Below are positions 1-61,361 of a stretch of DNA of 61,361 nucleotides, in pieces. The stretch spans positions 1-61,361 of the forward strand of contig JAFTKJ010000031.1 of NCBI GenBank assembly GCA_017453305.1, given 5' to 3'. Source of the stretch: Clostridia bacterium (GTDB lineage: Bacteria > Bacillota > Clostridia > Oscillospirales > CAG-272). Made by a program: the position numbers and the translations under genes. Within the stretch, counting starts at the first letter, position 1; every line of letters begins with the position of its first letter. The notes under the pieces were generated by a model. The model saw nothing but the letters and a program-made list of their open reading frames with translations, was not told where the DNA came from and did not search any database.

Positions 1-57
1 GTGGATCGCATCTCGGTTTCCGACCTTGTAGAAAAGACCTTACAACACGTGAAATAA
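1..57 (+). CDS. C-terminal tail of an unidentified protein (partial)
   Basis: An open frame runs from the first base of the window to a TAA at 55-57 and would encode an 18-residue tail ending LQHVK. It is followed ten bases later by a strong hairpin, which fits the end of a rightward gene. The visible part is too short to identify, and an 18-codon open stretch could occur by chance. Confidence 0.4.
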   Translation: MDRISVSDLVEKTLQHVK

Positions 58-66
58 AAAATGCGG

Positions 67-104
67 GGCAGTCTCAAATGCAAATTTGAGACTGCCTCGT
101 TTTA
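67..104. terminator. Bidirectional rho-independent terminator
   Basis: A perfect 13-bp stem (GGCAGTCTCAAAT, 67-79, with 84-96) closes on a GCAA loop and is followed by a T-rich run on the plus strand and preceded by an A run. It lies between the convergent partial gene and the MATE gene and can serve both. Its arms recur in nearly the same form at 51431-51473. Confidence 0.85.
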
Positions 105-1514
105 TTAGATGTGTTCCGGTTGTAACGTTGCTTCCTTCTCGGCTTTTTTCAGGTTGGTAAAGCAGAACAAAAATTGTACCAACGCCGTCAGCGCCCAGGA
201 GATGGGGTAGGAGAGATAGAGCACGCGAAGCGCGTCGGAGAGCGGAAGGATCGGCTGGAAATAGGCGAATACGGTGTAGATCCACACCACGCGGAACAGG
301 CAGGAGCCGATGAGCGTGATGACCATGGGGGAGACCGATTTTCCAAGCCCGTTGAGCGCGCCGCAACCCGTTTCCATCAAGCCGCCGATGAAGAAGGAGA
401 GGCAGAACACCTGCAATCGTACCATGCCAAAGTGGATGACCTCTGCGTTGTCGGGGGTGTAAAGCTGCAGGAGCGGTTCACCCAAAAGCAGCATTCCAAT
501 GCCCACCGCCAAGCCTATGGTTGTGACCGATATCACGCACAGAAGGATGGATTTTTTCATTCGCTTGAATTTGCACGCGCCAAGATGCTGTCCCACAAAG
601 GTCAGCGTGGTTTGATAAAAGGCGTTTTGCGTGGCGTAAACGTAGGAGTCCAGATTGCACGCCGCTGTGTTACCTGCCACCGCAACGGAGCCCAAGGGGT
701 TCATTGCCGCCTGAATGAGCACGTTGGAAATGGCAAAAAAGGTGTACTGTATGCCTGCGGGGATACCAAGCAGAAGGATCTTCTTCAGCTTTGCGAGGTC
801 GATGTGCAATTCCTTGAGGTCTATGTGGCAGGGAATGTCGGCGCGGAGCATGTATCCAATGATCAAAAAGCAGGAGACCCATTGCGAAATGGCGGTGGAA
901 AGACCCACACCCATTGCCCCCATTTTCAAGGTGACGACGGCAACGTAATTGAGCGCAACGTTGACAACGCCTGCCACACTAAGAAAGATCAGCGGACGCG
1001 CAGAGTCTCCCGATGAGCGGAGCATTGCGGCGCAGTAGTAGTAGATTACGGTTGCCGGCATGCCAAAGAAATATGCGCGGATGTAAGGGATTGCTTGATC
1101 CAGGGCGGGGGTTTGCATCCATTCTAATATGTACGGGGAGGCGAAAAAGCCTACCAGCATGGTCACAACGCCTGCAACGAAGGAAAGGAGCAGGGAGGTG
1201 TGCACGGTTTTTTTGACGTCGTCATAGTCACGCGCGCCAACACCGTGTGCCACAAGAATACCGGCTCCAATCCCGATTCCGAGGAAAAAGTCACCAATCA
1301 GCTTGATCAAAGCCCCGCAAGCACCTACCGCCGCTAAGGCGTCGGCGCATTCCTCGGGGGTCTCTCCGCCCCAACGACCTACCATAATGGTGTCGGCGGT
1401 GTTGAACAGGAGCTGAAGCACCGAGGTGGCAATCAGCGGCAGGGCAAAGAGAATGATCTGCGAAAGGAGCGGTCCTTCTGTCAGATCCTTGTGCGGTTTT
1501 GTTCTAACGTTCAT
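105..1514 (-). CDS. MATE family efflux transporter
   Basis: A 469-residue multidrug and toxin extrusion protein, an inner-membrane antiporter that exports cationic compounds using a Na+ or H+ gradient. The N-terminus carries the typical MATE opening (LTEGPLLSQIILFALPLIAT, then NTADTIMVGRW). About twelve hydrophobic segments in two halves follow, as expected for a family of 440-470 residues. The ATG at 1514 has an AAAGGAT ribosome site about nine bases upstream. It stands alone between two terminators, so it is probably monocistronic. Substrate cannot be told from sequence. Confidence 0.93.
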   Translation of the reverse strand: MNVRTKPHKDLTEGPLLSQIILFALPLIATSVLQLLFNTADTIMVGRWGGETPEECADALAAVGACGALIKLIGDFFLGIGIGAGILVAHGVGARDYDDVKKTVHTSLLLSFVAGVVTMLVGFFASPYILEWMQTPALDQAIPYIRAYFFGMPATVIYYYCAAMLRSSGDSARPLIFLSVAGVVNVALNYVAVVTLKMGAMGVGLSTAISQWVSCFLIIGYMLRADIPCHIDLKELHIDLAKLKKILLLGIPAGIQYTFFAISNVLIQAAMNPLGSVAVAGNTAACNLDSYVYATQNAFYQTTLTFVGQHLGACKFKRMKKSILLCVISVTTIGLAVGIGMLLLGEPLLQLYTPDNAEVIHFGMVRLQVFCLSFFIGGLMETGCGALNGLGKSVSPMVITLIGSCLFRVVWIYTVFAYFQPILPLSDALRVLYLSYPISWALTALVQFLFCFTNLKKAEKEATLQPEHI

Positions 1515-1549
1515 AAAGTGAAGATCCTTTTCAAGTGTTCATTGTAGCA

Positions 1550-1577
1550 CAAAGAGCCGCTCGTGTGAGCGGCTTTT
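1550..1577 (-). terminator. Terminator of the leftward oxidoreductase operon
   Basis: The stem AGCCGCTC/GAGCGGCT (1555-1574, loop GTGT) lies just beyond the stop of the Gfo/Idh gene at 1583. It is flanked by A and T runs and ends the leftward operon before the MATE promoter region. Confidence 0.75.
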
Positions 1578-1582
1578 TGATT

Positions 1583-2644
1583 TTACGTAAATTGATAGTT
1601 GGGGGAAACGGGCTTACCGATCTCGCTGGAGCGAACAATCGAGAGGCATACCTCAACCGTACGCGCGCCAAGATCCGCATCCATTTCCACAACCTCGTCG
1701 TTTTCGATGTGCTGTGCAAATTTTACAAACTCGGCAACGGCGTTGTGATCCTTGACCTCCACGGTCACGATCTCGGGCGTTTCGTTGACGCGAACACCGT
1801 CCTCACCAACGGTATAGACCTTGATCTCACCCTTGGTGCTGTCGCAAACCAAAGTTCCCTTGGTGCCGTAAATGGAGGTCATGCGCGTGTAGGGACGCTT
1901 GCATCCCGTGGAAACAAAGACCTTACCGATGATGCCGTTCGGGAAATTGAGGATGGCAACCGTCGTATCGTCATAGGAGACCTGCGGCAGCATTTTGTGC
2001 GTGCCGTACGCCATGACCTCGGTGGGGTCGCCGCAGAACCAGCGGAGCAGATCCACCGCATGGCAACCGCCGCCCACCACGCCGTGACGCTGAGGATCGC
2101 TGCGCCACATGGAGATCTTTTTGTCCATATCGTGCTCGCAAGCGGGATCCCAGGGCTTGAGAATGGTGGCGTAATCGTGCGCGTACTCGGTCTCCATGTA
2201 ATAAATGTCGCCGATGATGCCGCTGTCTACCAGCTCCTTGAGCTTGACGAACGCGGTATGGAAGCGGCTGACCTGACCGACCATGCACTTTTTATCCGAG
2301 GCGTTTGCCGCCTTGACAATGGCGCAAATGTCCTCACGCGTCAGAGCCAGCGGCTTTTCGCAAAGCACGTGCTTGCCTGCGGCAAGGCACGCCTCCACCT
2401 CCTCGCGGTGGAGCTGATCGGGCGTTGCAATCACGACCACGTTGATGTCGTCGCGCTTGAGCACCTCTTTCCAATCGGTGTAGCATTGCTCGTCGGAAAG
2501 CTGATATTCCTCTTTGTATTTGGCAAGCTTTTGGGTGTCAATATCACAAATTGCACCAATCTCGGCACCGTATTCCTTTGCGGCAAACAGGTGTCTGCGT
2601 CCCATTTGCAAGCCGAGAACGGCTACAACAAGTTTTTCTTTCAT
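1583..2644 (-). CDS. Gfo/Idh/MocA family oxidoreductase (paralogue 1)
   Basis: A 353-residue NAD(P)-dependent sugar or inositol dehydrogenase-like protein. The N-terminal Rossmann fold starts KLVVAVLGLQMGRRH; the family's catalytic lysine motif EKPLAL and the substrate-domain HAVD motif (in GGGCHAVDLLRW) are both present, so the enzyme should be active. It is clearly paralogous to the gene at 3778 (shared RHGVVGGGCHAVDLLRW, GDPTEV, VSTGCKR and C-terminal NYQF) but has a short insertion before the catalytic domain. It is the last gene of a leftward operon with a TIM-barrel protein and an EamA transporter. The substrate is unknown; a sugar, inositol or glycoside oxidation is likely. Confidence 0.9.
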   Translation of the reverse strand: MKEKLVVAVLGLQMGRRHLFAAKEYGAEIGAICDIDTQKLAKYKEEYQLSDEQCYTDWKEVLKRDDINVVVIATPDQLHREEVEACLAAGKHVLCEKPLALTREDICAIVKAANASDKKCMVGQVSRFHTAFVKLKELVDSGIIGDIYYMETEYAHDYATILKPWDPACEHDMDKKISMWRSDPQRHGVVGGGCHAVDLLRWFCGDPTEVMAYGTHKMLPQVSYDDTTVAILNFPNGIIGKVFVSTGCKRPYTRMTSIYGTKGTLVCDSTKGEIKVYTVGEDGVRVNETPEIVTVEVKDHNAVAEFVKFAQHIENDEVVEMDADLGARTVEVCLSIVRSSEIGKPVSPNYQFT

Positions 2645-2680
2645 TTTTGGTTTCTCCTTGGGGGTTATTGCTCTTATTAA

Positions 2681-3730
2681 TTATTTCATAAAACGCATGC
2701 GGTTTTCTGCCAGAATGCGATCCCGCTCCATGGTGCGTACGCGTTTCATGGCTTCCACGGTCAAATCCCACGTGCGCATTGGATTTTTTGCGCGGTAGGT
2801 GTTGGACTCGCTTCCGTGGTAGCCCCAGGCAAGGAGTGTCCGCGCGCCGGCATCGTATGCGGCGGCAGTTGCCTCGATGATCTCCTCCTCGCGTCCGCGT
2901 GGGACGTTGTAGGTCTGGATCCACACGTTATGATCCTTTTTGCATTTGTCAGCCATTTCAACCGTCGCCTTGGCACGGCTGTAGACGTATTCGTATGGGT
3001 GTGCACCCTCCTGACCATACCAATAGGGGTCACTTCCCACGTTGTGCATATTGGGTAGCGTACAAATGCGGTCCAGCAGATCCAGATTGGAGCCAAGCTC
3101 CGGCACGAACATCACGCAAACGGCGTTGGTCATGCCGTGAATTGCCGCATAGGTGGATACGGTGCCAAGATAATCGACGATGGTATCGGTACGGAACTGA
3201 ATGACATCCTCGTCCAGCTCGCGCGGCATGGGGCGGTTGTAGCGCTCCTCAAACAGCTTTTTGCAGGTGGGGCAGCTACAGCCGTAAAGAATTTCGCCGT
3301 TTTCTGCCTTTTTGGTTCCCAAATGGGGCTCGTCCCAAAAGATGGTGCGCGCACCCATCTCATATACGTCCTCGATCCATCCCTTGACAAAGTCGCGGTA
3401 GGTGGGGTGATTGAGGCAAGCGTAGGGCGCCATCAGCTCTCCGTTGGAGAAATATGCATGGCATTCGGGATGATAAGCAAGAAAGTTGGAAACGTCACCG
3501 GGAGGGCCACCCAAGCCCCAGCAATCCACCCAAACGTCAAGTCCGGCATCCTCGGTGGCGGCAAAAATATCCTTCATCACCGTCTTGTGACGGTCACGGT
3601 CGGTTTGGGAGAGCATGTGCACAACAACGTCCATATCCGCCTGCGCGATTTCGCGCATATCGGCTACAGCGTGAGAGAGCATGCGGTTGCCGTGGTAGGC
3701 TACACCGGTCAAAAGTGTTCTTTTCGGCAT
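2681..3730 (-). CDS. Uncharacterised TIM-barrel, glycosidase-like protein
   Basis: A 349-residue soluble protein without a signal peptide. Repeated beta-strand/helix patterns suggest a (beta/alpha)8 barrel of the glycoside hydrolase type. Acidic residues in IFWDEPHLG sit where clan-A enzymes carry catalytic or binding residues, and GARTLLAWGYHGSES looks like a late barrel strand. A GCSCP motif near the middle, followed by F-x2-R-x4-M-x-RE, is shared with the 646-residue protein at 31827. It lies between two Gfo/Idh oxidoreductases in one operon, a context typical of redox-assisted glycoside cleavage or sugar epimerisation. I do not recognise a named family, and the function is open. Confidence 0.85.
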   Translation of the reverse strand: MPKRTLLTGVAYHGNRMLSHAVADMREIAQADMDVVVHMLSQTDRDRHKTVMKDIFAATEDAGLDVWVDCWGLGGPPGDVSNFLAYHPECHAYFSNGELMAPYACLNHPTYRDFVKGWIEDVYEMGARTIFWDEPHLGTKKAENGEILYGCSCPTCKKLFEERYNRPMPRELDEDVIQFRTDTIVDYLGTVSTYAAIHGMTNAVCVMFVPELGSNLDLLDRICTLPNMHNVGSDPYWYGQEGAHPYEYVYSRAKATVEMADKCKKDHNVWIQTYNVPRGREEEIIEATAAAYDAGARTLLAWGYHGSESNTYRAKNPMRTWDLTVEAMKRVRTMERDRILAENRMRFMK

Positions 3731-3777
3731 AATGGTTCTCCTTTTAGAATGGTGAAAAGATTGAAATCAAGAAAAAA

Positions 3778-4803
3778 TCAGAACTGATAGTTAGGAAATA
3801 CCTTTTGATCGGTTTCTGCCGATTGCACGATGGAGAGGCAGACCTCCACGCTCTTTGCACCTTCAATGGCGTCGGTTGGAACAGGAGTATCGTTCAGGAT
3901 CGCGTCCGCGAATACACGGAACTCCTGCAGGGCGTTGTGGTTATTGACGTTGATCGGAATGATCTCGGGCTGTTCGTTAACACTCATGCCGTTCTCGCCG
4001 ATGGTAAAGAGCTGCATGTGATCGGAGGTATTATCGCAAATAATGGTGCCCTTGGTTCCGTAAAGCAGGGTACGCATGGTATAGTTGCGCTTGCAGCCCG
4101 TGGAAACGAAGATCTTACCGATAACGCCGTTCGGGAACTTGAGAATGGAAATGGTCGTGTCATCATAGGGGACCATGGGGAGGAGCTTATGTACGCCGTA
4201 CGCGGTGACCTCGGTGGGGTCTCCCGCGATCCAACGGAGCAGGTCGACTGCATGACAGCCGCCGCCCACCACGCCGTGACGCAGGGGATCGGTTCTCCAA
4301 TGCTTGGCAACGGAGCGCAGCATCTTTTCGTAGTCGTGCGCGTACTCGGACTCCACGTAGTAAAGCTCACCAATGGTGCCAGCCTCCACCAGCTCTTTTG
4401 CCTTGATAAAAGCGGGAGTAAAGCGGCAGATCTGACCTACCATAAACTTTTTGTCACTTGCCTTTGCCGCCGCCACAATGGCACGCATGTCCTCGCGCGT
4501 CAGCGCCAGGGGCTTTTCACACATCACGTGTTTGCCTGCCTCCAAAAAGGCAACGGCAATCTCGCGGTGCAATTGGTCGGGGGTGGCGATGATCACGGCG
4601 TCGATGGAGTCAAGCGCCAGCACGTCGCGGTAATCGGTAAAGCATGCGCTCTCGGGGAGGTTATGCTTTTCGCGGTAGGCATTCAGTCTTTCGGGATTGA
4701 CGTCACAAATGGCGGCGATCTCTGCGCCAAAGTCGATGGCAGCCTGCAGATGGTTGCCACCAAAGCCAAGACCAACAACGCCAACAGTAAGCTTTTTATT
4801 CAT
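3778..4803 (-). CDS. Gfo/Idh/MocA family oxidoreductase (paralogue 2)
   Basis: A 341-residue Rossmann-fold dehydrogenase with GVVGLGFGGNH (nucleotide binding), EKPLAL (catalytic lysine) and GGGCHAVDLLRW (substrate domain). It closely resembles the product at 1583 along its whole length, implying duplication within the operon. An in-frame TTG exists at 4809, but the ATG at 4803 is preferred because it sits nine bases after AAAGGA. It is transcribed leftward between the EamA transporter and the TIM-barrel gene. The two paralogues may act on successive forms of one substrate, for example oxidation then reduction. Substrate unknown. Confidence 0.9.
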   Translation of the reverse strand: MNKKLTVGVVGLGFGGNHLQAAIDFGAEIAAICDVNPERLNAYREKHNLPESACFTDYRDVLALDSIDAVIIATPDQLHREIAVAFLEAGKHVMCEKPLALTREDMRAIVAAAKASDKKFMVGQICRFTPAFIKAKELVEAGTIGELYYVESEYAHDYEKMLRSVAKHWRTDPLRHGVVGGGCHAVDLLRWIAGDPTEVTAYGVHKLLPMVPYDDTTISILKFPNGVIGKIFVSTGCKRNYTMRTLLYGTKGTIICDNTSDHMQLFTIGENGMSVNEQPEIIPINVNNHNALQEFRVFADAILNDTPVPTDAIEGAKSVEVCLSIVQSAETDQKVFPNYQF

Positions 4804-4872
4804 GATCAAAATTCCTTTCTCAAGTAATGTAGAAATATTTTGGCGGCAAGCAACGGTTGCATTGCCGTTGTA

Positions 4873-5805
4873 TTAAAACAGGGCAAGGATCTGCGTGGAG
4901 AGCGAGATACAAACCAGCGCCAGGCACAGGGTAATACAGCCAATGACGTTGATCTTGGAGAGCTTCTCCTTCATAAAGATGCAGGAGAACGCCACGCTGA
5001 GCAAAAAGACGATGGAGTTATCCAGGGTGTAAAGCACCGTGGTACCGCCGTGGTTTTGCATGTATGCAATAACGAATACGAACAGATTGATGGCACTCGC
5101 CACCACCAGAGATGCACCGACGAGGAAGATGGCAGACTTTTTGGTCTGCTTCATCGCCGTAAAGAAGCCCTTCTTTTGCTGGGCAAAGAGTATAATGGCG
5201 GAAATGATCATGCTCGTAAAGTAGGTGATGATGATCATTTCTTCCTTTTCGGGGGAGAACTCGGCGTTGCCGATGGTCAGTCGCTGCTGTATATCCAACA
5301 GCGTTCCGTATGAGCCGTTTCCAATGGCAAGCAGAATGCAGTAAAAAAAGAATTTACGCTTGTCCTGATATGCCTCTCCCTCCTTGCGCGCTACCATGTA
5401 GACCGACGCCAGCACGACGAGGATGGAAAGGATCTTGATGATATTCAGGTCGTCTCCAAAGAACTGCACCTCAATGGCAGGGATGATGATGCCGCCGGCA
5501 ATCAAAAACACCATGGTAATGGAGTAGGGACCGAGTGCCGAGGCGCGGATGAGGGCGGTGTTATACATGACGATTGCCAGGGCGTTGGCAATGCCAAGCA
5601 CCACGGTGATGAGCGAGGGCTCAAAGCGAAAGCCTGAAAACGCCAGGGTGACCAGCGTTACGATCAAGCCGCTGATGATGGTGAATACGGGGGAGGAAAG
5701 CTCCTCCTTGCCGGGATAGGTTGCGGAATAATACCGCGTCAGAAGGGATTGCATGGTGTAAATGACGACCAGGCATGCAACAAAGAAAACGCTGAGCAGA
5801 TCCAT
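4873..5805 (-). CDS. EamA/DMT-superfamily membrane transporter
   Basis: A 310-residue protein with about ten transmembrane segments in two EamA-like halves, matching the family's usual size. It is the first gene of the leftward operon, with a GGAGA ribosome site just before the ATG at 5805. The neighbours (two sugar-type oxidoreductases and a TIM-barrel protein) suggest it moves the substrate or a product of that pathway across the membrane. Substrates in this superfamily range from amino acids and sugars to nucleotide metabolites, so no specific one is proposed. Confidence 0.88.
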   Translation of the reverse strand: MDLLSVFFVACLVVIYTMQSLLTRYYSATYPGKEELSSPVFTIISGLIVTLVTLAFSGFRFEPSLITVVLGIANALAIVMYNTALIRASALGPYSITMVFLIAGGIIIPAIEVQFFGDDLNIIKILSILVVLASVYMVARKEGEAYQDKRKFFFYCILLAIGNGSYGTLLDIQQRLTIGNAEFSPEKEEMIIITYFTSMIISAIILFAQQKKGFFTAMKQTKKSAIFLVGASLVVASAINLFVFVIAYMQNHGGTTVLYTLDNSIVFLLSVAFSCIFMKEKLSKINVIGCITLCLALVCISLSTQILALF

Positions 5806-5847
5806 AAAAAGGGTCTCCTATTTTATAAAATAAAATATGACGGATAT

Positions 5848-5876
5848 ATTATACAAGAGTTTGTTTAAAAAATCAA
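5848..5876 (-). promoter_or_regulatory. Sigma-A promoter of the leftward EamA-Gfo/Idh operon
   Basis: On the minus strand TTGATT (5871-5876) is separated by 17 bases from TATAAT (5848-5853), giving a start about 35 bases before the EamA ATG. Downstream of the 21-bp repeats when read leftward. Confidence 0.75.
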
Positions 5877-5952
5877 TAGCAACGAAAAAAATATCTTGAA
5901 CAATCCCGTTCCGCACAATATTATAGCAGAGTTTGGCGCTTTTTGGAATGAT

Positions 5953-6022
5953 AAATCCATAAAGATATTTGAAAAATCCATAATCAAATTTGAATAATCG
6001 ATAAAAAAACTTGAAAAATCGG
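5953..6022. repeat. 21-bp tandem repeats, candidate AraC operator array
   Basis: Three consecutive 21-bp units (5953-5973, 5974-5994, 5995-6015) and a partial fourth share the pattern AAATCNATAA-N5-NTTGAA. A further partial match, ATCTTGAACAATCC, lies near 5892-5905. The period of 21 bp is two helical turns, the usual spacing of AraC-family half-sites. The array sits between the divergent promoters of the EamA operon and the PocR-AraC gene, so it is the natural binding site of that regulator. The repeats are seen directly; binding is inferred. Confidence 0.65.
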
Positions 6023-6062
6023 TAAAAAATAATTTTTTACATCGGTTTTTTGGAGATAGGGG

Positions 6063-6091
6063 TTGCTTTTTTTTACGGTTTGTGCTATAGT
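6063..6091 (+). promoter_or_regulatory. Promoter of the PocR-AraC regulator gene
   Basis: TTGCTT (6063-6068), a 17-base spacer and TATAGT (6086-6091) precede the regulator's start by about 36 bases. The 21-bp repeat array ends about 40 bases upstream, so the regulator may also control itself. Confidence 0.65.
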
Positions 6092-6127
6092 ATAGGTACA
6101 AAAACGATGCGGAAGGGAGGCAGCCCT

Positions 6128-6970
6128 ATGAACGTTCCCGCACTCGAAAAGCTGTTGCAAAATTTTTATCAGATCTCGGGAATGGAGGTTGCGGTGGTCA
6201 ATACCCAGTATCGCAACGTGATTTCCTGCCGCTGCCCGGGGAATAACTTCTGCGCTTCCATTCATAAGTCTCCCAAGTGTGTGGAGGTCTGCATGCAGTC
6301 GGATCTCTCTAAGCTTCGATACGTAGACGAGACCAAAAAATCCTTGACTTATATTTGTCCGTTCGGTATTTTTGAGGCGATCACGCCCATTATGAAAAAC
6401 GGATCTGTTATTGCCTATCTCTTTTTTGCCATGGGCATGGAGACGAGGGATGGGTGTGACGAGCTTCCCCTGCGGCAAGCCTTGAAGTTTGCACCCGCAC
6501 TCAATGCCGAGCATTTGCGCCAATGCATCATCGAGATGCCGCATTATTCGCGCAAGACGCTGGAGGCGTATGCCGATCTGCTTCGACTGATGGCGCAGTA
6601 CATCGAGGTCAACGATCTCATCTCCAATGATCAACGCTCTCTTGGGGTGCTGATCCAAAATTACGTGCAACAAAATATCGGCAGCAAAATTACATTGGGG
6701 GATCTGAGCTGGAATCTGCATTGCAGTACCGTGACCCTGACCGAGCACTTCAAGCGCGAGTTTGGCATGACCATTATGCAGTACGTTGCCAAGGAGCGCA
6801 TGAGGAATGCTGAGGTGATGCTGACCGAGGAGGATTTTTCGATTCGAGAGATCGCCGAGCGGTGCGGATATCCCGACGTGGAATATTTTTCACGCAGCTT
6901 CAAAGCCTTGCACGGGGTTTCGCCGCGAGAGTGGAGAAAAAATCAAAAGCAGGAAGCGAAAGACCGATAG
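6128..6970 (+). CDS. PocR-domain AraC family transcriptional regulator
   Basis: A 280-residue regulator. The N-terminal ~150 residues match a PocR-type sensory domain (LLQNFYQISGMEVAVVNTQ, then a cysteine-rich NNFCASIHKSPKCVEVC stretch and YICPFGIFEAITPI). The C-terminal ~100 residues are two AraC helix-turn-helix units (LSWNLHCSTVTLTEHFKREF; IREIAERCGYPDVEYFSRSF). The ATG at 6128 is chosen because GGGAGG lies eight bases upstream; longer in-frame extensions run into the promoter. It is divergent from the EamA-Gfo/Idh operon and probably activates it on a small carbon-source ligand. Confidence 0.9.
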   Translation: MNVPALEKLLQNFYQISGMEVAVVNTQYRNVISCRCPGNNFCASIHKSPKCVEVCMQSDLSKLRYVDETKKSLTYICPFGIFEAITPIMKNGSVIAYLFFAMGMETRDGCDELPLRQALKFAPALNAEHLRQCIIEMPHYSRKTLEAYADLLRLMAQYIEVNDLISNDQRSLGVLIQNYVQQNIGSKITLGDLSWNLHCSTVTLTEHFKREFGMTIMQYVAKERMRNAEVMLTEEDFSIREIAERCGYPDVEYFSRSFKALHGVSPREWRKNQKQEAKDR

Positions 6971-7196
6971 AAGGGGCTGAGTCATTCAGATGCAGAAGAC
7001 GTGATCCCCCCATCGTCGCCGTACAAAGGTACGGCAGAGGGTGGGAGCGCGGCTAAAAAACACACATAAAATATCGAAATCCGTAAGGATTTCTACCTTA
7101 AAAACCGCTTTCTCTATCTTCTCGACAGAAAAAGCGGTTCGTTTTTTCTTATTTTGCTTGTGTGTTTTTGTTCTGCGCTAAATGACTCAGCCCCTT
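6971..7196 (+). ncRNA. Nested palindromic element, candidate structured RNA or interrupted terminator
   Basis: A 16-bp perfect outer stem (AAGGGGCTGAGTCATT, 6971-6986, with 7181-7196) is followed on the plus strand by TTTTTG. Inside are a 6-bp continuation (6992-6997/7171-7176), hairpin GCCGTAC-AAAG-GTACGGC (7018-7035), and a stem of 11+6 bp (7056-7066/7159-7169 and 7068-7073/7150-7155). That stem encloses GAAATCC-GTAA-GGATTTC (7076-7093) and AACCGCTTT/AAAGCGGTT (7103-7111/7131-7139). No protein gene fits. It may be a small RNA made by read-through from the AraC gene, or a MITE-like insertion in its terminator. Confidence 0.5.
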
Positions 7197-7220
7197 TTTG
7201 ATTGGGAACCAACTTATGAC

Positions 7221-7249
7221 TTGACAAGTTTGAAAAAATGTGGTATAAT
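7221..7249 (+). promoter_or_regulatory. Consensus sigma-A promoter of rsuA-tex
   Basis: A perfect TTGACA (7221-7226), 17-base spacer and perfect TATAAT (7244-7249), 62 bases before the pseudouridine synthase start. It probably also drives tex downstream. Confidence 0.88.
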
Positions 7250-7311
7250 GGTCAGGATGTTGATTTTGCGTAAGCGGATCGGCAAACGTCCCCGGAAACA
7301 AGGAGGCAAGC

Positions 7312-8013
7312 ATGCGATTGGATAAATTGCTTTCGGAGTGCGGAGTCGCCTCCCGAAAGGAAAGCGCCCGTGCCGTACGGGCAGGGCAGGTCAGCGTCAA
7401 CGGCTTTCCGGTGCGCACTGCCGACGTGCAGGTGGACCCCGATGCCGATCGCATTATTTATTGCGGACGGAAGGTCCTCTGGCGCAAATTCGTTTACGTC
7501 ATGCTCAACAAGCCCGACGGGTACGTCAGTGCCACCGAGGACGGGCGAGGCGAGCGCGTGGTGACCGAGCTGTTGCCCGAGGAATACCGCAAGCGCGGTC
7601 TTTTCCCCTGCGGCAGATTGGATAAGCACACGCTGGGATTGATGCTGCTCACCGACGACGGTCAGCTTTCCCACCGCTTGCTTTCTCCAAAACGTCACGT
7701 GGCAAAAAGCTACGCCTTCCACGTCAAGTTTCCGCTCTCCGAGGATGATATTACGTCTCTTGAGAGCGGCGTGGACATTGGCGGCTACACCACCAAGCCT
7801 TGTACCGTAGCTTTGGAAAACGAACGGGAAGGGATCATTACCATTACGGAGGGCAAATATCATCAGATCAAATTGATGATGGAAGCCGTCCACAATCAAA
7901 TCACCTATTTGGAGCGGAGAACCTTTGGGCCCCTTTCGCTGGATCCCGCGCTTGCGCGCGGTGAATGGCGAGAGCTGACCGAGGGGGAGATCGAGCTGCT
8001 CAATCAATCATAA
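7312..8013 (+). CDS. rsuA: RsuA-family 16S rRNA pseudouridine synthase
   Basis: A 233-residue RNA-modifying enzyme that isomerises a uridine in ribosomal RNA (position 516 of 16S rRNA in the characterised RsuA). An S4 RNA-binding domain occupies residues 1-48 (MRLDKLLSECGVASRKE). The catalytic motif GRLDKHTLGL has its essential aspartate at about residue 104. Length and order fit RsuA better than the larger RluB/RluE relatives, though the exact target is inferred. ATG 7312 follows an AGGAGG-like site. It is followed 30 bases later by tex and shares its promoter. Confidence 0.88.
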   Translation: MRLDKLLSECGVASRKESARAVRAGQVSVNGFPVRTADVQVDPDADRIIYCGRKVLWRKFVYVMLNKPDGYVSATEDGRGERVVTELLPEEYRKRGLFPCGRLDKHTLGLMLLTDDGQLSHRLLSPKRHVAKSYAFHVKFPLSEDDITSLESGVDIGGYTTKPCTVALENEREGIITITEGKYHQIKLMMEAVHNQITYLERRTFGPLSLDPALARGEWRELTEGEIELLNQS

Positions 8014-8043
8014 ACGTCCCAACAGAAAGGAACTCGACAACCA

Positions 8044-10206
8044 ATGAACATTATTGAAAAATTGGCGCAGGAATTCAACTTGAAGGTCGATCAGGTCGAA
8101 AAGACCGTTGCACTGATCGATGAGGGAAATACCATCCCCTTTATCGCGCGTTACCGTAAGGAGGTTACGGGAAGTCTTGACGACAACATTCTGCGTGACC
8201 TGAACGATCGCCTCAACTTCTTGCGCAACATTGAAAAGAGAAAGCAGGAGGTATTTGATCTGATCTCCGCCCAGGAAAAGATGACGCCCGAAATTCAGGC
8301 GGCAATCGAGGCGGCGCAGACCATTACCGAGGTCGACGATATTTACCGTCCCTTCCGCCCACACCGCAAAACGCGTGCGTCGGTGGCAAGAGAGAAGGGC
8401 TTGGAGCCCCTGGCAGAGCTCATCCTGGCGCAAGAGCCTACCTACACCCCCTCCATCGAGGAGCAAGCAGAGGCATATATTAATGAAGAAAAGGGCGTTG
8501 CAAGCGTGGAGGAAGCTCTTCAGGGAGCCAAGGACATCATTGCCGAGGACATTTCCGACAATGCGGAATTCCGTAAGGAGCTCCGCCGTCTGACCTTTGA
8601 GTTCGGTACGCTTTCCACCAAGCAGGCAAAGGAGGAGGATTCGGTCTACGCGCAGTATTACGAGTACGCCGAAGCACTCAAAAAGGTGTTGCCTCACCGC
8701 GTGCTTGCCATCAACCGCGGAGAAAAGGAGGAGTTCTTGAAGGTGAACATCACCGTTGCCTCCGAGATCGTGCTCAACTATCTCTTCTCCCAAATTCTGC
8801 TCAACAACCAAAGCCCTGCCGAGGCGTACGTTTCGGCGGCAATTCTGGATAGCTACGACCGTCTTATCGCTCCCTCCATCGAGCGTGAGATCCGCAGTGA
8901 TATTTTCGACAACGCCTGCGAGGGCGCGATCAAGGTCTTTGCCGATAACCTCAGCCATCTTCTGATGCAGTCTCCTTTAAAGGGCAAGACGGTGTTGGGC
9001 TTTGACCCCGGCTACGCACACGGATGTAAGCTGGCAGTGGTCGACAAAACGGGTAAGGTGGTCGATACCGCGGTCATTTATCCCGTCAAGCCCCGTGAGG
9101 AGATCGAAAAGAGCAAGTCCATCATGAAGCGACTGATCACCAAGCACCGCGTGGACGTCATTGCCATCGGTAACGGTACCGCCTCCAAGGAAAGCGAGAT
9201 CTTCGTAGCAGGTCTCCTTAAGGAGATCCCCGAGGACGTCAAGTATATCGTGGTCAGCGAGGCGGGTGCTTCCATCTACTCGGCATCCAAGCTGGCGGCA
9301 GAGGAGTTCCCGGAATTTGACGTGATGCAAAGAAGTGCAGTCTCCATCGCGCGCCGCCTGCAGGATCCTCTGGCAGAGCTGATCAAGATCGATCCCAAGG
9401 GCATCGGCGTCGGTCAGTATCAGCACGACATGAAGCAGGCACGTCTGGACGAGGCGCTGGGCGGCGTGGTAGAGGATTGCGTCAACGCCGTTGGCGTGGA
9501 TATCAATACCGCATCCTATTCCTTGCTTTCCTACATTTCGGGTATCAATATCACCTCCGCGCGCAACATCGTCAAATACCGTGAAGAGAACGGCGAGTTC
9601 ACCAACCGCGCACAGCTCTTAAAGGTGCCGCGCATTGGTGCCAAGGCTTACGAGCAGGCGGCAGGATTTTTGCGCGTTCCCGGCGGCAAGGAGATCTTTG
9701 ATAATACCGGTGTGCACCCCGAATCCTACGAGGCTGCCGCAGCGCTCCTGGAGAGCTTTGGCTATACCAAGGAGGACGTTGCAAACGGAAACCTGAAGGA
9801 GCTTGGCGCAAAGGTGCAGTCCGAGGGCTTTTCGGCAGTAGCCGCAAAGCTTGGCGTGGGTGAGCCGACGCTCAAGGATATTCTTGACGAGCTGGAAAAG
9901 CCCGGACGTGACGTACGTGATACGCTTCCTCCTCCCGTGCTCAGAGACGATATCCTCAGCCTTGAAGACCTCAAGCCCGACATGGAGCTGACGGGAACGG
10001 TGCGTAACGTCATCGACTTTGGCGCGTTCGTCGACATCGGCGTACACCAGGATGGTCTGGTGCACATCTCGCAACTCTCCGATCGCTTTGTCAAGCATCC
10101 CTCCGACGTGGTCAAGGTCGGCGATGCCGTCAAGGTGCGCGTGTTGAGCGTGGACGTTGCAAAAAAGAGAATTTCTTTGACGATGCGCTCCAAGGGTAAG
10201 GCTTAA
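8044..10206 (+). CDS. tex: Tex-family RNA-binding protein with S1 domain
   Basis: A 720-residue homologue of Tex/YdcI, a conserved nucleic-acid-binding protein linked to transcription and stress. Domains in order: Tex N-terminal helical region (residues 1-190), YqgF/RuvC-like fold (about 320-450, starting KTVLGFDPGYAHGCKLAVVD), helix-hairpin-helix segment (about 490-570), and a C-terminal S1 domain (about 640-715, LTGTVRNVIDFGAFVDIGVHQ). Length is slightly below the usual 720-780, and all domains are intact. A 16-base palindrome, GCTTAATATATTAAGC (10209-10224), follows the stop but has no good T-run. Confidence 0.94.
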   Translation: MNIIEKLAQEFNLKVDQVEKTVALIDEGNTIPFIARYRKEVTGSLDDNILRDLNDRLNFLRNIEKRKQEVFDLISAQEKMTPEIQAAIEAAQTITEVDDIYRPFRPHRKTRASVAREKGLEPLAELILAQEPTYTPSIEEQAEAYINEEKGVASVEEALQGAKDIIAEDISDNAEFRKELRRLTFEFGTLSTKQAKEEDSVYAQYYEYAEALKKVLPHRVLAINRGEKEEFLKVNITVASEIVLNYLFSQILLNNQSPAEAYVSAAILDSYDRLIAPSIEREIRSDIFDNACEGAIKVFADNLSHLLMQSPLKGKTVLGFDPGYAHGCKLAVVDKTGKVVDTAVIYPVKPREEIEKSKSIMKRLITKHRVDVIAIGNGTASKESEIFVAGLLKEIPEDVKYIVVSEAGASIYSASKLAAEEFPEFDVMQRSAVSIARRLQDPLAELIKIDPKGIGVGQYQHDMKQARLDEALGGVVEDCVNAVGVDINTASYSLLSYISGINITSARNIVKYREENGEFTNRAQLLKVPRIGAKAYEQAAGFLRVPGGKEIFDNTGVHPESYEAAAALLESFGYTKEDVANGNLKELGAKVQSEGFSAVAAKLGVGEPTLKDILDELEKPGRDVRDTLPPPVLRDDILSLEDLKPDMELTGTVRNVIDFGAFVDIGVHQDGLVHISQLSDRFVKHPSDVVKVGDAVKVRVLSVDVAKKRISLTMRSKGKA

Positions 10207-10339
10207 TCGCTTAATATATTAAGCAAAAGAGCCGTTAGATTTTTTGAAGTTCAAAAAAGATGTCGAATATTTGTGCATGTTGCACAAATACGAGGGCAAA
10301 ATTTTGGATAAAAAAACTCTTCCATTTTGGAAAATAATT

Positions 10340-10348
10340 TGGTATAAT
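10340..10348 (+). promoter_or_regulatory. Extended -10 promoter of the sugar ABC ATPase
   Basis: TGGTATAAT (10340-10348) is an extended -10 element. The sequence 17 bases upstream (TTCCAT) is a poor -35, as expected for this promoter class. It lies 55 bases before the ABC ATPase gene. Confidence 0.6.
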
Positions 10349-10402
10349 ATATACGATAAAAAATAATGCCACAATGTGGGCAATACAGGAGGATCATGTA
10401 AT

Positions 10403-11521
10403 ATGGCAAGCTTGTCTCTCAGACACATTTACAAGAAGTATCCCGGCGGTGTTACCGCGGTTTCCGACTTCAACCTGGAAATCAAGGATAAAGAGTTTTT
10501 GGTATTGGTAGGACCTTCCGGTTGCGGTAAGTCCACCACTCTGCGTATGATCGCAGGCTTGGAGGAAATCTCCGAGGGTGAGTTGTTCATCGGTGACCGT
10601 CTGGTCAACGACGTAGCTCCTAAGGATCGTAAGATCGCAATGGTGTTCCAGAACTACGCTCTGTATCCTCACATGTCCGTGTTTGAAAACATGGCATTCG
10701 GTCTGAAGCTGAGCAAGGTTCCGAAGGAAACCATTAAGAAGAAGGTTGAGGAGGCTGCTCGCGTCCTTGACATTACCCACTTGCTTGACCGTAAGCCGAA
10801 GGCTCTGTCCGGTGGTCAGAAGCAGCGTGTTGCTTTGGGTCGTGCAATCGTTCGTGATCCTCAGGTATTCCTTCTCGACGAGCCTCTTTCCAACTTGGAC
10901 GCAAAGCTCCGTGCAACCATGAGAACCGAGCTGACCAAGCTCCACAACCGCGTTGAAACCACCTTCGTATACGTAACGCACGACCAGGTAGAGGCTATGA
11001 CCATGGCTACCAGAATCGTCGTTATGAAGGACGGTCTCATTCAGCAGGTTGATACTCCTCAGACCCTGTATGATAAGCCCGTAAACATCTTCGTTGCAGG
11101 CTTTATCGGAACTCCTCAGATGAACTTCCTCAACGGCGAACTTGTAAAGAAGGACGACGGCGTATACTTTGTATACGAGGGCAACGAGCTCAAGCTGCCT
11201 GCTGAAAAGGCAGAGGCAGAGGAACTGCAGGAATACATCGGCAAGGAAGTTGTTGCAGGTCTGCGTCCCGAGTGCATCCACGACGATGCAGCATACATGG
11301 AAGCAAACTGCCAAGGCGCAACCCTTGAGACCGACGTTGACGTAACCGAGTTGATGGGTGCTGAAATTTATCTGTACCTCAGAGTTGGAGAAGAGGGCAA
11401 GCTGACCGCTCGCGTTTCCTCCAGATCCACCACTCGCGCAGGTGAGAAGATCACCATCGGTTTCGATATGGAGAGAATGCATATCTTCGATAAGGATACC
11501 GAGCGTTGCATCATTCACTAA
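10403..11521 (+). CDS. msmX: Orphan carbohydrate ABC transporter ATP-binding protein (MsmX/UgpC type)
   Basis: A 372-residue nucleotide-binding subunit energising carbohydrate ABC importers. It has Walker A GPSGCGKST, signature LSGGQKQRVALGRA, Walker B VFLLDEPLSNLD and the H-loop THDQVEAMTMA, then the ~130-residue C-terminal regulatory (OB-type) domain of the MalK/MsmX/UgpC group. ATG 10403 follows CAGGAGG. No permease or binding-protein gene is nearby and the gene has its own promoter and terminator, the pattern of a shared multi-sugar ATPase. Codons are noticeably more T-ending and uniform than in neighbours, suggesting high expression. Confidence 0.88.
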   Translation: MASLSLRHIYKKYPGGVTAVSDFNLEIKDKEFLVLVGPSGCGKSTTLRMIAGLEEISEGELFIGDRLVNDVAPKDRKIAMVFQNYALYPHMSVFENMAFGLKLSKVPKETIKKKVEEAARVLDITHLLDRKPKALSGGQKQRVALGRAIVRDPQVFLLDEPLSNLDAKLRATMRTELTKLHNRVETTFVYVTHDQVEAMTMATRIVVMKDGLIQQVDTPQTLYDKPVNIFVAGFIGTPQMNFLNGELVKKDDGVYFVYEGNELKLPAEKAEAEELQEYIGKEVVAGLRPECIHDDAAYMEANCQGATLETDVDVTELMGAEIYLYLRVGEEGKLTARVSSRSTTRAGEKITIGFDMERMHIFDKDTERCIIH

Positions 11522-11535
11522 TTCAATAAAAAACA

Positions 11536-11571
11536 CAGAGGCTGAGTCAAACGACTCAGCCTCTGATTTTT
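11536..11571 (+). terminator. Strong rho-independent terminator after the ABC ATPase
   Basis: A 13-bp perfect stem (CAGAGGCTGAGTC, 11536-11548, with 11553-11565) has an AAAC loop and ends in a T-run. The core GGCTGAGTC/GACTCAGCC also forms the outer arms of the element at 6971-7196. Confidence 0.92.
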
Positions 11572-11588
11572 CTCGGTAAAGAAACTTC

Positions 11589-11633
11589 GGTGAGCGTTTT
11601 GGGTGGTGGTACCAAAACGCTTGCGGGAGCTAA
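11589..11633 (+). repeat. 45-bp inverted repeat, left copy
   Basis: This 45-base stretch recurs in inverse orientation at 15001-15045 with 42 of 45 positions identical (first 33 exact). Each copy contains an internal stem, GCGTTTTGG/CCAAAACGC. The pair brackets the GDSL esterase and ADP-ribosylglycohydrolase genes. Confidence 0.85.
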
Positions 11634-11675
11634 TGTGTGGGGCAACAGACGAAAGAATATCTTGCAGTAAAAAAA

Positions 11676-11771
11676 GAAGGGAAGGGAGCAAAACGTTCCC
11701 TTTCCTTCGTTTTTATCAATGGTGATAAAAGCTCTTGGAGGTGTCGGAACCTTCTTGCAGAAGGTTCCGAC
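11676..11771. other. Two hairpins between the ABC ATPase and the GDSL esterase
   Basis: The first hairpin pairs 11676-11688 with 11695-11708 and ends in a plus-strand T-run, so it resembles a terminator although no rightward gene lies directly before it. The second is a 13-bp perfect stem, GTCGGAACCTTCT (11743-11755 with 11759-11771), 19 bases beyond the stop of the leftward esterase. It lacks a T-run on that strand. Confidence 0.6.
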
Positions 11772-11789
11772 AAAAATGCAACAATATCC

Positions 11790-12722
11790 TTACAAAATCG
11801 CCTTGATCAGATTGTGCGCGTAGTAGGCAAAGCCGAGAGAATTGGGGTGGCAGTTATCGATAAAGAGGGAGGGCATATGGGGGATCATGTCCTCACCCAC
11901 AACGGTATCCATACCAAGCTCACATGCTGCGGCGCGAATGGCTTTGCAAATATCGGCAACGCTGCCCGCGGTGCGTGGCTGATCGTAATTGACCACCCAC
12001 GGAGGAGAGATCACAACAAAGCGCGCATTAGGATAAAAATCATGGAGCTTTGCAAGATATCCCTTGGCGCGGTCGTGCATCTCGTCGGTCGTTTTAACGC
12101 CGCCCATATCGTTCGTACCGTAGGCAACGAATACGGTGTCGGGGTCAAAATCCAGCTTTTCGAGGGTGGATTGCGCAAAGCAAGCACTACCCGTACCTTG
12201 AATGATGCTTTCGGCGTTGAAATGATCGCTGACGCGATAGGTGTAGGCTTGGGTGTCCAGCTCGGACTTCCAGCCCTGGGTAATGGAGTCACCGATAAAG
12301 AGAAACTTGCGGTCAAACTTGTGACGGGTGAGCGTGGCGCCGTCGGCAAGCTCCACCTCGGCAAGACCGCCGGCAGGACCGTGTGCAGGGAGGTAGATGG
12401 TAACGCGGTGCTCGCCCTCGGGCAGGGAATAGGTGATCGCTTCGCCCTTGTTTGCAAGGGTGATGGGGGTCTGGTAGCCGTCCACAGCCAGCTCATATTT
12501 TGCTGTGGTGGTCGTTACGTACTTGACGTAGGGGGAATTGGTGTGAAAATCAAGACGGACGCCCGTGGTTGCGCGCGAGTTGTTGTACTGTGCCTCGCTG
12601 ATTGCGCGATATGCCTCCACTTGCCCGGGAGTCATTTTGCAAAAGTGAACGCCGTCGCTCTCTTGGGAGATCTGTACTGCGCCAACCGTGACGCTTTTGA
12701 TCTGTTCAAAGGATAACTTCAT
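11790..12722 (-). CDS. SGNH/GDSL-family esterase with N-terminal beta domain
   Basis: A 310-residue carbohydrate-esterase-like hydrolase. The first ~130 residues look like a beta-rich accessory domain. The catalytic domain then shows block I GDSITQG (nucleophile serine), block III GTND and block V DNCHPNSLG (catalytic Asp/His). This arrangement resembles CE2- or CE3-like acetyl esterases that deacetylate polysaccharides. No signal peptide is visible, so it should act in the cytoplasm. Two consecutive ATGs follow GGAGG; the second (12722) has the better seven-base spacing, the first would start at 12725. It has its own promoter. Confidence 0.85.
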   Translation of the reverse strand: MKLSFEQIKSVTVGAVQISQESDGVHFCKMTPGQVEAYRAISEAQYNNSRATTGVRLDFHTNSPYVKYVTTTTAKYELAVDGYQTPITLANKGEAITYSLPEGEHRVTIYLPAHGPAGGLAEVELADGATLTRHKFDRKFLFIGDSITQGWKSELDTQAYTYRVSDHFNAESIIQGTGSACFAQSTLEKLDFDPDTVFVAYGTNDMGGVKTTDEMHDRAKGYLAKLHDFYPNARFVVISPPWVVNYDQPRTAGSVADICKAIRAAACELGMDTVVGEDMIPHMPSLFIDNCHPNSLGFAYYAHNLIKAIL

Positions 12723-12753
12723 CATGAACCCTCCAATAAAATGTAGATAATTT

Positions 12754-12782
12754 ATTATAGCACGGTTTGCCGGATTTGTCTA
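12754..12782 (-). promoter_or_regulatory. Promoter of the GDSL esterase gene
   Basis: On the minus strand TAGACA (12777-12782), a 17-base spacer and TATAAT (12754-12759) precede the esterase start by about 30 bases. Confidence 0.7.
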
Positions 12783-12821
12783 TCACTTTTTGCAAATCCG
12801 GGAAATATCGGTTTTGCCTCG

Positions 12822-14729
12822 TTAAAAGCATTGCGGATGAACAGAGCCCATGCATACGTAATGCATGGTGCACGTAGCACCCGTGGAAAAGATCAGGTTG
12901 TATTTTGCATCGGCGTTGACGCGTGTCAAACGCCAAACAATGCGGTTTTCACCTTTTTTCAGCCGCACGCCACTCACGTGCACGTTTTCCGCCGTCCACG
13001 TGTCGCATCCCTTGCGCTCGGCAATCAGCTCACCGTTGATGTATAAAGCAAATGGTGCACTGTGACCAACGTGTACCCAAACGGTCATGTCCTCGGGGCA
13101 AAGCAGTACGCGTGACAGATACGCTGTGCAGGGGCCGCGGAATCCGAACAGATCGTCCATGGTAAAGCTGTCCTGCGCTTGCGCAAACACGTCCTCTACG
13201 TATGTCCCGTTTGCATCGGGGGCGGCAAACAGCTCGTCCTCGGTCAAGTATTGCGTCTCGGTATCGGGCGCAAAATTGAGGTGGAAGCGGCGTACCACGT
13301 CGGTAGAATCACCGTCGTAGGGCACGGCGTTGAGCAGCTGATAGTAGCTGGAGGTGCTCATCAGCTCCTCGTCGGTATATGCGGGATCGGTTTTCCAAAT
13401 GGGCCCCGTCACCTTCCAAAGTGCCGCGCCGGAAAGCCCGAAGGTATAGTGATACGTATGCGCATCCAAGGGATAGGTCACGTTCACAAGATTCTTTTCG
13501 TATAGCTCCCGTGCGTCGTCGGGAAGGCGGAATTGCAAGGAAAGCTCCACGCGCTCACCGGCACCAAGCGTCAGATCCCGATCCGTCCGTTTGCCAAAGC
13601 CGTTGATCGCAAGCGACGTACTGATTACGCGATTTGTGCTATTCGTTACGCAAAGCACCACGGGAGTGGGCTTTCCAAACGTGATCGATGGTCCCTGCGG
13701 ATAGCTGACAGAGAACACCAGTGGATCACGTTTTTGAAATGCAAAGGCTTTTTTGGGAGGATCGTTGATGACGTCGGGGGAAAAATACGCGCCCAGCTCC
13801 GCGATCTCAACAGAAAGATCGTAGACGCTGTCGGTATGATCGGGGGAGTGTACGCCCAATACAAATTTAACGTCGCCAAGGCCGTATTCTCCAATCAGGG
13901 ATTTTGCGCCACGGATGGTGCCAATCACCGCACCTACCGTCGCGCAGGTGCAGTCGGTATCAAAGCCGCAGTTGAGCGCATCCATCGAGCTTTTGATCAG
14001 ATCGAGCTCGCCCTTGAGTAATGCGAGGAGCGTGATACCGATGTTTTGAAACAGATTGGTGCAATCGGGGTGTCCGTACCGATGCAGAATGCGCGCCAGC
14101 ACCGTTTTTACGTCGCCGTACCGCTCACACCATGCAAGTGTATCGCCAATCAGGGTGCGCAGCTTGCAATTCTCGGGAATTTCTGCAAGCGCGATGCTAA
14201 TCAGCTCTTTCAAATCGCTCTCGTAGAATGCGGCAGACTCCAAAGCGGCAAAAAAACGCTCGGCATACACCGATTCACCATCGTGATCAATCACTCCGTC
14301 GCGAGCCGAAAAATCAGCCGCGCGCGTTGGTTGAGCAGGGAACAGACAAGCCCAGATCTCCGAACGAATGGGACACCCCATCCCCTCCGTGTAAAAATCA
14401 TTGCAAAAGCGTCCGCTTTCGGGCGGATAGATCCCTTTTTCGTAATTCTTACGCATCACCGCGTACTCACCGGGGGAGTAGTCGCAATTTTCGCAAAAGC
14501 ATTTTTGCAGGTCGTACGAGGTAAAGTCCGTACCGTACCGTTTCACAACGTCCAGCCAAAGCACTTGCAAATCAAGATCGTCGTTGGGCAACATCGTGTT
14601 GATCATTTCGGGTGCGAATTTCAAATTCATGGGCATTTTAATGCCTTCGTAGGGCGCGCCCATCGTACCTGCGACCGTTTTGCCGAGAAAACAGCCGTAC
14701 ACCTTATCAAGATATTGTTCGTAGTTCAT
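12822..14729 (-). CDS. ADP-ribosylglycohydrolase family protein
   Basis: A 635-residue protein. The N-terminal ~320 residues match the all-helical ADP-ribosylglycohydrolase fold: YGCFLGKTVAGTMGAPYEG at the start, PNDDLDLQ and the metal-binding GFDTDCTCATVGAVIGT near residue 270. The C-terminal ~300 residues appear beta-rich, with a possible jelly-roll or carbohydrate-binding end. Long ARH-fold proteins with such extensions in carbohydrate-using bacteria are often next to glycosidases, so the substrate may be a nucleotide sugar or glycoside, not ADP-ribosyl protein. It has its own promoter and shares an inverted-repeat bracket with the esterase. Confidence 0.88.
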   Translation of the reverse strand: MNYEQYLDKVYGCFLGKTVAGTMGAPYEGIKMPMNLKFAPEMINTMLPNDDLDLQVLWLDVVKRYGTDFTSYDLQKCFCENCDYSPGEYAVMRKNYEKGIYPPESGRFCNDFYTEGMGCPIRSEIWACLFPAQPTRAADFSARDGVIDHDGESVYAERFFAALESAAFYESDLKELISIALAEIPENCKLRTLIGDTLAWCERYGDVKTVLARILHRYGHPDCTNLFQNIGITLLALLKGELDLIKSSMDALNCGFDTDCTCATVGAVIGTIRGAKSLIGEYGLGDVKFVLGVHSPDHTDSVYDLSVEIAELGAYFSPDVINDPPKKAFAFQKRDPLVFSVSYPQGPSITFGKPTPVVLCVTNSTNRVISTSLAINGFGKRTDRDLTLGAGERVELSLQFRLPDDARELYEKNLVNVTYPLDAHTYHYTFGLSGAALWKVTGPIWKTDPAYTDEELMSTSSYYQLLNAVPYDGDSTDVVRRFHLNFAPDTETQYLTEDELFAAPDANGTYVEDVFAQAQDSFTMDDLFGFRGPCTAYLSRVLLCPEDMTVWVHVGHSAPFALYINGELIAERKGCDTWTAENVHVSGVRLKKGENRIVWRLTRVNADAKYNLIFSTGATCTMHYVCMGSVHPQCF

Positions 14730-14774
14730 AGGATGCCTCCATTTTTTATTTCATCTGTATCGAAGCATAGGATT

Positions 14775-14803
14775 ATTATAGCATAATATTTCTCGTTTTT
14801 CAA
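14775..14803 (-). promoter_or_regulatory. Promoter of the ADP-ribosylglycohydrolase gene
   Basis: On the minus strand TTGAAA (14798-14803), a 17-base spacer and TATAAT (14775-14780) lie about 45 bases before the gene start. Confidence 0.72.
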
Positions 14804-14835
14804 GCACTGTTATGTTTTTTATGGGGGTGTTTTTT

Positions 14836-14944
14836 GTGGGGGAACTTTTTGGAAAAAGTTCCCCCACGCCCCTTCAAAAACTTCCCTATAAGGAAGTTTT
14901 TAAGGCAGCAATATCGGGAGAGTTTGTGCTCTCCCGTTTTGTTT
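14836..14944 (+). other. Cluster of three hairpins in a gene-free region
   Basis: Three stems follow each other: GTGGGGGAACTTTTT (14836-14850 with 14853-14867), AAAAACTTCC (14876-14885 with 14892-14901) and CGGGAGAG (14915-14922 with 14929-14936, then TTTTGTTTT). The last has terminator form on the plus strand, yet no rightward gene precedes it. The stretch 14730-15425 contains no convincing protein gene; it holds the leftward promoter, these hairpins and the repeats listed next. Confidence 0.6.
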
Positions 14945-15000
14945 TGTGCATTGGATTTGTTAGTGTGTGCATCGTTTTTTGACGCGAACCGCAGGTTCGC

Positions 15001-15045
15001 TTGGCTCTCGCCAGCGTTTTGGTACCACCACCCAAAACGCTCACC
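15001..15045 (-). repeat. 45-bp inverted repeat, right copy
   Basis: Inverse copy of 11589-11633 with three mismatches. It lies 3.4 kb away on the other side of the esterase and ADP-ribosylglycohydrolase genes. Confidence 0.85.
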
Positions 15046-15136
15046 AATTTTTGTTTGCTGAAAGGAAATGTTGTTTGAACTGCCTCTTTTAAAAGTTTTG
15101 GTAAAGCTTTTTCAAAAGCTTGCGCGGTGGGGGGGC

Positions 15137-15400
15137 GTGACGGGAATCAGAACCAAGCCTCGCTTGCGTTGCAATCGAGGCGCAAATTTGCTTCGCAAAT
15201 TCGCCACGGCACGCGTTGCGCGCACACGATTTCGCTAAATCCGTCACCGATTCCAAAAAGGAGAGAGGGTGACGGGAATCAGAACCAAGCCTCGCTTGCG
15301 TTGCAACCGAGGCGCAAATTTGCTTCGCAAATTCGCCACGGCGCGCGTTGCGCGCACACGATTTCGCTAAATCCGTCACCGATTCCAAAAAGGAGAGAGG
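15137..15400 (-). repeat. Two tandem 132-bp repeats next to tRNA-Gly
   Basis: Units 15137-15268 and 15269-15400 differ at only a few positions. Each begins with GTGACGGGAATC followed by AGAACC, nearly identical to the complement of the T-arm and acceptor start of the adjacent tRNA-Gly (15434 onward), and ends with a diverged inverse, GTCACCGATTCC. Internal short palindromes (AATTTGCTTCGCAAATT) are present. A long open frame across this stretch is a repeat artefact. The unit may be a remnant of integration at the tRNA or a short non-autonomous repeat. Confidence 0.85.
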
Positions 15401-15426
15401 GTTCATGCGAACCCTCTCTCCTTTTT
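15387..15426 (-). terminator. Terminator of tRNA-Gly
   Basis: A perfect stem, GGAGAGAGGGTT (15392-15403) with 15410-15421, is flanked by five A and five T residues. Read leftward it lies directly after the tRNA 3' end and ends in a T-run. Confidence 0.82.
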
Positions 15427-15499
15427 GGAGCAGGTGACGGGAATCGAACCCGCGTATTCGGCTTGGGAAGCGGACACTCTGCCATTGAGTTACACCTGC
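15426..15499 (-). tRNA. tRNA-Gly (anticodon CCC)
   Basis: The minus strand folds into a full cloverleaf: acceptor GCAGGTG/CACCTGC, D-arm ACTC-AATGGCA-GAGT, anticodon loop TTCCCAA, variable ATAC, and T-arm with loop TTCGATT. The discriminator is U, as usual for bacterial tRNA-Gly, and CCA is encoded (15426-15428). The anticodon stem TCCGC/GCCGA has a C:C mismatch at its third pair. The tRNA reads GGG codons. Confidence 0.95.
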
Positions 15500-15595
15500 A
15501 TTTGATTTTGCCTAATTATTATAATACAAAATGCGCCCGATGTCAAGTGCTCGGACGCATTTTTTTATTCTTTTTGAAATCCTTTTTTCGATTTT

Positions 15596-16528
15596 TTACG
15601 CCGCATGTTGATTCCGTCCTTGGAAAAACTGCGGAATTTGTGCCACGACGATCGCAACGAACACCAGCCCACAGCCAATCAATTCGCGCGGCGTCAGCGT
15701 GTTTCCCGAAATCAGCCAGCCGCCCAGCGCCGCAAACACGCTCTCCAAGCTCATGGAAAGGGACGCGATGGCAGGCTCGGCGTATTTTTGTCCGTAGATC
15801 TGCAACGTGTAGGCAATGCCGCTGGAGACGATGCCAAGATACAGGATCTGCGGTGCGGCGGCAAGAATGTTCGCCCATATGATCTCCTCCATGCAAAGGG
15901 AAAGGATGCCCGAAACGACGCCGCACGTCAAAAATTGGAGCATTGAGAGCAGAATTCCCCCCACGGGTTCGCCGTAACGGTCCACCGCAAGGATGTGAAA
16001 GCTGAAGCTGATGGCGCAAACGAATACCAGCACGTCGCCAAGGTAGATGCTCTCAATTCCGCCCGAAAGGCTGAGCATATAAATGCCGCCCGTTGCCACG
16101 ATGACCGCAAGCCAAACGGGAAGGGAGCTTTTCTTTCCAAAAAAGATGGAAATCACGGGGACAAGCACCACGTACAAGGCGGTCAAAAAGCCTGCGCGCG
16201 CTTCACTTGCCGCACCTGCGGGATAGGCGGAAAGTCCGAATTGCTGAAAATTAACGCTGATGGCAAGCAATACGCCGCAAAGCACGCCGCCGACGAGCAT
16301 TTCTTTCAATTTTGATTTTTCCTTTGGAAAGATCGGCGCATGAGTCTTGCACTTTTTGATCAGGAGCAGGCAAAACAAAAATGCCGCACCAATAAAGGAT
16401 CGCAGAGAATTAAAAATAAAAGGGGGTACCAGGTCGGCGGCTTGCGCTTGCGCGACAAACGCCAAGCCCCAAAGCAGGGCGGCAAGACACAAAATGGCGC
16501 TGCCCTTGACGTTGTTAAAGCTTTTCAC
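15596..16528 (-). CDS. EamA/DMT-superfamily transporter
   Basis: A 310-residue membrane protein with about ten transmembrane segments in two EamA repeats; the opening GSAILCLAALLWGLAFVAQ is typical. It is divergent from a TetR regulator at 16689 and has its own strong promoter, so export of a compound sensed by that regulator is plausible. It is not closely similar to the EamA protein at 4873. The substrate cannot be told from sequence. Confidence 0.9.
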   Translation of the reverse strand: MKSFNNVKGSAILCLAALLWGLAFVAQAQAADLVPPFIFNSLRSFIGAAFLFCLLLIKKCKTHAPIFPKEKSKLKEMLVGGVLCGVLLAISVNFQQFGLSAYPAGAASEARAGFLTALYVVLVPVISIFFGKKSSLPVWLAVIVATGGIYMLSLSGGIESIYLGDVLVFVCAISFSFHILAVDRYGEPVGGILLSMLQFLTCGVVSGILSLCMEEIIWANILAAAPQILYLGIVSSGIAYTLQIYGQKYAEPAIASLSMSLESVFAALGGWLISGNTLTPRELIGCGLVFVAIVVAQIPQFFQGRNQHAA

Positions 16529-16561
16529 AGGAGTTCACGTCCTTTTTTCAAAGATGCTCCC

Positions 16562-16590
16562 ATTATAGCACAGACGTTCAAAAAAGTCAA
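16562..16590 (-). promoter_or_regulatory. Promoter of the EamA transporter
   Basis: On the minus strand TTGACT (16585-16590), a 17-base spacer and TATAAT (16562-16567) lie about 34 bases before the start codon. Confidence 0.82.
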
Positions 16591-16627
16591 TCGTTTTGCA
16601 AATATTGTAAACTTTTATGCAAAATTC

Positions 16628-16656
16628 TTGCATTTATAATGCAATGGTGCTATAAT
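16628..16656 (+). promoter_or_regulatory. TetR promoter with overlapping palindromic operator
   Basis: TTGCAT (16628-16633), 17 bases and TATAAT (16651-16656) form the promoter. The perfect inverted repeat TTGCATT-TAT-AATGCAA (16628-16644) covers the -35 and spacer, the expected place for an autorepressing TetR dimer. The EamA promoter is about 40 bases away, so one operator could affect both genes. Confidence 0.65.
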
Positions 16657-16688
16657 AATATGTATATTCGTGAAAGGAGGAGCCCGTT

Positions 16689-17261
16689 TTGTCACAGCTG
16701 ACGCAAAGAGCCATTGTTGAAACCACCTTGCGCTTGGTAGAGCGCAAGCCGTTGAATAAGATCACCGTGCGCGACATCGTTGAGGCGTGCGGCATTACGC
16801 GAAACACCTTCTATTACCACTTTCACGATATCTACGAGGTATTGGAGCACGCTCTGAGCTTTGAATTCGAGCGCCTTGGCGAATCGGGTGAGGAGATGGG
16901 GGAGGAGCCCTTGATCTCGGCTCTGCATTTTTGCATCACTTATAAAAACGTGCTGTTCAATCTTTACCGCTCCATCGGCTACGAGGAGCTGGCGCAGTAC
17001 GTCAAAAAACAGCTGCACAAGCTTTTGCAAAAGCGAATTTGCAAGGCGGTGGGCGAGAGAAAAATCGAGGAGCGCGATCTTGAATTGATCTGCATGCTTT
17101 GCGAGGAGGCGATCACAGGGGCGTTGATGCGCGTGATCACCGATCCAAAACGAACTGTTACCCCCGAGGAAGCGGATGCCGTCATCGAGCGTGTGCGTGC
17201 GCTGTTTGACGGGGAATTGTCGCGCATTCTGGAGAAATGTGAGGGTAGCGCAAGGCTCTGA
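16689..17261 (+). CDS. TetR/AcrR family transcriptional regulator
   Basis: A 190-residue repressor. Residues 1-60 form the TetR helix-turn-helix (ITVRDIVEACGITRNTFYYHF); the rest is an all-helical ligand-binding domain. Start is a TTG at 16689, supported by AAAGGAGGAG six to seven bases upstream and no in-frame ATG nearby. It is divergent from an EamA transporter, suggesting control of that transporter, and may also affect the DUF308 gene downstream. Confidence 0.9.
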   Translation: MSQLTQRAIVETTLRLVERKPLNKITVRDIVEACGITRNTFYYHFHDIYEVLEHALSFEFERLGESGEEMGEEPLISALHFCITYKNVLFNLYRSIGYEELAQYVKKQLHKLLQKRICKAVGERKIEERDLELICMLCEEAITGALMRVITDPKRTVTPEEADAVIERVRALFDGELSRILEKCEGSARL

Positions 17262-17386
17262 ATTTTAGTACAAAATTCCCCAAATGCCCAAAAAACAGAC
17301 ATTTTCCGCGTTTTGCATATGGAAAAAAATGAATTTATCATATAGAATTATGCTGACGATTTGTGATCAGCAGAAAGGAGAAACCA

Positions 17387-17980
17387 ATGAACGAGCATTT
17401 CAATGTAAAAACCAACAGTGCCATCGTAAAAAGCGCAAAGATCGTACATTTGTGTTCGGCTGTGATCTTTTTGATCGCGGGAATGCTTTTGATCTTCGTT
17501 CCGGATTTTGAAAATTCGGGATCTTTTCGCAATATCTTGGTTGGAAGCGCCAGCATCCTCATCGGTATCGCGGGCGTGTACGGCTATTTTTCCAACGATA
17601 TGTACCGTTTGGCTTTTCAATTGGACTTTGCTTTGGGAATCTTCAACGTTATTTTCGGTATTTTGCTGATCATCAACCCGGTACAGCTTTCTGTGCTTCT
17701 GCCCACCGCAATCTCGGTTCTGACCCTGCTGGATGGCGGAAACAAGTCTCAAATGGCGCTGGAAGGTCAACGCTTTGGCATTCACAAGTGGTATCTTGTG
17801 CTTTTGTCGGCGGTGGTCGAGATCGCTGTGGGAATTGTTCTCATCATTCTTGCATATCATGAACTGGACGTGCGTGTATGGATGGGCGTTGCAATGGGCG
17901 TGGTTGGCATTACCAACTTCTGGACCACCATGTATACGGTCCGTATTCGGGAGAATCGTCAAATTCTTTCGGATAAATAA
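17387..17980 (+). CDS. DUF308/HdeD-like membrane protein
   Basis: A 197-residue integral membrane protein with about six hydrophobic segments arranged as repeated short hairpins, the pattern of DUF308 (HdeD family). Its role is unknown; HdeD is linked to acid stress in enterobacteria. ATG 17387 follows GAAAGGAG by six bases. It lies 14 bases ahead of the FakB-like gene, so it probably belongs to the same transcript. Confidence 0.8.
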   Translation: MNEHFNVKTNSAIVKSAKIVHLCSAVIFLIAGMLLIFVPDFENSGSFRNILVGSASILIGIAGVYGYFSNDMYRLAFQLDFALGIFNVIFGILLIINPVQLSVLLPTAISVLTLLDGGNKSQMALEGQRFGIHKWYLVLLSAVVEIAVGIVLIILAYHELDVRVWMGVAMGVVGITNFWTTMYTVRIRENRQILSDK

Positions 17981-17994
17981 GGAGAAAATAACAA

Positions 17995-18894
17995 ATGAGA
18001 AGGATCCGTATCCTGACCGACTCTTGCTCGGATCTCAGCGGAGATCTTTTAAAGCGCTATGATCTTGCATACTGCCGCATGAACACGGTCTATAACGAGG
18101 AGGAGACCCCTGCGTCCCTGACCTGGGAGTATTATACGCCTCGTGAGCTGTACGACATCATGCGTCACGGTGAGCGCGTTAAGACCACGCAGGTTCCGCC
18201 CGAGGAATTCATGCGCGTGTTTGAGGCGTATCTCGAGGAGGGCTGTGACCTGATCTATATCGGTTGCTCCGGCAAGCAGAGCGGATCGGTCAACACCGCG
18301 ACCGTTCTTTCCAAAAAACTGCTGGAGAAGTATCCCGATGCCAAAATTGCCTGCATCGATTCCCTCAACGCCTCCATTGGCGAGGGGATGCTTGCCATTG
18401 CCGCTTCGGAAATGGTAAGAGAGGGCAAGAGCTTTGACGAGGTGGTGGAGGCAACGCTGGCTTTGTGCAATCGTGTGCGCCAGTTTGTCACCGTTCATTC
18501 TCTTGACGCTCTGCATCGCGCCGGAAGAGTGAAGGGAAGTGCCGCCTTCTTTGGCAATCTCATGGGAGTCAAGCCCATTCTGATCTCGGATGCCGACGGC
18601 GAGCAGACGCCGATCAAAAAGGTCAAGGGGCGCATGCCCTCCTTTCAGGAATTGGTGGCGCAGATCAAATCTGTCATTCAAAATCCCGAGGAGCAGACCG
18701 TGTATCTGGCGCATGCCGATTGCTCGGAGGCAGAGATCGAGTTTTTGAAGTCTGCGGTGATGGAGGCTATTCCGTGCCGTGGTGTGGAGGTCGTCTACAT
18801 CGGTCCCATCATCGGCGCCAGCATTGGTCCCGATGCAGTAGGGCTTTGGTGCTTCGGTGACGAGGTGACCTACCGTGTAGGAGATGCAAAGTGA
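17995..18894 (+). CDS. fakB: DegV family fatty-acid-binding protein (FakB-like)
   Basis: A 299-residue two-domain DegV protein (RIRILTDSCSDLSGDLLKRYDL at the start, GCSGKQSGSVNTA for ligand headgroup contacts). DegV proteins bind a free fatty acid and present its carboxylate to FakA for phosphorylation. The stop overlaps the start of the DAK2-domain gene, a fakB-fakA arrangement that supports this role over a generic DegV label. Chain-length preference cannot be read. Confidence 0.9.
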   Translation: MRRIRILTDSCSDLSGDLLKRYDLAYCRMNTVYNEEETPASLTWEYYTPRELYDIMRHGERVKTTQVPPEEFMRVFEAYLEEGCDLIYIGCSGKQSGSVNTATVLSKKLLEKYPDAKIACIDSLNASIGEGMLAIAASEMVREGKSFDEVVEATLALCNRVRQFVTVHSLDALHRAGRVKGSAAFFGNLMGVKPILISDADGEQTPIKKVKGRMPSFQELVAQIKSVIQNPEEQTVYLAHADCSEAEIEFLKSAVMEAIPCRGVEVVYIGPIIGASIGPDAVGLWCFGDEVTYRVGDAK

Positions 18895-20552
18895 TGACCC
18901 GCGTGACGTTTGACGGCGCCGTTTTTGCCGGTATGGTACGTGCGGGTGCGGCAAATCTGCATCTGCATATGGAGGAGGTCAATGACCTCAACGTGTTCCC
19001 GATCCCCGACGGTGACACGGGTGAAAATATGATGCTGACGATGCGCGGCGGCGTCAATGCCTTGGAAAAGGGCGTGGAAGCCGATCTTTCCGTGACTGCA
19101 AGCGCGGTGGCGGATGGAATGCTGATGGGCGCGCGCGGCAATTCGGGGGTCATTTTGTCGCAGTTTTTTGCAGGTATTGCCGAAGGCTTGCAGGCACACG
19201 CTACGGGAGACGTCGCCGCATTGGAAAAGGCGATCGCCTGCGGTGTGGGCTGTGCATTCGAGTCGGTATCTGTCCCCACCCCGGGAACGATCCTGACCGT
19301 CATCAAGGACGCGGGCAACTATGCGGCACATTGCAATTGTGACAGCATTGAGGCGTATTTTGCCGCCTTTGTGGAGGAGGCAGAACGCTCCCTGGCGCGC
19401 ACGCCCGAGCTGTTGCCGGTGTTGCGCGAGGCAGGCGTGGTGGATTCCGGCGGTGCGGGGCTTCTTTACGTGGCAAAGGGTATGTATGCCTATCTTTGCG
19501 GCGCGGAGATTGCACAAGCGCAAGACGAGCCCGTCGGCACGGGTGTGGGAGTGATCGATCCCGACCTGTTCGGCGCAGACAGCGTGATGGAATTCGGCTA
19601 TTGCACCGAATGTCTGTTGCGTCTGCAGCATGCCAAAACCAATATTGCGGAGTTTGAGGTCGCTACGCTGACCGATTATCTGAACAGCATCGGAGACTCT
19701 GTGGTCGCCGTCAAAAACGACAGCATCGTCAAGCTCCACGTACATACCATGACACCCTACAAGGTGTTGGAATATTGCCAACGCTTCGGCGAATTTTTAA
19801 CTGTCAAGATCGAAAATATGATGCTGCAGCACAACGAGACCGTGGCACGGGAGTCGGCTCCCGCGATGTCAGAGGCCGTGCATGAGCGCAAGCCTTACGG
19901 AATTGTAACGGTGGCGTCGGGCGAGGGGATCAAGGCGACGTTTTGCGAGATGGGCGCCGACGAGGTGATCCACGGCGGACAAACAATGAACCCCGGAACC
20001 GAGGACTTTATCCACGCCTTCGACCGCGTCAATGCGGATACGGTGTTTGTCCTGCCCAACAACGGCAACGTTATTATGGCGGCACAGCAGGCGGCAGGCA
20101 TGTACGCCTCCTCGGACGTGCGCGTCATTCCCACGCGCTCCATCGGCGACGGCTATGCCGTGCTTTCCATGCTGGATCTTGACCGTGAGAGCGCCGACGA
20201 AATAGAAGAAGAAATGAAGGAAGCCATGCAGGACGTCGTGACCGTGGAGATATCCAAGAGCATCCGCGATGCCGACATGAACGGCGTGCACATCCAAAAG
20301 GGTGATTATCTTGCCATTGCAGGGAAAGAGATCCTTGCCGCAGGGCAGGATCGCGAAGCCATTGCGTGCGCGGTGACCGACACCATGGATATTCCTTCCC
20401 GTTCGGTGATTCTGATCATTTGCGGAAAGAGTGCCTCCATCGAGGAGGGCGCCGTGATCGAATCCCACATCAAAAAACAGCATCCGTTTACCGAGGTCTG
20501 CCTGTGCGACGGAGGTCAGGACGTCTACGATTACATTCTGGTAGCAGAATGA
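18891..20552 (+). CDS. fakA: DAK2-domain fatty acid kinase (FakA)
   Basis: A 553-residue kinase that phosphorylates fatty acid held by FakB to acyl-phosphate, the substrate of PlsX or PlsY. The N-terminal DAK2 domain holds NVFPIPDGDTGENM (ATP/Mg binding) and GARGNSGVILSQ; a middle domain and C-terminal DegV-like domain follow. The family length is about 550. GTG 18891 overlaps the fakB stop by four bases; ATG 18894 is an equally possible start. The gene is two genes away from plsY, completing the pathway. Confidence 0.93.
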   Translation: MMTRVTFDGAVFAGMVRAGAANLHLHMEEVNDLNVFPIPDGDTGENMMLTMRGGVNALEKGVEADLSVTASAVADGMLMGARGNSGVILSQFFAGIAEGLQAHATGDVAALEKAIACGVGCAFESVSVPTPGTILTVIKDAGNYAAHCNCDSIEAYFAAFVEEAERSLARTPELLPVLREAGVVDSGGAGLLYVAKGMYAYLCGAEIAQAQDEPVGTGVGVIDPDLFGADSVMEFGYCTECLLRLQHAKTNIAEFEVATLTDYLNSIGDSVVAVKNDSIVKLHVHTMTPYKVLEYCQRFGEFLTVKIENMMLQHNETVARESAPAMSEAVHERKPYGIVTVASGEGIKATFCEMGADEVIHGGQTMNPGTEDFIHAFDRVNADTVFVLPNNGNVIMAAQQAAGMYASSDVRVIPTRSIGDGYAVLSMLDLDRESADEIEEEMKEAMQDVVTVEISKSIRDADMNGVHIQKGDYLAIAGKEILAAGQDREAIACAVTDTMDIPSRSVILIICGKSASIEEGAVIESHIKKQHPFTEVCLCDGGQDVYDYILVAE

Positions 20553-20597
20553 GACGCCCTTGCGGAGCGTTTGGCTACAAGAAAGGTTTGCGTTTAC

Positions 20598-21908
20598 ATG
20601 AAGAAAAAGCAAATTCGTCCATCGGAGCACGTGTTTCACAATCAGGAATTTACCAAGGAGATGAAGGAAACACACACCATTCTCGCTCCCGATATTTTTC
20701 CCATCCACATGGAGCTGATCAAGGAGATCTTTTCCATGTACGGATACAAGCTGGATATCCTCAAATCCCGTGGCAAGCAGGTCATTGACAAGGGGCTGGA
20801 GCACATTCACAACGATATGTGCTATCCTGCCATTTGTGCCAGCGGTCAGCAGTTTTACGCCTTGACCTCGGGGGAGTACGATCCCCACAAGGTCGCGCTC
20901 ATCCAATTCCAAACGGGTGGCGGATGCCGTGCCTCCAACTACATCTGGCTCTTGCGTAAGGGGCTGCACAATATGGGAATGGACTACGTTCCCGTTATCT
21001 CGCTCAGCTTTACGGGAATGGAGAAGGCAAGCGGCTTTCGCATTACGCCCTTGATGATCGCAAAGGGGATGGTCGCCCTGATCTATGGCGACATGATGAT
21101 GCTGTTGCGTAATCAGGTCAAGCCTTATGAGGTGCACGAGGGTGACACGCAACGCGTGATGGACAAATGGTACGCCGAATTGACGCGGCAGTTCAAAAAG
21201 AACAAGGGGCTTCTCGGAAAAGCCCTGCGCAACAACCTGTACGCCATGGCAAAGGATTTTCACGAGATCGAACGCCGCGACGTACAAAAAACAAAGGTCG
21301 GCATCGTAGGTGAGATCTACGTCAAGTATTCTCCCTTTGGAAACAACGGACTTGAGGAGTTTCTGGAGTCGCAGGATTGTGAGATCATGGTGCCGGGCGT
21401 ATTCAGCTTTTTCCAATTTATGTTTGATAACAAGCTGACAGATTATAAGCTGTACGGCAAGAGTATGAAGGCGGCAATCGTCTCAAAGGCGGGGGAGGCA
21501 CTGACCGCGCGCATTGAAAAGACCTTTTGCAAGGTGCTGGAAAGCTTTCCGGAATTCACCACGCCCACGTCCTTCAAGCATATTTGTGCCTTGGGGGATC
21601 GGATCATCGGGCGCGGCGTGAAGATGGGAGAGGGCTGGTTGCTCCCTGCGGAGGCGGCTGAGCTGATTGAAAAAGGGTACAGCAATATCATTTGCGCGCA
21701 GCCCTTTGGATGCCTGCCCAACCACATTGTAGGCAAGGGAACCGTGCGGATTTTGCGCGAGATGTATCCCAATGCCAATATTTGCCCCATCGACTATGAC
21801 GCAGGCGCATCCAAGGTCAACCAGGAGAACCGCATCAAGCTGATGCTGGCGCTGGCAAAGGATTCCGCCTTTACGGAGGCGGCAAAGAAGGAGGTGGCGG
21901 CAGAATGA
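20598..21908 (+). CDS. 2-hydroxyacyl-CoA dehydratase-like protein (DUF2229-associated component)
   Basis: A 436-residue protein resembling the dehydratase-like C-terminal part of large clostridial activase fusions. Conserved cysteines appear in NDMCYPAICA, GGGCRASNY and ICAQPFGCLPNHIVG, likely iron-sulfur ligands. The four-base overlap with the activase gene downstream indicates tight coupling. In many Firmicutes this region and the activase are one polypeptide of about 1,400 residues; here they are two genes in reversed order. ATG 20598 is chosen after AGAAAGG; an upstream in-frame TTG is less likely. The physiological substrate is unknown. Confidence 0.82.
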   Translation: MKKKQIRPSEHVFHNQEFTKEMKETHTILAPDIFPIHMELIKEIFSMYGYKLDILKSRGKQVIDKGLEHIHNDMCYPAICASGQQFYALTSGEYDPHKVALIQFQTGGGCRASNYIWLLRKGLHNMGMDYVPVISLSFTGMEKASGFRITPLMIAKGMVALIYGDMMMLLRNQVKPYEVHEGDTQRVMDKWYAELTRQFKKNKGLLGKALRNNLYAMAKDFHEIERRDVQKTKVGIVGEIYVKYSPFGNNGLEEFLESQDCEIMVPGVFSFFQFMFDNKLTDYKLYGKSMKAAIVSKAGEALTARIEKTFCKVLESFPEFTTPTSFKHICALGDRIIGRGVKMGEGWLLPAEAAELIEKGYSNIICAQPFGCLPNHIVGKGTVRILREMYPNANICPIDYDAGASKVNQENRIKLMLALAKDSAFTEAAKKEVAAE

Positions 21909-24820
21909 AACGCATGGGTATTGACGTTGGCTCCACCACCATCAAGTGTGTGCTTTTTGACGAAAACGACGCGCTGCTGTACTCCAGCTACGAGCGTCAC
22001 AAATCCAAAATTTCAGAAAAAATGGCAGAGGTGCTGCGCACCGTTGCCGCAAAATATCCCAAAGAAAAAATGCTTTTGTCCGTCTCCGGCTCTGCCGGCA
22101 TGGGCATGGCGAACGACCTGGAGCTCCCCTTTGTGCAGGAGGTCTACGCCACGCGCCTGGCGGTCAAGGAGCGCTATCCCGATACCGACGCCGTGATCGA
22201 GCTTGGCGGTGAGGATGCAAAGATCCTCTTTTTGACCGACGGTCTGGAGGTTCGTATGAACGGAACCTGCGCCGGCGGTACGGGAGCGTTTATCGATCAG
22301 ATGGCGGAACTGATGAGCATGACCCCTGACGCGATGGATGCCTTGGCGCACAATCGCGAAAAGATCTACACCGTGGCGTCGCGCTGCGGCGTGTTTGCAA
22401 AATCCGACATTCAGCCCCTGCTGAATCAGGGGGCGCGCCGCGAGGACATTGCGGCAAGCATCTTTTACGCCGTGGTCAATCAGACCGTGGGCGGCTTGGC
22501 GCAGGGAAGAAAAATTGAGGGGAACGTGCTTTATCTGGGCGGCCCGTTGACCTTTTTCTCCTATTTGCGCTACGCGTTTGACGACGTGCTGGGGGTCAGC
22601 GGTACCTATCCCGAGCACTCCCTGTATTTCGTTGCCATCGGTGCGGCGTATTCCGCACAGTCGCAAGAGGTCGATCCGTTGTCTCTTGCCGATCGCGCCG
22701 AGCATTATTCCTCGGCAAACGGTTATCTCGCGTGCCCACCGCTGTTTGCCTCCAAGGAGGAGTTTGCGGCATTCACTGCGCGCCACGAGGGGGATTCGGC
22801 AGGCATTCGCACCTTGAGTTCCCCGACAAAGGAGATGTACCTCGGAATTGACGCAGGCTCTACCACCGTCAAGGCGGTGCTTTGCGATGCGGAGGGCAAT
22901 CTCTTCCGCACGCTTTATACCCCCAACAGCGGCAACCCCGTGCCCCTGATCAAGTCGTATCTTGAGGAGCTTTACCGCGATTATCCCGATATTCACATCG
23001 TGTCCTCGGCGGTAACGGGCTACGGCGAGCAGATCATCCGCAGTGCCTTCCACGTGGATCACGGCATTGTGGAAACCATTGCACATTACACTGCGGCAAA
23101 GCATTTTTGCCCCGACGTGGATTTTATCCTTGATATCGGTGGGCAGGATATTAAATGCTTCCGTATCAAAAACGGTGCCATTGATAACATCTTTCTCAAC
23201 GAGGCGTGCTCCTCGGGCTGCGGATCGTTTTTGCAGACCTTTGCGGGCGTGCTTGGATATTCGATGAAGGATTTTGCCAATCTTGCACTCTTTGCCGACC
23301 GCCCCGTAGACCTTGGCTCCCGCTGTACCGTGTTTATGAACAGCTCGGTCAAGCAGGCGCAAAAGGACGGTGCAAGCATTGAAAATATTTCGGCGGGACT
23401 TTCGGTCAGCGTGGTCAAAAACGCGCTGTATAAGGTCATTCGCTGTTCCGATCCCACACAGCTTGGCAAAAAGATCGTGGTGCAGGGTGGAACCTTCCTC
23501 AACGATGCAGTCTTGCGTGCCTTTGAGCAGGAAACGGGCAGAGAAGTTCTCCGTCCTGCAGTGGCGGGCTTGATGGGCGCTTACGGCGCGGCACTTTACG
23601 CCATGTCGCAGGCAAAGACGGGAGAGGTCAGCGGACTGATCGATGCAGAGTCGCTTGCCGCATTCCGTCACGACGTCAAGGCGATCACCTGCAAGGGCTG
23701 TAACAACCGTTGCCGCCTGACCGTCAACACCTTTTCGGGTGGGGAAAAATACATAGCCGGCAACCGCTGTGAAAAGCCGCTTGCCGTCAAGAGTGAGCAG
23801 ACGCGCTACAATTTGTACGAGGATAAGCTTGCAATGCTTGCCGCGTACCGCAAAAACGAGCGCGTAGAGGGAAGACCGACCGTTGGCATTCCCATGGGCT
23901 TGAACATGTACGAGCTGTTGCCGTTCTGGCACACGCTCTTTACAAGCCTTGGATACAACGTGGTAGTGTCCGGAGAATCGAACCACAAGCTTTACGTTTC
24001 GGGTCAGCATACCATTCCATCGGATACGGTTTGCTACCCTGCAAAGCTGTTGCACGGGCATATGGAGGATCTTTTCGGGCGTGACGTGGATCTTATCTTT
24101 TATCCCAGCATGACCTACAACCTCAACGAGGAGCTTGGTGCCAACCACTACAATTGCCCCGTGGTGGCGTACTATCCGTCGGTCATCAAAAACAACGTGC
24201 GCTTCCCAAAGGGTGTTACCTTTGTCAACGGCTTTATCGGCTTGCATAACCCCAAGCTCTTTGTCAAATACTTCGTACGCATGATGGAGGAGTACGGCAT
24301 TCGTTTGCAAAGTGCCGACGTCAAGCGTGCGGCAGATGCGGCATATGCCGAGTACCATTCCTACATGCGCCGCGTCAAGGAGAAAGCCGATGAGTATCTG
24401 CAAATTGCCAAAGCCGAGGACCGTCGCGTCATTGTGCTGGCAGGCAGACCCTACCACATGGATCCCGAGATCAACCACGGCATTGACCGTCTGATCACGG
24501 ATATGGGCGCGATCATCGTCACCGAGGATTCGGTCGCGTACCGTTCCGGCAGAATCGATACCACCGTGCTCAACCAATGGACCTACCATTCGCGCCTTTA
24601 CAGCGCGGCAAAATTCGTTACCGAGGCAAAGGATCTGAAGATTGACCTCGTTCAGCTCGTTTCCTTCGGTTGCGGCGTGGACGCGGTCACCACCGACGAA
24701 ACGCGTGCCGTCCTGGAGAGCGCGGGAAAGCTCTATACACAGATCAAAATTGACGAGATCACCAATCTCGGTGCGGTCAAAATTCGCTTGCGCAGCCTGT
24801 TTGCCGTGCTGAAGAATTGA
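21905..24820 (+). CDS. Acyl-CoA dehydratase activase (two BcrA/BadF domains plus DUF2229)
   Basis: A 971-residue protein with two ASKHA ATPase domains: residues 3-255 (IDVGSTTIKCVLFD, GGEDAKI, NGTCAGGTGAFIDQM) and about 316-575 (LGIDAGSTTVKAVL, GGQDIKCF, NEACSSGCGSFLQTF). A cysteine-containing link (CKGCNNRC) and a DUF2229 domain (about 640-860) follow. Family members couple ATP hydrolysis to low-potential electron transfer from a [4Fe-4S] cluster to 2-hydroxyacyl-CoA dehydratases. The ATG overlaps the previous stop. Its place between FakA and PlsY suggests a lipid or cell-envelope link that is not established. Confidence 0.9.
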   Translation: MKRMGIDVGSTTIKCVLFDENDALLYSSYERHKSKISEKMAEVLRTVAAKYPKEKMLLSVSGSAGMGMANDLELPFVQEVYATRLAVKERYPDTDAVIELGGEDAKILFLTDGLEVRMNGTCAGGTGAFIDQMAELMSMTPDAMDALAHNREKIYTVASRCGVFAKSDIQPLLNQGARREDIAASIFYAVVNQTVGGLAQGRKIEGNVLYLGGPLTFFSYLRYAFDDVLGVSGTYPEHSLYFVAIGAAYSAQSQEVDPLSLADRAEHYSSANGYLACPPLFASKEEFAAFTARHEGDSAGIRTLSSPTKEMYLGIDAGSTTVKAVLCDAEGNLFRTLYTPNSGNPVPLIKSYLEELYRDYPDIHIVSSAVTGYGEQIIRSAFHVDHGIVETIAHYTAAKHFCPDVDFILDIGGQDIKCFRIKNGAIDNIFLNEACSSGCGSFLQTFAGVLGYSMKDFANLALFADRPVDLGSRCTVFMNSSVKQAQKDGASIENISAGLSVSVVKNALYKVIRCSDPTQLGKKIVVQGGTFLNDAVLRAFEQETGREVLRPAVAGLMGAYGAALYAMSQAKTGEVSGLIDAESLAAFRHDVKAITCKGCNNRCRLTVNTFSGGEKYIAGNRCEKPLAVKSEQTRYNLYEDKLAMLAAYRKNERVEGRPTVGIPMGLNMYELLPFWHTLFTSLGYNVVVSGESNHKLYVSGQHTIPSDTVCYPAKLLHGHMEDLFGRDVDLIFYPSMTYNLNEELGANHYNCPVVAYYPSVIKNNVRFPKGVTFVNGFIGLHNPKLFVKYFVRMMEEYGIRLQSADVKRAADAAYAEYHSYMRRVKEKADEYLQIAKAEDRRVIVLAGRPYHMDPEINHGIDRLITDMGAIIVTEDSVAYRSGRIDTTVLNQWTYHSRLYSAAKFVTEAKDLKIDLVQLVSFGCGVDAVTTDETRAVLESAGKLYTQIKIDEITNLGAVKIRLRSLFAVLKN

Positions 24821-24842
24821 TAAAAAGAAAGGACAGTTTGTC

Positions 24843-25469
24843 ATGTTGTATTTATACTGTGCATTATTCGCCCTTGCCGCTTATTTGCTCGGCGGCGTCA
24901 ATGGAGCCATCATTCTCTCGCGCTTGGTCTATCACGAGGATATTCGCCAGCTGGGAAGCAAAAACCCCGGCTTTACCAACTTTAAACGCCTGCACGGCTT
25001 TGCTCCTGCCACCTTTGCGGTGATGGGAATTGACATCTGCAAGACCATTTTGCCCGTGCTTTGCGCGCGCTTGGTGCTTGGCAGCATGTACGACGCGGCA
25101 CAAATGGGCGCCGCCGTGGCACTGCTTGGCTGCATGCTCGGTCACTCTTTTCCCGTATGGTACGGCTTTAAGGGGGGCAAGGCGGTGTTGGCATTCCTCT
25201 CGGGTGTGTGGTTTGTGGATTGGAGAGCGGCGCTGATCTGCTTCGGCATTTTTGTCGTTCTGCTTTTTACCGTTCGCTTTATGTCGATAGCGTCCATGAG
25301 CTTTGCGGTGCTGTTTCCCGTTGCACTGTTCATCCTCGGATGCAGAGATTGGGTAGCCCTTGCCGCTATGGCGATTGCAGGCATTTTGGTGGTCGTTCGT
25401 CATCACGCAAACATCAAACGCCTGATCAGCGGAACCGAATCCAAGTTCAGTCTGCGGAGTAAAAAATAA
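24843..25469 (+). CDS. plsY: Glycerol-3-phosphate acyltransferase PlsY
   Basis: A 208-residue inner-membrane enzyme that transfers an acyl group from acyl-phosphate to glycerol-3-phosphate, the first step of phospholipid synthesis. It has about five to six transmembrane segments and the PlsY motifs GSKNPGFTNFKR and GHSFPVWYGFKGGKAV. Together with FakB and FakA upstream it gives a local route from free fatty acid to lysophosphatidate. Genomes often carry more than one plsY; this may be a secondary copy. Confidence 0.94.
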   Translation: MLYLYCALFALAAYLLGGVNGAIILSRLVYHEDIRQLGSKNPGFTNFKRLHGFAPATFAVMGIDICKTILPVLCARLVLGSMYDAAQMGAAVALLGCMLGHSFPVWYGFKGGKAVLAFLSGVWFVDWRAALICFGIFVVLLFTVRFMSIASMSFAVLFPVALFILGCRDWVALAAMAIAGILVVVRHHANIKRLISGTESKFSLRSKK

Positions 25470-25472
25470 GAC

Positions 25473-25724
25473 GTGACGATAAATTCCATGAACTTAAATG
25501 ATGCCATTGTAAAGCGGATCGTTGAAATTTGCGAGGAGCGCGGCAGCAACGTGTGTGACATTGCCTTGCGCGGCGGTATGTCGCCGTCGGCAATCTACGA
25601 TTTGATCAAAGGGCGGACCAAATGCTCCAAGGTTGTTACGGTCAAGCGTTTTTGTGAGGGCGCAGAAATCACGCTTTCCGAATTTTTTGACAGAGATTAT
25701 TTTAACGATCCCGAAGAGGATTGA
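25473..25724 (+). CDS. Small XRE-type helix-turn-helix protein
   Basis: An 83-residue protein dominated by a Cro/CI-type helix-turn-helix (VKRIVEICEERGSNVCDIAL, GMSPSAIYDLIKGRT) and an acidic C-terminus. The GTG at 25473 lies three bases after the plsY stop; ATG 25488 is an alternative start and neither has a strong ribosome site. It is probably co-transcribed with the lipid genes and followed by a terminator. The regulated genes are unknown. Confidence 0.8.
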   Translation: MTINSMNLNDAIVKRIVEICEERGSNVCDIALRGGMSPSAIYDLIKGRTKCSKVVTVKRFCEGAEITLSEFFDRDYFNDPEED

Positions 25725-25773
25725 GCTGTACGGCGCACTTTTTTTGCTCGTCAAGCGCCGCTTATATCAAAAG

Positions 25774-25808
25774 AAAGACCGTTTATCAAAGCGGTCTTTT
25801 CTTTTTTT
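25774..25808 (+). terminator. Terminator ending the fak-plsY operon
   Basis: Stem AAAGACCG (25774-25781) with CGGTCTTT (25792-25799), followed by a long T-run to 25808, immediately before the LytTR promoter. Confidence 0.85.
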
Positions 25809-25819
25809 GAAAAATGTGT

Positions 25820-25825
25820 TATAAT
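25820..25825 (+). promoter_or_regulatory. -10 element of the LytTR operon
   Basis: TATAAT at 25820-25825, 26 bases before the LytTR start. No good -35 is visible because the preceding bases are the T-run of the terminator, so this promoter may need an activator or be autoregulated. Confidence 0.45.
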
Positions 25826-25850
25826 AAAAATAGTAAAAGGAGGGAAGGGA

Positions 25851-26291
25851 ATGAAAATTGAATTTTTAAAGGATCCCACCCAAAAGGAGCCGCGGCTGTT
25901 GGTGGCGGCGGCGGAGCGCGACGAAAAGACGGATGCGCTGATGGAGCAATTGGAGCGTATGTATTCGGATACCGTCAAGGGCTACGTGGAGGACCGCGTG
26001 CAAATTTTAAAGCAGGCGGATATCCTGCGCGTATACGCCGAGGGGCAACGGGTGTTTTGCCAGACCTTGGAAGGCGTTTTTTTGCTTCGTGCTCGACTGT
26101 ATGAAATGGAGGAGCAGTTGGATCCGCAGGTGTTCGTGCGCATCTCCAAGTGCGAGATTGTCAACACCGCGCACATCCTGCGTTTGGATGTCACCCTCAG
26201 CGGCACGGTTGGCGTGCATCTGGAGGGCGGCGTCAAGACCTACACCTCGCGCCGCTATATGCAAAAATTGAAAGCCGTTTTTGGGCTTTGA
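25851..26291 (+). CDS. LytTR-domain DNA-binding protein
   Basis: A 146-residue regulator consisting mostly of a LytTR DNA-binding domain (about residues 45-146; ADILRVYAEGQRVFCQTLEG, VRISKCEIVNTAHI). There is no receiver domain, so it is not a classic response regulator. In Firmicutes such LytTR proteins are followed by a DUF3021 membrane protein that restrains them, as here, and by an ABC exporter. A GGAGGG site precedes ATG 25851. Confidence 0.92.
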   Translation: MKIEFLKDPTQKEPRLLVAAAERDEKTDALMEQLERMYSDTVKGYVEDRVQILKQADILRVYAEGQRVFCQTLEGVFLLRARLYEMEEQLDPQVFVRISKCEIVNTAHILRLDVTLSGTVGVHLEGGVKTYTSRRYMQKLKAVFGL

Positions 26292-26303
26292 AAGGAGAGA
26301 ACT

Positions 26304-26771
26304 ATGAAAAAATATCACGTTTTAGGGCGCTTTTGGATCGGTCTTGGCGTGGGAACCACAATTGGAAATCTGATCACCGTGCTTATCTCCTACGCGCATG
26401 GGAACGGTGCGGTGGTTGCCATTCCGCAGCTGATGGCGCTTTTTGGAAATACTGCAAGCGCCTTTGCAGTGCAAAATCTGCTTTGCGCCTGCGTTGGTGT
26501 GCTGTTTGCCGAGGCAGGCATCATTTTCTCTGTGGAGCGTTGGAATTTTCCCATCAAGTGCCTGCTTCATTTTGCCGTTACGGCGGTCTTTTATCTGCCT
26601 TTTTTGTGGCTGTGTTATTTTCAAGAGGGGGGACTCTGGACGCTGTTGCTCATCCTTGCAAACATCGCGTTCACCTATTTTGTCACTTGGATCACCTCCT
26701 ATTTGATGATCCGCGCCGAGGTACGCTCCATCAACCAAAAAATTGAAGAAATGAGAAGGAACAAGCAATGA
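26304..26771 (+). CDS. DUF3021 family membrane protein
   Basis: A 155-residue protein with four predicted transmembrane segments and a charged C-terminal tail, matching DUF3021. The family is nearly always encoded directly after a LytTR regulator and acts as a membrane-bound modulator of it. ATG 26304 follows AAAGGAGAG. The stop overlaps the ABC ATPase start by four bases, so translation is coupled. Confidence 0.88.
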   Translation: MKKYHVLGRFWIGLGVGTTIGNLITVLISYAHGNGAVVAIPQLMALFGNTASAFAVQNLLCACVGVLFAEAGIIFSVERWNFPIKCLLHFAVTAVFYLPFLWLCYFQEGGLWTLLLILANIAFTYFVTWITSYLMIRAEVRSINQKIEEMRRNKQ

Positions 26772-27505
26772 ACGTAGCCATTCAAACAAGCAAACTGAAA
26801 AAATCCTTTGGCGATACGGTTGCCGTGGATGATCTCGATCTCTGCGTCTACCAAGGGGAACTGCTCGCGCTGTTGGGACTCAACGGAGCCGGCAAAAGCA
26901 CCACCGTACGCATGCTTTGCGGTCTGTTATCTCCCGATGGGGGAGAGGCAGAGGTGCTTGGCAAGGACGTGATAAAAGAGGCACAAGTGGTCAAATCGTT
27001 CATCGGTGTCTCTCCACAGGAGAGTGCGACCGCCCCGAATTTGACCGTGTATGAAAACCTAGAGCTGGTAGCGCGCCTGCACGGTATGAGCCGCGAGACG
27101 GCGCGTGCACGCATTGCGGAATTGGAAGCGGTCTTTTCGCTGGACGAGGTGCGGAACAAAAAGAGCAAAACGCTCTCGGGCGGCTGGCGTCGCCGCTTGA
27201 GCATTGCCATGGCGTTGGTGAGCAAGCCGCAGGTCTTGTTTTTGGATGAGCCGACCTTGGGACTTGACGTGGTGGCGCGTCGGGAGCTTTGGCGCTTGAT
27301 CGAATCCCTGCGCGGAAAAGTGACGATTATATTGACCACGCACTATCTGGAGGAGGCAGAGGCACTCTCCGACCGCGTAGCCGTCATGGCGCGCGGCAAG
27401 CTGTGCGCCGTGGGAACGCCACGGGAGCTTTGCGCCTTGACTGCGTGTGAAAAATTTGAGGACGCCTTTATCAAGCTGGCAAGTGGAGAGGAGGGAACAA
27501 AATGA
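26768..27505 (+). CDS. ABC exporter ATP-binding protein
   Basis: A 245-residue nucleotide-binding subunit with Walker A LNGAGKSTT, signature LSGGWRRR, Walker B VLFLDEPTLGLD and an H-loop TTHYLEEAEALS. It belongs to the DRA/CcmA-like class that pairs with ABC-2 permeases in drug or peptide export. It overlaps both neighbours by four bases. Expected partner is the permease at 27502. Confidence 0.94.
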   Translation: MNVAIQTSKLKKSFGDTVAVDDLDLCVYQGELLALLGLNGAGKSTTVRMLCGLLSPDGGEAEVLGKDVIKEAQVVKSFIGVSPQESATAPNLTVYENLELVARLHGMSRETARARIAELEAVFSLDEVRNKKSKTLSGGWRRRLSIAMALVSKPQVLFLDEPTLGLDVVARRELWRLIESLRGKVTIILTTHYLEEAEALSDRVAVMARGKLCAVGTPRELCALTACEKFEDAFIKLASGEEGTK

Positions 27506-28230
27506 GAGGTTTGATCTACTCCGGGCGCGTGACAAAGGAGATTTTGCGCGACCCCTTGTCCGCGGTGTTTGGCATTGGCTTTCCCGTGGTGCTCCTGCTT
27601 TTGTTGAGTGCCATTCAAAAGAACGTTCCCGTAGCGATGTTCGTCCTATCGGAGCTGACACCCGGCATTGCTGTGTTTGGGCTCTCCTTCTTATCACTCT
27701 TTTCGGCACAGCTGGTTGCAAAGGATCGTGCCACGTCGGTGCTGTCGCGTCTGTTCACCACACCTATGCAGGCATCGGATTTTATCATCGGCTACGTACT
27801 GCCGCTGTTGCCCATGGCACTGTTGCAGGGGATCATCTGTTATGCGGTGGCGTTGATTTTGGGATTGGAACTCCAAATCGGCATTCTTTGGGCGCTGCTT
27901 TGTCTGTTGCCCGTGGCAGCGATCTATATCGGGATCGGACTGTTGTGCGGAAGTCTGTTGAGCGAAAAGGCGGCAACCTCGCTCTGCGGCGCACTTCTGA
28001 CCAACCTTTCGGCGTGGCTCAGCGGAACGTGGTTCTCCTTGGATCTGGTAGGAGAGGGCTTTCGTGCTGTGGCGGATCTGCTCCCGTTCTCACACGCGGT
28101 GGATCTCGGTCGCGCGGCGCTTGCCTCCGATCCCGGCGGCGTACTCTCACACCTGCCGTGGGTGTGCGGATACGCAACCGTCCTGCTTGCCGCCGCCGTT
28201 TTGGCGTTTTTCCGAAAAATGCGTGTTTGA
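27502..28230 (+). CDS. ABC-2 type exporter permease
   Basis: A 242-residue membrane protein with six predicted segments, the normal size for an ABC-2 permease. It overlaps the ATPase gene by four bases (ATGA) and is the last gene of the LytTR operon. The cargo is unknown; exporters under LytTR/DUF3021 control often confer tolerance to peptides or drugs. A strong terminator follows. Confidence 0.92.
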   Translation: MRGLIYSGRVTKEILRDPLSAVFGIGFPVVLLLLLSAIQKNVPVAMFVLSELTPGIAVFGLSFLSLFSAQLVAKDRATSVLSRLFTTPMQASDFIIGYVLPLLPMALLQGIICYAVALILGLELQIGILWALLCLLPVAAIYIGIGLLCGSLLSEKAATSLCGALLTNLSAWLSGTWFSLDLVGEGFRAVADLLPFSHAVDLGRAALASDPGGVLSHLPWVCGYATVLLAAAVLAFFRKMRV

Positions 28231-28244
28231 TCGGGAAGAAATGA

Positions 28245-28303
28245 AAAAAGAAAACGAGGTAGCTTGTGCAATGTATGCATTTGAGTTACCTCGTTTTCTT
28301 TTT
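28245..28303. terminator. Bidirectional terminator between convergent genes
   Basis: A 17-bp perfect stem (28245-28261 with 28287-28303) is A-rich at the start and T-rich at the end. It separates the rightward ABC permease from the leftward small gene, overlapping the latter's stop codon. Confidence 0.88.
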
Positions 28304-28526
28304 AAAAATCAAGCTCACGCGCTTCTTTTTCTTCTTCTAAAGCTTGTTGCGCTCTATCCTCGCGGAGTTTAAAATGCTTGATCAACATTTCTTTGATTTT
28401 TTCATCCTCAATGCCAAGATCAAGCATAATGTGCGTTGCTTTAAAAACGCCAAATCCCAAGACCCACTCCTCGGTGTCGGGTTTGTTAAGCATCTTGTCG
28501 TAAATTTTCTCCATGATCATGTCCAT
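28302..28526 (-). CDS. Hypothetical small acidic protein
   Basis: A 74-residue protein, MDMIMEKIYDKML at the start and a charged, coiled-coil-like end rich in Glu, Lys and Arg. ATG 28526 is preceded by AAAGGAG; a longer in-frame start at 28565 would run through the terminator hairpin upstream and is rejected. No family is recognised. It lies downstream of a candidate structured RNA with a terminator, so it may be expressed by read-through or from its own unseen promoter. Confidence 0.65.
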   Translation of the reverse strand: MDMIMEKIYDKMLNKPDTEEWVLGFGVFKATHIMLDLGIEDEKIKEMLIKHFKLREDRAQQALEEEKEARELDF

Positions 28527-28549
28527 GCACACTCCTTTCAAAATGGAAA

Positions 28550-28747
28550 ATAAAAAGGGCACCAACCTCGGTTAGCACCCAAAAAATGCAAACTCCGATT
28601 GTTGCTACACAATAAAACAAAATGGTATTTTTCATACTCACCGTTTGGAATTTGCATTTTTATCAAATTCAAAGGTGAGTATAGCCAAAAAAGGGTATCG
28701 TTATCCCTTGTAAAAATACCTTTTATCGTTTATTTTATTGTGTAGCA
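28550..28747 (-). ncRNA. Candidate stand-alone structured RNA or leader with terminator
   Basis: Read leftward, the predicted transcript begins at a 15-bp perfect stem (28733-28747 with 28603-28617). Inside are a 9-bp stem (28712-28720 with 28624-28632), a 9-bp stem GGTGAGTAT/ATACTCACC (28674-28682 with 28634-28642) capped by a bulged 10-bp hairpin (28644-28673), and a small side hairpin (28691-28709). It ends in a hairpin of 11 pairs, including G-U pairs only valid on this strand (28557-28580), followed by TTTTTATTTT. A matched promoter precedes it. No known RNA class is recognised. Confidence 0.65.
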
Positions 28748-28752
28748 AATAT

Positions 28753-28781
28753 ATTGTACCACAATTTTTTCAAAATATCAA
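28753..28781 (-). promoter_or_regulatory. Promoter of the candidate structured RNA
   Basis: On the minus strand TTGATA (28776-28781), a 17-base spacer and TACAAT (28753-28758) predict a start six to seven bases later, which is the first base of the outer stem at 28747. Confidence 0.75.
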
Positions 28782-28854
28782 GCGGTTTGAGTAAAAAGGG
28801 CATTTTTTTTACCGATCATGCAATGATACGCAAGTGTGCTTAAGGGGTTGAACG

Positions 28855-29541
28855 TCAGGGGATCAGGATCTCCTCAAAAAACTTGGGCGTGATCTTGTTG
28901 GGGTGATCAAAGGCATCGTTTGTAAAGCTGTCAAACAAGCCGATGTGGAAGGGAACTGCATATTTTGCTCCCGTTTCCTTGGCAAAGCGTGAGGCGTCTG
29001 CCATGTTCATATTATTGCCGCGACCGTTGCAGGGGAGGAAGATCGCGTAGATTTCCTCGTCGGGAAGCGACGCCAGAACCTGTTTGTTGTAAAGCGTATC
29101 GCCCGTGACGTAGTAGTTCTTTCCCTCGGCGGTGATGATCACGCCGATGGCGTTGGGATCGGAGTGCTCCGCCTTGACCGCGCGGAAGCGCACGTTGCCC
29201 TCGGTCCACTCGGTTCCCGGGTTGAAGTGCACGTGATTGCATTGCGTGTTGGGGTAGGTCTTGCGGATCTCCTGCACGCAACCGTTGGGAGTGAGTGTTA
29301 CCGCTTTACAATCGGGCGTGAGGTAGTATTTCAGCGTTTCGTGGTCGAGGTGATCGAGGTGGTTGTGCGTGATGATCAGCACGTCGGGCTTGATCTGCAA
29401 AAAGGATTCGTCCACGGGCACGCGGCGATAGTTTTGCGGCTCAAAATTTTTGACGTTGTCCGAAAGGTAAGGATCGATGACGATCTTTTTGCCGTCGGTT
29501 TCAAACAACAGCCCCGCTTGTCCAAGCCATGTAATTTTCAT
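28855..29541 (-). CDS. MBL-fold metallo-hydrolase (UlaG/YtkL-like)
   Basis: A 228-residue metallo-beta-lactamase-fold hydrolase with the metal motif HNHLDHLDH near residue 60. Size and N-terminus (MKITWLGQAGLLFETDGKKI) match the UlaG/UPF0173 group, whose characterised member opens L-ascorbate-6-phosphate lactone. It is the last gene of a leftward sugar operon with an SDR dehydrogenase and an enolase-superfamily dehydratase, so a sugar lactonase is the favoured inference. Some relatives are generic phosphodiesterases. Confidence 0.86.
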   Translation of the reverse strand: MKITWLGQAGLLFETDGKKIVIDPYLSDNVKNFEPQNYRRVPVDESFLQIKPDVLIITHNHLDHLDHETLKYYLTPDCKAVTLTPNGCVQEIRKTYPNTQCNHVHFNPGTEWTEGNVRFRAVKAEHSDPNAIGVIITAEGKNYYVTGDTLYNKQVLASLPDEEIYAIFLPCNGRGNNMNMADASRFAKETGAKYAVPFHIGLFDSFTNDAFDHPNKITPKFFEEILIP

Positions 29542-29567
29542 ATTGGTTTCTCCTTATGTTCTAATCG

Positions 29568-30350
29568 TTATTTGCTTTCGGGTACGAGGGGATAGAGCTG
29601 GATCATGTTTCCACCGTCCACCGTCAATTCCGCACCCGTGGTGTTGCGCGCGTGTGCCGCAAAATAGAACGCCGCATCGGCAATATCCGCTCCGTTTGCC
29701 ACGTCACCGATGGGGGTGAAGCGCGAGGGAACGTTTTCATAAAAATCGGGATTCTTTTCCCAGCGGTCGGTGCGGATCATACCGGGGAGCACCGCGTTGA
29801 CGCGGATGCCGTATTTGCCGAGGTCCAACGCCATGGCGCGCATCATGCCCAGCTGACCGCCCTTGGAGGCAGAGTATGCAATGCGGTTCGGGATTGCGCG
29901 GTAGGCGGTGTTGGAATTGATGAACACGATATTTCCGCCGCCGTGCTCCTTCATGCGTCTTGCCGCATGCTCCGAGAGGCAAAAGTTCCAAACGATGTTG
30001 GTGTTGAGCACGCGCTGAAAATCGGTCAGCGGATTTTCAAACACCTCCATGCCAAGTCCTTGATCGGCGGCGTTGCAGACCAACGTTTCAATAAAAATGC
30101 CTTTTTCGTCAAGCGTTGCAAACAGCGCGTCCACAGCCGCCTCGTTGACCGTGCGCTCGTCCAAAAGGGAATCGATGGCGTATCCCATGATCTCAACCTT
30201 TGGGAACTTTTCGCGGTAGCGTGCCTCCGCCTCCTTGACCTGCTCCTGTTTTCTGCCCGTAAAGACCACGTTGTAGCCCTCCGAGGCAAATTTTTCTACG
30301 ATCGCAACGCCCGTGTTGATGCAGGCGCCCGTAATCAATGCTGTTTTCAT
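29568..30350 (-). CDS. SDR family oxidoreductase
   Basis: A 260-residue short-chain dehydrogenase with TGACINTG (NAD(P) loop), CNAAD in place of NNAG, and the catalytic YSASKGG. The serine of the triad is in INSNTAYRAIPN. The chain has a complete fold and a C-terminal GGNMIQL. It sits between a glycosidase-like gene and the MBL-fold hydrolase with gaps of about 25 bases, so it likely oxidises a sugar liberated by the upstream enzymes to a lactone. The substrate is inferred only. Confidence 0.9.
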   Translation of the reverse strand: MKTALITGACINTGVAIVEKFASEGYNVVFTGRKQEQVKEAEARYREKFPKVEIMGYAIDSLLDERTVNEAAVDALFATLDEKGIFIETLVCNAADQGLGMEVFENPLTDFQRVLNTNIVWNFCLSEHAARRMKEHGGGNIVFINSNTAYRAIPNRIAYSASKGGQLGMMRAMALDLGKYGIRVNAVLPGMIRTDRWEKNPDFYENVPSRFTPIGDVANGADIADAAFYFAAHARNTTGAELTVDGGNMIQLYPLVPESK

Positions 30351-30374
30351 GTTGCTTCTCCTTGTTTCTCTCTG

Positions 30375-31784
30375 TCAATCTACAATAAAATTGCCCAGCA
30401 TCAGCACCAGGGGGGTATCCTTAACGGGAAGCTCGTGAATGATGTAGACGCCGTCGCCCTTGTCCTCCACCATCTTCTCGGGGATCTCGTAGATCGAGCC
30501 GTCCATCAGATCCACCAGGTGCATTTCGCCCCAAGGATTGAAGATCTCAATATTGATGGCGGATTGATACGAGGTGTGCATGATGTTGGAGGGATACCAA
30601 TACACGAATGCGCGTCCGCTCTTGCGCTCAAAGCAGCCCGAGGTCAATTCGTGGCCGCGCAGGGTGCGGTCAAATTTACGCTCCGAAAATCCACCGTGGA
30701 TCAGGACGGGCTGCGTGCACAGCTCCCACTCCTCCGAGAAGAAGGAGCAAATGTTCTGCAAAACGTAGTAAGAGGGCTTGGGGTGATATTCGCCCGTGCT
30801 TCTGCCGTTTTCGTCAAAGTCGGCACCCAGCACGCCAAAGTAGCCGTAATCGAGGATGGAGGCGGTATCGCCAACCGTGCCGTTGAGTGCCTCGATCATA
30901 TCCATGCAAGAAAAATAAGAGGTAAAATGCACGCCCGCAAGCAGATCTGCCATGGTGTGGCGTGCCAACTGCTTGGCTTGAATTTCTTCGGTCCACGCAC
31001 CCGTGCGCACGGCGCCGTGACCGCCGCTGCGCGATTGCGAGCCGCTCTCGCCCTGAATGATCTCAATATTGGGATTGTAGACCTTGGAGAGGGCAGAAAG
31101 GGAAGCCACGCGCTCAAATACGAGGTTTTCGTCGTGGGTATATTCGTGGAAGGAGATAAAATCAAGATATTTGCCCATGCCCGTTTGGAATGCGGTGTTG
31201 AGGAACCAAAGCTCTCTCTCGCACACCACGCCGCCTACGGTCTTCGCGCTTGGATCCACCTCCTTGACCGCACGCGCGGTGGCAAGGGTAAACTCACCAA
31301 GCTCTCGCGCGTTGACGCCGTGCTTCCAGCACCAAACGCCGTCGGGCTCGTTCCATACCTCAAAGTAGCGCACACGATCACAGTATCGTGCCACCAGCGT
31401 TTTGACGTAGCGCTCCCACGCCGCCTTTTCCTCCTCGGAGGTAATGGGCGCACAGCCTACGGCTCCAAAGGTCTTTTTTGCAAGCTCATTGTAAAGGGGA
31501 TTGCCGTAGCAAAGGCAGATCCAGGGCTCGATGCCGCGCGAGACGAAGTTATCGACGATGGAATCCAACCACGCAAAATCGTACACACCTTTTTCCTTTT
31601 CGGTGCGCATCCAGCCGGATTGAATGCGCGCGCGCTTGACGCCGCACGCGGCAACCTTGTCATATGCTTTTTCGGGATCGAACACGTCGCGATCCAATTT
31701 TTCAAATCCAAGACCGATCTTGGAGAATTTGATTTCCTGGGACGCCTTCGGCTTGATGGCGCCGATTTTTTTTAACTGTTCCAT
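30375..31784 (-). CDS. Clan-A glycoside hydrolase (GH39-like)
   Basis: A 469-residue cytoplasmic glycosidase. The acid/base glutamate is in EVWNEPD (about E146) and the probable nucleophile in QGESGSQS (about E246), spaced by 100 residues as in clan GH-A. HEYTHDEN and SYFSCMDMIEALN supply barrel strands; the C-terminal ~130 residues form a beta domain. Relatives include beta-xylosidases and alpha-L-iduronidases of GH39, but family and substrate are not certain. There is no signal peptide, so the substrate is imported oligosaccharide. Confidence 0.8.
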   Translation of the reverse strand: MEQLKKIGAIKPKASQEIKFSKIGLGFEKLDRDVFDPEKAYDKVAACGVKRARIQSGWMRTEKEKGVYDFAWLDSIVDNFVSRGIEPWICLCYGNPLYNELAKKTFGAVGCAPITSEEEKAAWERYVKTLVARYCDRVRYFEVWNEPDGVWCWKHGVNARELGEFTLATARAVKEVDPSAKTVGGVVCERELWFLNTAFQTGMGKYLDFISFHEYTHDENLVFERVASLSALSKVYNPNIEIIQGESGSQSRSGGHGAVRTGAWTEEIQAKQLARHTMADLLAGVHFTSYFSCMDMIEALNGTVGDTASILDYGYFGVLGADFDENGRSTGEYHPKPSYYVLQNICSFFSEEWELCTQPVLIHGGFSERKFDRTLRGHELTSGCFERKSGRAFVYWYPSNIMHTSYQSAINIEIFNPWGEMHLVDLMDGSIYEIPEKMVEDKGDGVYIIHELPVKDTPLVLMLGNFIVD

Positions 31785-31826
31785 ATTTGTTTATTCCTTT
31801 TTTTAATGTTTTGATAATGATTCCAA

Positions 31827-33767
31827 TTATTCCGTACGGATCAAAAGAATCACGGGGGAAAGTGTTGCGGCTTGCTCGGCTACCGTCACCGTGTCGCCGT
31901 CCTGCAAGTACGCGCAGGGAACAGGCACGCCGTCGCTGTTCAGCTTTTCGATCGATCGAACCTGCTTGTCGAGTACCAACGGGAGCTCCTCCAAGGGGTC
32001 AAGCCCGAGGTTGAACACGGCGCAAAACAGCGTGCCGTCGGAAAGATACCCTGCGCGCAGATAAACCTCCGCATCCTCGGGGTAGTAGACGGGGAGATTG
32101 CCTTGCCGCTGTAAGATGCGAATGAATTGCGCCTTGCGCGATTCGTTGAGCATTGAAAACGCCTTTGCGTAATGGAAGGGCGTATCGGGAGTGCCGCAAA
32201 AGACTACGCTATAGCCGCCCTTTGGATTTTGGAACGCCGTTACGGCGGGGGAGAGCAGCTCCTCGGTGTTGGCGTCGGACTTGTGGTAATTGTATGACAG
32301 TGCCTCCACCGCGTCGCTCTGCGGGATCAATTCGTAAAGACCTTGCTGACGCGTGATGTGATGACCGTCCGCGATCTCGCCGCTGATCTGCTTGCCATGC
32401 CATTCGGCAAGCGCAACGCCCGTATATTTGCCAAAGCCGCGTGCGTTGAGCTTTTTTGCCGCCACAGCGGACAAAACGACCGTACCCTCAAAGAAGGCTT
32501 CGATTTCGTCATCGGAAAATCCGTCCACCGAAAGATCGTCCAAAAAGATCGCGCCGCCGCGCGCGTTGGAAAAATAAAGCGGCACACCGAATCTTTCCAG
32601 GACGCAGGAGGACCAGGGGCTGATCCAAAGTCCGCTCTCCGAGGGAACGAAACGGTAGTCCTGCTTCAGGGAGAGGGGAATGCGACAGCCGACGGGGGTC
32701 AGATCGCGTGCGTATTCGGTCAGCTTTTCGTAAAATTTATGATATTGCGCAAGCTTTTTGCGGTAGGCTTTGCCTGCGTTTGGCTCGTTTGCATGCAGGC
32801 GCGTGATCCAATGCTTGGCACCCGTCGCGCCCTCTAAGATCGTGCCCGTAAAGTGGGCGTGCAGCAGAGCGGCGCTGGTGCTGTAGCGGTTTTGGGGGCA
32901 GGTGTCGGTTTCGGCAAGGAAGATATCCGCCTTGCCCGAAAGATGCGCCTTTAAAATTGCCGCGCGATACATGTTCACGGTAAAAAAGCGGGCTCCTGCG
33001 GCGGTATACATGCCGTTGTTCATGCGCACGATGCGCGGATTTCCCATGCCGGAAAACGCCTCGGAGATGCGGTCCGAAAACTCGCAAAAGCCGCCCGTGT
33101 AAATGCCGGATACCACGCCGAGGATCGAGGGATCCACCTCGTCAATGCCCTCGCGCATGGCGCGTACGGCTTGGCAGAGCGCGTCGCTTTGCAGATGCAC
33201 GTAGATCTCGGTATAGCGCTTGTCCTCCTCGCTCTTTCCCTGCGTATGGGCGTAAAGCTCCTCGCGCGTCATCTGCGTTCCGGCGCGACGGTTGAACTCC
33301 GCCATGTGCAAAGGGCATGCGCACCCCTTGACGTCGCGATAGACAAGTCCCACGTCGTCATCGATCATCACCACCGAGGGGGAATGTGTGGCAAGCGTGC
33401 GCATTTGCCCCTTGATGTATTTTTGAAAGCCTTGATCCAAGGGACAGCAGGTGCTTTTGAGGGCACTTCCGTCCACAAGGCTGACCACGGTCTGAAACGG
33501 GTGGGGCAGGGCAGGAATGCTGATGTGTCCGAGGGTGGATTGCACCAAAACGCCGTATTTTGCGCCTGCGGGATCCAATTTTTCACGAAACAGATCGTAC
33601 TTTTGGCAATACTGCGCGGCACGGTCAACGGGGGGCGTTCCCTCGGGAGAAAAATACATGATCATCATTGCGTGTGTGGAAACACCGCTTTTTTGTTGCT
33701 CGATAATGTCCGCGCAGATCTCGTCCACGTGCGCGGTATCCAAGGGCATGATCGATAGGTTCAGCAT
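31827..33767 (-). CDS. Uncharacterised TIM-barrel, glycosidase-like protein (large)
   Basis: A 646-residue protein with a barrel-like N-terminal half and a beta-rich C-terminal part, similar in layout to GH42-type glycosidases. VVMIDDDVGLVYR and the GCACP-x5-F-x2-R-x4-M-x-REEL motif are shared in pattern with the TIM-barrel protein at 2681. No nucleophile can be assigned with confidence. It is the second gene of the leftward sugar operon. A ribosome site precedes ATG 33767. The family is not recognised. Confidence 0.82.
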   Translation of the reverse strand: MLNLSIMPLDTAHVDEICADIIEQQKSGVSTHAMMIMYFSPEGTPPVDRAAQYCQKYDLFREKLDPAGAKYGVLVQSTLGHISIPALPHPFQTVVSLVDGSALKSTCCPLDQGFQKYIKGQMRTLATHSPSVVMIDDDVGLVYRDVKGCACPLHMAEFNRRAGTQMTREELYAHTQGKSEEDKRYTEIYVHLQSDALCQAVRAMREGIDEVDPSILGVVSGIYTGGFCEFSDRISEAFSGMGNPRIVRMNNGMYTAAGARFFTVNMYRAAILKAHLSGKADIFLAETDTCPQNRYSTSAALLHAHFTGTILEGATGAKHWITRLHANEPNAGKAYRKKLAQYHKFYEKLTEYARDLTPVGCRIPLSLKQDYRFVPSESGLWISPWSSCVLERFGVPLYFSNARGGAIFLDDLSVDGFSDDEIEAFFEGTVVLSAVAAKKLNARGFGKYTGVALAEWHGKQISGEIADGHHITRQQGLYELIPQSDAVEALSYNYHKSDANTEELLSPAVTAFQNPKGGYSVVFCGTPDTPFHYAKAFSMLNESRKAQFIRILQRQGNLPVYYPEDAEVYLRAGYLSDGTLFCAVFNLGLDPLEELPLVLDKQVRSIEKLNSDGVPVPCAYLQDGDTVTVAEQAATLSPVILLIRTE

Positions 33768-33806
33768 GGCTGTTCCTCCTTTTTAATAGACGGATGATAA
33801 GGGAGA

Positions 33807-34967
33807 TCAGAAGTAAAATTCGGTCTTTGCGGGGCGGATATCGGTCAAGGCACCCGTATAGTGGCGCAGATTGTGCTCGACGTAAGGATGCTTGAGGCAC
33901 TCCTCCTCGTTCAATTCAATGCCCAGCCCCGGCTTGTCGCCGATCTTGATGCAGCCGTTTTCGTAGATCAGATTTTCGTTTGTCACGTATTTTCTCCACT
34001 CTACGTCGCTGTACATGATCTCCAGAATGCAGAAGTTGGGGCAGCACGCCGCAATTTGCAGCGTTGCCGCGTTGGCAATGGGGCCCGAAGGGTTGTGGGG
34101 CGCAAAGGGAATGTAGTTTGCCTCCGCAATGGCGGCAAGCTTTTTGAGTTCCATGATACCGCCCGCGTGCGAGATGTCGGGCTGAATGTAGTCCGCGGCA
34201 CGGCGGCGGAAGAGCTCGTTGTAGTCAAAGCGCGTATAAAGACGCTCACCGGCAGAGATGGCAACGGGGGACTTTTCGCGCACCGCCGCCAACGCCTCAA
34301 TGTTGTTGGGGGGAACGGGCTCCTCCAGGAACATGGGCTTGAACGCGGCAACCTCCTGCGCGATCTTGATGCCCGTGGGAACGTCAAAGCGTCCGTGTGC
34401 CTCGATCAAAAGATCCACCCCGTCGCCCACCGCCTCACGCACGGCGGCAATGCAGCGCAAAGCCTTGTTCAGATCCTGATTCGAGATCTGCAAATAGCTT
34501 TTTCCAAAGGGATCCCACTTCATGGCACTCACGCCTCTCTCCACGGCAATGCGCGCTTTTTCGGCAAATTCCTCGGGCTCCTTGGCACCCGCAAACCAGC
34601 CGTTGACGTAAATGCGGCACTCGTCGTTGACCTTGCCGCCCAGCAGCTGATATACGGGAACGCCCAGGTGCTTTCCGAGAATGTCCCACAGCGCCATTTC
34701 CACGGCGGAAAGGGCACTCATCAATACGGCGCCGCCTCTCCAATACGCATCGCGGTAAATATCGTGATAGTGCTTTTCGATCTGCAAGGGGTCCTTGCCC
34801 ACCAGCGTGCTTTTGATGTGCTCGATCGCGCCCACCAACGCCTTTTCCTTGTATTCCAGCGTGCCTTCTCCCACACCCGTAATGCCCTCGTCGGTATAGA
34901 CCTTGACAAAGACCCAGTTGGTGCGGAAGCAGTCCACTACAAAGCTTTTGATATCGGTAATTTTCAT
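33807..34967 (-). CDS. Mandelate racemase/enolase-superfamily sugar acid dehydratase
   Basis: A 386-residue enolase-superfamily protein. Metal ligands are visible in LLIEAHGRF, FLEEPVPPNN and ISAGERLYTR; DISHAGGI and APHNPSGPIANAA provide the His/Asp dyad typical of galactonate- and gluconate-dehydratase-like members. These enzymes dehydrate sugar acids to 2-keto-3-deoxy acids. ATG 34967 is preferred because GGAGGAGAAGG lies just upstream; a longer start at 35000 includes this ribosome site. It is the first gene of the leftward operon and divergent from an AraC gene. The exact sugar acid is unknown. Confidence 0.88.
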   Translation of the reverse strand: MKITDIKSFVVDCFRTNWVFVKVYTDEGITGVGEGTLEYKEKALVGAIEHIKSTLVGKDPLQIEKHYHDIYRDAYWRGGAVLMSALSAVEMALWDILGKHLGVPVYQLLGGKVNDECRIYVNGWFAGAKEPEEFAEKARIAVERGVSAMKWDPFGKSYLQISNQDLNKALRCIAAVREAVGDGVDLLIEAHGRFDVPTGIKIAQEVAAFKPMFLEEPVPPNNIEALAAVREKSPVAISAGERLYTRFDYNELFRRRAADYIQPDISHAGGIMELKKLAAIAEANYIPFAPHNPSGPIANAATLQIAACCPNFCILEIMYSDVEWRKYVTNENLIYENGCIKIGDKPGLGIELNEEECLKHPYVEHNLRHYTGALTDIRPAKTEFYF

Positions 34968-34998
34968 TGCCTTCTCCTCCATGGTATTTGATACTACC

Positions 34999-35004
34999 AT
35001 TATA
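34999..35004 (-). promoter_or_regulatory. -10 element of the dehydratase operon
   Basis: TATAAT on the minus strand, 32 bases before the dehydratase start. The -35 region (ATACAA at 35022-35027) is weak, so activation by the divergent AraC protein is plausible. Confidence 0.5.
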
Positions 35005-35071
35005 AATGCAAAGAAGTCGCCTTGTATATCGAAATATTATGATGTTTTTTCAATATCTTACGATTTTTGGC

Positions 35072-35100
35072 TTGCTTTCGGCATGATTATGTGGTATAAT
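35072..35100 (+). promoter_or_regulatory. Promoter of the AraC regulator gene
   Basis: TTGCTT (35072-35077), a 17-base spacer and TATAAT (35095-35100) precede the AraC start by 32 bases. Confidence 0.72.
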
Positions 35101-35131
35101 TGCGATAGAAAACCTTTTTGGAGTGTGAACG

Positions 35132-35947
35132 ATGGAAATTTGCGAGCTGGTCGAATACGGCATTTTTGATACCAAGGTCGCCTTTGCGGGAAAGAAACGT
35201 ACGAGTGGGCGACTGGTCAAGGAATACGAGATCGAGTTTTTTACCTCGGTCACGGGCAAGGCTACGGTGGACGATAAGACCTACGATATCTCACCCGGCA
35301 CCCTGCTTTGCGCACGCCCCGGGCAGGTGCGCGCCAGCATTTTTGATTTTCAATGCTGTTATATCCACCTCGTTTTTCCAAAGGACTCGCCCTATCGGGA
35401 GCTATTGGACAGCGTGCCCACTCTCTATCGCATCATCGACCGCGACGCCTACGGGCGGCTGTTTGAGGAGCTGATGCATCATCTTCTTGGCGTGGGGTAC
35501 AGCAAGGAGTCGGATTTTGTCAACGCCAAGCTGTTGGAGCTCTTTTACTACTTGCGCAAGGACGCACAGCGCAATCGCAATTACCTTGCTCACGTCGGTG
35601 GGGGAAAGCAATCCGACGCCGCCATTCCGCGCGCAGTGGAATTTATCCGCTCCAACTATCGTAAGGAGCTCAGCCTCTCTGACATTGCCTACGTGACGGG
35701 ATACTCGCCAAACTACTTTCACCACGTGTTTACCGAGATCATGGGAAAGACACCTTTGCAATACCTGCTGCAGGTGCGTATCCGCCAGGCGCGCTATCTT
35801 TTGGCAAAGTCGGACAAGACTCTGTCCGAGATCGCCTACGAGTGCGGATTTTCCTCGCAGGCGTACTTTACCGAGCAATTCAAAAAGCATACCTACACAA
35901 CGCCGGGGCAGTACCGCAAAAGATGCATCGAGCAATACCGCGCTTGA
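35132..35947 (+). CDS. AraC family transcriptional regulator
   Basis: A 271-residue regulator with an N-terminal cupin-like sensory domain (about residues 1-130, TFVSV-like strand pattern with YDISPGTLLCARPGQV) and two C-terminal AraC helix-turn-helix motifs (LSDIAYVTGYSPNYFHHVF; LSEIAYECGFSSQAYFTEQF). It is divergent from the dehydratase operon, which has a weak -35, so activation of that operon by a sugar-related ligand is the natural reading. ATG 35132 follows TGGAG. No receiver or PocR domain is present. Confidence 0.9.
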   Translation: MEICELVEYGIFDTKVAFAGKKRTSGRLVKEYEIEFFTSVTGKATVDDKTYDISPGTLLCARPGQVRASIFDFQCCYIHLVFPKDSPYRELLDSVPTLYRIIDRDAYGRLFEELMHHLLGVGYSKESDFVNAKLLELFYYLRKDAQRNRNYLAHVGGGKQSDAAIPRAVEFIRSNYRKELSLSDIAYVTGYSPNYFHHVFTEIMGKTPLQYLLQVRIRQARYLLAKSDKTLSEIAYECGFSSQAYFTEQFKKHTYTTPGQYRKRCIEQYRA

Positions 35948-35978
35948 GAAAAAAACAAAATCTTTTCGCGTTTTGGCA

Positions 35979-36007
35979 TTGACATATACCGTTAAAAAAG
36001 GTATAAT
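35979..36007 (+). promoter_or_regulatory. Consensus promoter of the carrier-MBOAT operon
   Basis: A perfect TTGACA (35979-35984), 17-base spacer and perfect TATAAT (36002-36007), 54 bases before the carrier protein gene. It predicts strong constitutive expression. Confidence 0.9.
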
Positions 36008-36060
36008 ATTACTGTTATGCAGAAAAAGAATGACACATAGGACAAAAAAGGAGATCAAAC

Positions 36061-36288
36061 ATGGAAACCTTATTGCAAATTTTGAACGGACTTCATCCCG
36101 ACGTGGATTTTATGCAGGTGGACGACCTTTACGAGGAGGGCGTGCTCGATTCTCTGGATATGGTTCGCCTTGTGACCGAGATCGCCAACGAGTTTGACGT
36201 GCGCATTCCCGCCGAGGCTCTCGTTCCCGAAAACTTTCAAAACGTACACACCATCTACGCGCTGATCGAGCGTTTGGACGAAGAGTAA
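36061..36288 (+). CDS. Stand-alone phosphopantetheine carrier protein (DltC/ACP-like)
   Basis: A 75-residue acyl- or peptidyl-carrier protein. The 4'-phosphopantetheine attachment serine is S31 in GVLDSLDMV. The overall pattern (LYEEGVLDS, then a helix with VRLVTEIANEFDVRIP, and an acidic end) is close to DltC, the D-alanine carrier, but generic ACPs look similar. It is 10 bases upstream of an MBOAT acyltransferase, which suggests it delivers the acyl group used by that enzyme. No adenylating DltA is in the window. Confidence 0.85.
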   Translation: METLLQILNGLHPDVDFMQVDDLYEEGVLDSLDMVRLVTEIANEFDVRIPAEALVPENFQNVHTIYALIERLDEE

Positions 36289-36298
36289 AAAAGGGCGT

Positions 36299-37888
36299 AT
36301 GCAATTCACCTCGTTTGCTTTTCTGCTCTTTGCAGCGCTGACGCTGCTGGCGTATTTTCTGCTCCCAAAGCGTGTGCAATGGGTGGTGCTTTTGGCGTCA
36401 AGCCTCCTTTTTTACGCCATGTCGGGAGTGGAATACCTCTTCTTCATCCTCTATACCGCCGCGGTGACCTATCTGACATCGCGCGCCCTGCAAAGCAGAG
36501 CCGACCGCGAGGACGCCTGCGTGGAGGCAAACCGCGATACCTGGAGCAAGCAGGAGCGCAAGGCGTACCGCGCCGAGGAGAAGAAAAAGCGTTTTCGCGT
36601 GCTCTTGTGCGGACTGTTGTTGGGCTTTGGTATGCTTGCCGTCATCAAATACACGGCGTTCGTGCTTGGAAATATCAACGGTATCGTAACCGCCCTTGGA
36701 GGGAAGGGAATGGAGATCCCGTCGCTTCTGTTGCCGCTGGGCATTTCCTTTTACACCTTTCAGTCCATGGGATACCTCATCGACGTCTACCGCAAAACGG
36801 TGCGCGCCGAGCAAAATCCCGCAAAGCTGTTGCTGTTCGTTTCCTTTTTTCCACAGCTGCTGCAGGGACCCATCAGCCGCTTTGGAGATTTGCAAAAGCA
36901 GCTGACCGCCCCCCACGCATTTGACGGCTTTGCCTTTCGCAGTGGGGCGTTGCGCGTGGCGTGGGGCTTTTTTAAAAAGCTGATCGTTGCCGACACCGCC
37001 ATGATGGGCATCAAAACGCTGATCGAGCGCTCGGGCGAATTTCAGGGCTTTTACGTGGCGCTTCTCATTCTTTTGTATTCCGCACAGATCTACGGCGACT
37101 TTACGGGCGGCATCGACATCACCATCGGGCTTTCCGAAATGATGGGCATCAAGCTCAGCGAAAACTTCAACCGTCCCTTTTCCTCCCGCTCCACCAAGGA
37201 GTATTGGAACCGTTGGCACATCACCATGGGAACCTGGTTTACCGATTACGTGTTTTATCCGCTGTCGGTCTCGCGTCCTTTGCAAAAGCTTTCCTCGTCG
37301 GCGGTCGCACGCTTTGGCAAGGGCTTTGGCATGCGCCTGCCCGTGTATGCGGCAACCATTGTCACCTGGTTTTTAACGGGACTCTGGCACGGCGCGGGCT
37401 GGAACTTTATCGTTTGGGGATTGCTCAACTGCCTTGTGATCCTGGTCTCGCGCGAGCTGGAGCCGCTTTACCGCAAATTCAACGCGTGCTTTCCGCGCCT
37501 GACGGCGTCAAAAGGGTGGGGCGCATGGCAAGCCATCCGTACCTTTTTGCTGATGGGCTTGATCCGCAGTCTGGACTGCTACCGCGACGTGCCCCTGACC
37601 TTCCGCTTGTGGGCAAGCATGCTGACAAGATGGAATTGGGGCGAGCTGTTTACGGGCGGCTTGACCTCCTTTGGTCTTGGCGTGGCACAATGGTGCGTCA
37701 TTCTTGTGGGCGTTGCCGTCATTTTTGCGGTCAGCCGACTTGGAAAGGACGTGCCGCTCCGTCACCGCATTGCAGGCGTTCCCGTGCTTTGGTGCGCATG
37801 CGTGTGCGTGATGATCGTTTTCATCCTCGTTTTCGGTGCTTACGGCATCGGCTTTGACGCATCGCAATTCATTTATCAACAGTTTTAA
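36299..37888 (+). CDS. MBOAT family O-acyltransferase (DltB/AlgI-like)
   Basis: A 529-residue polytopic membrane protein with about ten or more transmembrane segments. Conserved motifs: FYTFQSMGYLIDVYR, WNRWHITMGTWFTDYVFYPL, and the catalytic histidine region GLWHGAGWNFIVWGLLN. Members such as DltB, AlgI and PatA pass acyl groups across the membrane to extracytoplasmic polymers. Length is typical of AlgI (about 520), longer than DltB (about 400). Its carrier, SGNH-like and lipoprotein neighbours support envelope or exopolysaccharide O-acylation. Confidence 0.92.
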   Translation: MQFTSFAFLLFAALTLLAYFLLPKRVQWVVLLASSLLFYAMSGVEYLFFILYTAAVTYLTSRALQSRADREDACVEANRDTWSKQERKAYRAEEKKKRFRVLLCGLLLGFGMLAVIKYTAFVLGNINGIVTALGGKGMEIPSLLLPLGISFYTFQSMGYLIDVYRKTVRAEQNPAKLLLFVSFFPQLLQGPISRFGDLQKQLTAPHAFDGFAFRSGALRVAWGFFKKLIVADTAMMGIKTLIERSGEFQGFYVALLILLYSAQIYGDFTGGIDITIGLSEMMGIKLSENFNRPFSSRSTKEYWNRWHITMGTWFTDYVFYPLSVSRPLQKLSSSAVARFGKGFGMRLPVYAATIVTWFLTGLWHGAGWNFIVWGLLNCLVILVSRELEPLYRKFNACFPRLTASKGWGAWQAIRTFLLMGLIRSLDCYRDVPLTFRLWASMLTRWNWGELFTGGLTSFGLGVAQWCVILVGVAVIFAVSRLGKDVPLRHRIAGVPVLWCACVCVMIVFILVFGAYGIGFDASQFIYQQF

Positions 37889-37897
37889 AGGGAAAGT

Positions 37898-38920
37898 ATG
37901 AAAAAAAACGTGATCTTATGCACCTGCATTCTGCTCTTGTCGGCGCTGTTGCTCGGCTTTTTGCAAATGCTTCTGGTGCCAAAATATATGAGCGTGTCGC
38001 GTGACGGTGCTCTGATCGGGGAATACTACAACGAGCGCCCCGACCACGACGTGCTCTTCATCGGCGACTGCGAGGTCTACGAATGCTTTACCCCACCAAC
38101 CCTTTGGCAGGAGTACGGCATCACCTCCTACGTGCGCGGCAGTGCACAGCAGCTCATTTGGCAATCCTACTACCTTTTGGAGGACGCCCTGCGCTACGAG
38201 ACCCCCGACGTAGTGGTCTTTAACGTGCTTGCCGTCAAGTACGGAGAGCCGCAAAACGAGGCGTACAACCGCATGACCCTGGACGGGATGCGTTGGTCGG
38301 GAAGCAAGATCGATGCCATTCGTGCATCCATGACCGAGGAGGAGAGCTTTCTTTCCTACGTCTTTCCGCTCCTGCGCTTTCACAGCCGTTGGAGCGAGCT
38401 TTCGGGGGAGGATCTGCAATATCTGTTCCACCGTGACCGCGTCTCCCACAACGGATACCTGATGCAAACGGCTATCTCTCCAAAAACGAGCGACCGCGAG
38501 GGCACGCCGCTCGCCGATTATACTCTGCCCGAGATCGGGTTTGAATACCTTGAAAAAATGCGCCTTTTGTGCGAAGAGAAGGGCATTGAGCTGGTTCTTG
38601 TCAAAGCCCCCACCAACAATTGGAAGTACTATTGGTACGACGAGTGGGATGCACAGATCGCGGACTATGCCCGGGAGGCGGGCGTGGATTACTACAACTT
38701 TATTCCGCTTGCCGACGAGATCGGCTTGGATTGGAGCACCGATACCTACGACGGCGGCATTCACCTCAACGTCTACGGTGCCGAAAAGCTGACCTCCTAT
38801 TTTGGCGAGCTGCTTTGCCGTGAGTACGGACTCGAGAGCCGCGCGGACGAGGCGGAGCTGCAAAAGCTCTGGAGCGAAAAGCTTGCCGTCTACAATGAAG
38901 AAAAAAAGAGAGGAAACTGA
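37898..38920 (+). CDS. Membrane-anchored SGNH-like protein of the MBOAT cassette
   Basis: A 340-residue protein with one N-terminal transmembrane anchor (residues about 5-27) and an extracytoplasmic SGNH-type domain. Block I reads FIGDCEVYE, with Cys58 where the usual nucleophile serine stands, and a late DGGIHLN may give the catalytic Asp/His pair. DltD and AlgJ/AlgX occupy this position in known MBOAT systems and complete acyl transfer to the polymer. It starts ten bases after the MBOAT gene, so it probably acts as its transfer partner. Confidence 0.78.
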   Translation: MKKNVILCTCILLLSALLLGFLQMLLVPKYMSVSRDGALIGEYYNERPDHDVLFIGDCEVYECFTPPTLWQEYGITSYVRGSAQQLIWQSYYLLEDALRYETPDVVVFNVLAVKYGEPQNEAYNRMTLDGMRWSGSKIDAIRASMTEEESFLSYVFPLLRFHSRWSELSGEDLQYLFHRDRVSHNGYLMQTAISPKTSDREGTPLADYTLPEIGFEYLEKMRLLCEEKGIELVLVKAPTNNWKYYWYDEWDAQIADYAREAGVDYYNFIPLADEIGLDWSTDTYDGGIHLNVYGAEKLTSYFGELLCREYGLESRADEAELQKLWSEKLAVYNEEKKRGN

Positions 38921-38921
38921 C

Positions 38922-39404
38922 GTGAAAAAAATTCTTTGTATCTGCTTTGCCTGCCTTTTGCTGATCTGCGGCGTTGCCTGCACCCCGGAGGAGCCCGAGG
39001 TCCCCGGTGCAAATTACGCATTCCGCAGCGGCAGTACCGAAATTGCCATCGATGCCGAAGCTGCGCCGATCCTTGCCGCCCTTGGCGAGTGGCGCGACTA
39101 CGCCGAGTCTGCCTCCTGCGCCTTTGAGGGGCTGGATAAGGTCTACACCTACGCAGGCTTTGAATTGCAGACCTATCCCATGAACGGTAAGGACTACGTC
39201 TATATGGTCATGCTGTACGACGATACGGTGGCTACGCCCGAGGGCGTGCGCATCGGTCAGGATGCCGCGGCAGTCACGGCGGCTTACGGTGAGCCCACAC
39301 AGCAGACCGACACCGCGCTGATCTATCAGGTACAGGGCATGCGTCTGGAATTCCTCTTGACGAGCGGTGTGATCACCAATATCAAATACTGCAAAGAAGC
39401 ATAA
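38922..39404 (+). CDS. Small lipoprotein of the MBOAT cassette
   Basis: A 160-residue secreted protein with a basic start (KKILC), a hydrophobic core and the possible lipobox GVAC, giving a lipid-anchored cysteine at about residue 20. No family is recognised; a short repeat-like YxxxMxxxM pattern and acidic composition are seen. GTG 38922 begins one base after the SGNH stop; ATG 38895 is an alternative that would overlap it. It ends the operon before a terminator and may be an accessory of the acylation system. Confidence 0.7.
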   Translation: MKKILCICFACLLLICGVACTPEEPEVPGANYAFRSGSTEIAIDAEAAPILAALGEWRDYAESASCAFEGLDKVYTYAGFELQTYPMNGKDYVYMVMLYDDTVATPEGVRIGQDAAAVTAAYGEPTQQTDTALIYQVQGMRLEFLLTSGVITNIKYCKEA

Positions 39405-39417
39405 AGCATCCAAAATC

Positions 39418-39477
39418 AAAGACCTTGAAACGTGTGTCTGCCTCCCGTGCGGCGCGCGCTTCAAGGTCTTTTTTTTT
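39418..39477 (+). terminator. Terminator of the carrier-MBOAT operon
   Basis: A 12-bp stem, AAAGACCTTGAA (39418-39429) with 39460-39471, is followed by a run of ten T residues. Confidence 0.9.
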
Positions 39478-39547
39478 CTTTGCTTTCGCGCAAACCCACA
39501 TATTTTTCCTTCACTGTGAATAAGAAGATAAAAAGGAGGCGATCACA

Positions 39548-40123
39548 ATGAAGAGCGAGGTCAAAAAATGGAGTGCCGTTGTGCGTGAGGGCTACCAGAT
39601 CCTGTTGCGCGCCGAGGCGGAGATCGAGGAGCTTTTGGAATGGGAGGGGATGCGCGCGTATTACCGATCCCTTGCCGAAAAATGTATGGCGTGGGCGATT
39701 GATGTGCACGGGGAACGGTTGCGTCGGGAGTTTTTGGATTTGGAGGACGTACACGAAAAATCTCTCTTCCGCGCACAAAAATACCGCTTTTTGATGCGTT
39801 GCGTATGGGAGAGCGATACCCACGCCGCCATTTTGTGCGAGTCCTATCTTTGGGGGCAGAGGGGAGAGCCGAAAAACAGCTATCACCGACTCTCCCACGT
39901 CTGGAATCTCTCGGAGGGGACGGTTCTGCCCACGGCGCAGGTGTTGCGGCTCTTTGGAAACAACCTGCGCCCGAAAGACCTGCCGTTCCTTCCCGACGGT
40001 ATTTATCCCATGGGCGAGGAGTTGATCTTTTTTAAAAATCCCACGCAAAGCGCTCCATTTGCAATGGAAAAAAGTCCCTTGCAGATCGCGTGCGAGGGAG
40101 GGGAAGAGAAAAAGACAGATTGA
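39548..40123 (+). CDS. Hypothetical conserved protein
   Basis: A 191-residue cytoplasmic protein rich in charged and aromatic residues, without signal peptide or membrane segments. AGGAGG precedes ATG 39548. The C-terminal part, FLPDGIYPMGEELIFFKNP, resembles a beta-rich domain seen in some uncharacterised Firmicute proteins, but I assign no family. It stands alone between the MBOAT operon terminator and the V-ATPase promoter. Confidence 0.7.
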   Translation: MKSEVKKWSAVVREGYQILLRAEAEIEELLEWEGMRAYYRSLAEKCMAWAIDVHGERLRREFLDLEDVHEKSLFRAQKYRFLMRCVWESDTHAAILCESYLWGQRGEPKNSYHRLSHVWNLSEGTVLPTAQVLRLFGNNLRPKDLPFLPDGIYPMGEELIFFKNPTQSAPFAMEKSPLQIACEGGEEKKTD

Positions 40124-40167
40124 TATAAATTTGACAGAGAATATTTGGAAAAATCGACAAAAAATGC

Positions 40168-40196
40168 TTGAATTTGGATAAAGATTATGGTATAAT
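40168..40196 (+). promoter_or_regulatory. Promoter of the V-ATPase operon
   Basis: TTGAAT (40168-40173), a 17-base spacer and TATAAT with an upstream TGG (40191-40196, extended -10) lie 83 bases before the first ATPase gene. Confidence 0.82.
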
Positions 40197-40278
40197 ACAT
40201 AGGAATGGCGAAATTAAAAAAGCCGTGAAATCCGCCCGTGTGCGGAATAAAAATGACGGGAAACCGCATGGAGGTTTT

Positions 40279-40599
40279 ATGTCAAGAGACTCTATTCAAA
40301 AAATCAAGCAAGCCGAGCTGGATGCCGAGCGAATTGTGCGCGAGGCACAGGAAAAGGCTAAGCAAATGGTTGCGGATGCCGAGCGTAACGGGCAGGCACT
40401 GTGTGCCTCTACCGAGGAAGAAACGATCGCTTCCGCAAAGGCGGTGATCGTGCAGCTGCGCGAACGCACCGACACCATGCGCGAGCGCCTGGACACCGAG
40501 GCAAAGGAAGAAGCCGAGGAAATGAAGCGTCAGGCATCCTTGCGGCGCAAAAGCGCTGAAAAAATCGTAATCAGGGGGTTAACTTCCAAATGTCGATAA
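40279..40599 (+). CDS. V-type ATPase subunit G/H (peripheral stalk)
   Basis: A 106-residue, almost wholly helical protein (SIQKIKQAELDAERIVREA and following heptads), the form of the V-ATPase G/H subunit that pairs with subunit E in the peripheral stalk. ATG 40279 has GGAGG four bases upstream; an earlier in-frame start lies before the promoter and is unlikely. Its end overlaps the subunit I gene. It is the first gene of an ATPase operon in the order G-I-K-E-C-F-A-B-D. Confidence 0.85.
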   Translation: MSRDSIQKIKQAELDAERIVREAQEKAKQMVADAERNGQALCASTEEETIASAKAVIVQLRERTDTMRERLDTEAKEEAEEMKRQASLRRKSAEKIVIRGLTSKCR

Positions 40600-42635
40600 G
40601 TACAATGAAAAAACTGACCGTCCTTGCCTATAGCAGCGACGCGGATGCCATTGTACGCAAGATGATGAACCTGAAATGTGTTCAGATCCGACAGTCGGTG
40701 CCCGAGGCGAGCGAGCTCGCACTTGAGCGACGGGAAGGAGACGGCGCAGCGGCCGAGCATGCGGCAAGGCTTGCGGCGATCGGCGAAGCACTCCCGCTGC
40801 TTGCCAGGTACAGCACCCGAAAGGGCGGCATTGGAAGGCGCGTACAGCGCCTGGACCGCAGTGCGTTTGTCCGCGACGGCAGAGACGTGCGCGCATGGGA
40901 GACCGTTACAAAGGCTCTCGAGGTGCGTGACCGACTCAAGGCGATCACCGAGGAGCTGGCACGCATGGAGGTCTTTGCCCACTCGCTCCTGCCCTGGATC
41001 GACTACGATGCACCGCTGAACGAATGCGGCTCTGCGCAAACCGTGCTGCAATTGGGCAGCTGCTCGGCAAAGCTTTTGAACAGCGAGGCGCTTGCAGAGG
41101 CGGGGGCGTACGTGGAGTACGTTTCCGACGATGGCAAAACACAGTATATCACCGTTACCTACCATCGCGACAGCGAGGAGGCGGTGGAGCGTGCGCTTCT
41201 GGCGTGCGACTTTTTAAAGGTCTCGTTCCCGGAGGTCGATACCACGGCACAGATCGCGTACGATCGCTGGGAGGCACAGGTCAGCGCGCTTGGCAACGAG
41301 CAGGTGCGCCTGAGCGAGACGATGATGGATCTTGCGGAAAATCTGGATGACGTTGAGGTGCTCTCCGATATCGAGCAGACCAATCTCAACGTGTGCAAGC
41401 TGAAGCAAAGACTGTACCACACGCAAAACTGCGTCGTGCTGGCAGGCTGGGTGCCCGAAGCGGCATCCGACCGCGTGGTACAAGCCCTGTCGGACTTTGA
41501 GTGCGCTTGCGAGTTGGCAGACCCGGAGGAAGGGGACGACGTTCCCGTGCTCCTTTCCAACAATCCCTTCGCACACACCTTCGAGTGGGTCATTGAGATG
41601 TATTCCTATCCGAAATACGGTACCTTTGATCCGACTCTGATCATGAGTATTTTCTATTTCATTATCTTCGGCTTGATGTTTGCCGACGTGGGATACGGTT
41701 TGCTGTTGGTGCTGGCATGCTTTGGCGGCGTCAAGCTCCTCAATCCCAAGGAGGGACTCAAGCGGATGATGCTGATGTTCGGCTATTGCGGAATATCCTG
41801 TATGATCATGGGTGTTTTGTTTGGCGGATGGTTTGGAGACCTGCCCGTTGCAATCATGAACAGCTTTTTCCCCGCATTCAACGGACAAGCTCAAAACACG
41901 CCCATCGGTCATTTCTTCAACAACGGCATTCTGTTCAACCCCGTAAGCTCTTCCATTCCGTTCCTCTTTGTGGCACTTGGAATGGGTGAGATCCACCTCA
42001 TCGCGGGCATGGCGGTGAATATGGTGCAAACCTGGAAGAAAGGCAACCCCCTCGTGGCGCTTTGCGAAAACGTACCTTATTGGGTCATGTTTGCGGGCGT
42101 TGACATGATGGCACCCCTGGCGGCGGCGGGAATGATCACCACCGAGCCGCTTGCACCTCAAACGCAAGCGTTGCTCCAAACCCTTTCGGACGTTGGTCTT
42201 TGGGTGATGGTGGCAGGCATTGCAATGATCCTATTCCTGAAGGGCTTGGGAGAGAAGAGCGTGTTCGCGTGGATCGTCAAGGGCTTGGGAGGTCTATACT
42301 CACTGATCAGCTTTGCATCCGACCTGCTGTCGTATTCCAGAATTCTGGCGCTCGGCTTGGTTGCAAGCGTTATCGCGCAGGTCATCAACATGCTCACAGG
42401 TCTTGGCGCCACAGGACCGATCGGCTTTGTATTCATGGTCATCGTCATGCTGCTCGGTCACGGGCTCAATCTTGCCATCAACCTTTTGGGAACCTTTGTG
42501 CACGCGGCGCGCTTGCAATATATCGAGTTCTTTGGCAAGTTTTATGAGGACGGCGGAGAAGCGTTTCAGCCTGCACTTCCGGCAGAGGAATATTCGGAAG
42601 ACGTTACTGAAGTACCCAATGTAAATCAACTATAA
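40590..42635 (+). CDS. ntpI: V-type ATPase subunit I
   Basis: A 681-residue membrane subunit, the homologue of eukaryotic subunit a. The N-terminal ~330 residues are soluble and partly coiled-coil; the C-terminal half contains about eight transmembrane segments, including LLSYSRILALGLVASVIAQV with the essential arginine that passes the ion to the c-ring. It links the peripheral stalk to the rotor. It overlaps subunit G by ten bases, which indicates coupled translation. Confidence 0.95.
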   Translation: MSISTMKKLTVLAYSSDADAIVRKMMNLKCVQIRQSVPEASELALERREGDGAAAEHAARLAAIGEALPLLARYSTRKGGIGRRVQRLDRSAFVRDGRDVRAWETVTKALEVRDRLKAITEELARMEVFAHSLLPWIDYDAPLNECGSAQTVLQLGSCSAKLLNSEALAEAGAYVEYVSDDGKTQYITVTYHRDSEEAVERALLACDFLKVSFPEVDTTAQIAYDRWEAQVSALGNEQVRLSETMMDLAENLDDVEVLSDIEQTNLNVCKLKQRLYHTQNCVVLAGWVPEAASDRVVQALSDFECACELADPEEGDDVPVLLSNNPFAHTFEWVIEMYSYPKYGTFDPTLIMSIFYFIIFGLMFADVGYGLLLVLACFGGVKLLNPKEGLKRMMLMFGYCGISCMIMGVLFGGWFGDLPVAIMNSFFPAFNGQAQNTPIGHFFNNGILFNPVSSSIPFLFVALGMGEIHLIAGMAVNMVQTWKKGNPLVALCENVPYWVMFAGVDMMAPLAAAGMITTEPLAPQTQALLQTLSDVGLWVMVAGIAMILFLKGLGEKSVFAWIVKGLGGLYSLISFASDLLSYSRILALGLVASVIAQVINMLTGLGATGPIGFVFMVIVMLLGHGLNLAINLLGTFVHAARLQYIEFFGKFYEDGGEAFQPALPAEEYSEDVTEVPNVNQL

Positions 42636-42660
42636 AAAACAAACAAAGGAGAAAAAAACA

Positions 42661-43149
42661 ATGGGAGTCATTACTGAAATCATCAAAAGCATCATTACGG
42701 GTAACAACATCGCTATTCTTGCAGCGGCACTGGCAGTCGTCCTGCCCGGCTTTGGATCTGCCAGAGCGGTCAACATGGTTGCAAGAGCAACCGCGGGGCT
42801 GATCTGCGAGGAGCCCAACAAGTACGGTAAATCCATGCTTCTGCAGGCTCTGCCTATGACGCAGGGTATTTACGGAATGGTCATCGCGTTTTTGATCATG
42901 GTGTTCAGCGGTATCATGGGCGGAACGGCGGATCTGTCGGTTTCCGAGGGCGCTTACTATTTGTTTGCGGCAATGCCCATCGCGTTTGGCGGCTGGTATT
43001 CTGCACTCAAGCAGGGTGAGGTTGCGGCTGCAGGCGTATCCGTGCTTGCAAAGCGCCCCGAGGCAGTTGGTAAGGCTGTTATTTCCGCATCCTTCGTTGA
43101 GCTTTACGCAATTCTTGCGCTCCTCATTTCCATTCTGCTGGTTCTGTAA
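42661..43149 (+). CDS. ntpK: V-type ATPase proteolipid subunit K, sodium-type
   Basis: A 162-residue double-hairpin c-subunit with four transmembrane segments. Residues that ligate Na+ in Enterococcus hirae NtpK are present: Leu, Thr and Gln in LPMTQGIYG, Gln in KQGEVAAAG and the key Glu in FVELYAIL. This pattern predicts sodium rather than proton translocation. The first hairpin lacks its own carboxylate, as in NtpK. The sequence is intact. Confidence 0.95.
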   Translation: MGVITEIIKSIITGNNIAILAAALAVVLPGFGSARAVNMVARATAGLICEEPNKYGKSMLLQALPMTQGIYGMVIAFLIMVFSGIMGGTADLSVSEGAYYLFAAMPIAFGGWYSALKQGEVAAAGVSVLAKRPEAVGKAVISASFVELYAILALLISILLVL

Positions 43150-43193
43150 TCAACGGTAAGATTACCGCGAATACAGAAAGGAGTTAGCCCGAA

Positions 43194-43877
43194 ATGGCAA
43201 TGAACGGACTTGAAAAAATCACGGATAAGATCCTTTCCGAGGCACAGGCAACGGCAGACCGTATCCTCGAGGACGCGCAAGCGGAATGCGAGCGCATCAA
43301 TGCCGAGTACGCCGCACGTGCCGAGGGCATCCGTGAATCGATTTCCGCGGAAGCGGAAAAGGGAGGTATGGAGTACGTCTCCCGTGTCAAATTCTCGGCG
43401 GCCACCGCAAAGCGCAACCTCTTGCTGCAAACCAAGAGTGAGCTGATTGACGGTGTGTTTGACGGTGCGCTGGAGGGAACCCGTGCGCTTGAGCTTGAAA
43501 AGTACAACGAACTGCTCATCGGTCTGCTTTCCGCGGCGCTGATGGAGCAATTGGAGGCAGAGGACCTCAGCCGCAAGCTGTACGGTGAGGAGGATGCCAT
43601 GTCTCCCGAAAAATACGAGGTGCTTTTGAACCAGCGCGACCGCGACCGTTGCGGTAAGGCGGTGGTAGAGGGCACCAAGAAGCATTTGGCGGGCAAGGTT
43701 TCTGCCTCCCGTCTGGAGCTTTTGACCCTTTCCGACCAGGTTGTGGCGATTGACGGCGGTCTCATTTTGCGCTACGGAAGCGTGGAGTCCAACTGCTCGC
43801 TCTCCCTGTTGTTCGCACAGCTGCGCGAAAGCCTTGAAGCCGAGGTCGCACGTACGCTGTTCGACGTCAAGGCATAA
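43194..43877 (+). CDS. ntpE: V-type ATPase subunit E
   Basis: A 227-residue peripheral stalk subunit. The N-terminal ~90 residues are a long helix rich in Ala, Glu and Lys, and the C-terminal part is the alpha/beta head that binds the A3B3 core. It should pair with the G/H subunit encoded at 40279. ATG 43194 follows AAAGGAG. Size fits bacterial NtpE (about 200-230). Confidence 0.92.
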   Translation: MAMNGLEKITDKILSEAQATADRILEDAQAECERINAEYAARAEGIRESISAEAEKGGMEYVSRVKFSAATAKRNLLLQTKSELIDGVFDGALEGTRALELEKYNELLIGLLSAALMEQLEAEDLSRKLYGEEDAMSPEKYEVLLNQRDRDRCGKAVVEGTKKHLAGKVSASRLELLTLSDQVVAIDGGLILRYGSVESNCSLSLLFAQLRESLEAEVARTLFDVKA

Positions 43878-43897
43878 GGCAAAGGAGTGCGTGAATC

Positions 43898-44893
43898 ATG
43901 GCTGACTATTTATTTGGCAGTGCCAATATACGCACGCTGGAGCACGCAATCATCGGGCGTGACCGCATCGAACGGTTGCTGAATGCCAAAACCACCGACG
44001 AGGCGTACGCGCTCTTAGAGGAGTACGGCGTTTCCATCGTGAGAAGTGAGGACGGCGGAGCCGTTGCGCGTGAGGAGACTCTTTTGGGGATCCTGAAAAA
44101 GGCATATGCACGCGTGACCGAGCTGGCACCCGATTCGCCCGCGTTGCGTCTGTGGCTCTATCCATACGATTGTAATAACTTAAAGGCGGCGATCAAGGCG
44201 TTCGTCCGTGGCATCGATCCCTCTTCCATGCTGTTCGATTTTGGAACGGTATCGGCAAAGCAGATCGTCGGAATGGTCGCGGAAAAGAGCTTTCAAGCGC
44301 TCTCTCCCCGCATGCAAGCGGCGGCAGAGGAGGCGATCGACGCTTACGCAAAGACAAAAAATCCGCAAGCGATCGATCTGATCATCGACCGTGCCTGCTA
44401 TGCCGAAATGAGTGATGCGGCAAACGCTTCGGACAACGCGTTCGTGCGCAGATTGGTGCAAACGAAGATCGATCTGCTCAACGTCACCATCGCCGTGCGC
44501 GTGCTGCGCATGAGCGGAGGCGAGGGCGGAAAGCCCCTGTTTGAGGATGCGTTCCTGCCCGGTGGCACACTTCCCAAGGAGGCGCTGAGTGCTGCCTTTA
44601 CAAGCGGCGAGGCGGTTTTGTGGGAGCGCTTGCGTCATTCGCAGTATTCCGCGTTTGCAGAGGAGGTCGCAAAGAGCGACGGTAGCCTGCGCGCGCTGGA
44701 AAAAATTGCGGATAACGCATGGATGTCCCTTGTCAAGGAGGTCAGATTCGTTCCCGACGGACTCGAGGTCATCGTCGCCTTTGTGGCGGCACACGAGTAC
44801 GAGGTGAAGAATTTGCGTATCCTGCTTTCGGGCAAGGAGGCAGGCATCGATACTCAAACCATTCGCGAAAGGATTCGTGAAAGCTATGTATAA
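43898..44893 (+). CDS. ntpC: V-type ATPase subunit C
   Basis: A 331-residue helical subunit (the homologue of eukaryotic subunit d) that caps the rotor ring and connects it to the central stalk. The sequence has a characteristic start, MADYLFGSANIRTLEHAI, and repeated helical motifs. It overlaps the F gene by eight bases. Length is normal (about 330-350). Confidence 0.93.
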   Translation: MADYLFGSANIRTLEHAIIGRDRIERLLNAKTTDEAYALLEEYGVSIVRSEDGGAVAREETLLGILKKAYARVTELAPDSPALRLWLYPYDCNNLKAAIKAFVRGIDPSSMLFDFGTVSAKQIVGMVAEKSFQALSPRMQAAAEEAIDAYAKTKNPQAIDLIIDRACYAEMSDAANASDNAFVRRLVQTKIDLLNVTIAVRVLRMSGGEGGKPLFEDAFLPGGTLPKEALSAAFTSGEAVLWERLRHSQYSAFAEEVAKSDGSLRALEKIADNAWMSLVKEVRFVPDGLEVIVAFVAAHEYEVKNLRILLSGKEAGIDTQTIRERIRESYV

Positions 44894-45206
44894 GATCGGA
44901 ATTATCGGAGACCGCGATACGGTGCTCGGCTTTATGGCTCTCGGCTTTGCCGTAGAGGAGGCGTCGGGCGCTGAGGAAGCGGCAAAAAAGCTGCACAGCA
45001 TGGTAAAGAGCGGGCAGTACGCCGTTATCTTTATTACCGAAAATTACGCCGTGCAGATCGAAGAGGATATGAATCGTTACAAGGACATGCCCCTGCCGGC
45101 GGTGATCTCCATCCCCGGACAGGGAGGCTCTACGGGCTACGGCATGAACAACATCCGTTCGGCTGTGGAGCGTGCGGTGGGTGCCGACATCCTCTTTAAG
45201 GAATGA
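44886..45206 (+). CDS. ntpF: V-type ATPase subunit F
   Basis: A 106-residue central stalk subunit with the diagnostic start MYKIGIIGDRDTVLGF and a Rossmann-like alternation of strands. It fits between the D subunit and the catalytic head in the rotor. ATG 44886 is preferred over GTG 44877 because family members start MYKIG. It is 35 bases ahead of subunit A. Confidence 0.93.
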   Translation: MYKIGIIGDRDTVLGFMALGFAVEEASGAEEAAKKLHSMVKSGQYAVIFITENYAVQIEEDMNRYKDMPLPAVISIPGQGGSTGYGMNNIRSAVERAVGADILFKE

Positions 45207-45241
45207 CACCCGACTGACAAAGGAAGAAAGGTTCATCAAAC

Positions 45242-47014
45242 ATGATTGAAGGAAAAATTCTGAAGGTCTCGGGACCTCTTGTGGTTGCCGAGGGCATGAG
45301 AGAAGCAAATATGTTCGACGTGGTGCGCGTTGGCGAAAAGAGCCTGATCGGTGAGATCATCGAAATGCACGGCGACCGCGCGTCGATCCAGGTTTACGAG
45401 GAGACTGCAGGCATTGGACGCGGCGATAAGGTCGTTTCCACGGGAGCACCCCTTTCGGTAGAGCTTGGCCCCGGTCTGCTTTCCAACATTTACGACGGTA
45501 TCCAGCGCCCCTTGGAGACCATTCGTCTCAAGTACGGCTCCAACCTCCAACGCGGCATCGACGTCCCCGCACTCGACCGCTCCCGCGTATGGCACTTTGT
45601 GCCCACGGTCAAGTTTGGAGATACGGTCAACCCAGGCGACGTGTACGGCACGGTGCAGGAGAACGAGGTGATCCTGCATAAGATCATGGTGCCGCCCAAG
45701 ACCAAGGGTACCATCGTGGAGATGCGTGAGGGCGACTTTAAGGTCACCGACCGCATCGGTAAGATCAAATACGCCGACGGCACCATTGCCGACATCACCC
45801 TGATGCAAAAATGGCCCGTACGTGTGGCGCGTCCTTATCAGGAAAAGCTGCCCCCCGTTGACCCCATGATCACGGGTCAGCGTGTCATTGACGCTTTGTT
45901 CCCGATCGCAAAGGGAGGTACTGCGTGCGTTCCCGGCCCCTTCGGCTCGGGCAAAACCGTGGTACAGCATCAGCTGGCAAAGTGGAGTGACGTGGATCTG
46001 GTCGTATATATCGGTTGCGGCGAGCGCGGTAACGAAATGACCGACGTTTTGCGCGAATTCCCCGAATTGACCGACCCCAAAACGGGACGCTCACTCATGG
46101 AGCGCACCATTCTGATTGCAAACACCTCCGATATGCCGGTTGCCGCACGTGAGGCTTCGGTGTATACGGGTATTACCATTGCCGAGTATTTCCGCGATAT
46201 GGGATATTCGGTGGCTGTTATCGCAGACTCTACCTCCCGTTGGGCAGAGGCTCTGCGTGAAATGTCGGGACGTCTGGAAGAAATGCCCGGTGAGGAGGGC
46301 TATCCCGCATATCTGACCTCGCGCCTGGCACAGTTCTACGAGCGTGCAGGTAAGGTCGTGTGCCTTGGCTCCGACAAACGCGAGGGCGCACTCTCCGCCA
46401 TCGGTGCGGTATCTCCTCAGGGTGGTGATATCTCCGAGCCCGTTACGCAGGCAACTCTGCGTATCGTCAAGGTATTCTGGGGCTTGGATGCATCCCTGGC
46501 TTACCGCCGTCACTTCCCGGCAATCAACTGGCTCAATTCTTACTCTTTGTACCGTGACCGTCTTTCGGGATGGTTTGCGCAAAACGTCTCCAAATCCTGG
46601 ATGGATTACACCGCACGGTGTCTCAAGACCTTGCAGGTAGAGGCGGATCTGCAGGAGATCGTCAAATTGGTCGGTATGGACGCGCTTTCTGCCTCCGACC
46701 GTCTGACCCTGGACGTTGCACAGTCCATTCGTGAGGACTTCTTGCAGCAAAACGCATTCCTTGATATCGACTCCTATTCTCCCCTGGAGAAGCAGTGCGG
46801 AATCCTTGAGCTGATCTTTACTTATGAGGACCAAGCCAAGCGTGCCATCGAAGCGGGAGCAGACATCGAGGACGTATGCTCGTTGCCCGTGCACGAGCGC
46901 ATCGGTCGTGCCAAGACCGCTCCCAATGACAATTACACCAACGAATTTGCAGAGATCAAGACCGAGATCACCGCACAGCTGGACGCATTGATCGCCGCTG
47001 TGGAAGCTGAGTAA
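45242..47014 (+). CDS. ntpA: V-type ATPase catalytic subunit A
   Basis: A 590-residue catalytic ATPase subunit. The P-loop [13 protein letters not shown], the Walker B region and [10 protein letters not shown] are clear, and the family-specific bulge region is present between the N-terminal barrel and the P-loop. Three copies with subunit B form the A3B3 hexamer, which hydrolyses ATP to pump Na+ or works in reverse. The chain is full length. Confidence 0.97.
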
Positions 47015-47028
47015 AGGAGGGAATGACA

Positions 47029-48408
47029 ATGATCAGAGAATACAGAACCATTGAAGAAGTTGCAGGCCCTCTGATGCTGGTCAAGCAGGTGGACGGTGTC
47101 AAGTACGACGAGCTGGGCGAAATTGAGCTGCCCAACGGCGAGGTTCGCCGTTGCCGCGTGCTGGAGGTCAACGGACGCAACGTGCTGGTGCAGCTGTTCG
47201 AGTCTGCCGCAGGCATCAACCTTGCAAACAGCAAGGTGCGCTTTACGGGGCACGGCGTGGAGCTGCCCGTATCTCCCAACATGCTCGGACGCGTGTTTAA
47301 CGGTATGGGCGAAGCCATCGACGGCGGCGCACGCCTCATTTCCGAAAAGACCATGGATATCAACGGCACGCCCATCAATCCCGCGGCGCGCTACTATCCC
47401 TCCGAGTTCATTCAAACCGGTGTTTCTACCATCGATGGACTTAACACCCTCGTCCGCGGACAAAAGCTGCCTATTTTTTCCGGCTCGGGTCTGCCGCACG
47501 CAAACCTCGCGGCACAGATCGCGCGTCAGGCAAAGGTAAGAAATAAGGACGATAAATTCGCAGTCGTGTTTGCGGCTGTGGGTATCACCTTCGAGGAAGC
47601 GGACTTCTTCATTTCCGACTTTAAGCGTACGGGAGCCATCGACCGCACCGTGCTCTTTATCAACCTGGCGTCGGACGCCGCAATCGAGCGTATCTCTACG
47701 CCTCGTATGGCGCTTACCGCCGCCGAGTACCTGGCATTTGAGTGCGACATGCACGTGCTGGTCATCATCACCGATATCACCAACTACGCCGAGGCTTTGC
47801 GTGAGGTTTCCGCCGCACGTAAGGAGGTCCCGGGTCGCCGCGGATACCCCGGCTATCTTTACACCGACCTTGCAACCATGTACGAGCGCGCGGGCAGAAA
47901 GATGGGTTCGGAGGGCTCTATCACCATGATCCCGATCCTGACCATGCCCGAGGACGATAAGACCCACCCCATCCCCGACCTGACGGGATATATCACCGAG
48001 GGACAGATCATCCTCTCTCGCGAGATGTACCGCAAGGGCTATATGCCTCCCGTTGACGTTTTGCCCTCGCTTTCCCGTTTGAAGGATAAGGGAATCGGAG
48101 AAGGGAAGACGCGTGAGGATCACGCATCCACCATGAACCAGCTCTTTGCCGCTTATGCACGCGGAAAAGAGGCAAAGGAATTGATGGTGGTTTTGGGTGA
48201 GGCGGCGCTCTCTCCCATCGACCGCTTGTACGCACAGTTCGCCGATGAATTCGAGGCGCGCTATATCAACCAGGGCTTTGACGAAAACCGCTCGATCGAA
48301 GAGACGTTGGATCTCGGCTGGGAGCTGCTTTCCATTCTTCCCAAGAGTGAAATGAAGCGTATCAAGCCCGAAATGATCGAAAAATACTGGCCGAAGGACG
48401 CGAAGTAA
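47029..48408 (+). CDS. ntpB: V-type ATPase regulatory subunit B
   Basis: A 459-residue non-catalytic subunit without a P-loop glycine-rich signature, typical of subunit B ([19 protein letters not shown] is diagnostic). It alternates with A in the head. ATG 47029 is preferred because GGAGG lies eight bases upstream; an in-frame ATG at 47023 has only two bases of spacing. It starts shortly after subunit A. Confidence 0.96.
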
Positions 48409-48451
48409 TGCAGTTTACAAAACGCTTTGGAAGGAGAGGTGATATGCGGAT

Positions 48452-49126
48452 ATGGCTGAATTGAGAGTCAACCCCACGCGTATGGAAATGAAGCGCATTC
48501 AAACGCGCTACCAGACCGCACGCAAGGGACACAAGCTCCTCAAGGATAAGCGCGACGAGCTGATGAAGCAGTTTTTGGACGTGGTGCGCGAGGACAAGCT
48601 CTTGCGCGAGCGTGTGGAAGCGGCTTTGAACGACGTCTACCGTTCCTTTACGGTCGCAAGCGCGGTCAGCAGCCCAAAAATGCTGGAGGAAGCCATGATC
48701 TGCCCCAAAAAAGAGGGCGAGCTCGTGGTGGATTACAAGAACATCATGAGCGTTACGGTGCCTGTTTTTCAGCTTCGCGTGCACGCCGAGGGCGGAAGCG
48801 ACAGCTACAACTACGGCCTTGCCTTTACCTCGGGCGAGTTGGATTCCTCGTTGCGCGAATTGAGCGGCATTATGGAGGATCTGATGCGCATGGCAGAGCT
48901 TGAAAAAACGGCACAGCTCCTCGCCGAGGAGATTGAGCATACCCGTCGCCGTGTCAATGCGCTGGAGTATATCCTTATGCCGCAGTACCTGGAGACCATC
49001 AAGTCCATCAAAATGAAGCTGGACGAAAACGAGCGCGGCAATACCACGCGCCTGATGAAGGTCAAGGACATGATGCTGCAGGCACAGCTGACACAAAAGC
49101 ATACCGAGGACGAAGAGGATGAATAG
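48452..49126 (+). CDS. ntpD: V-type ATPase subunit D
   Basis: A 224-residue central shaft subunit, mostly long helix, with the diagnostic start LRVNPTRMEMKRIQTRYQTA and the C-terminal NALEYILMPQYLETIKSIKM. It rotates inside A3B3. It is the last gene of the operon, followed at once by a large terminator that overlaps its stop codon. The operon contains every subunit needed for a working enzyme. Confidence 0.95.
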   Translation: MAELRVNPTRMEMKRIQTRYQTARKGHKLLKDKRDELMKQFLDVVREDKLLRERVEAALNDVYRSFTVASAVSSPKMLEEAMICPKKEGELVVDYKNIMSVTVPVFQLRVHAEGGSDSYNYGLAFTSGELDSSLRELSGIMEDLMRMAELEKTAQLLAEEIEHTRRRVNALEYILMPQYLETIKSIKMKLDENERGNTTRLMKVKDMMLQAQLTQKHTEDEEDE

Positions 49127-49172
49127 TTTTTATGGGGAGACCTTTTTTAGGAAAGGTCTCCCCATAAAAACT
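49125..49172 (+). terminator. Terminator of the V-ATPase operon
   Basis: A 21-bp perfect stem (49125-49145 with 49152-49172) with loop TTTAGG overlaps the subunit D stop codon. A GGGGAGACC core resembles hairpin arms elsewhere in the window. Confidence 0.82.
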
Positions 49173-49251
49173 ACAGAGGCTTCCGCGCACTCTACCGCGC
49201 AAGCTTTTGAAAACTTTGACAAAATTTTTGTCAAATTGAATGGCTTTTCGC

Positions 49252-49280
49252 TTGACATTTGGACACAAATATGTTACCAT
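49252..49280 (+). promoter_or_regulatory. Promoter of the GH78-like gene
   Basis: TTGACA (49252-49257), a 17-base spacer and TACCAT (49275-49280) precede the GH78-like start by 26 bases. Confidence 0.68.
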
Positions 49281-49306
49281 TGAAACAGATTGAAACGGAG
49301 GCTTGA

Positions 49307-51415
49307 ATGATGCAGCAAGAAATCTTTTTTCAAAAAGCGGTTCCTGTTTGGGAAAAGGGAAAAACGTGTGCGATGAATCAAATGATCGCGCTTGAGGCGG
49401 TGGTAGAGTCAACCGAGGCACTGACCTTGCGCATTGCGGGACACACGGGATACCGCGTGTTTGTCAACGGTGAGCTGCTCCATTTGGGACCTGCGCGCGC
49501 AGGGCAAGGTTGGTATCGTGTCGAGGAGCTGCCCATTCTAAAAAAGGGTGAGGTCACCGTTACCGTCGTTGCCACGGGCTATTATTGCCGCAGCTTTTAT
49601 TGGGTGCGCGAGCCATCCTTTGTGTGCGCGGAGCTGATCGCGGGCGGTAAGGTCCTTGCCCATACGGGCGACGACCGCTGGCACGCCTTTGCATGCCCCG
49701 ATCATTTGCAAAAGGTGCATCGCTACTCCTACCAGCGCACGTTTTGTGAGGTCTACGATCTGCGCACGTATCCACGTAAGGCGCGTATTCCCATCGAATT
49801 GGAGCAAACCGAGCCAAAGCACTTTATCGCACGAGAGATTCCCATCTCGGCGCCGGGTCGCATCGATTGCCGTGCCGTGATCGAAAAAGGTCGCGTGACC
49901 GACTGTGAGAGGGGGGCATATTGGAACGTGCGCTTTTCGGAGCCCGGCGAAAACGTGGACGGCTTTTATCAATCGGAGCTTGACTTTTTCTCCCTTCGCG
50001 CGGCAGAAAAAATGGATCTGAGTGCTACAGATCCCGATCTGCAGGCGCAATTTCCGCAATTGCTGGATGCCGACACCTACCTCACCGTTGCCATGGAGGG
50101 CAATCGCACGGGCTTGATCGAGCTGGACGTAGACTGCCACTCCGATGCCGATCTGTATCTGACCTTTGACGAGATTCTTTCGGATGGAACGATCAATTTT
50201 ACGCGCCTTGGCTGTGCAAACGTGGTCACTTACCGCCTCTCAGGAGGAAAGCACTATCACCTGATCACCGCCGAGCCGTACACGCTGGGGTATCTCAACG
50301 TGATTTCTCGTGGCGGTGCGATCCGCGTCAACGACCTTTCCATGCGCTACGTTGGCTTTGACAAGCGCGCGATCGTCAAAAAGCTGAACGTCAAAAAAGC
50401 CGACGCGACCATCGCGCGCATCTATCACGCCGCACTGGAAAGCTTTTGTCAAAACACCTACGACGTCTACATGGACTGTCCCTCCCGTGAGCGTGCAGGC
50501 TGGCTCTGCGACAGCTTTTTTACCTCTCGCGTCGAGCATCTGATGACGGGGAAGAGTGCCGTGGAGCGCAATTTTCTTTCCAACTACGCCATGGTCGATC
50601 ACTTTGAAGGTCTTCCGGACGGAATGCTTCCCATGTGTTATCCGTCCGATACGCTCAACAGTGAGTTTATTCCAAACTGGGCGATGTGGTTTGCTTTGGA
50701 GCTTGCGGAGTATTACGAGCGTACGGGCGACCGCTCTCTTGTGGAGGAGCTCCGCCAAAAGCTTTACGCGCTGCTGGGCTATTTCCGCCATTTTGAAAAT
50801 ACCGACGGGCTGTTGCAAAGCCTTGACGGGTGGATCTTTGTGGAGTGGTCGCACTGCAACAAGCTGGTGCAGGACGTTAACTATCCCACAAACATGCTCT
50901 ATTATCGCTTTAAGCGCGCGCTTGCCTCGCTGTACGGGGATGCCGACCTGGAGCGCGAGTCGGCGGCATTGCGCGCCTGCATTCGCAAACAAAGTCGCAC
51001 GGGGCTCTTCTTCTGCGACAACGCCGTCCTTGATGCAAACGGTACTCTGCAGCTTTCGGGTGAGGTGACCGAGACCTGCCAATACTACGCCTTTTATATG
51101 GGGGTGGCGTCCGTCGAGGAGGACGCGGAGCTTTGGCAAACGATGGTGGAGGAGTTTGGACCCGACCGTCGGGAGAACAACCGTCACCCCTGTGTGCATT
51201 TTTCCAATGCTTTTATTGGAAATTACATGCGCTTGGATCTGCTTGCTAACGCAGGATACCTTGAAAAGTTGGAAGAAAATATCCGCGGCTATTTTGATTA
51301 CATGGCACGTCAAACCGGCACCCTTTGGGAGAACGTGAGCAACAACGCCAGCTGTAACCACGGCTTCGCCTCTCACGTCCTCGTTTGGCTCCACCGCTTG
51401 GGATATCTTGAATAA
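49307..51415 (+). CDS. GH78-like alpha-L-rhamnosidase family protein
   Basis: A 702-residue cytoplasmic protein with N-terminal beta-sandwich domains and an (alpha/alpha)6 barrel. DCPSRERAGWLCDS at about residue 390 is the hallmark of GH78, with catalytic acidic residues in this and following strands (FVEWSHCNK, FIPNWAMWF). Relatives cleave L-rhamnose from pectin or flavonoid glycosides. There is no signal peptide, so substrates are imported. The divergence from typical rhamnosidases leaves specificity open. ATG 49307 follows GGAGG by five bases; ATG 49310 is also possible. Confidence 0.85.
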   Translation: MMQQEIFFQKAVPVWEKGKTCAMNQMIALEAVVESTEALTLRIAGHTGYRVFVNGELLHLGPARAGQGWYRVEELPILKKGEVTVTVVATGYYCRSFYWVREPSFVCAELIAGGKVLAHTGDDRWHAFACPDHLQKVHRYSYQRTFCEVYDLRTYPRKARIPIELEQTEPKHFIAREIPISAPGRIDCRAVIEKGRVTDCERGAYWNVRFSEPGENVDGFYQSELDFFSLRAAEKMDLSATDPDLQAQFPQLLDADTYLTVAMEGNRTGLIELDVDCHSDADLYLTFDEILSDGTINFTRLGCANVVTYRLSGGKHYHLITAEPYTLGYLNVISRGGAIRVNDLSMRYVGFDKRAIVKKLNVKKADATIARIYHAALESFCQNTYDVYMDCPSRERAGWLCDSFFTSRVEHLMTGKSAVERNFLSNYAMVDHFEGLPDGMLPMCYPSDTLNSEFIPNWAMWFALELAEYYERTGDRSLVEELRQKLYALLGYFRHFENTDGLLQSLDGWIFVEWSHCNKLVQDVNYPTNMLYYRFKRALASLYGDADLERESAALRACIRKQSRTGLFFCDNAVLDANGTLQLSGEVTETCQYYAFYMGVASVEEDAELWQTMVEEFGPDRRENNRHPCVHFSNAFIGNYMRLDLLANAGYLEKLEENIRGYFDYMARQTGTLWENVSNNASCNHGFASHVLVWLHRLGYLE

Positions 51416-51430
51416 TTTTAAATAATTTTG

Positions 51431-51480
51431 TTGGCGGGCTGTCTCAAATGCAAAATTTGAGGCAGCCCGCCAAGGTTTTT
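51431..51480. terminator. Bidirectional terminator after the GH78-like gene
   Basis: A 19-pair stem (51431-51449 with 51455-51473, one G-U) is followed by GGTTTTT. The arms CTGTCTCAAAT/ATTTGAGGCAG match the terminator at 67-96 apart from a few bases. It separates convergent genes. Confidence 0.88.
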
Positions 51481-51484
51481 AACG

Positions 51485-52303
51485 TTAAGGATTTTTCGAC
51501 GCGAGGAATTGTCCCGGCGTCATGTTATAAATGCGTTTGAAGGCGCGGATGAGTCCGCAGGTGTCACCAAATCCGCTTGCCTCGGCACTCTCCTGCGAGG
51601 TCTTTCCTGCGCGGAGCATACGCACGGCGTGCTTTAAGCGACAGCGCGTGATGTAGTCGTTCAGTGTATTTCCCGTGTACTTTTTAAAGGCGGTCATCAG
51701 CGTCGTTCTGCCAATGCCAAGCTTCCAGGCAAGGTCCGAAGCCAGGATCTTTTCGGTATAATGCTGGCTGATATAGGAGAGCGCGCCGGTTACGTAAGGG
51801 GGAATATCGGAGGGAGGCGCGTTTTCGTTGGCGTCGCAATCCGAAATCAAGGAGAGCAGGTACATCAGCATCAACCGCTGGCGCAGGGGCTTGGTCTCCT
51901 TTTGCATCTGTTCCATCAGGGAGCGGAAGCTGTCGCATTGCTCGGGGGAGAGGATCAGGATCTTTCCATTTTTGCCAAACACCGAGATCAAGTCCTTCCA
52001 TTCGGGAACGTAGTCGGTGATAAAGTCGTTTGCAAACAGCACGTTGAGGCGGCGGTAGAGGACGTCGGGCTCGCAGGTGATAAAGTGCGGCGTGTTCGGT
52101 CGCGTGAGCACCAGGCGGCACTCGGTACCGTACTGCGCTCGGTCAGAGAGCAGGACCTTGATCTTGCCCGAGAGGATCAGGCTGATCTCGTAATACTCGT
52201 GCATGTGAAAGTCCGTCATGTTCGGCCTGTAGCCCTCGTAGTACTCAACGTGGAAGTTGTGCCACGTTCGGCGGTAGAGCAAATTGTCAAGCTTGGTAGC
52301 CAC
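51485..52303 (-). CDS. AraC family transcriptional regulator
   Basis: A 272-residue AraC regulator. An N-terminal cupin sensory domain (FHMEHYYEIS-like; here HMHEYYEISLILSGKIKVLL) is followed by two helix-turn-helix motifs (ILASDLAWKLGIGRTTLMTA; SQESAEASGFGDTCGLIRAF). It lies divergent from the beta-glucuronidase/uronate operon, so control of uronate use is the likely job. ATG 52303 is preceded by a GGAGG-like site. Its own promoter is present. Confidence 0.9.
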   Translation of the reverse strand: MATKLDNLLYRRTWHNFHVEYYEGYRPNMTDFHMHEYYEISLILSGKIKVLLSDRAQYGTECRLVLTRPNTPHFITCEPDVLYRRLNVLFANDFITDYVPEWKDLISVFGKNGKILILSPEQCDSFRSLMEQMQKETKPLRQRLMLMYLLSLISDCDANENAPPSDIPPYVTGALSYISQHYTEKILASDLAWKLGIGRTTLMTAFKKYTGNTLNDYITRCRLKHAVRMLRAGKTSQESAEASGFGDTCGLIRAFKRIYNMTPGQFLASKNP

Positions 52304-52330
52304 GCTCGGTCCTCCTTTCCGTTTTTTTAT

Positions 52331-52359
52331 ATTCTACCACACGATTGAATGTTTTTCAA
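52331..52359 (-). promoter_or_regulatory. Promoter of the AraC regulator (uronate region)
   Basis: On the minus strand TTGAAA (52354-52359), a 17-base spacer and TAGAAT (52331-52336) lie 28 bases before the AraC start. Confidence 0.7.
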
Positions 52360-52431
52360 GGTTTTTTTGAAAAAAAGATGTTATTTTATGCGAAATTTGA
52401 ACGATATGCAAATCTGCTGTACGATAGTATA

Positions 52432-52460
52432 TTGCATTTTCAAGGATTTTGGTTTATAAT
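52432..52460 (+). promoter_or_regulatory. Promoter of the glucuronide/uronate operon
   Basis: TTGCAT (52432-52437), a 17-base spacer and TATAAT (52455-52460) lie 34 bases before the beta-glucuronidase start. The AT-rich sequence between the divergent promoters is where a regulator could bind. Confidence 0.72.
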
Positions 52461-52494
52461 TAATCTGTAGAATTGTGTAATGCGGAGGTTTTTT

Positions 52495-54207
52495 ATGGCA
52501 AGAATTTTTGAAGAGCATACCGTGCGCCGTGTGACGTCCTTGGATGGGGCGTGGCGCTTTTGTAAGGATCCGTCTGATATGGGCGTCAAGGACGCTTGGT
52601 TTGATGGGTTGCAGAGCTCTTATACCGTAGCGGTCCCCTCCGTGTGGAACACCGAGCGCGGACTTTTGACCTACGAGGGCGTGGCGTGGTATGAAAAGAT
52701 CTTCCACACCGCTGGGGGCTGCTTGCGCTTTTGCTTTGGCGCGGTCATGACTGCGGCAGAGGTGTGGCTGGACGGCAAGCCTCTTGGCACGCACTACGGT
52801 GGATTTACACAGTTTGATTTTATCGTTCCAAACGTCGCAGCAGGGGAGCATCGCCTCTCCGTGCGCGTGGACAACCGCTTCGACAAGGATTCCATTCCCC
52901 AGACCTGGGTGGATTGGTATCACTACGGCGGTATCGTGCGCGGCGTGACGGTGGAGACCCTGGAGGGCATCTGCATTCTCTCCAACCGCTTGGAGTACAC
53001 CCTCTCGGACGACCTGACCACCGCAACCTGCACGCCCGTGTTGGAGCTTTACAACGCGGCAGAGAAGGAGGAGAGCACCGCGCTTTCCTTTGCCCTCAAC
53101 GGAGAGGTGCGCACCCGTGGCGATGCGTGCGTTTCGGGCGGCGCGTATGCCACCGTTACGCTCCCGCGCTTTGCCGTAAACGACGTCAGACTTTGGGATA
53201 TCGGTGTTGCAAATCTCTATTCCATTCGCATCACGACAGACAGCGACGACCTTTGCGACCGCGTCGGCTTCCGCCACGTCGAGGTCAAGAACGGTGCGGT
53301 CCTGCTCAACAAAAAGCCCGTGGAGTTCCGAGGAGTCAACCGTCACGAGGAGCACCCTGAGTTCGGCTTTGCTTTCCCGTTCTCTCTGATGAAACGGGAT
53401 ATCGACCTTGCGCTGGAAATGGGATGCAACGCCATTCGCGGCTCGCACTATCCCAACGCGCAGGAGTTTGTGGATCTGTTGGACGAGGCGGGGCTGATGT
53501 TTTGGAGTGAGATCCCCATCTGGGGCTGCGGCTTTTCCGACGAGGCACTGGCAAACCCGACCGTGGTTTCGCGCGGACTGCAGATGCATCGCGAAATGGT
53601 CAAATACTATTACAATCACCCGTGCATCCTGCTCTGGGGCATGCACAATGAGATCCATACGCAAACCCCCGCGGCGTACGATATGAGCAAGCTTTACTAT
53701 GAATTTTTAAAGGCGAACGGCGGCAACCGCTTGGTGGTTTACGCCTCCTGCCATCCCGACAACGATATCTGCTGGGAGTTTTGCGATCTGATCTGTCTCA
53801 ACCAATACTTTGGCTGGTACTATGGCTACGAGGATGACGCGTGGGAAAAATTCCTTGCGCGCTTCTGCCGTATGACGGAGGAAAAGGGCATTGCCGACAA
53901 GCCCATCGTGATGAGCGAGTTTGGTTGTGCGGCAATTGCAGGCTGTCACGACGACGAAAACATCCTTTGGTGCGAGGAAAACCAGGCAAAGCAGATCTCT
54001 GCATGCTTAAAGCTTTTCCATGCGCATCCGCGCGTGGCAGGCTCCTTTATCTGGCAATTTTTTGATATGCGCACCTGCCTTGAGGCAGGACTCAACCGCG
54101 CACGCGGCTTTAACAACAAAGGACTGATGAACGAGTACCGCAAGCCCAAGCTGGCGTATTATGCGGCACAAAAGCTCTACCGCGCGTTTGCGGAAGAGCA
54201 TCTCTGA
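52495..54207 (+). CDS. uidA: Beta-glucuronidase (GH2)
   Basis: A 570-residue GH2 enzyme with sugar-binding, immunoglobulin-like and TIM-barrel domains in order. The acid/base glutamate is in WGMHNEIH (E386), the nucleophile in MSEFG (E475), and the NxK motif that recognises the glucuronate carboxylate reads NNK at residues 540-542. This motif separates beta-glucuronidases from galactosidases. Length is slightly below the 600 of E. coli GusA. ATG 52495 follows GGAGG; an in-frame start at 52480 overlaps it. It heads an operon of uronate catabolism. Confidence 0.92.
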   Translation: MARIFEEHTVRRVTSLDGAWRFCKDPSDMGVKDAWFDGLQSSYTVAVPSVWNTERGLLTYEGVAWYEKIFHTAGGCLRFCFGAVMTAAEVWLDGKPLGTHYGGFTQFDFIVPNVAAGEHRLSVRVDNRFDKDSIPQTWVDWYHYGGIVRGVTVETLEGICILSNRLEYTLSDDLTTATCTPVLELYNAAEKEESTALSFALNGEVRTRGDACVSGGAYATVTLPRFAVNDVRLWDIGVANLYSIRITTDSDDLCDRVGFRHVEVKNGAVLLNKKPVEFRGVNRHEEHPEFGFAFPFSLMKRDIDLALEMGCNAIRGSHYPNAQEFVDLLDEAGLMFWSEIPIWGCGFSDEALANPTVVSRGLQMHREMVKYYYNHPCILLWGMHNEIHTQTPAAYDMSKLYYEFLKANGGNRLVVYASCHPDNDICWEFCDLICLNQYFGWYYGYEDDAWEKFLARFCRMTEEKGIADKPIVMSEFGCAAIAGCHDDENILWCEENQAKQISACLKLFHAHPRVAGSFIWQFFDMRTCLEAGLNRARGFNNKGLMNEYRKPKLAYYAAQKLYRAFAEEHL

Positions 54208-54229
54208 AAACAGAAGGGAGAAAAACATT

Positions 54230-55519
54230 ATGAAAACCAATAGACCCATTCGTGTGATCCAATTCGGTGAGGGTGGCTTTTTGCGCGGCTTTGCGGATTG
54301 GATGCTGCAAAAGCTGAACGACGCAAACCTCTTTGACGGCTCCGTTGCCGTGGTACAGCCCATCGAGCAGGGGCTTTGCGATCTGCTCACCGCGCAGGAT
54401 TGCAATTATACTCACATCATTCGCGGTGCCGAGGGCGTGGAGATCAGCAAGATCGATGTGATCTCCCGCTGTGTCAAGCCCTACGAGGATTTTGACGCAT
54501 ACCTTGCTCTGGCAGAGCTGCCCGAGGCGCGCTTTATCATTTCCAACACCACCGAGTCGGGCATCGAGTTCCGCGAGAGCGACAAGATGACCGATACCCC
54601 CCCTGCAAGCTTTCCGGCAAAGCTGACGCTGCTGTTAAAGCGCCGCTTTGAATTGGGACTGCCCGGATTTGTATTCTTGCCCTGCGAGTTGATCGACCGC
54701 AACGGCGACAACCTCAAAAAGACGGTGCTGCAGTACGCAGACCTTTGGGGGCTGGGCGCGGATTTTTGCGCGTGGATTGAGGGGGAGAACGTGTTCTGCA
54801 ATACGCTGGTCGACCGCATCAACACGGGTTACCCCAAGGATGAGGTGATCGACCTCGGCTACGAGGACCGCATGGTCAACACCTCCGAGTTCTTCCATCT
54901 TTGGGTCATTGAGACCGACTACGATCTGGAAAAGGATCTGCCGTTCTCCAAGGCGGGGCTGAACGTCATCGTTACCAAGGACGCCCTGGAGCGCTACCGT
55001 ACCCGTAAGGTGCGCATTCTCAACGGTGCGCATACCTCCTTTGTGCCGTATGCGCTGCTTTCGGGCTTTGACACCGTCAAATCCTGCATGGACGATGAAA
55101 AAATGCAGGGCTTTGTGCGCGCCTGCCTCTTTGAGGAGATCATTCCCACACTGGATCTGCCGCGAGAGGAGCTGGAGGCATACGCCGAGAACGTGCTGGT
55201 GCGCTTCTCCAATCCCTACATCAAGCATTACCTTTCCTCTATCGCACTCAATTCGGTCAGCAAGTTCCGCGTGCGTGTGCTCCCCTCCATTCTGGAGTAC
55301 CGCGCAAGATTCGGCAAGTCTCCCAAGCACCTCATTTTCTCCTTTGCCAAGCTGATCGAGTTTTACAAAAAGGGAACGCCCAACGACGATCCCGCCATTA
55401 TGGAGTGGATGAAGAAGTCCACCATCGCGCAGATCCTTTCCGACAAAAAGGTATGGGGTGAGGATCTGACTGCTTTGACCAAGGAGGTCGAGAGCTGTGC
55501 AGATCCATCCGTCAGATAA
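54230..55519 (+). CDS. uxaB: Tagaturonate reductase (altronate oxidoreductase)
   Basis: A 429-residue member of the mannitol dehydrogenase family that reduces D-tagaturonate to D-altronate with NADH. The start VIQFGEGGFLRGFADWMLQKL holds the nucleotide-binding loop, and the middle has the family pattern VLSNTTESGI-like (here IISNTTESGIEF). Length is somewhat under the 480 of E. coli UxaB. ATG 54230 follows GGGAG. The gene overlaps UxaA by 23 bases, so the two are translationally coupled. D-fructuronate reductase (UxuB) is a related alternative, but the neighbouring uxaA favours UxaB. Confidence 0.88.
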   Translation: MKTNRPIRVIQFGEGGFLRGFADWMLQKLNDANLFDGSVAVVQPIEQGLCDLLTAQDCNYTHIIRGAEGVEISKIDVISRCVKPYEDFDAYLALAELPEARFIISNTTESGIEFRESDKMTDTPPASFPAKLTLLLKRRFELGLPGFVFLPCELIDRNGDNLKKTVLQYADLWGLGADFCAWIEGENVFCNTLVDRINTGYPKDEVIDLGYEDRMVNTSEFFHLWVIETDYDLEKDLPFSKAGLNVIVTKDALERYRTRKVRILNGAHTSFVPYALLSGFDTVKSCMDDEKMQGFVRACLFEEIIPTLDLPREELEAYAENVLVRFSNPYIKHYLSSIALNSVSKFRVRVLPSILEYRARFGKSPKHLIFSFAKLIEFYKKGTPNDDPAIMEWMKKSTIAQILSDKKVWGEDLTALTKEVESCADPSVR

Positions 55520-56873
55520 CGTAGAGGTCCGCGACGACGGGCAAAAGTACGCGCTTTCTGCCATTGCCTGCGGCGAGCAGATCATCAAATACGGCTACTC
55601 CATCGGCTCTGCCAAGTGCGATATCGCCAAGGGCGAGCAGGTGTCTCCCAAAAATCTGCGCTCCAATCTCTCGGGTACGGGAGAGTGGACCTACACGCCG
55701 ATGCCCACCGTTCCCGTGGGCATCAAAAGCGGCACCTTTATGGGATACGAACGCAAAAACGGTGAGGTCGGCATTCGCAACGAGCTGTGGATCGTTCCCA
55801 CCGTCGGTTGCATCAACGACGTTGCCAAGCGCCTTGCCGCAATCAGCGGCGCCAAGGCTTTGGTGCACCCCTACGGCTGCTCCCAGCTGGGCGGTGACCT
55901 TAAAACCACGCAAAAGATCTTGTGCGGTCTGATCCGTCATCCCAACGCGGGCGGCGTGCTTGTGTTGGGGCTTGGGTGCGAGAACAACCGCATGGAGGAT
56001 ATGCAAGCATTGCTTGCCGATACCGACCCCAACCGCGTGCGCTTTTTGAGCATTCAGGATTGCGAGGACGAGATCGAAGAGGGAACTCGCATTCTTGATG
56101 AACTCAAGGAACTGATGAAAAAGGACGTCCGCACGCCCGTGCCGCTCTCCAAGCTTCGCATTGCCGTCAAGTGCGGCGGAAGTGACGGCTACAGCGGTAT
56201 TACGGCAAATCCTTTGGTAGGAAGAGCCATGGAGCGCTTTGCCGCCTTTGGCGGTACGGTGCTGATGACCGAGCTTCCCGAGGCGTTCGGTGCCGAGCAG
56301 CTTTTGCTTTCCTTTAGCAGAGACAAAGAAGCCTTTGACAGCGCGGTGCGCATGATCCGCGCGTTCCGTCAGTATTTCATCGACCACGGGGAGGGCATTG
56401 CCGACAATCCCTCACCGGGTAACATCGCAGGCGGCATCTCCACCTTAGAGGAAAAGTCGCTGGGATGCGTGCAAAAGGCAGGCAAGGTGCCGCTGTGCGG
56501 CGCTTTGGATTTTGGCGAGACACCTAAGGCATCGGGCGGCTTGTTCTTGGTCAATGGGCCGGGCAACGATATGGTCGCCGTGACCAACCTTGCGGCATCG
56601 GGCGCGCACATGATCCTCTTTACCACGGGGCGCGGCACGCCGCTCTCCGCACCTGTTCCTACCTTGAAGATCTCCACCAACAACGCCCTGGCGCAAAAAA
56701 AGCCGCATTGGATCGACTTTAACGCAGGGGTCTTGCTGGACGGCGCGGATATGGACGAGCAAAGCGAGCTCCTTTTGGCACTTTGCCGTCGCGTAGCGGA
56801 TGGAGAAAAGCCGCACGCCGAGGAGAATAACTACTACGACATCGCCATTTTCAAGGATGGTGTAACGCTGTAA
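55497..56873 (+). CDS. uxaA: Altronate dehydratase (UxaA)
   Basis: A 458-residue enzyme that dehydrates D-altronate to 2-keto-3-deoxygluconate. A compact SAF domain (residues 1-60, QIHPSDNVEVRDDGQKYALS) precedes the large catalytic domain. VGIRNELWIVPTVGCIND, GCSQLGGD and GLGCENN (cysteine for the metal) are typical. The SAF domain is about 30 residues shorter than in E. coli UxaA (about 495 residues), a form I have seen described in Clostridia. GTG 55497 overlaps uxaB. The product feeds KDG kinase and aldolase, which are not in the window. Confidence 0.9.
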   Translation: MQIHPSDNVEVRDDGQKYALSAIACGEQIIKYGYSIGSAKCDIAKGEQVSPKNLRSNLSGTGEWTYTPMPTVPVGIKSGTFMGYERKNGEVGIRNELWIVPTVGCINDVAKRLAAISGAKALVHPYGCSQLGGDLKTTQKILCGLIRHPNAGGVLVLGLGCENNRMEDMQALLADTDPNRVRFLSIQDCEDEIEEGTRILDELKELMKKDVRTPVPLSKLRIAVKCGGSDGYSGITANPLVGRAMERFAAFGGTVLMTELPEAFGAEQLLLSFSRDKEAFDSAVRMIRAFRQYFIDHGEGIADNPSPGNIAGGISTLEEKSLGCVQKAGKVPLCGALDFGETPKASGGLFLVNGPGNDMVAVTNLAASGAHMILFTTGRGTPLSAPVPTLKISTNNALAQKKPHWIDFNAGVLLDGADMDEQSELLLALCRRVADGEKPHAEENNYYDIAIFKDGVTL

Positions 56874-56884
56874 GGAGGACCGTG

Positions 56885-58051
56885 ATGCAGGAATTTATCA
56901 GCGCATATTACGACGATTTTCAAATCATTACCCCAAACGACGGCGCGCACTACTTTTTTGCCTATTACGATATGCGCGCTACGGGCTTGACGGGCAAGCA
57001 TCTGTGCCATCGCGTGCCTTTTATGGATCGCTTGCCAACGGCAGACGACGTCTGTGAGCTTGGTTACCTTGACGGCGGAAGCTTCGTTAAGTTTGCCGAG
57101 ACCACCGCATGGAACTTTCAACAGGGAGCCATGCTCCAATATCACCCCACAAAGGAAAACACGGTCTATTACAACGTCTGCAAGGATGGAAGATTCATGA
57201 CCGTTACTCACAATTTTGTCACGGGGGAAAAGACTTACGCTGACCGTGCCACCGCATGTGTCTCTCCCGACGGAAAATGGGGCTTGGGCGTCAATTTCGG
57301 GCGCATTTTCGCCTTTCGCCCGGGCTACGGCTACGCAGGCTTTGAGGACAAGAATGCAAGCATCAACGCCCCTGCGGACGACGGCGTCTTTCTTGTGGAT
57401 ATGCAAACGGGGAAGGCGAAGCAGATCGTCTCCTACGACCGTCTCGCCCCCATCGCAGGCTTTGCCCCCGATCAAAAGATCCTGATCAATCACATCACCT
57501 TCAACACCGCATCCAACCGCTTTTTGATGCTGGTGCGCAACTTCCAAACACCCGAGAACCCCGGCTGGTCCTCCTCCTTGGTCATCGCCGACCTTGAGGG
57601 CAACTGCCGCGCCGTGCTGAAAAACACCTATTTTTCGCACTATCTGTGGCTTTCCCACAAGGATCTTTTGGCGCATTGCACGGTGGAGGGCGAAAAAAAG
57701 AGCATGTACGTCATCGACGTGGATGCGGGGACGTGGGTGGAATACGATATGCCGTATTTCCACGGTCAGCACAACCCCGACATTCATTGCAACATGTCCC
57801 CCGACGGTAAGTATATCATCGGCGACGGTTATCCCATCGACGGCTATCGCTACCTGATGGCATACAGCATCGAAACGGGCAAATCGCGCGAGCTGTTGCG
57901 CGTCAAAACGGTGACACCGCACGACATCACCGACATCCGCACCGACCCTCACGCCAGATTTGTTTGGGGAGGGAAGTACATCACCTTTGATACCACGCAA
58001 AACGGAAAACGCGAGATCGTACAGATCGACCTGCGCGGCTTACATTTCTGA
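56885..58051 (+). CDS. Beta-propeller protein, oligogalacturonate-lyase-like
   Basis: A 388-residue cytoplasmic protein whose repeated SPDG-type blades suggest a seven-bladed beta-propeller, like PL22 oligogalacturonate lyases that depolymerise galacturonides in the cytoplasm. Histidines and glutamine in FHGQHNPDIHCNMSPDG are positioned like the PL22 metal-binding site (Gln, His, His). The uronate operon context supports unsaturated galacturonide cleavage, but this subfamily could have another role. ATG 56885 follows GGAGG by six bases; GTG 56882 is an alternative. Confidence 0.65.
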   Translation: MQEFISAYYDDFQIITPNDGAHYFFAYYDMRATGLTGKHLCHRVPFMDRLPTADDVCELGYLDGGSFVKFAETTAWNFQQGAMLQYHPTKENTVYYNVCKDGRFMTVTHNFVTGEKTYADRATACVSPDGKWGLGVNFGRIFAFRPGYGYAGFEDKNASINAPADDGVFLVDMQTGKAKQIVSYDRLAPIAGFAPDQKILINHITFNTASNRFLMLVRNFQTPENPGWSSSLVIADLEGNCRAVLKNTYFSHYLWLSHKDLLAHCTVEGEKKSMYVIDVDAGTWVEYDMPYFHGQHNPDIHCNMSPDGKYIIGDGYPIDGYRYLMAYSIETGKSRELLRVKTVTPHDITDIRTDPHARFVWGGKYITFDTTQNGKREIVQIDLRGLHF

Positions 58052-58065
58052 CAGGAGGATTCACC

Positions 58066-59130
58066 ATGAGCGAAAAGAACGAATTCCCAAAGTATTACGT
58101 TTATCCGGAAGAGCCCTGTCACAAGATGCTCTATCCCCACATCAAGCAAAAGCTTGCCTACAACGACGAGGCAGATTACAGAGCGTGGAAGCAACAGATC
58201 CGCGAAAAGCTTATTGAGCTTTCGGGTCTTGACTTGGTCGAGCAAAACGGCAATTGCGATCCCGCATTGGAGATCGAATACACCGAGCAAAAGGACGGCT
58301 ACACCGAAACGCGTTTCACCTTTCAAAGTGAGATCGGCTACCGCGTGCCCTGCTATCTGCTCCTTCCCGATGGGGAAAAGGAAAAATATCCCGTTGCCAT
58401 CGTTCTGCAGGGACATTCCACGGGCTTTCACAATTCGGTAGGCAAGGTGCTGTATGACCATGATCTTGACTATCAGCCCCGCGGACAGTTTGGCATTCAG
58501 GCGGTCAAACGTGGTTTTGCAACACTTTGCATCGAGCAGAGAGGCATGGGTGAGCGCCGTCCGCGCATCAACGATAACCCTGCCGTTTACAACAACTGTA
58601 CCTACACTGCCATGCAGGCAGTGCAGATCGGACGCACCATTCTCGCCGAGCGCGTATGGGACGTGCACAAGGCGATCGATCTGCTTGCGGCATCCTTCCC
58701 AAAGTGCGATACCGAAAAGGTGGTCGTTACGGGCAACTCGGGCGGTGGAACGGCAACCTACTACGCCGCATGCTACGACGAGCGCATCAAGATCTGCGCG
58801 CCCAGCTGTGCATTCTGCCCCTACGAGAATTCTATTTTGGCAATGTACCACTGTTCCTGTAACTACATTCCGCATGCCTTCAAGTACTTTGAAATGCAGG
58901 ATCTCGCATGCCTCATCGCGCCCCGCAATCTTTCCATCATCTCGGGTGTCAAGGATAACATTTTTCCCATCGAGGGGGTACGCACGGGCTTTGGGACCGT
59001 ACAAAAGATCTACGCCAAGGAGAACGCCGCCGACGCCTGCACCCTCACCGTCACGCCCCGTGAGCATTGGTGGTGCGAGGACATCGTTTGGGGCGAAATC
59101 TTACGCGTAGCGAAAAAATTAGATTGGTAA
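58066..59130 (+). CDS. Alpha/beta hydrolase, acetyl-esterase-like
   Basis: A 354-residue alpha/beta-hydrolase. The nucleophile elbow GNSGGG (S225), aspartate in GVKDNIFP (D297) and histidine in PREHWWCED (H334) form a triad in the right order. Relatives belong to the acetyl xylan esterase/BAAT-like group that removes acetyl or feruloyl esters from plant oligosaccharides. It lies inside the uronate operon and may deacetylate pectin-derived oligosaccharides after import. There is no signal peptide. Confidence 0.85.
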   Translation: MSEKNEFPKYYVYPEEPCHKMLYPHIKQKLAYNDEADYRAWKQQIREKLIELSGLDLVEQNGNCDPALEIEYTEQKDGYTETRFTFQSEIGYRVPCYLLLPDGEKEKYPVAIVLQGHSTGFHNSVGKVLYDHDLDYQPRGQFGIQAVKRGFATLCIEQRGMGERRPRINDNPAVYNNCTYTAMQAVQIGRTILAERVWDVHKAIDLLAASFPKCDTEKVVVTGNSGGGTATYYAACYDERIKICAPSCAFCPYENSILAMYHCSCNYIPHAFKYFEMQDLACLIAPRNLSIISGVKDNIFPIEGVRTGFGTVQKIYAKENAADACTLTVTPREHWWCEDIVWGEILRVAKKLDW

Positions 59131-59149
59131 TACAAAGGAGAACAAATTT

Positions 59150-60544
59150 ATGAGCTATATTCGTGAGGACTTTTTACTGCAAAATCAAACCGCAAAGGAT
59201 CTCTACTTTGGCTACGCCAAGGAGATGCCCATTTTTGACTATCATTGCCATCTGCCCGAGCGTCAGATCCTTGAAAACAAGCCCTTTTCGGACGTGTTTG
59301 AGATCTGGCTTGCAGGCGACCACTACAAGTGGAGACTGATGCGCAACTACGGCGTTGACGAAAAATACATCACGGGAGAGGCTACCAACAAAGAAAAGTT
59401 CGTCACCTACTGCCGTGTGCTGGGTACTGCCTTCGGTAACCCGTTGTACCATTGGTCGCAGGTGGAGCTGCAGGAATTTTTCGGCTGTACCAAGGAGATC
59501 AACGAAAAGAACGCCGAGGCGATTTGGGATGAGTGCAACGACTACATCCGCAAGAACAACGTTACGCCTCAAAGCTTGATCGAGGGCTCCAACGTCAAGC
59601 ACGTGTACACCACCAACGAGGTGTTTGACGACCTGACCACCTTTGAAAAGATCAAGGAAAAGGGCTACAAGTTCACCGTGACCCCTGCCTTCCGCGCCGA
59701 TAAGATCATGAACATCGACGCTGCAGGCTACCGCACCTTCCTTGCAAAGCTGGAGGAGCAGACCCACCCGATCGCAACCCTTGCCGATCTGGAGAGTGCC
59801 ATCGAGGCTCGCCTGCAGGCATTCATCAAGGTTGGATGCAAAGCAAGCGACATCGCCGTGGAGCGCGTTTGCCCCGTCACCGAGCCTGCCGATGCCGAAA
59901 AGGTGCTTATCAAGGCGCTGGGCGGCAACCGTCCCACGCTTGAGGAGACCGAGGTCTTCAAGGGCTACCTCACCTATTTCCTCATGAAGCTCTACGCACG
60001 CTACGGCATTGCCACCGAGGTGCACATTGGCGCAATGCGCAACAACAACGCCGTCATGCTGGAAAAATTGGGCTTGGATACCGGCTTTGACAGCATTTCC
60101 GATACCAATAGCATAGGACTTTTGTCCCGTTTGTTCGACCGCCTCAACAGCGAGGCGAGCCTGCCCAAAACCATCGTGTTCAACCTCAACCCCAAAATGA
60201 ACACCGAGATCATGACCCTCATCGGCTGCTTCCAAAGCAGCGAGGCGCGCGGAAAGATCCAATACGGTCCCGCTTGGTGGTTCCTGGATAACAAGGTGGG
60301 CATGGAGCAGCACCTGCGCGATCTGACCGCTACGGGGCATCTTGCCGTGTTCGTCGGTATGCTGACCGACAGCCGCTCCCTCTTGTCCTATCCGCGCCAC
60401 CACTATTTCCGTCGCATTTTGTGCAACTATCTCGGTACTATGATGGAAAACGGTGAAATGACCACCGATCTTTCCTACGTCGGCGAGGTCGTCCGCAACA
60501 TCTGCTATTACAACTCCGTTTCTTACTTTGGTATGGAGGCGTAA
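59150..60544 (+). CDS. uxaC: Glucuronate isomerase (uronate isomerase)
   Basis: A 464-residue amidohydrolase-superfamily enzyme that interconverts D-glucuronate/D-fructuronate and D-galacturonate/D-tagaturonate, the first step of intracellular uronate use. The metal-binding DYHCHL motif near residue 30 and a C-terminal YPRHHYFRRI segment are typical. Length matches the family (about 465-470). It closes the operon, feeding UxaB and UxaA upstream. The uidA-uxaB-uxaA-uxaC set allows growth on glucuronides and galacturonides. Confidence 0.96.
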   Translation: MSYIREDFLLQNQTAKDLYFGYAKEMPIFDYHCHLPERQILENKPFSDVFEIWLAGDHYKWRLMRNYGVDEKYITGEATNKEKFVTYCRVLGTAFGNPLYHWSQVELQEFFGCTKEINEKNAEAIWDECNDYIRKNNVTPQSLIEGSNVKHVYTTNEVFDDLTTFEKIKEKGYKFTVTPAFRADKIMNIDAAGYRTFLAKLEEQTHPIATLADLESAIEARLQAFIKVGCKASDIAVERVCPVTEPADAEKVLIKALGGNRPTLEETEVFKGYLTYFLMKLYARYGIATEVHIGAMRNNNAVMLEKLGLDTGFDSISDTNSIGLLSRLFDRLNSEASLPKTIVFNLNPKMNTEIMTLIGCFQSSEARGKIQYGPAWWFLDNKVGMEQHLRDLTATGHLAVFVGMLTDSRSLLSYPRHHYFRRILCNYLGTMMENGEMTTDLSYVGEVVRNICYYNSVSYFGMEA

Positions 60545-60623
60545 TCGAAACAATAAAAAGGGCAGTTCGGTTTCTCTGCATTCTTAGCAGGGAACGAACA
60601 GCACAAAAACTTCGGCAGAGAAC

Positions 60624-60652
60624 TTGCTTTCTCTGCCGATTTGTGTTATAAT
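60624..60652 (+). promoter_or_regulatory. Promoter overlapping a hairpin, upstream of the MITE
   Basis: TTGCTT (60624-60629), a 17-base spacer and TATAAT (60647-60652). A 10-bp stem CGGCAGAGAA/TTCTCTGCCG (60613-60638) covers the -35 and spacer and may be an operator or a uxaC terminator. Transcription would pass the MITE towards the methyltransferase gene. Confidence 0.5.
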
Positions 60653-60662
60653 GGAACTAACA

Positions 60663-60852
60663 AAAAGCCTCTCCCATTGGGTAGCGAAGCGGCGCGAGGG
60701 GAATGAATGACACCACGGTGTGGTGTCAGAACCCGAGCGTGACCGAGCCGCGGCGAGACGGTGGCGGCGTAGCCGACGGAGAGGGCAAATGGTCGCAATG
60801 ATGCCCCCTCTCACCCGACTCCGTCGGGAGCTCTCCCAGAGGGAGAGCCTTT
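60663..60852. mobile_element. MITE-like repeat element
   Basis: A 190-bp element whose ends, AAAAAGCCTCTCCC and GGGAGAGCCTTT, are imperfect inverse repeats. Inside are GACACCAC-GGT-GTGGTGTC (60709-60727) and a CCCGACTCCGTCGGG stem near the right end. Ends reading GGCTCTCCCTCTGGGAGAGCTC belong to a repeat family common in gut Firmicutes from general experience. It carries no transposase. An 85-residue open frame running out of it is spurious. The rest of 60545-60961 has no gene. Confidence 0.72.
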
Positions 60853-60961
60853 GGATATGTGCAAACATAGGGGTATTGGCTAAGCCCCTGTGCTTTTGTA
60901 ATACAAAGGCGAAAACGGCGATAAGCAAAACGATAAATAAGAATTTGACGCGAGGTTATGT

Positions 60962-61361
60962 ATGCTTGAAAAAATGAGTGTTTTTTTTGAGGCAAGACTT
61001 GACGGATATGATGATCATATGATGACTAACATCGAATGCGCAAGCGAGTTCTATCCTTTTACGGCAAAGCAATTACCGACCGCTGAAAACTGTTGCATAC
61101 TTGATTTGGGTTGCGGTACAGGATTGGAACTGCAAGAATATTATAAGCGTAATTCTTCGGCAAAGGTTACGGGAATAGACCTTTCACAAGGAATGCTAAC
61201 CGAGCTTCAACGAAAATTCATTGGCAAGGATATAACCTTGATTCTTGGCTCATATTTTGATGTGCCGCTTGGTGAGAATGTGTTTGATGCCGCTGTATCG
61301 GTGGAAAGCTTGCACCATTTCACAAAAGAAGAAAAGGTGGGCTTGTATTCTAAATTGCATA
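60962..61361 (+). CDS. Class I SAM-dependent methyltransferase (partial, runs off the window)
   Basis: The first 133 residues of a methyltransferase are visible. SAM-binding motif I is ILDLGCGTGLELQEYY, followed by GIDLSQGM and the acidic and VESLHHF strands of a ubiquinone/UbiE-type fold. The 3' end lies outside the window. Codons are AT-richer than in the neighbouring uronate genes, which with the adjacent MITE suggests a transfer or rearrangement boundary. A weak GAGG ribosome site lies before the ATG at 60962. The acceptor is unknown. Confidence 0.85.
   Translation, partial: MLEKMSVFFEARLDGYDDHMMTNIECASEFYPFTAKQLPTAENCCILDLGCGTGLELQEYYKRNSSAKVTGIDLSQGMLTELQRKFIGKDITLILGSYFDVPLGENVFDAAVSVESLHHFTKEEKVGLYSKLH

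What the first reader, a model, noticed from the sequence alone, without database searches (positions are those of the whole stretch)
28550..28781. Candidate stand-alone structured RNA with matched promoter and terminator
On the minus strand TTGATA-N17-TACAAT predicts a start at the first base of a 15-bp perfect stem. The roughly 198-nt RNA would contain three nested stems, a side hairpin, and end in a U-run terminator whose pairing uses G-U pairs valid only on this strand. A 74-residue gene follows. A CAATCGG segment just before the terminator could pair with CCGA-GG-TTG in it, allowing an attenuator reading. No known RNA class was recognised.
Basis: partly seen in the sequence, partly recalled or inferred. 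Interest (0 to 1): 0.75.

Follow-up and report, generated by a model that had tools for sequence, protein, structure and literature searches.

The report
Widespread RNA on/off switch before genes
The folded RNA is one copy of a large, apparently undescribed family of RNA switches in uncultured Clostridia: copies sit between their own promoter and, mostly, a gene, and seem built to decide whether transcription stops early or runs on into that gene.

Summary
The 28552-28748 (-) RNA belongs to a multi-copy family: 9 matches in its own genome, 31 of 35 same-genus genomes, 33 of 117 of the order, 34 of 147 of the class, but only the own genome of 149 in a phylum sample. No Rfam match.

Most copies share a sigma-A-like promoter fixed 4-5 nt upstream, a covarying closing stem, a terminator, and a gene start within 60 nt after it (114 of 173, versus 52 of 910 random points). 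So it is not stand-alone but most likely a cis-acting transcription attenuator.

Covariation, also in a rough tree-aware test, supports the closing stem, the terminator, and two competing partners for a loop strand X: its local hairpin, or, as a pseudoknot, strand D just before the terminator. The antiterminator that D overlaps is 96% paired but not above background in the tree-aware test. Downstream genes are diverse: leucine-rich-repeat surface proteins, lipoprotein-like and orphan small proteins. ON/OFF polarity is inferred; the signal is unknown.

The parts
28776..28781 (-). -35 hexamer TTGATA
   Evidence: promoter found before 170 of 183 copies
28753..28758 (-). -10 hexamer TACAAT (TG before it), 17-nt spacer
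28552..28748 (-). whole RNA element as matched by covariance model R1 (153.2 bits; this copy is one of the sequences the model was built from)
28729..28747 (-). P1 closing stem, 5' strand; the transcript is expected to start here
   Evidence: compensatory changes
28603..28621 (-). P1 closing stem, 3' strand
28712..28720 (-). P2 5' strand (GGUAUUUUU), pairs with 28624-28632
28624..28632 (-). P2 3' strand (AAAAAUACC)
28691..28709 (-). P3 side hairpin (AAGGG...CCCUU); not seen in the short form of the family
28633..28683 (-). P4 rod with apical hairpin
28664..28670 (-). strand U (GAAUUUG), 5' side of apical hairpin P5
28647..28661 (-). switch strand X (AAAAAUGCAAAUUCC): apical loop and 3' side of P5; can pair either with U or with D
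28593..28601 (-). antiterminator 5' strand (CAAUCGGAG), overlapping D
   Evidence: not above background
28582..28596 (-). strand D (GGAGUUUGCAUUUUU), pairs with X (15 of 15 here)
28563..28571 (-). antiterminator 3' strand inside the terminator (CCGAGGUUG here; CUUCGGUUG is the A1 consensus)
28557..28580 (-). intrinsic terminator hairpin, followed by the T tail
28532..28538 (-). ribosome binding site AAAGGAG
   Evidence: sequence
28302..28526 (-). 74-residue orphan gene (P0001), presumed controlled gene

Best explanation
It is one copy of a new family of cis-acting RNA switches that control transcription termination just before a gene. A strong sigma-A-type promoter starts an RNA whose 5' end closes stem P1. 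An upstream hairpin presents strand X in its loop and 3' arm. After P1 closes, strand D is made. D can pull X out of its hairpin to form a 15-bp pseudoknot (X-D), which hides the antiterminator strand, so the terminator forms and the gene is OFF. If X is held in its own hairpin (U-X), the CAAUCGGAG strand stays free, pairs with CUUCGGUUG of the nascent terminator, and RNA polymerase reads on into the gene (ON). Supported by sequence: promoter, terminator and gene position; covariation of P1, X-D, U-X and the terminator. Supported only by conserved complementarity: the antiterminator. Inferred: the ON/OFF polarity (about 60% sure) and an unknown signal that biases the X choice, probably global rather than pathway-specific because the downstream genes are functionally unrelated.
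For: Homologues: 9 matches in the own genome at E<=1e-3; 31 of 35 genus genomes, up to 15 matches each (an occasional mirror-strand hit is counted among matches); 33 of 117 of the order, 26 of 74 genera; 34 of 147 of the class; own genome counted in each. P1: 9 of 14 pairs have double changes, e.g. columns 5-209 CG 37, UA 15, GC 7. X-D on 59 copies: 99.1% of cells paired, 6 of 15 pairs with changes on both sides, 15 double-change cells against 2.6 shuffled, slid versions 27-58% paired. De novo covariation: in 160 full copies the loop-D pair 94-181 ranks fourth (z 25.9, 91% paired); in 58 short copies U-X pairs 39-58 and 45-52 and X-D pairs 51-133 and 60-125 are among the top signals. Tree-aware count of co-changes: 94-181 co-changes in 9 of 12, a fraction reached by 22 of 11545 column pairs; P1 4-156 by 1; short form 51-133 in 8 of 9, reached by 13 of 4447, and 39-58 and 45-52 are in the top 25; terminator 182-205 in 11 of 12. 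Antiterminator: 96.0% of cells paired, 14 double-change cells against 3.1 shuffled. Gene start within 60 nt: 114 of 173 against 52 of 910 random points. Promoter position fixed in 157 of 183. Two elements in a row before one gene in L002, L039, L088, L101 and L214.
Against: No transcript data exist. In the tree-aware test the antiterminator pair 162-198 shows only 2 co-changes in 5 (2607 of 11545 column pairs do as well), so its covariation may be one or a few clade-level events; with the tree built without the tested columns the counts are higher (at least 15). Terminator pair 189-198 and short-form pairs 37-60, 37-75 and 60-125 also do not stand out. Two of five measures do not exceed shuffles (307/500 and 170/500); own versus foreign antiterminator pairing is only slightly better (0.63 and 0.57); the window copy departs from the consensus (CCGAGGUUG). 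Own-versus-foreign ranking of X-D is uninformative in full copies (0.49; 0.72 in short), and one short copy (L203) has a weak X-D (-7.4). An unpredicted pair between the P1 3' strand and the antiterminator strand (151-162) is as strong as the predicted ones. By the coarse energies the two states of the short form are nearly balanced. No aptamer is obvious in the short form. The window's gene is an orphan.
Confidence: 0.8

Rival explanations
1. Ligand version of the same attenuator: a true riboswitch. P1, the conserved AAUA junction and the X-D pseudoknot form a pocket for a small signalling molecule; binding stabilises the pseudoknot and switches genes off (or the reverse).
For: Pseudoknot layout with covariation; ATA just after P1 in 148 of 160 full and 57 of 58 short copies against background 0.29 and 0.25; many copies before unrelated surface and accessory genes, as known for second-messenger riboswitches (recalled).
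Against: No large conserved unpaired core; P3 and the long rod are missing in the short form (by eye); no gene theme that points to a ligand.
Confidence: 0.4
2. Protein- or sRNA-responsive version: a trans factor grips the A-rich loop or strand D and decides the X choice.
For: The loop (mostly GAUAAAA or GGUAAAA) and strand D hold many of the invariant positions; many unlinked copies fit a regulon.
Against: No linked regulator was identified. The known processive antiterminator LoaP was not seen: 0 of 35 genus genomes exceed the cut-off of NF033641; the sub-cut-off matches look like ordinary NusG, as in the control genomes.
Confidence: 0.3
3. No factor: an intrinsic kinetic or thermal switch in which polymerase speed, NTP level or temperature sets the X-D against antiterminator race.
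For: Strand-exchange design with a U-run (possible pause) at the end of D; in short copies U-X and X-D are of similar strength (-14.2 and -15.6 kcal/mol).
Against: In full copies U-X (-6.3 and -4.8) is far weaker than X-D (-18.2 and -17.4), so temperature alone would hardly balance them.
Confidence: 0.15
4. Stand-alone trans-acting small RNA; the gene after it is incidental.
For: Own promoter and terminator; 59 of 173 copies do not meet the strict gene-start criterion.
Against: Gene position 114 of 173 against 5 of 170 and 52 of 910; a conserved antiterminator complement would have no purpose.
Confidence: 0.08
5. Mobile repeat or MITE-like palindrome.
For: Many dispersed copies; long inverted repeats.
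Against: Longer DNA matches are about 67-77% identical and keep pairing through compensatory changes; fixed orientation to the gene; none in viral contigs by one exact pattern.
Confidence: 0.02

Closest known systems
Pseudoknot transcription-control riboswitches (fluoride crcB, preQ1 classes; recalled)
   Same: Loop-to-downstream-strand pseudoknot competes with expression-platform pairing near a terminator.
   Different: No Rfam match; here the pseudoknot strand overlaps a proposed antiterminator, reaches across P1, and stands before functionally unrelated genes.
Cyclic-di-GMP riboswitches of Clostridia (recalled)
   Same: Several copies per genome, some before surface-protein genes, terminator control.
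   Different: No match to those families in the Rfam scans; different architecture.
T-box leaders (RF00230; recalled)
   Same: Terminator, antiterminator and competing upstream stems.
   Different: No Rfam match in the same scans; the downstream genes listed are not aminoacylation genes.
LoaP/dfn processive antitermination (recalled)
   Same: Hairpin leader near the promoter.
   Different: No LoaP over cut-off in 35 genus genomes.
Unnamed candidates in a human-microbiome RNA survey (PMC8040213; 3161 candidates; abstract, outline and passages seen)
   Same: Computational cis-RNA candidates in gut bacteria.
   Different: The passages seen do not describe this family; the supplementary tables were not readable here, so an unnamed entry there is possible.

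Membership tests
Any of 4227 Rfam 15 families | score at or above the family's gathering threshold | tested here: not met
   Window (one tRNA elsewhere); permissive scan of 28230-28870 (30 matches, none reaching its gathering score); 20 copy-bearing loci (only tRNAs); 17 short-form loci at E<=0.05 (tRNA, Gut-1 and sub-threshold hits, none overlapping the element)
Transcription attenuator (kind) | intrinsic terminator shortly before a start codon, preceded by a promoter | tested here: met
Transcription attenuator (kind) | antiterminator exclusive with the terminator, supported by covariation | tested here: inconclusive
   96.0% paired and 14 double-change cells against 3.1, z 19.9, but not above background in the tree-aware test
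Transcription attenuator (kind) | regulated readthrough in vivo or in vitro | not testable with these tools
   needs RNA-seq or in vitro transcription
Riboswitch | direct binding of a small ligand | not testable with these tools
   conserved AAUA junction is only suggestive
T-box | match to the Rfam T-box model | tested here: not met
   no T-box row or 68
Leader-peptide attenuator | conserved short ORF in the leader | tested here: not met
   the AUG in the apical loop is lost in at least 25 of 59 copies (C at column 138); no other uORF scan was made
LoaP antitermination | LoaP protein in the genome | tested here: not met
   0 of 35 genomes over the NF033641 cut-off
MITE or palindromic repeat | random orientation to genes and recent near-identical copies | tested here: not met

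The most novel reading that the evidence does not exclude
An undescribed switch family spread over many families of its class (Clostridia, by the record titles), with up to about 15 copies per genome, through which one unknown global signal (a new signalling metabolite or a new trans factor) sets expression of surface proteins, lipoproteins and orphan accessory genes by strand exchange at a pseudoknot.
Probability: 0.45. Interest if true: 0.85.

Novelty: new variant of a known kind. Interest (0 to 1): 0.72.

Why it matters
A cis-regulatory RNA this common (34 of 147 sampled genomes of its class) with no Rfam entry would add an orphan regulatory class. It would offer a way into what controls surface proteins and lipoproteins of uncultured gut Clostridia. 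Its strand-exchange design, seen in a full and a short form, makes the mechanism directly testable with short transcripts in vitro.

Tried and rejected
Strand: the plus strand also folds and the model gives weak mirror hits (30 of the 112 rows); promoter, terminator, gene position and the G-U pairs settle on minus. Rfam low-threshold hits were below gathering scores and rejected. P0001 as DUF577 (E 0.005, 17.2 of 32.1 bits) was rejected. LoaP was rejected. No single downstream family: 142 proteins hit 68 Pfam families, largest LRR_5 with 22. My first downstream-gene caller mis-assigned the window's gene and was replaced. In a draft I took the covariation between columns sharing a partner (162/189 with 198; 60/75 with 37) as proof of exclusive pairing, run as a check, show that this can be clade-level, so I withdrew it and lowered the best explanation from 0.85 to 0.8 and the novel case from 0.5 to 0.45.

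Unexplained: column 151 (P1 3' strand) and 162 (antiterminator 5' strand) are 97% complementary and strongly linked (z 21.7; short form 102-113, 96%, z 6.4); this rests on few changes (1 co-change in 5; short 2 in 2).

Literature: (six of ten searches) listed no description of this family that I recognised. PMC11109978 and PMC8632094 were seen by term search only; PMC8040213 by passages, abstract and outline; other papers as listings only.

One search used 187 copies (66, 80 of the 82 sense rows with L114 and L139 left out, 41 short), some duplicated between collections; one search uses 182 distinct. One search dropped L097, L104, L129, L012, L058, the two mirror rows and identical sequences, leaving 160 full (188 nt or longer) and 58 short. 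One search dropped L040 and L073; A1 left out five short forms and the two copies cut by a mobile element. One search located X and D in 182 of 187 (39 of 41 short). One search scanned 142 of 169 listed proteins.

Full report
WHAT IS THERE. On the minus strand a promoter TTGATA-N17-TACAAT (28781-28753) is followed by an RNA that starts at the base of a long stem and ends in a terminator (28580-28557 plus T tail); an RBS follows and a 74-codon ORF starts 25 nt after the element. The RNA folds at -66.7 kcal/mol, z -7.5.

IT IS A FAMILY. A BLAST of the element against the own genome finds a head-to-tail pair at G000:C57 (76% and 70% identity), and 26 of 60 genomes, the own included, have matches. 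An alignment of 59 full-length copies (A1) gave covariance model R1. With R1: 31 of 35 genus genomes, up to 15 matches each, 9 in the own genome of which 8 are in the capped list; 33 of 117 genomes and 26 of 74 genera of the order; 34 of 147 of the class; and in a phylum sample only the own genome of 149, which also serves as a specificity control. Searches used stricter filters and E<=1e-6. All 80 listed titles are MAGs named Clostridia, Clostridiales, Bacillota, Oscillospiraceae, Ruminococcaceae or Ruminococcus. The same pattern hits no viral contig. R1 finds a sense-strand copy in each of the 80 listed loci (82 sense rows).

CIS, NOT STAND-ALONE. A sigma-A-like promoter precedes 170 of 183 copies (87 of 183 shuffled), spacer 17 in 157 and -10 end 4-5 nt before the element in 157. 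In 114 of 173 distinct copies an RBS plus ATG/GTG ORF of at least 50 aa starts within 60 nt after the terminator, against 5 of 170 on the opposite flank and 52 of 910 at random points; 59 of 173 miss this strict criterion. With so little space, transcription of these genes should pass through the element. In L002, L039, L088, L101 and L214 two elements stand in a row before one gene (both with promoters where I looked: L002 and L039, L214); in L072 two elements each precede a paralogous gene.

THE SWITCH. P1 is supported by compensatory changes: 9 of its 14 predicted pairs, 20 of 31 pairs overall. Strand X (apical loop plus 3' arm) is complementary to strand D, which lies outside P1, so X-D is a pseudoknot: 99.1% of cells paired, 6 of 15 pairs doubly changed, 0 of 500 shuffles as high on all five measures, slid controls 27-58%. 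In a de novo covariation scan of 160 full copies (effective number 123) the fourth strongest signal, after three P1 pairs, joins the loop to the base after D's U-run (94-181, z 25.9), extending X-D beyond the stretch I had drawn. In 58 short copies (effective number 48) U-X pairs (37-60, 39-58, 45-52), pairs of U with a second, downstream near-copy of X (37-75, 34-78) and X-D pairs (60-125, 51-133) appear.

HOW FAR THIS SURVIVES RELATEDNESS. The z values ignore phylogeny. A rough parsimony count on a FastTree of the same alignment gives the share of changes that are shared by two columns. P1 4-156, 12-148 and 9-151 (reached by 1, 3 and 10 of 11545 column pairs), terminator 182-205 (11 of 12 changes), X-D 94-181 (9 of 12; 22 of 11545), short-form X-D 51-133 (8 of 9; 13 of 4447) and U-X 39-58 (7) and 45-52 (6) stand out. 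The antiterminator 162-198 (2 of 5; 2607 of 11545), terminator 189-198, and short-form 37-60, 37-75 and 60-125 do not. With a tree built without the tested columns the counts are higher, e.g. at least 18 for 94-181 and 15 for 162-198. So P1, the terminator, and the competition of U and D for X are supported; the antiterminator rests on conserved complementarity: 96.0% paired, 14 double-change cells against 3.1 shuffled, two of five measures not above shuffles, window duplex 5 of 1000. In short copies it may use a shifted register involving GCAGC (by eye, not tested).

POLARITY (INFERRED). Piecewise energies for the full1, full2 and short sets: X-D -18.2/-17.4/-15.6; terminator -17.1/-16.5/-17.2; U-X hairpin -6.3/-4.8/-14.2; antiterminator -15.2/-17.2/-16.3 in wide windows, or -11.2 (full) and -11.3 (short) in narrower ones. 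In full copies X-D plus terminator is clearly favoured; in short copies the two states are closer, nearly balanced by the wide-window figures. The resting state is therefore probably OFF, and a signal that holds X in its hairpin, or blocks D, would turn the gene on; the reverse cannot be excluded. The U-run at the end of D could serve as a pause (inference).

WHAT IT CONTROLS. Of 142 downstream proteins scanned: BspA-type LRR_5 in 22, zinc ribbon in 6, HTH_3 in 4, AMP-binding 3, MazE/AbrB-type 3, cpYpsA and YspA-type SLOG in 2 each. About 42 of 171 have a lipoprotein-like N-terminus by a crude pattern. By eye, a small Cys-rich protein (DITGVELTPGEP..CCDECD) follows 13 distinct copies, and proteins with CGH/GHR/GSR N-termini, SLOG-like by weak Pfam scores and memory, follow about 11. 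The window's own gene P0001 has no relative in 59 other genomes, in the peptide-pattern scan or in Pfam at 0.001.

THE SIGNAL. Unknown. Candidates are a ligand (ATA just after P1 in 148 of 160 and 57 of 58 copies against 0.29 and 0.25 background), a trans factor, or kinetics. LoaP was not seen in the genus.

KNOWN OR NEW. No Rfam family matches. Six literature searches listed no description; a survey of 3161 microbiome candidates (PMC8040213) could contain it unnamed. It looks like a transcription-attenuating switch; membership in any named family was not met. I call it a new variant of a known kind.

Noticed in passing
L012 (near 1649), L058 (near 2156), L187 (near 7897, minus), L208 (near 2176): In four loci the element's terminator is cut at the same point of its loop (after CTTC) by the same foreign sequence; in L058/L286 this leads into ORFs that look like TnpV, an HTH regulator and a tyrosine recombinase (labels from memory). 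A mobile element seems to use this RNA family's terminator as its target site; its other end was not found in the 17 kb read.
   Followed up: partly
L199 1692-1869, L200 1506-1684: Gut-1 RNA (RF01706) matches, one of four above its gathering score, lie about 0.7-1.2 kb from short-form copies in the own genome.
   Followed up: no
full alignment columns 151 and 162; in A1 the UUG of P1's 3' strand and the CAA of CAAUCGG: An unpredicted, nearly complete complementarity links the 3' strand of P1 with the antiterminator strand in both forms (full form), but on few independent changes. It may be a further alternative helix.
   Followed up: partly
L202 2132, L217 2188, L231 (38-aa ORF after the short copy): Three short-form copies precede very small proteins with similar N-termini, possibly precursors of modified peptides (by eye).
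   Followed up: no
L070, L215, L221: Three short-form copies lie 135-190 nt before a Cro-type HTH gene (IKKLR...QAVSRWEN); those of L215 and L221 encode the same N-terminus.
   Followed up: no
window about 28245-28305: A long hairpin flanked by A and T runs lies between P0001 and the convergent gene ending at 28230; it looks like a shared bidirectional terminator.
   Followed up: no
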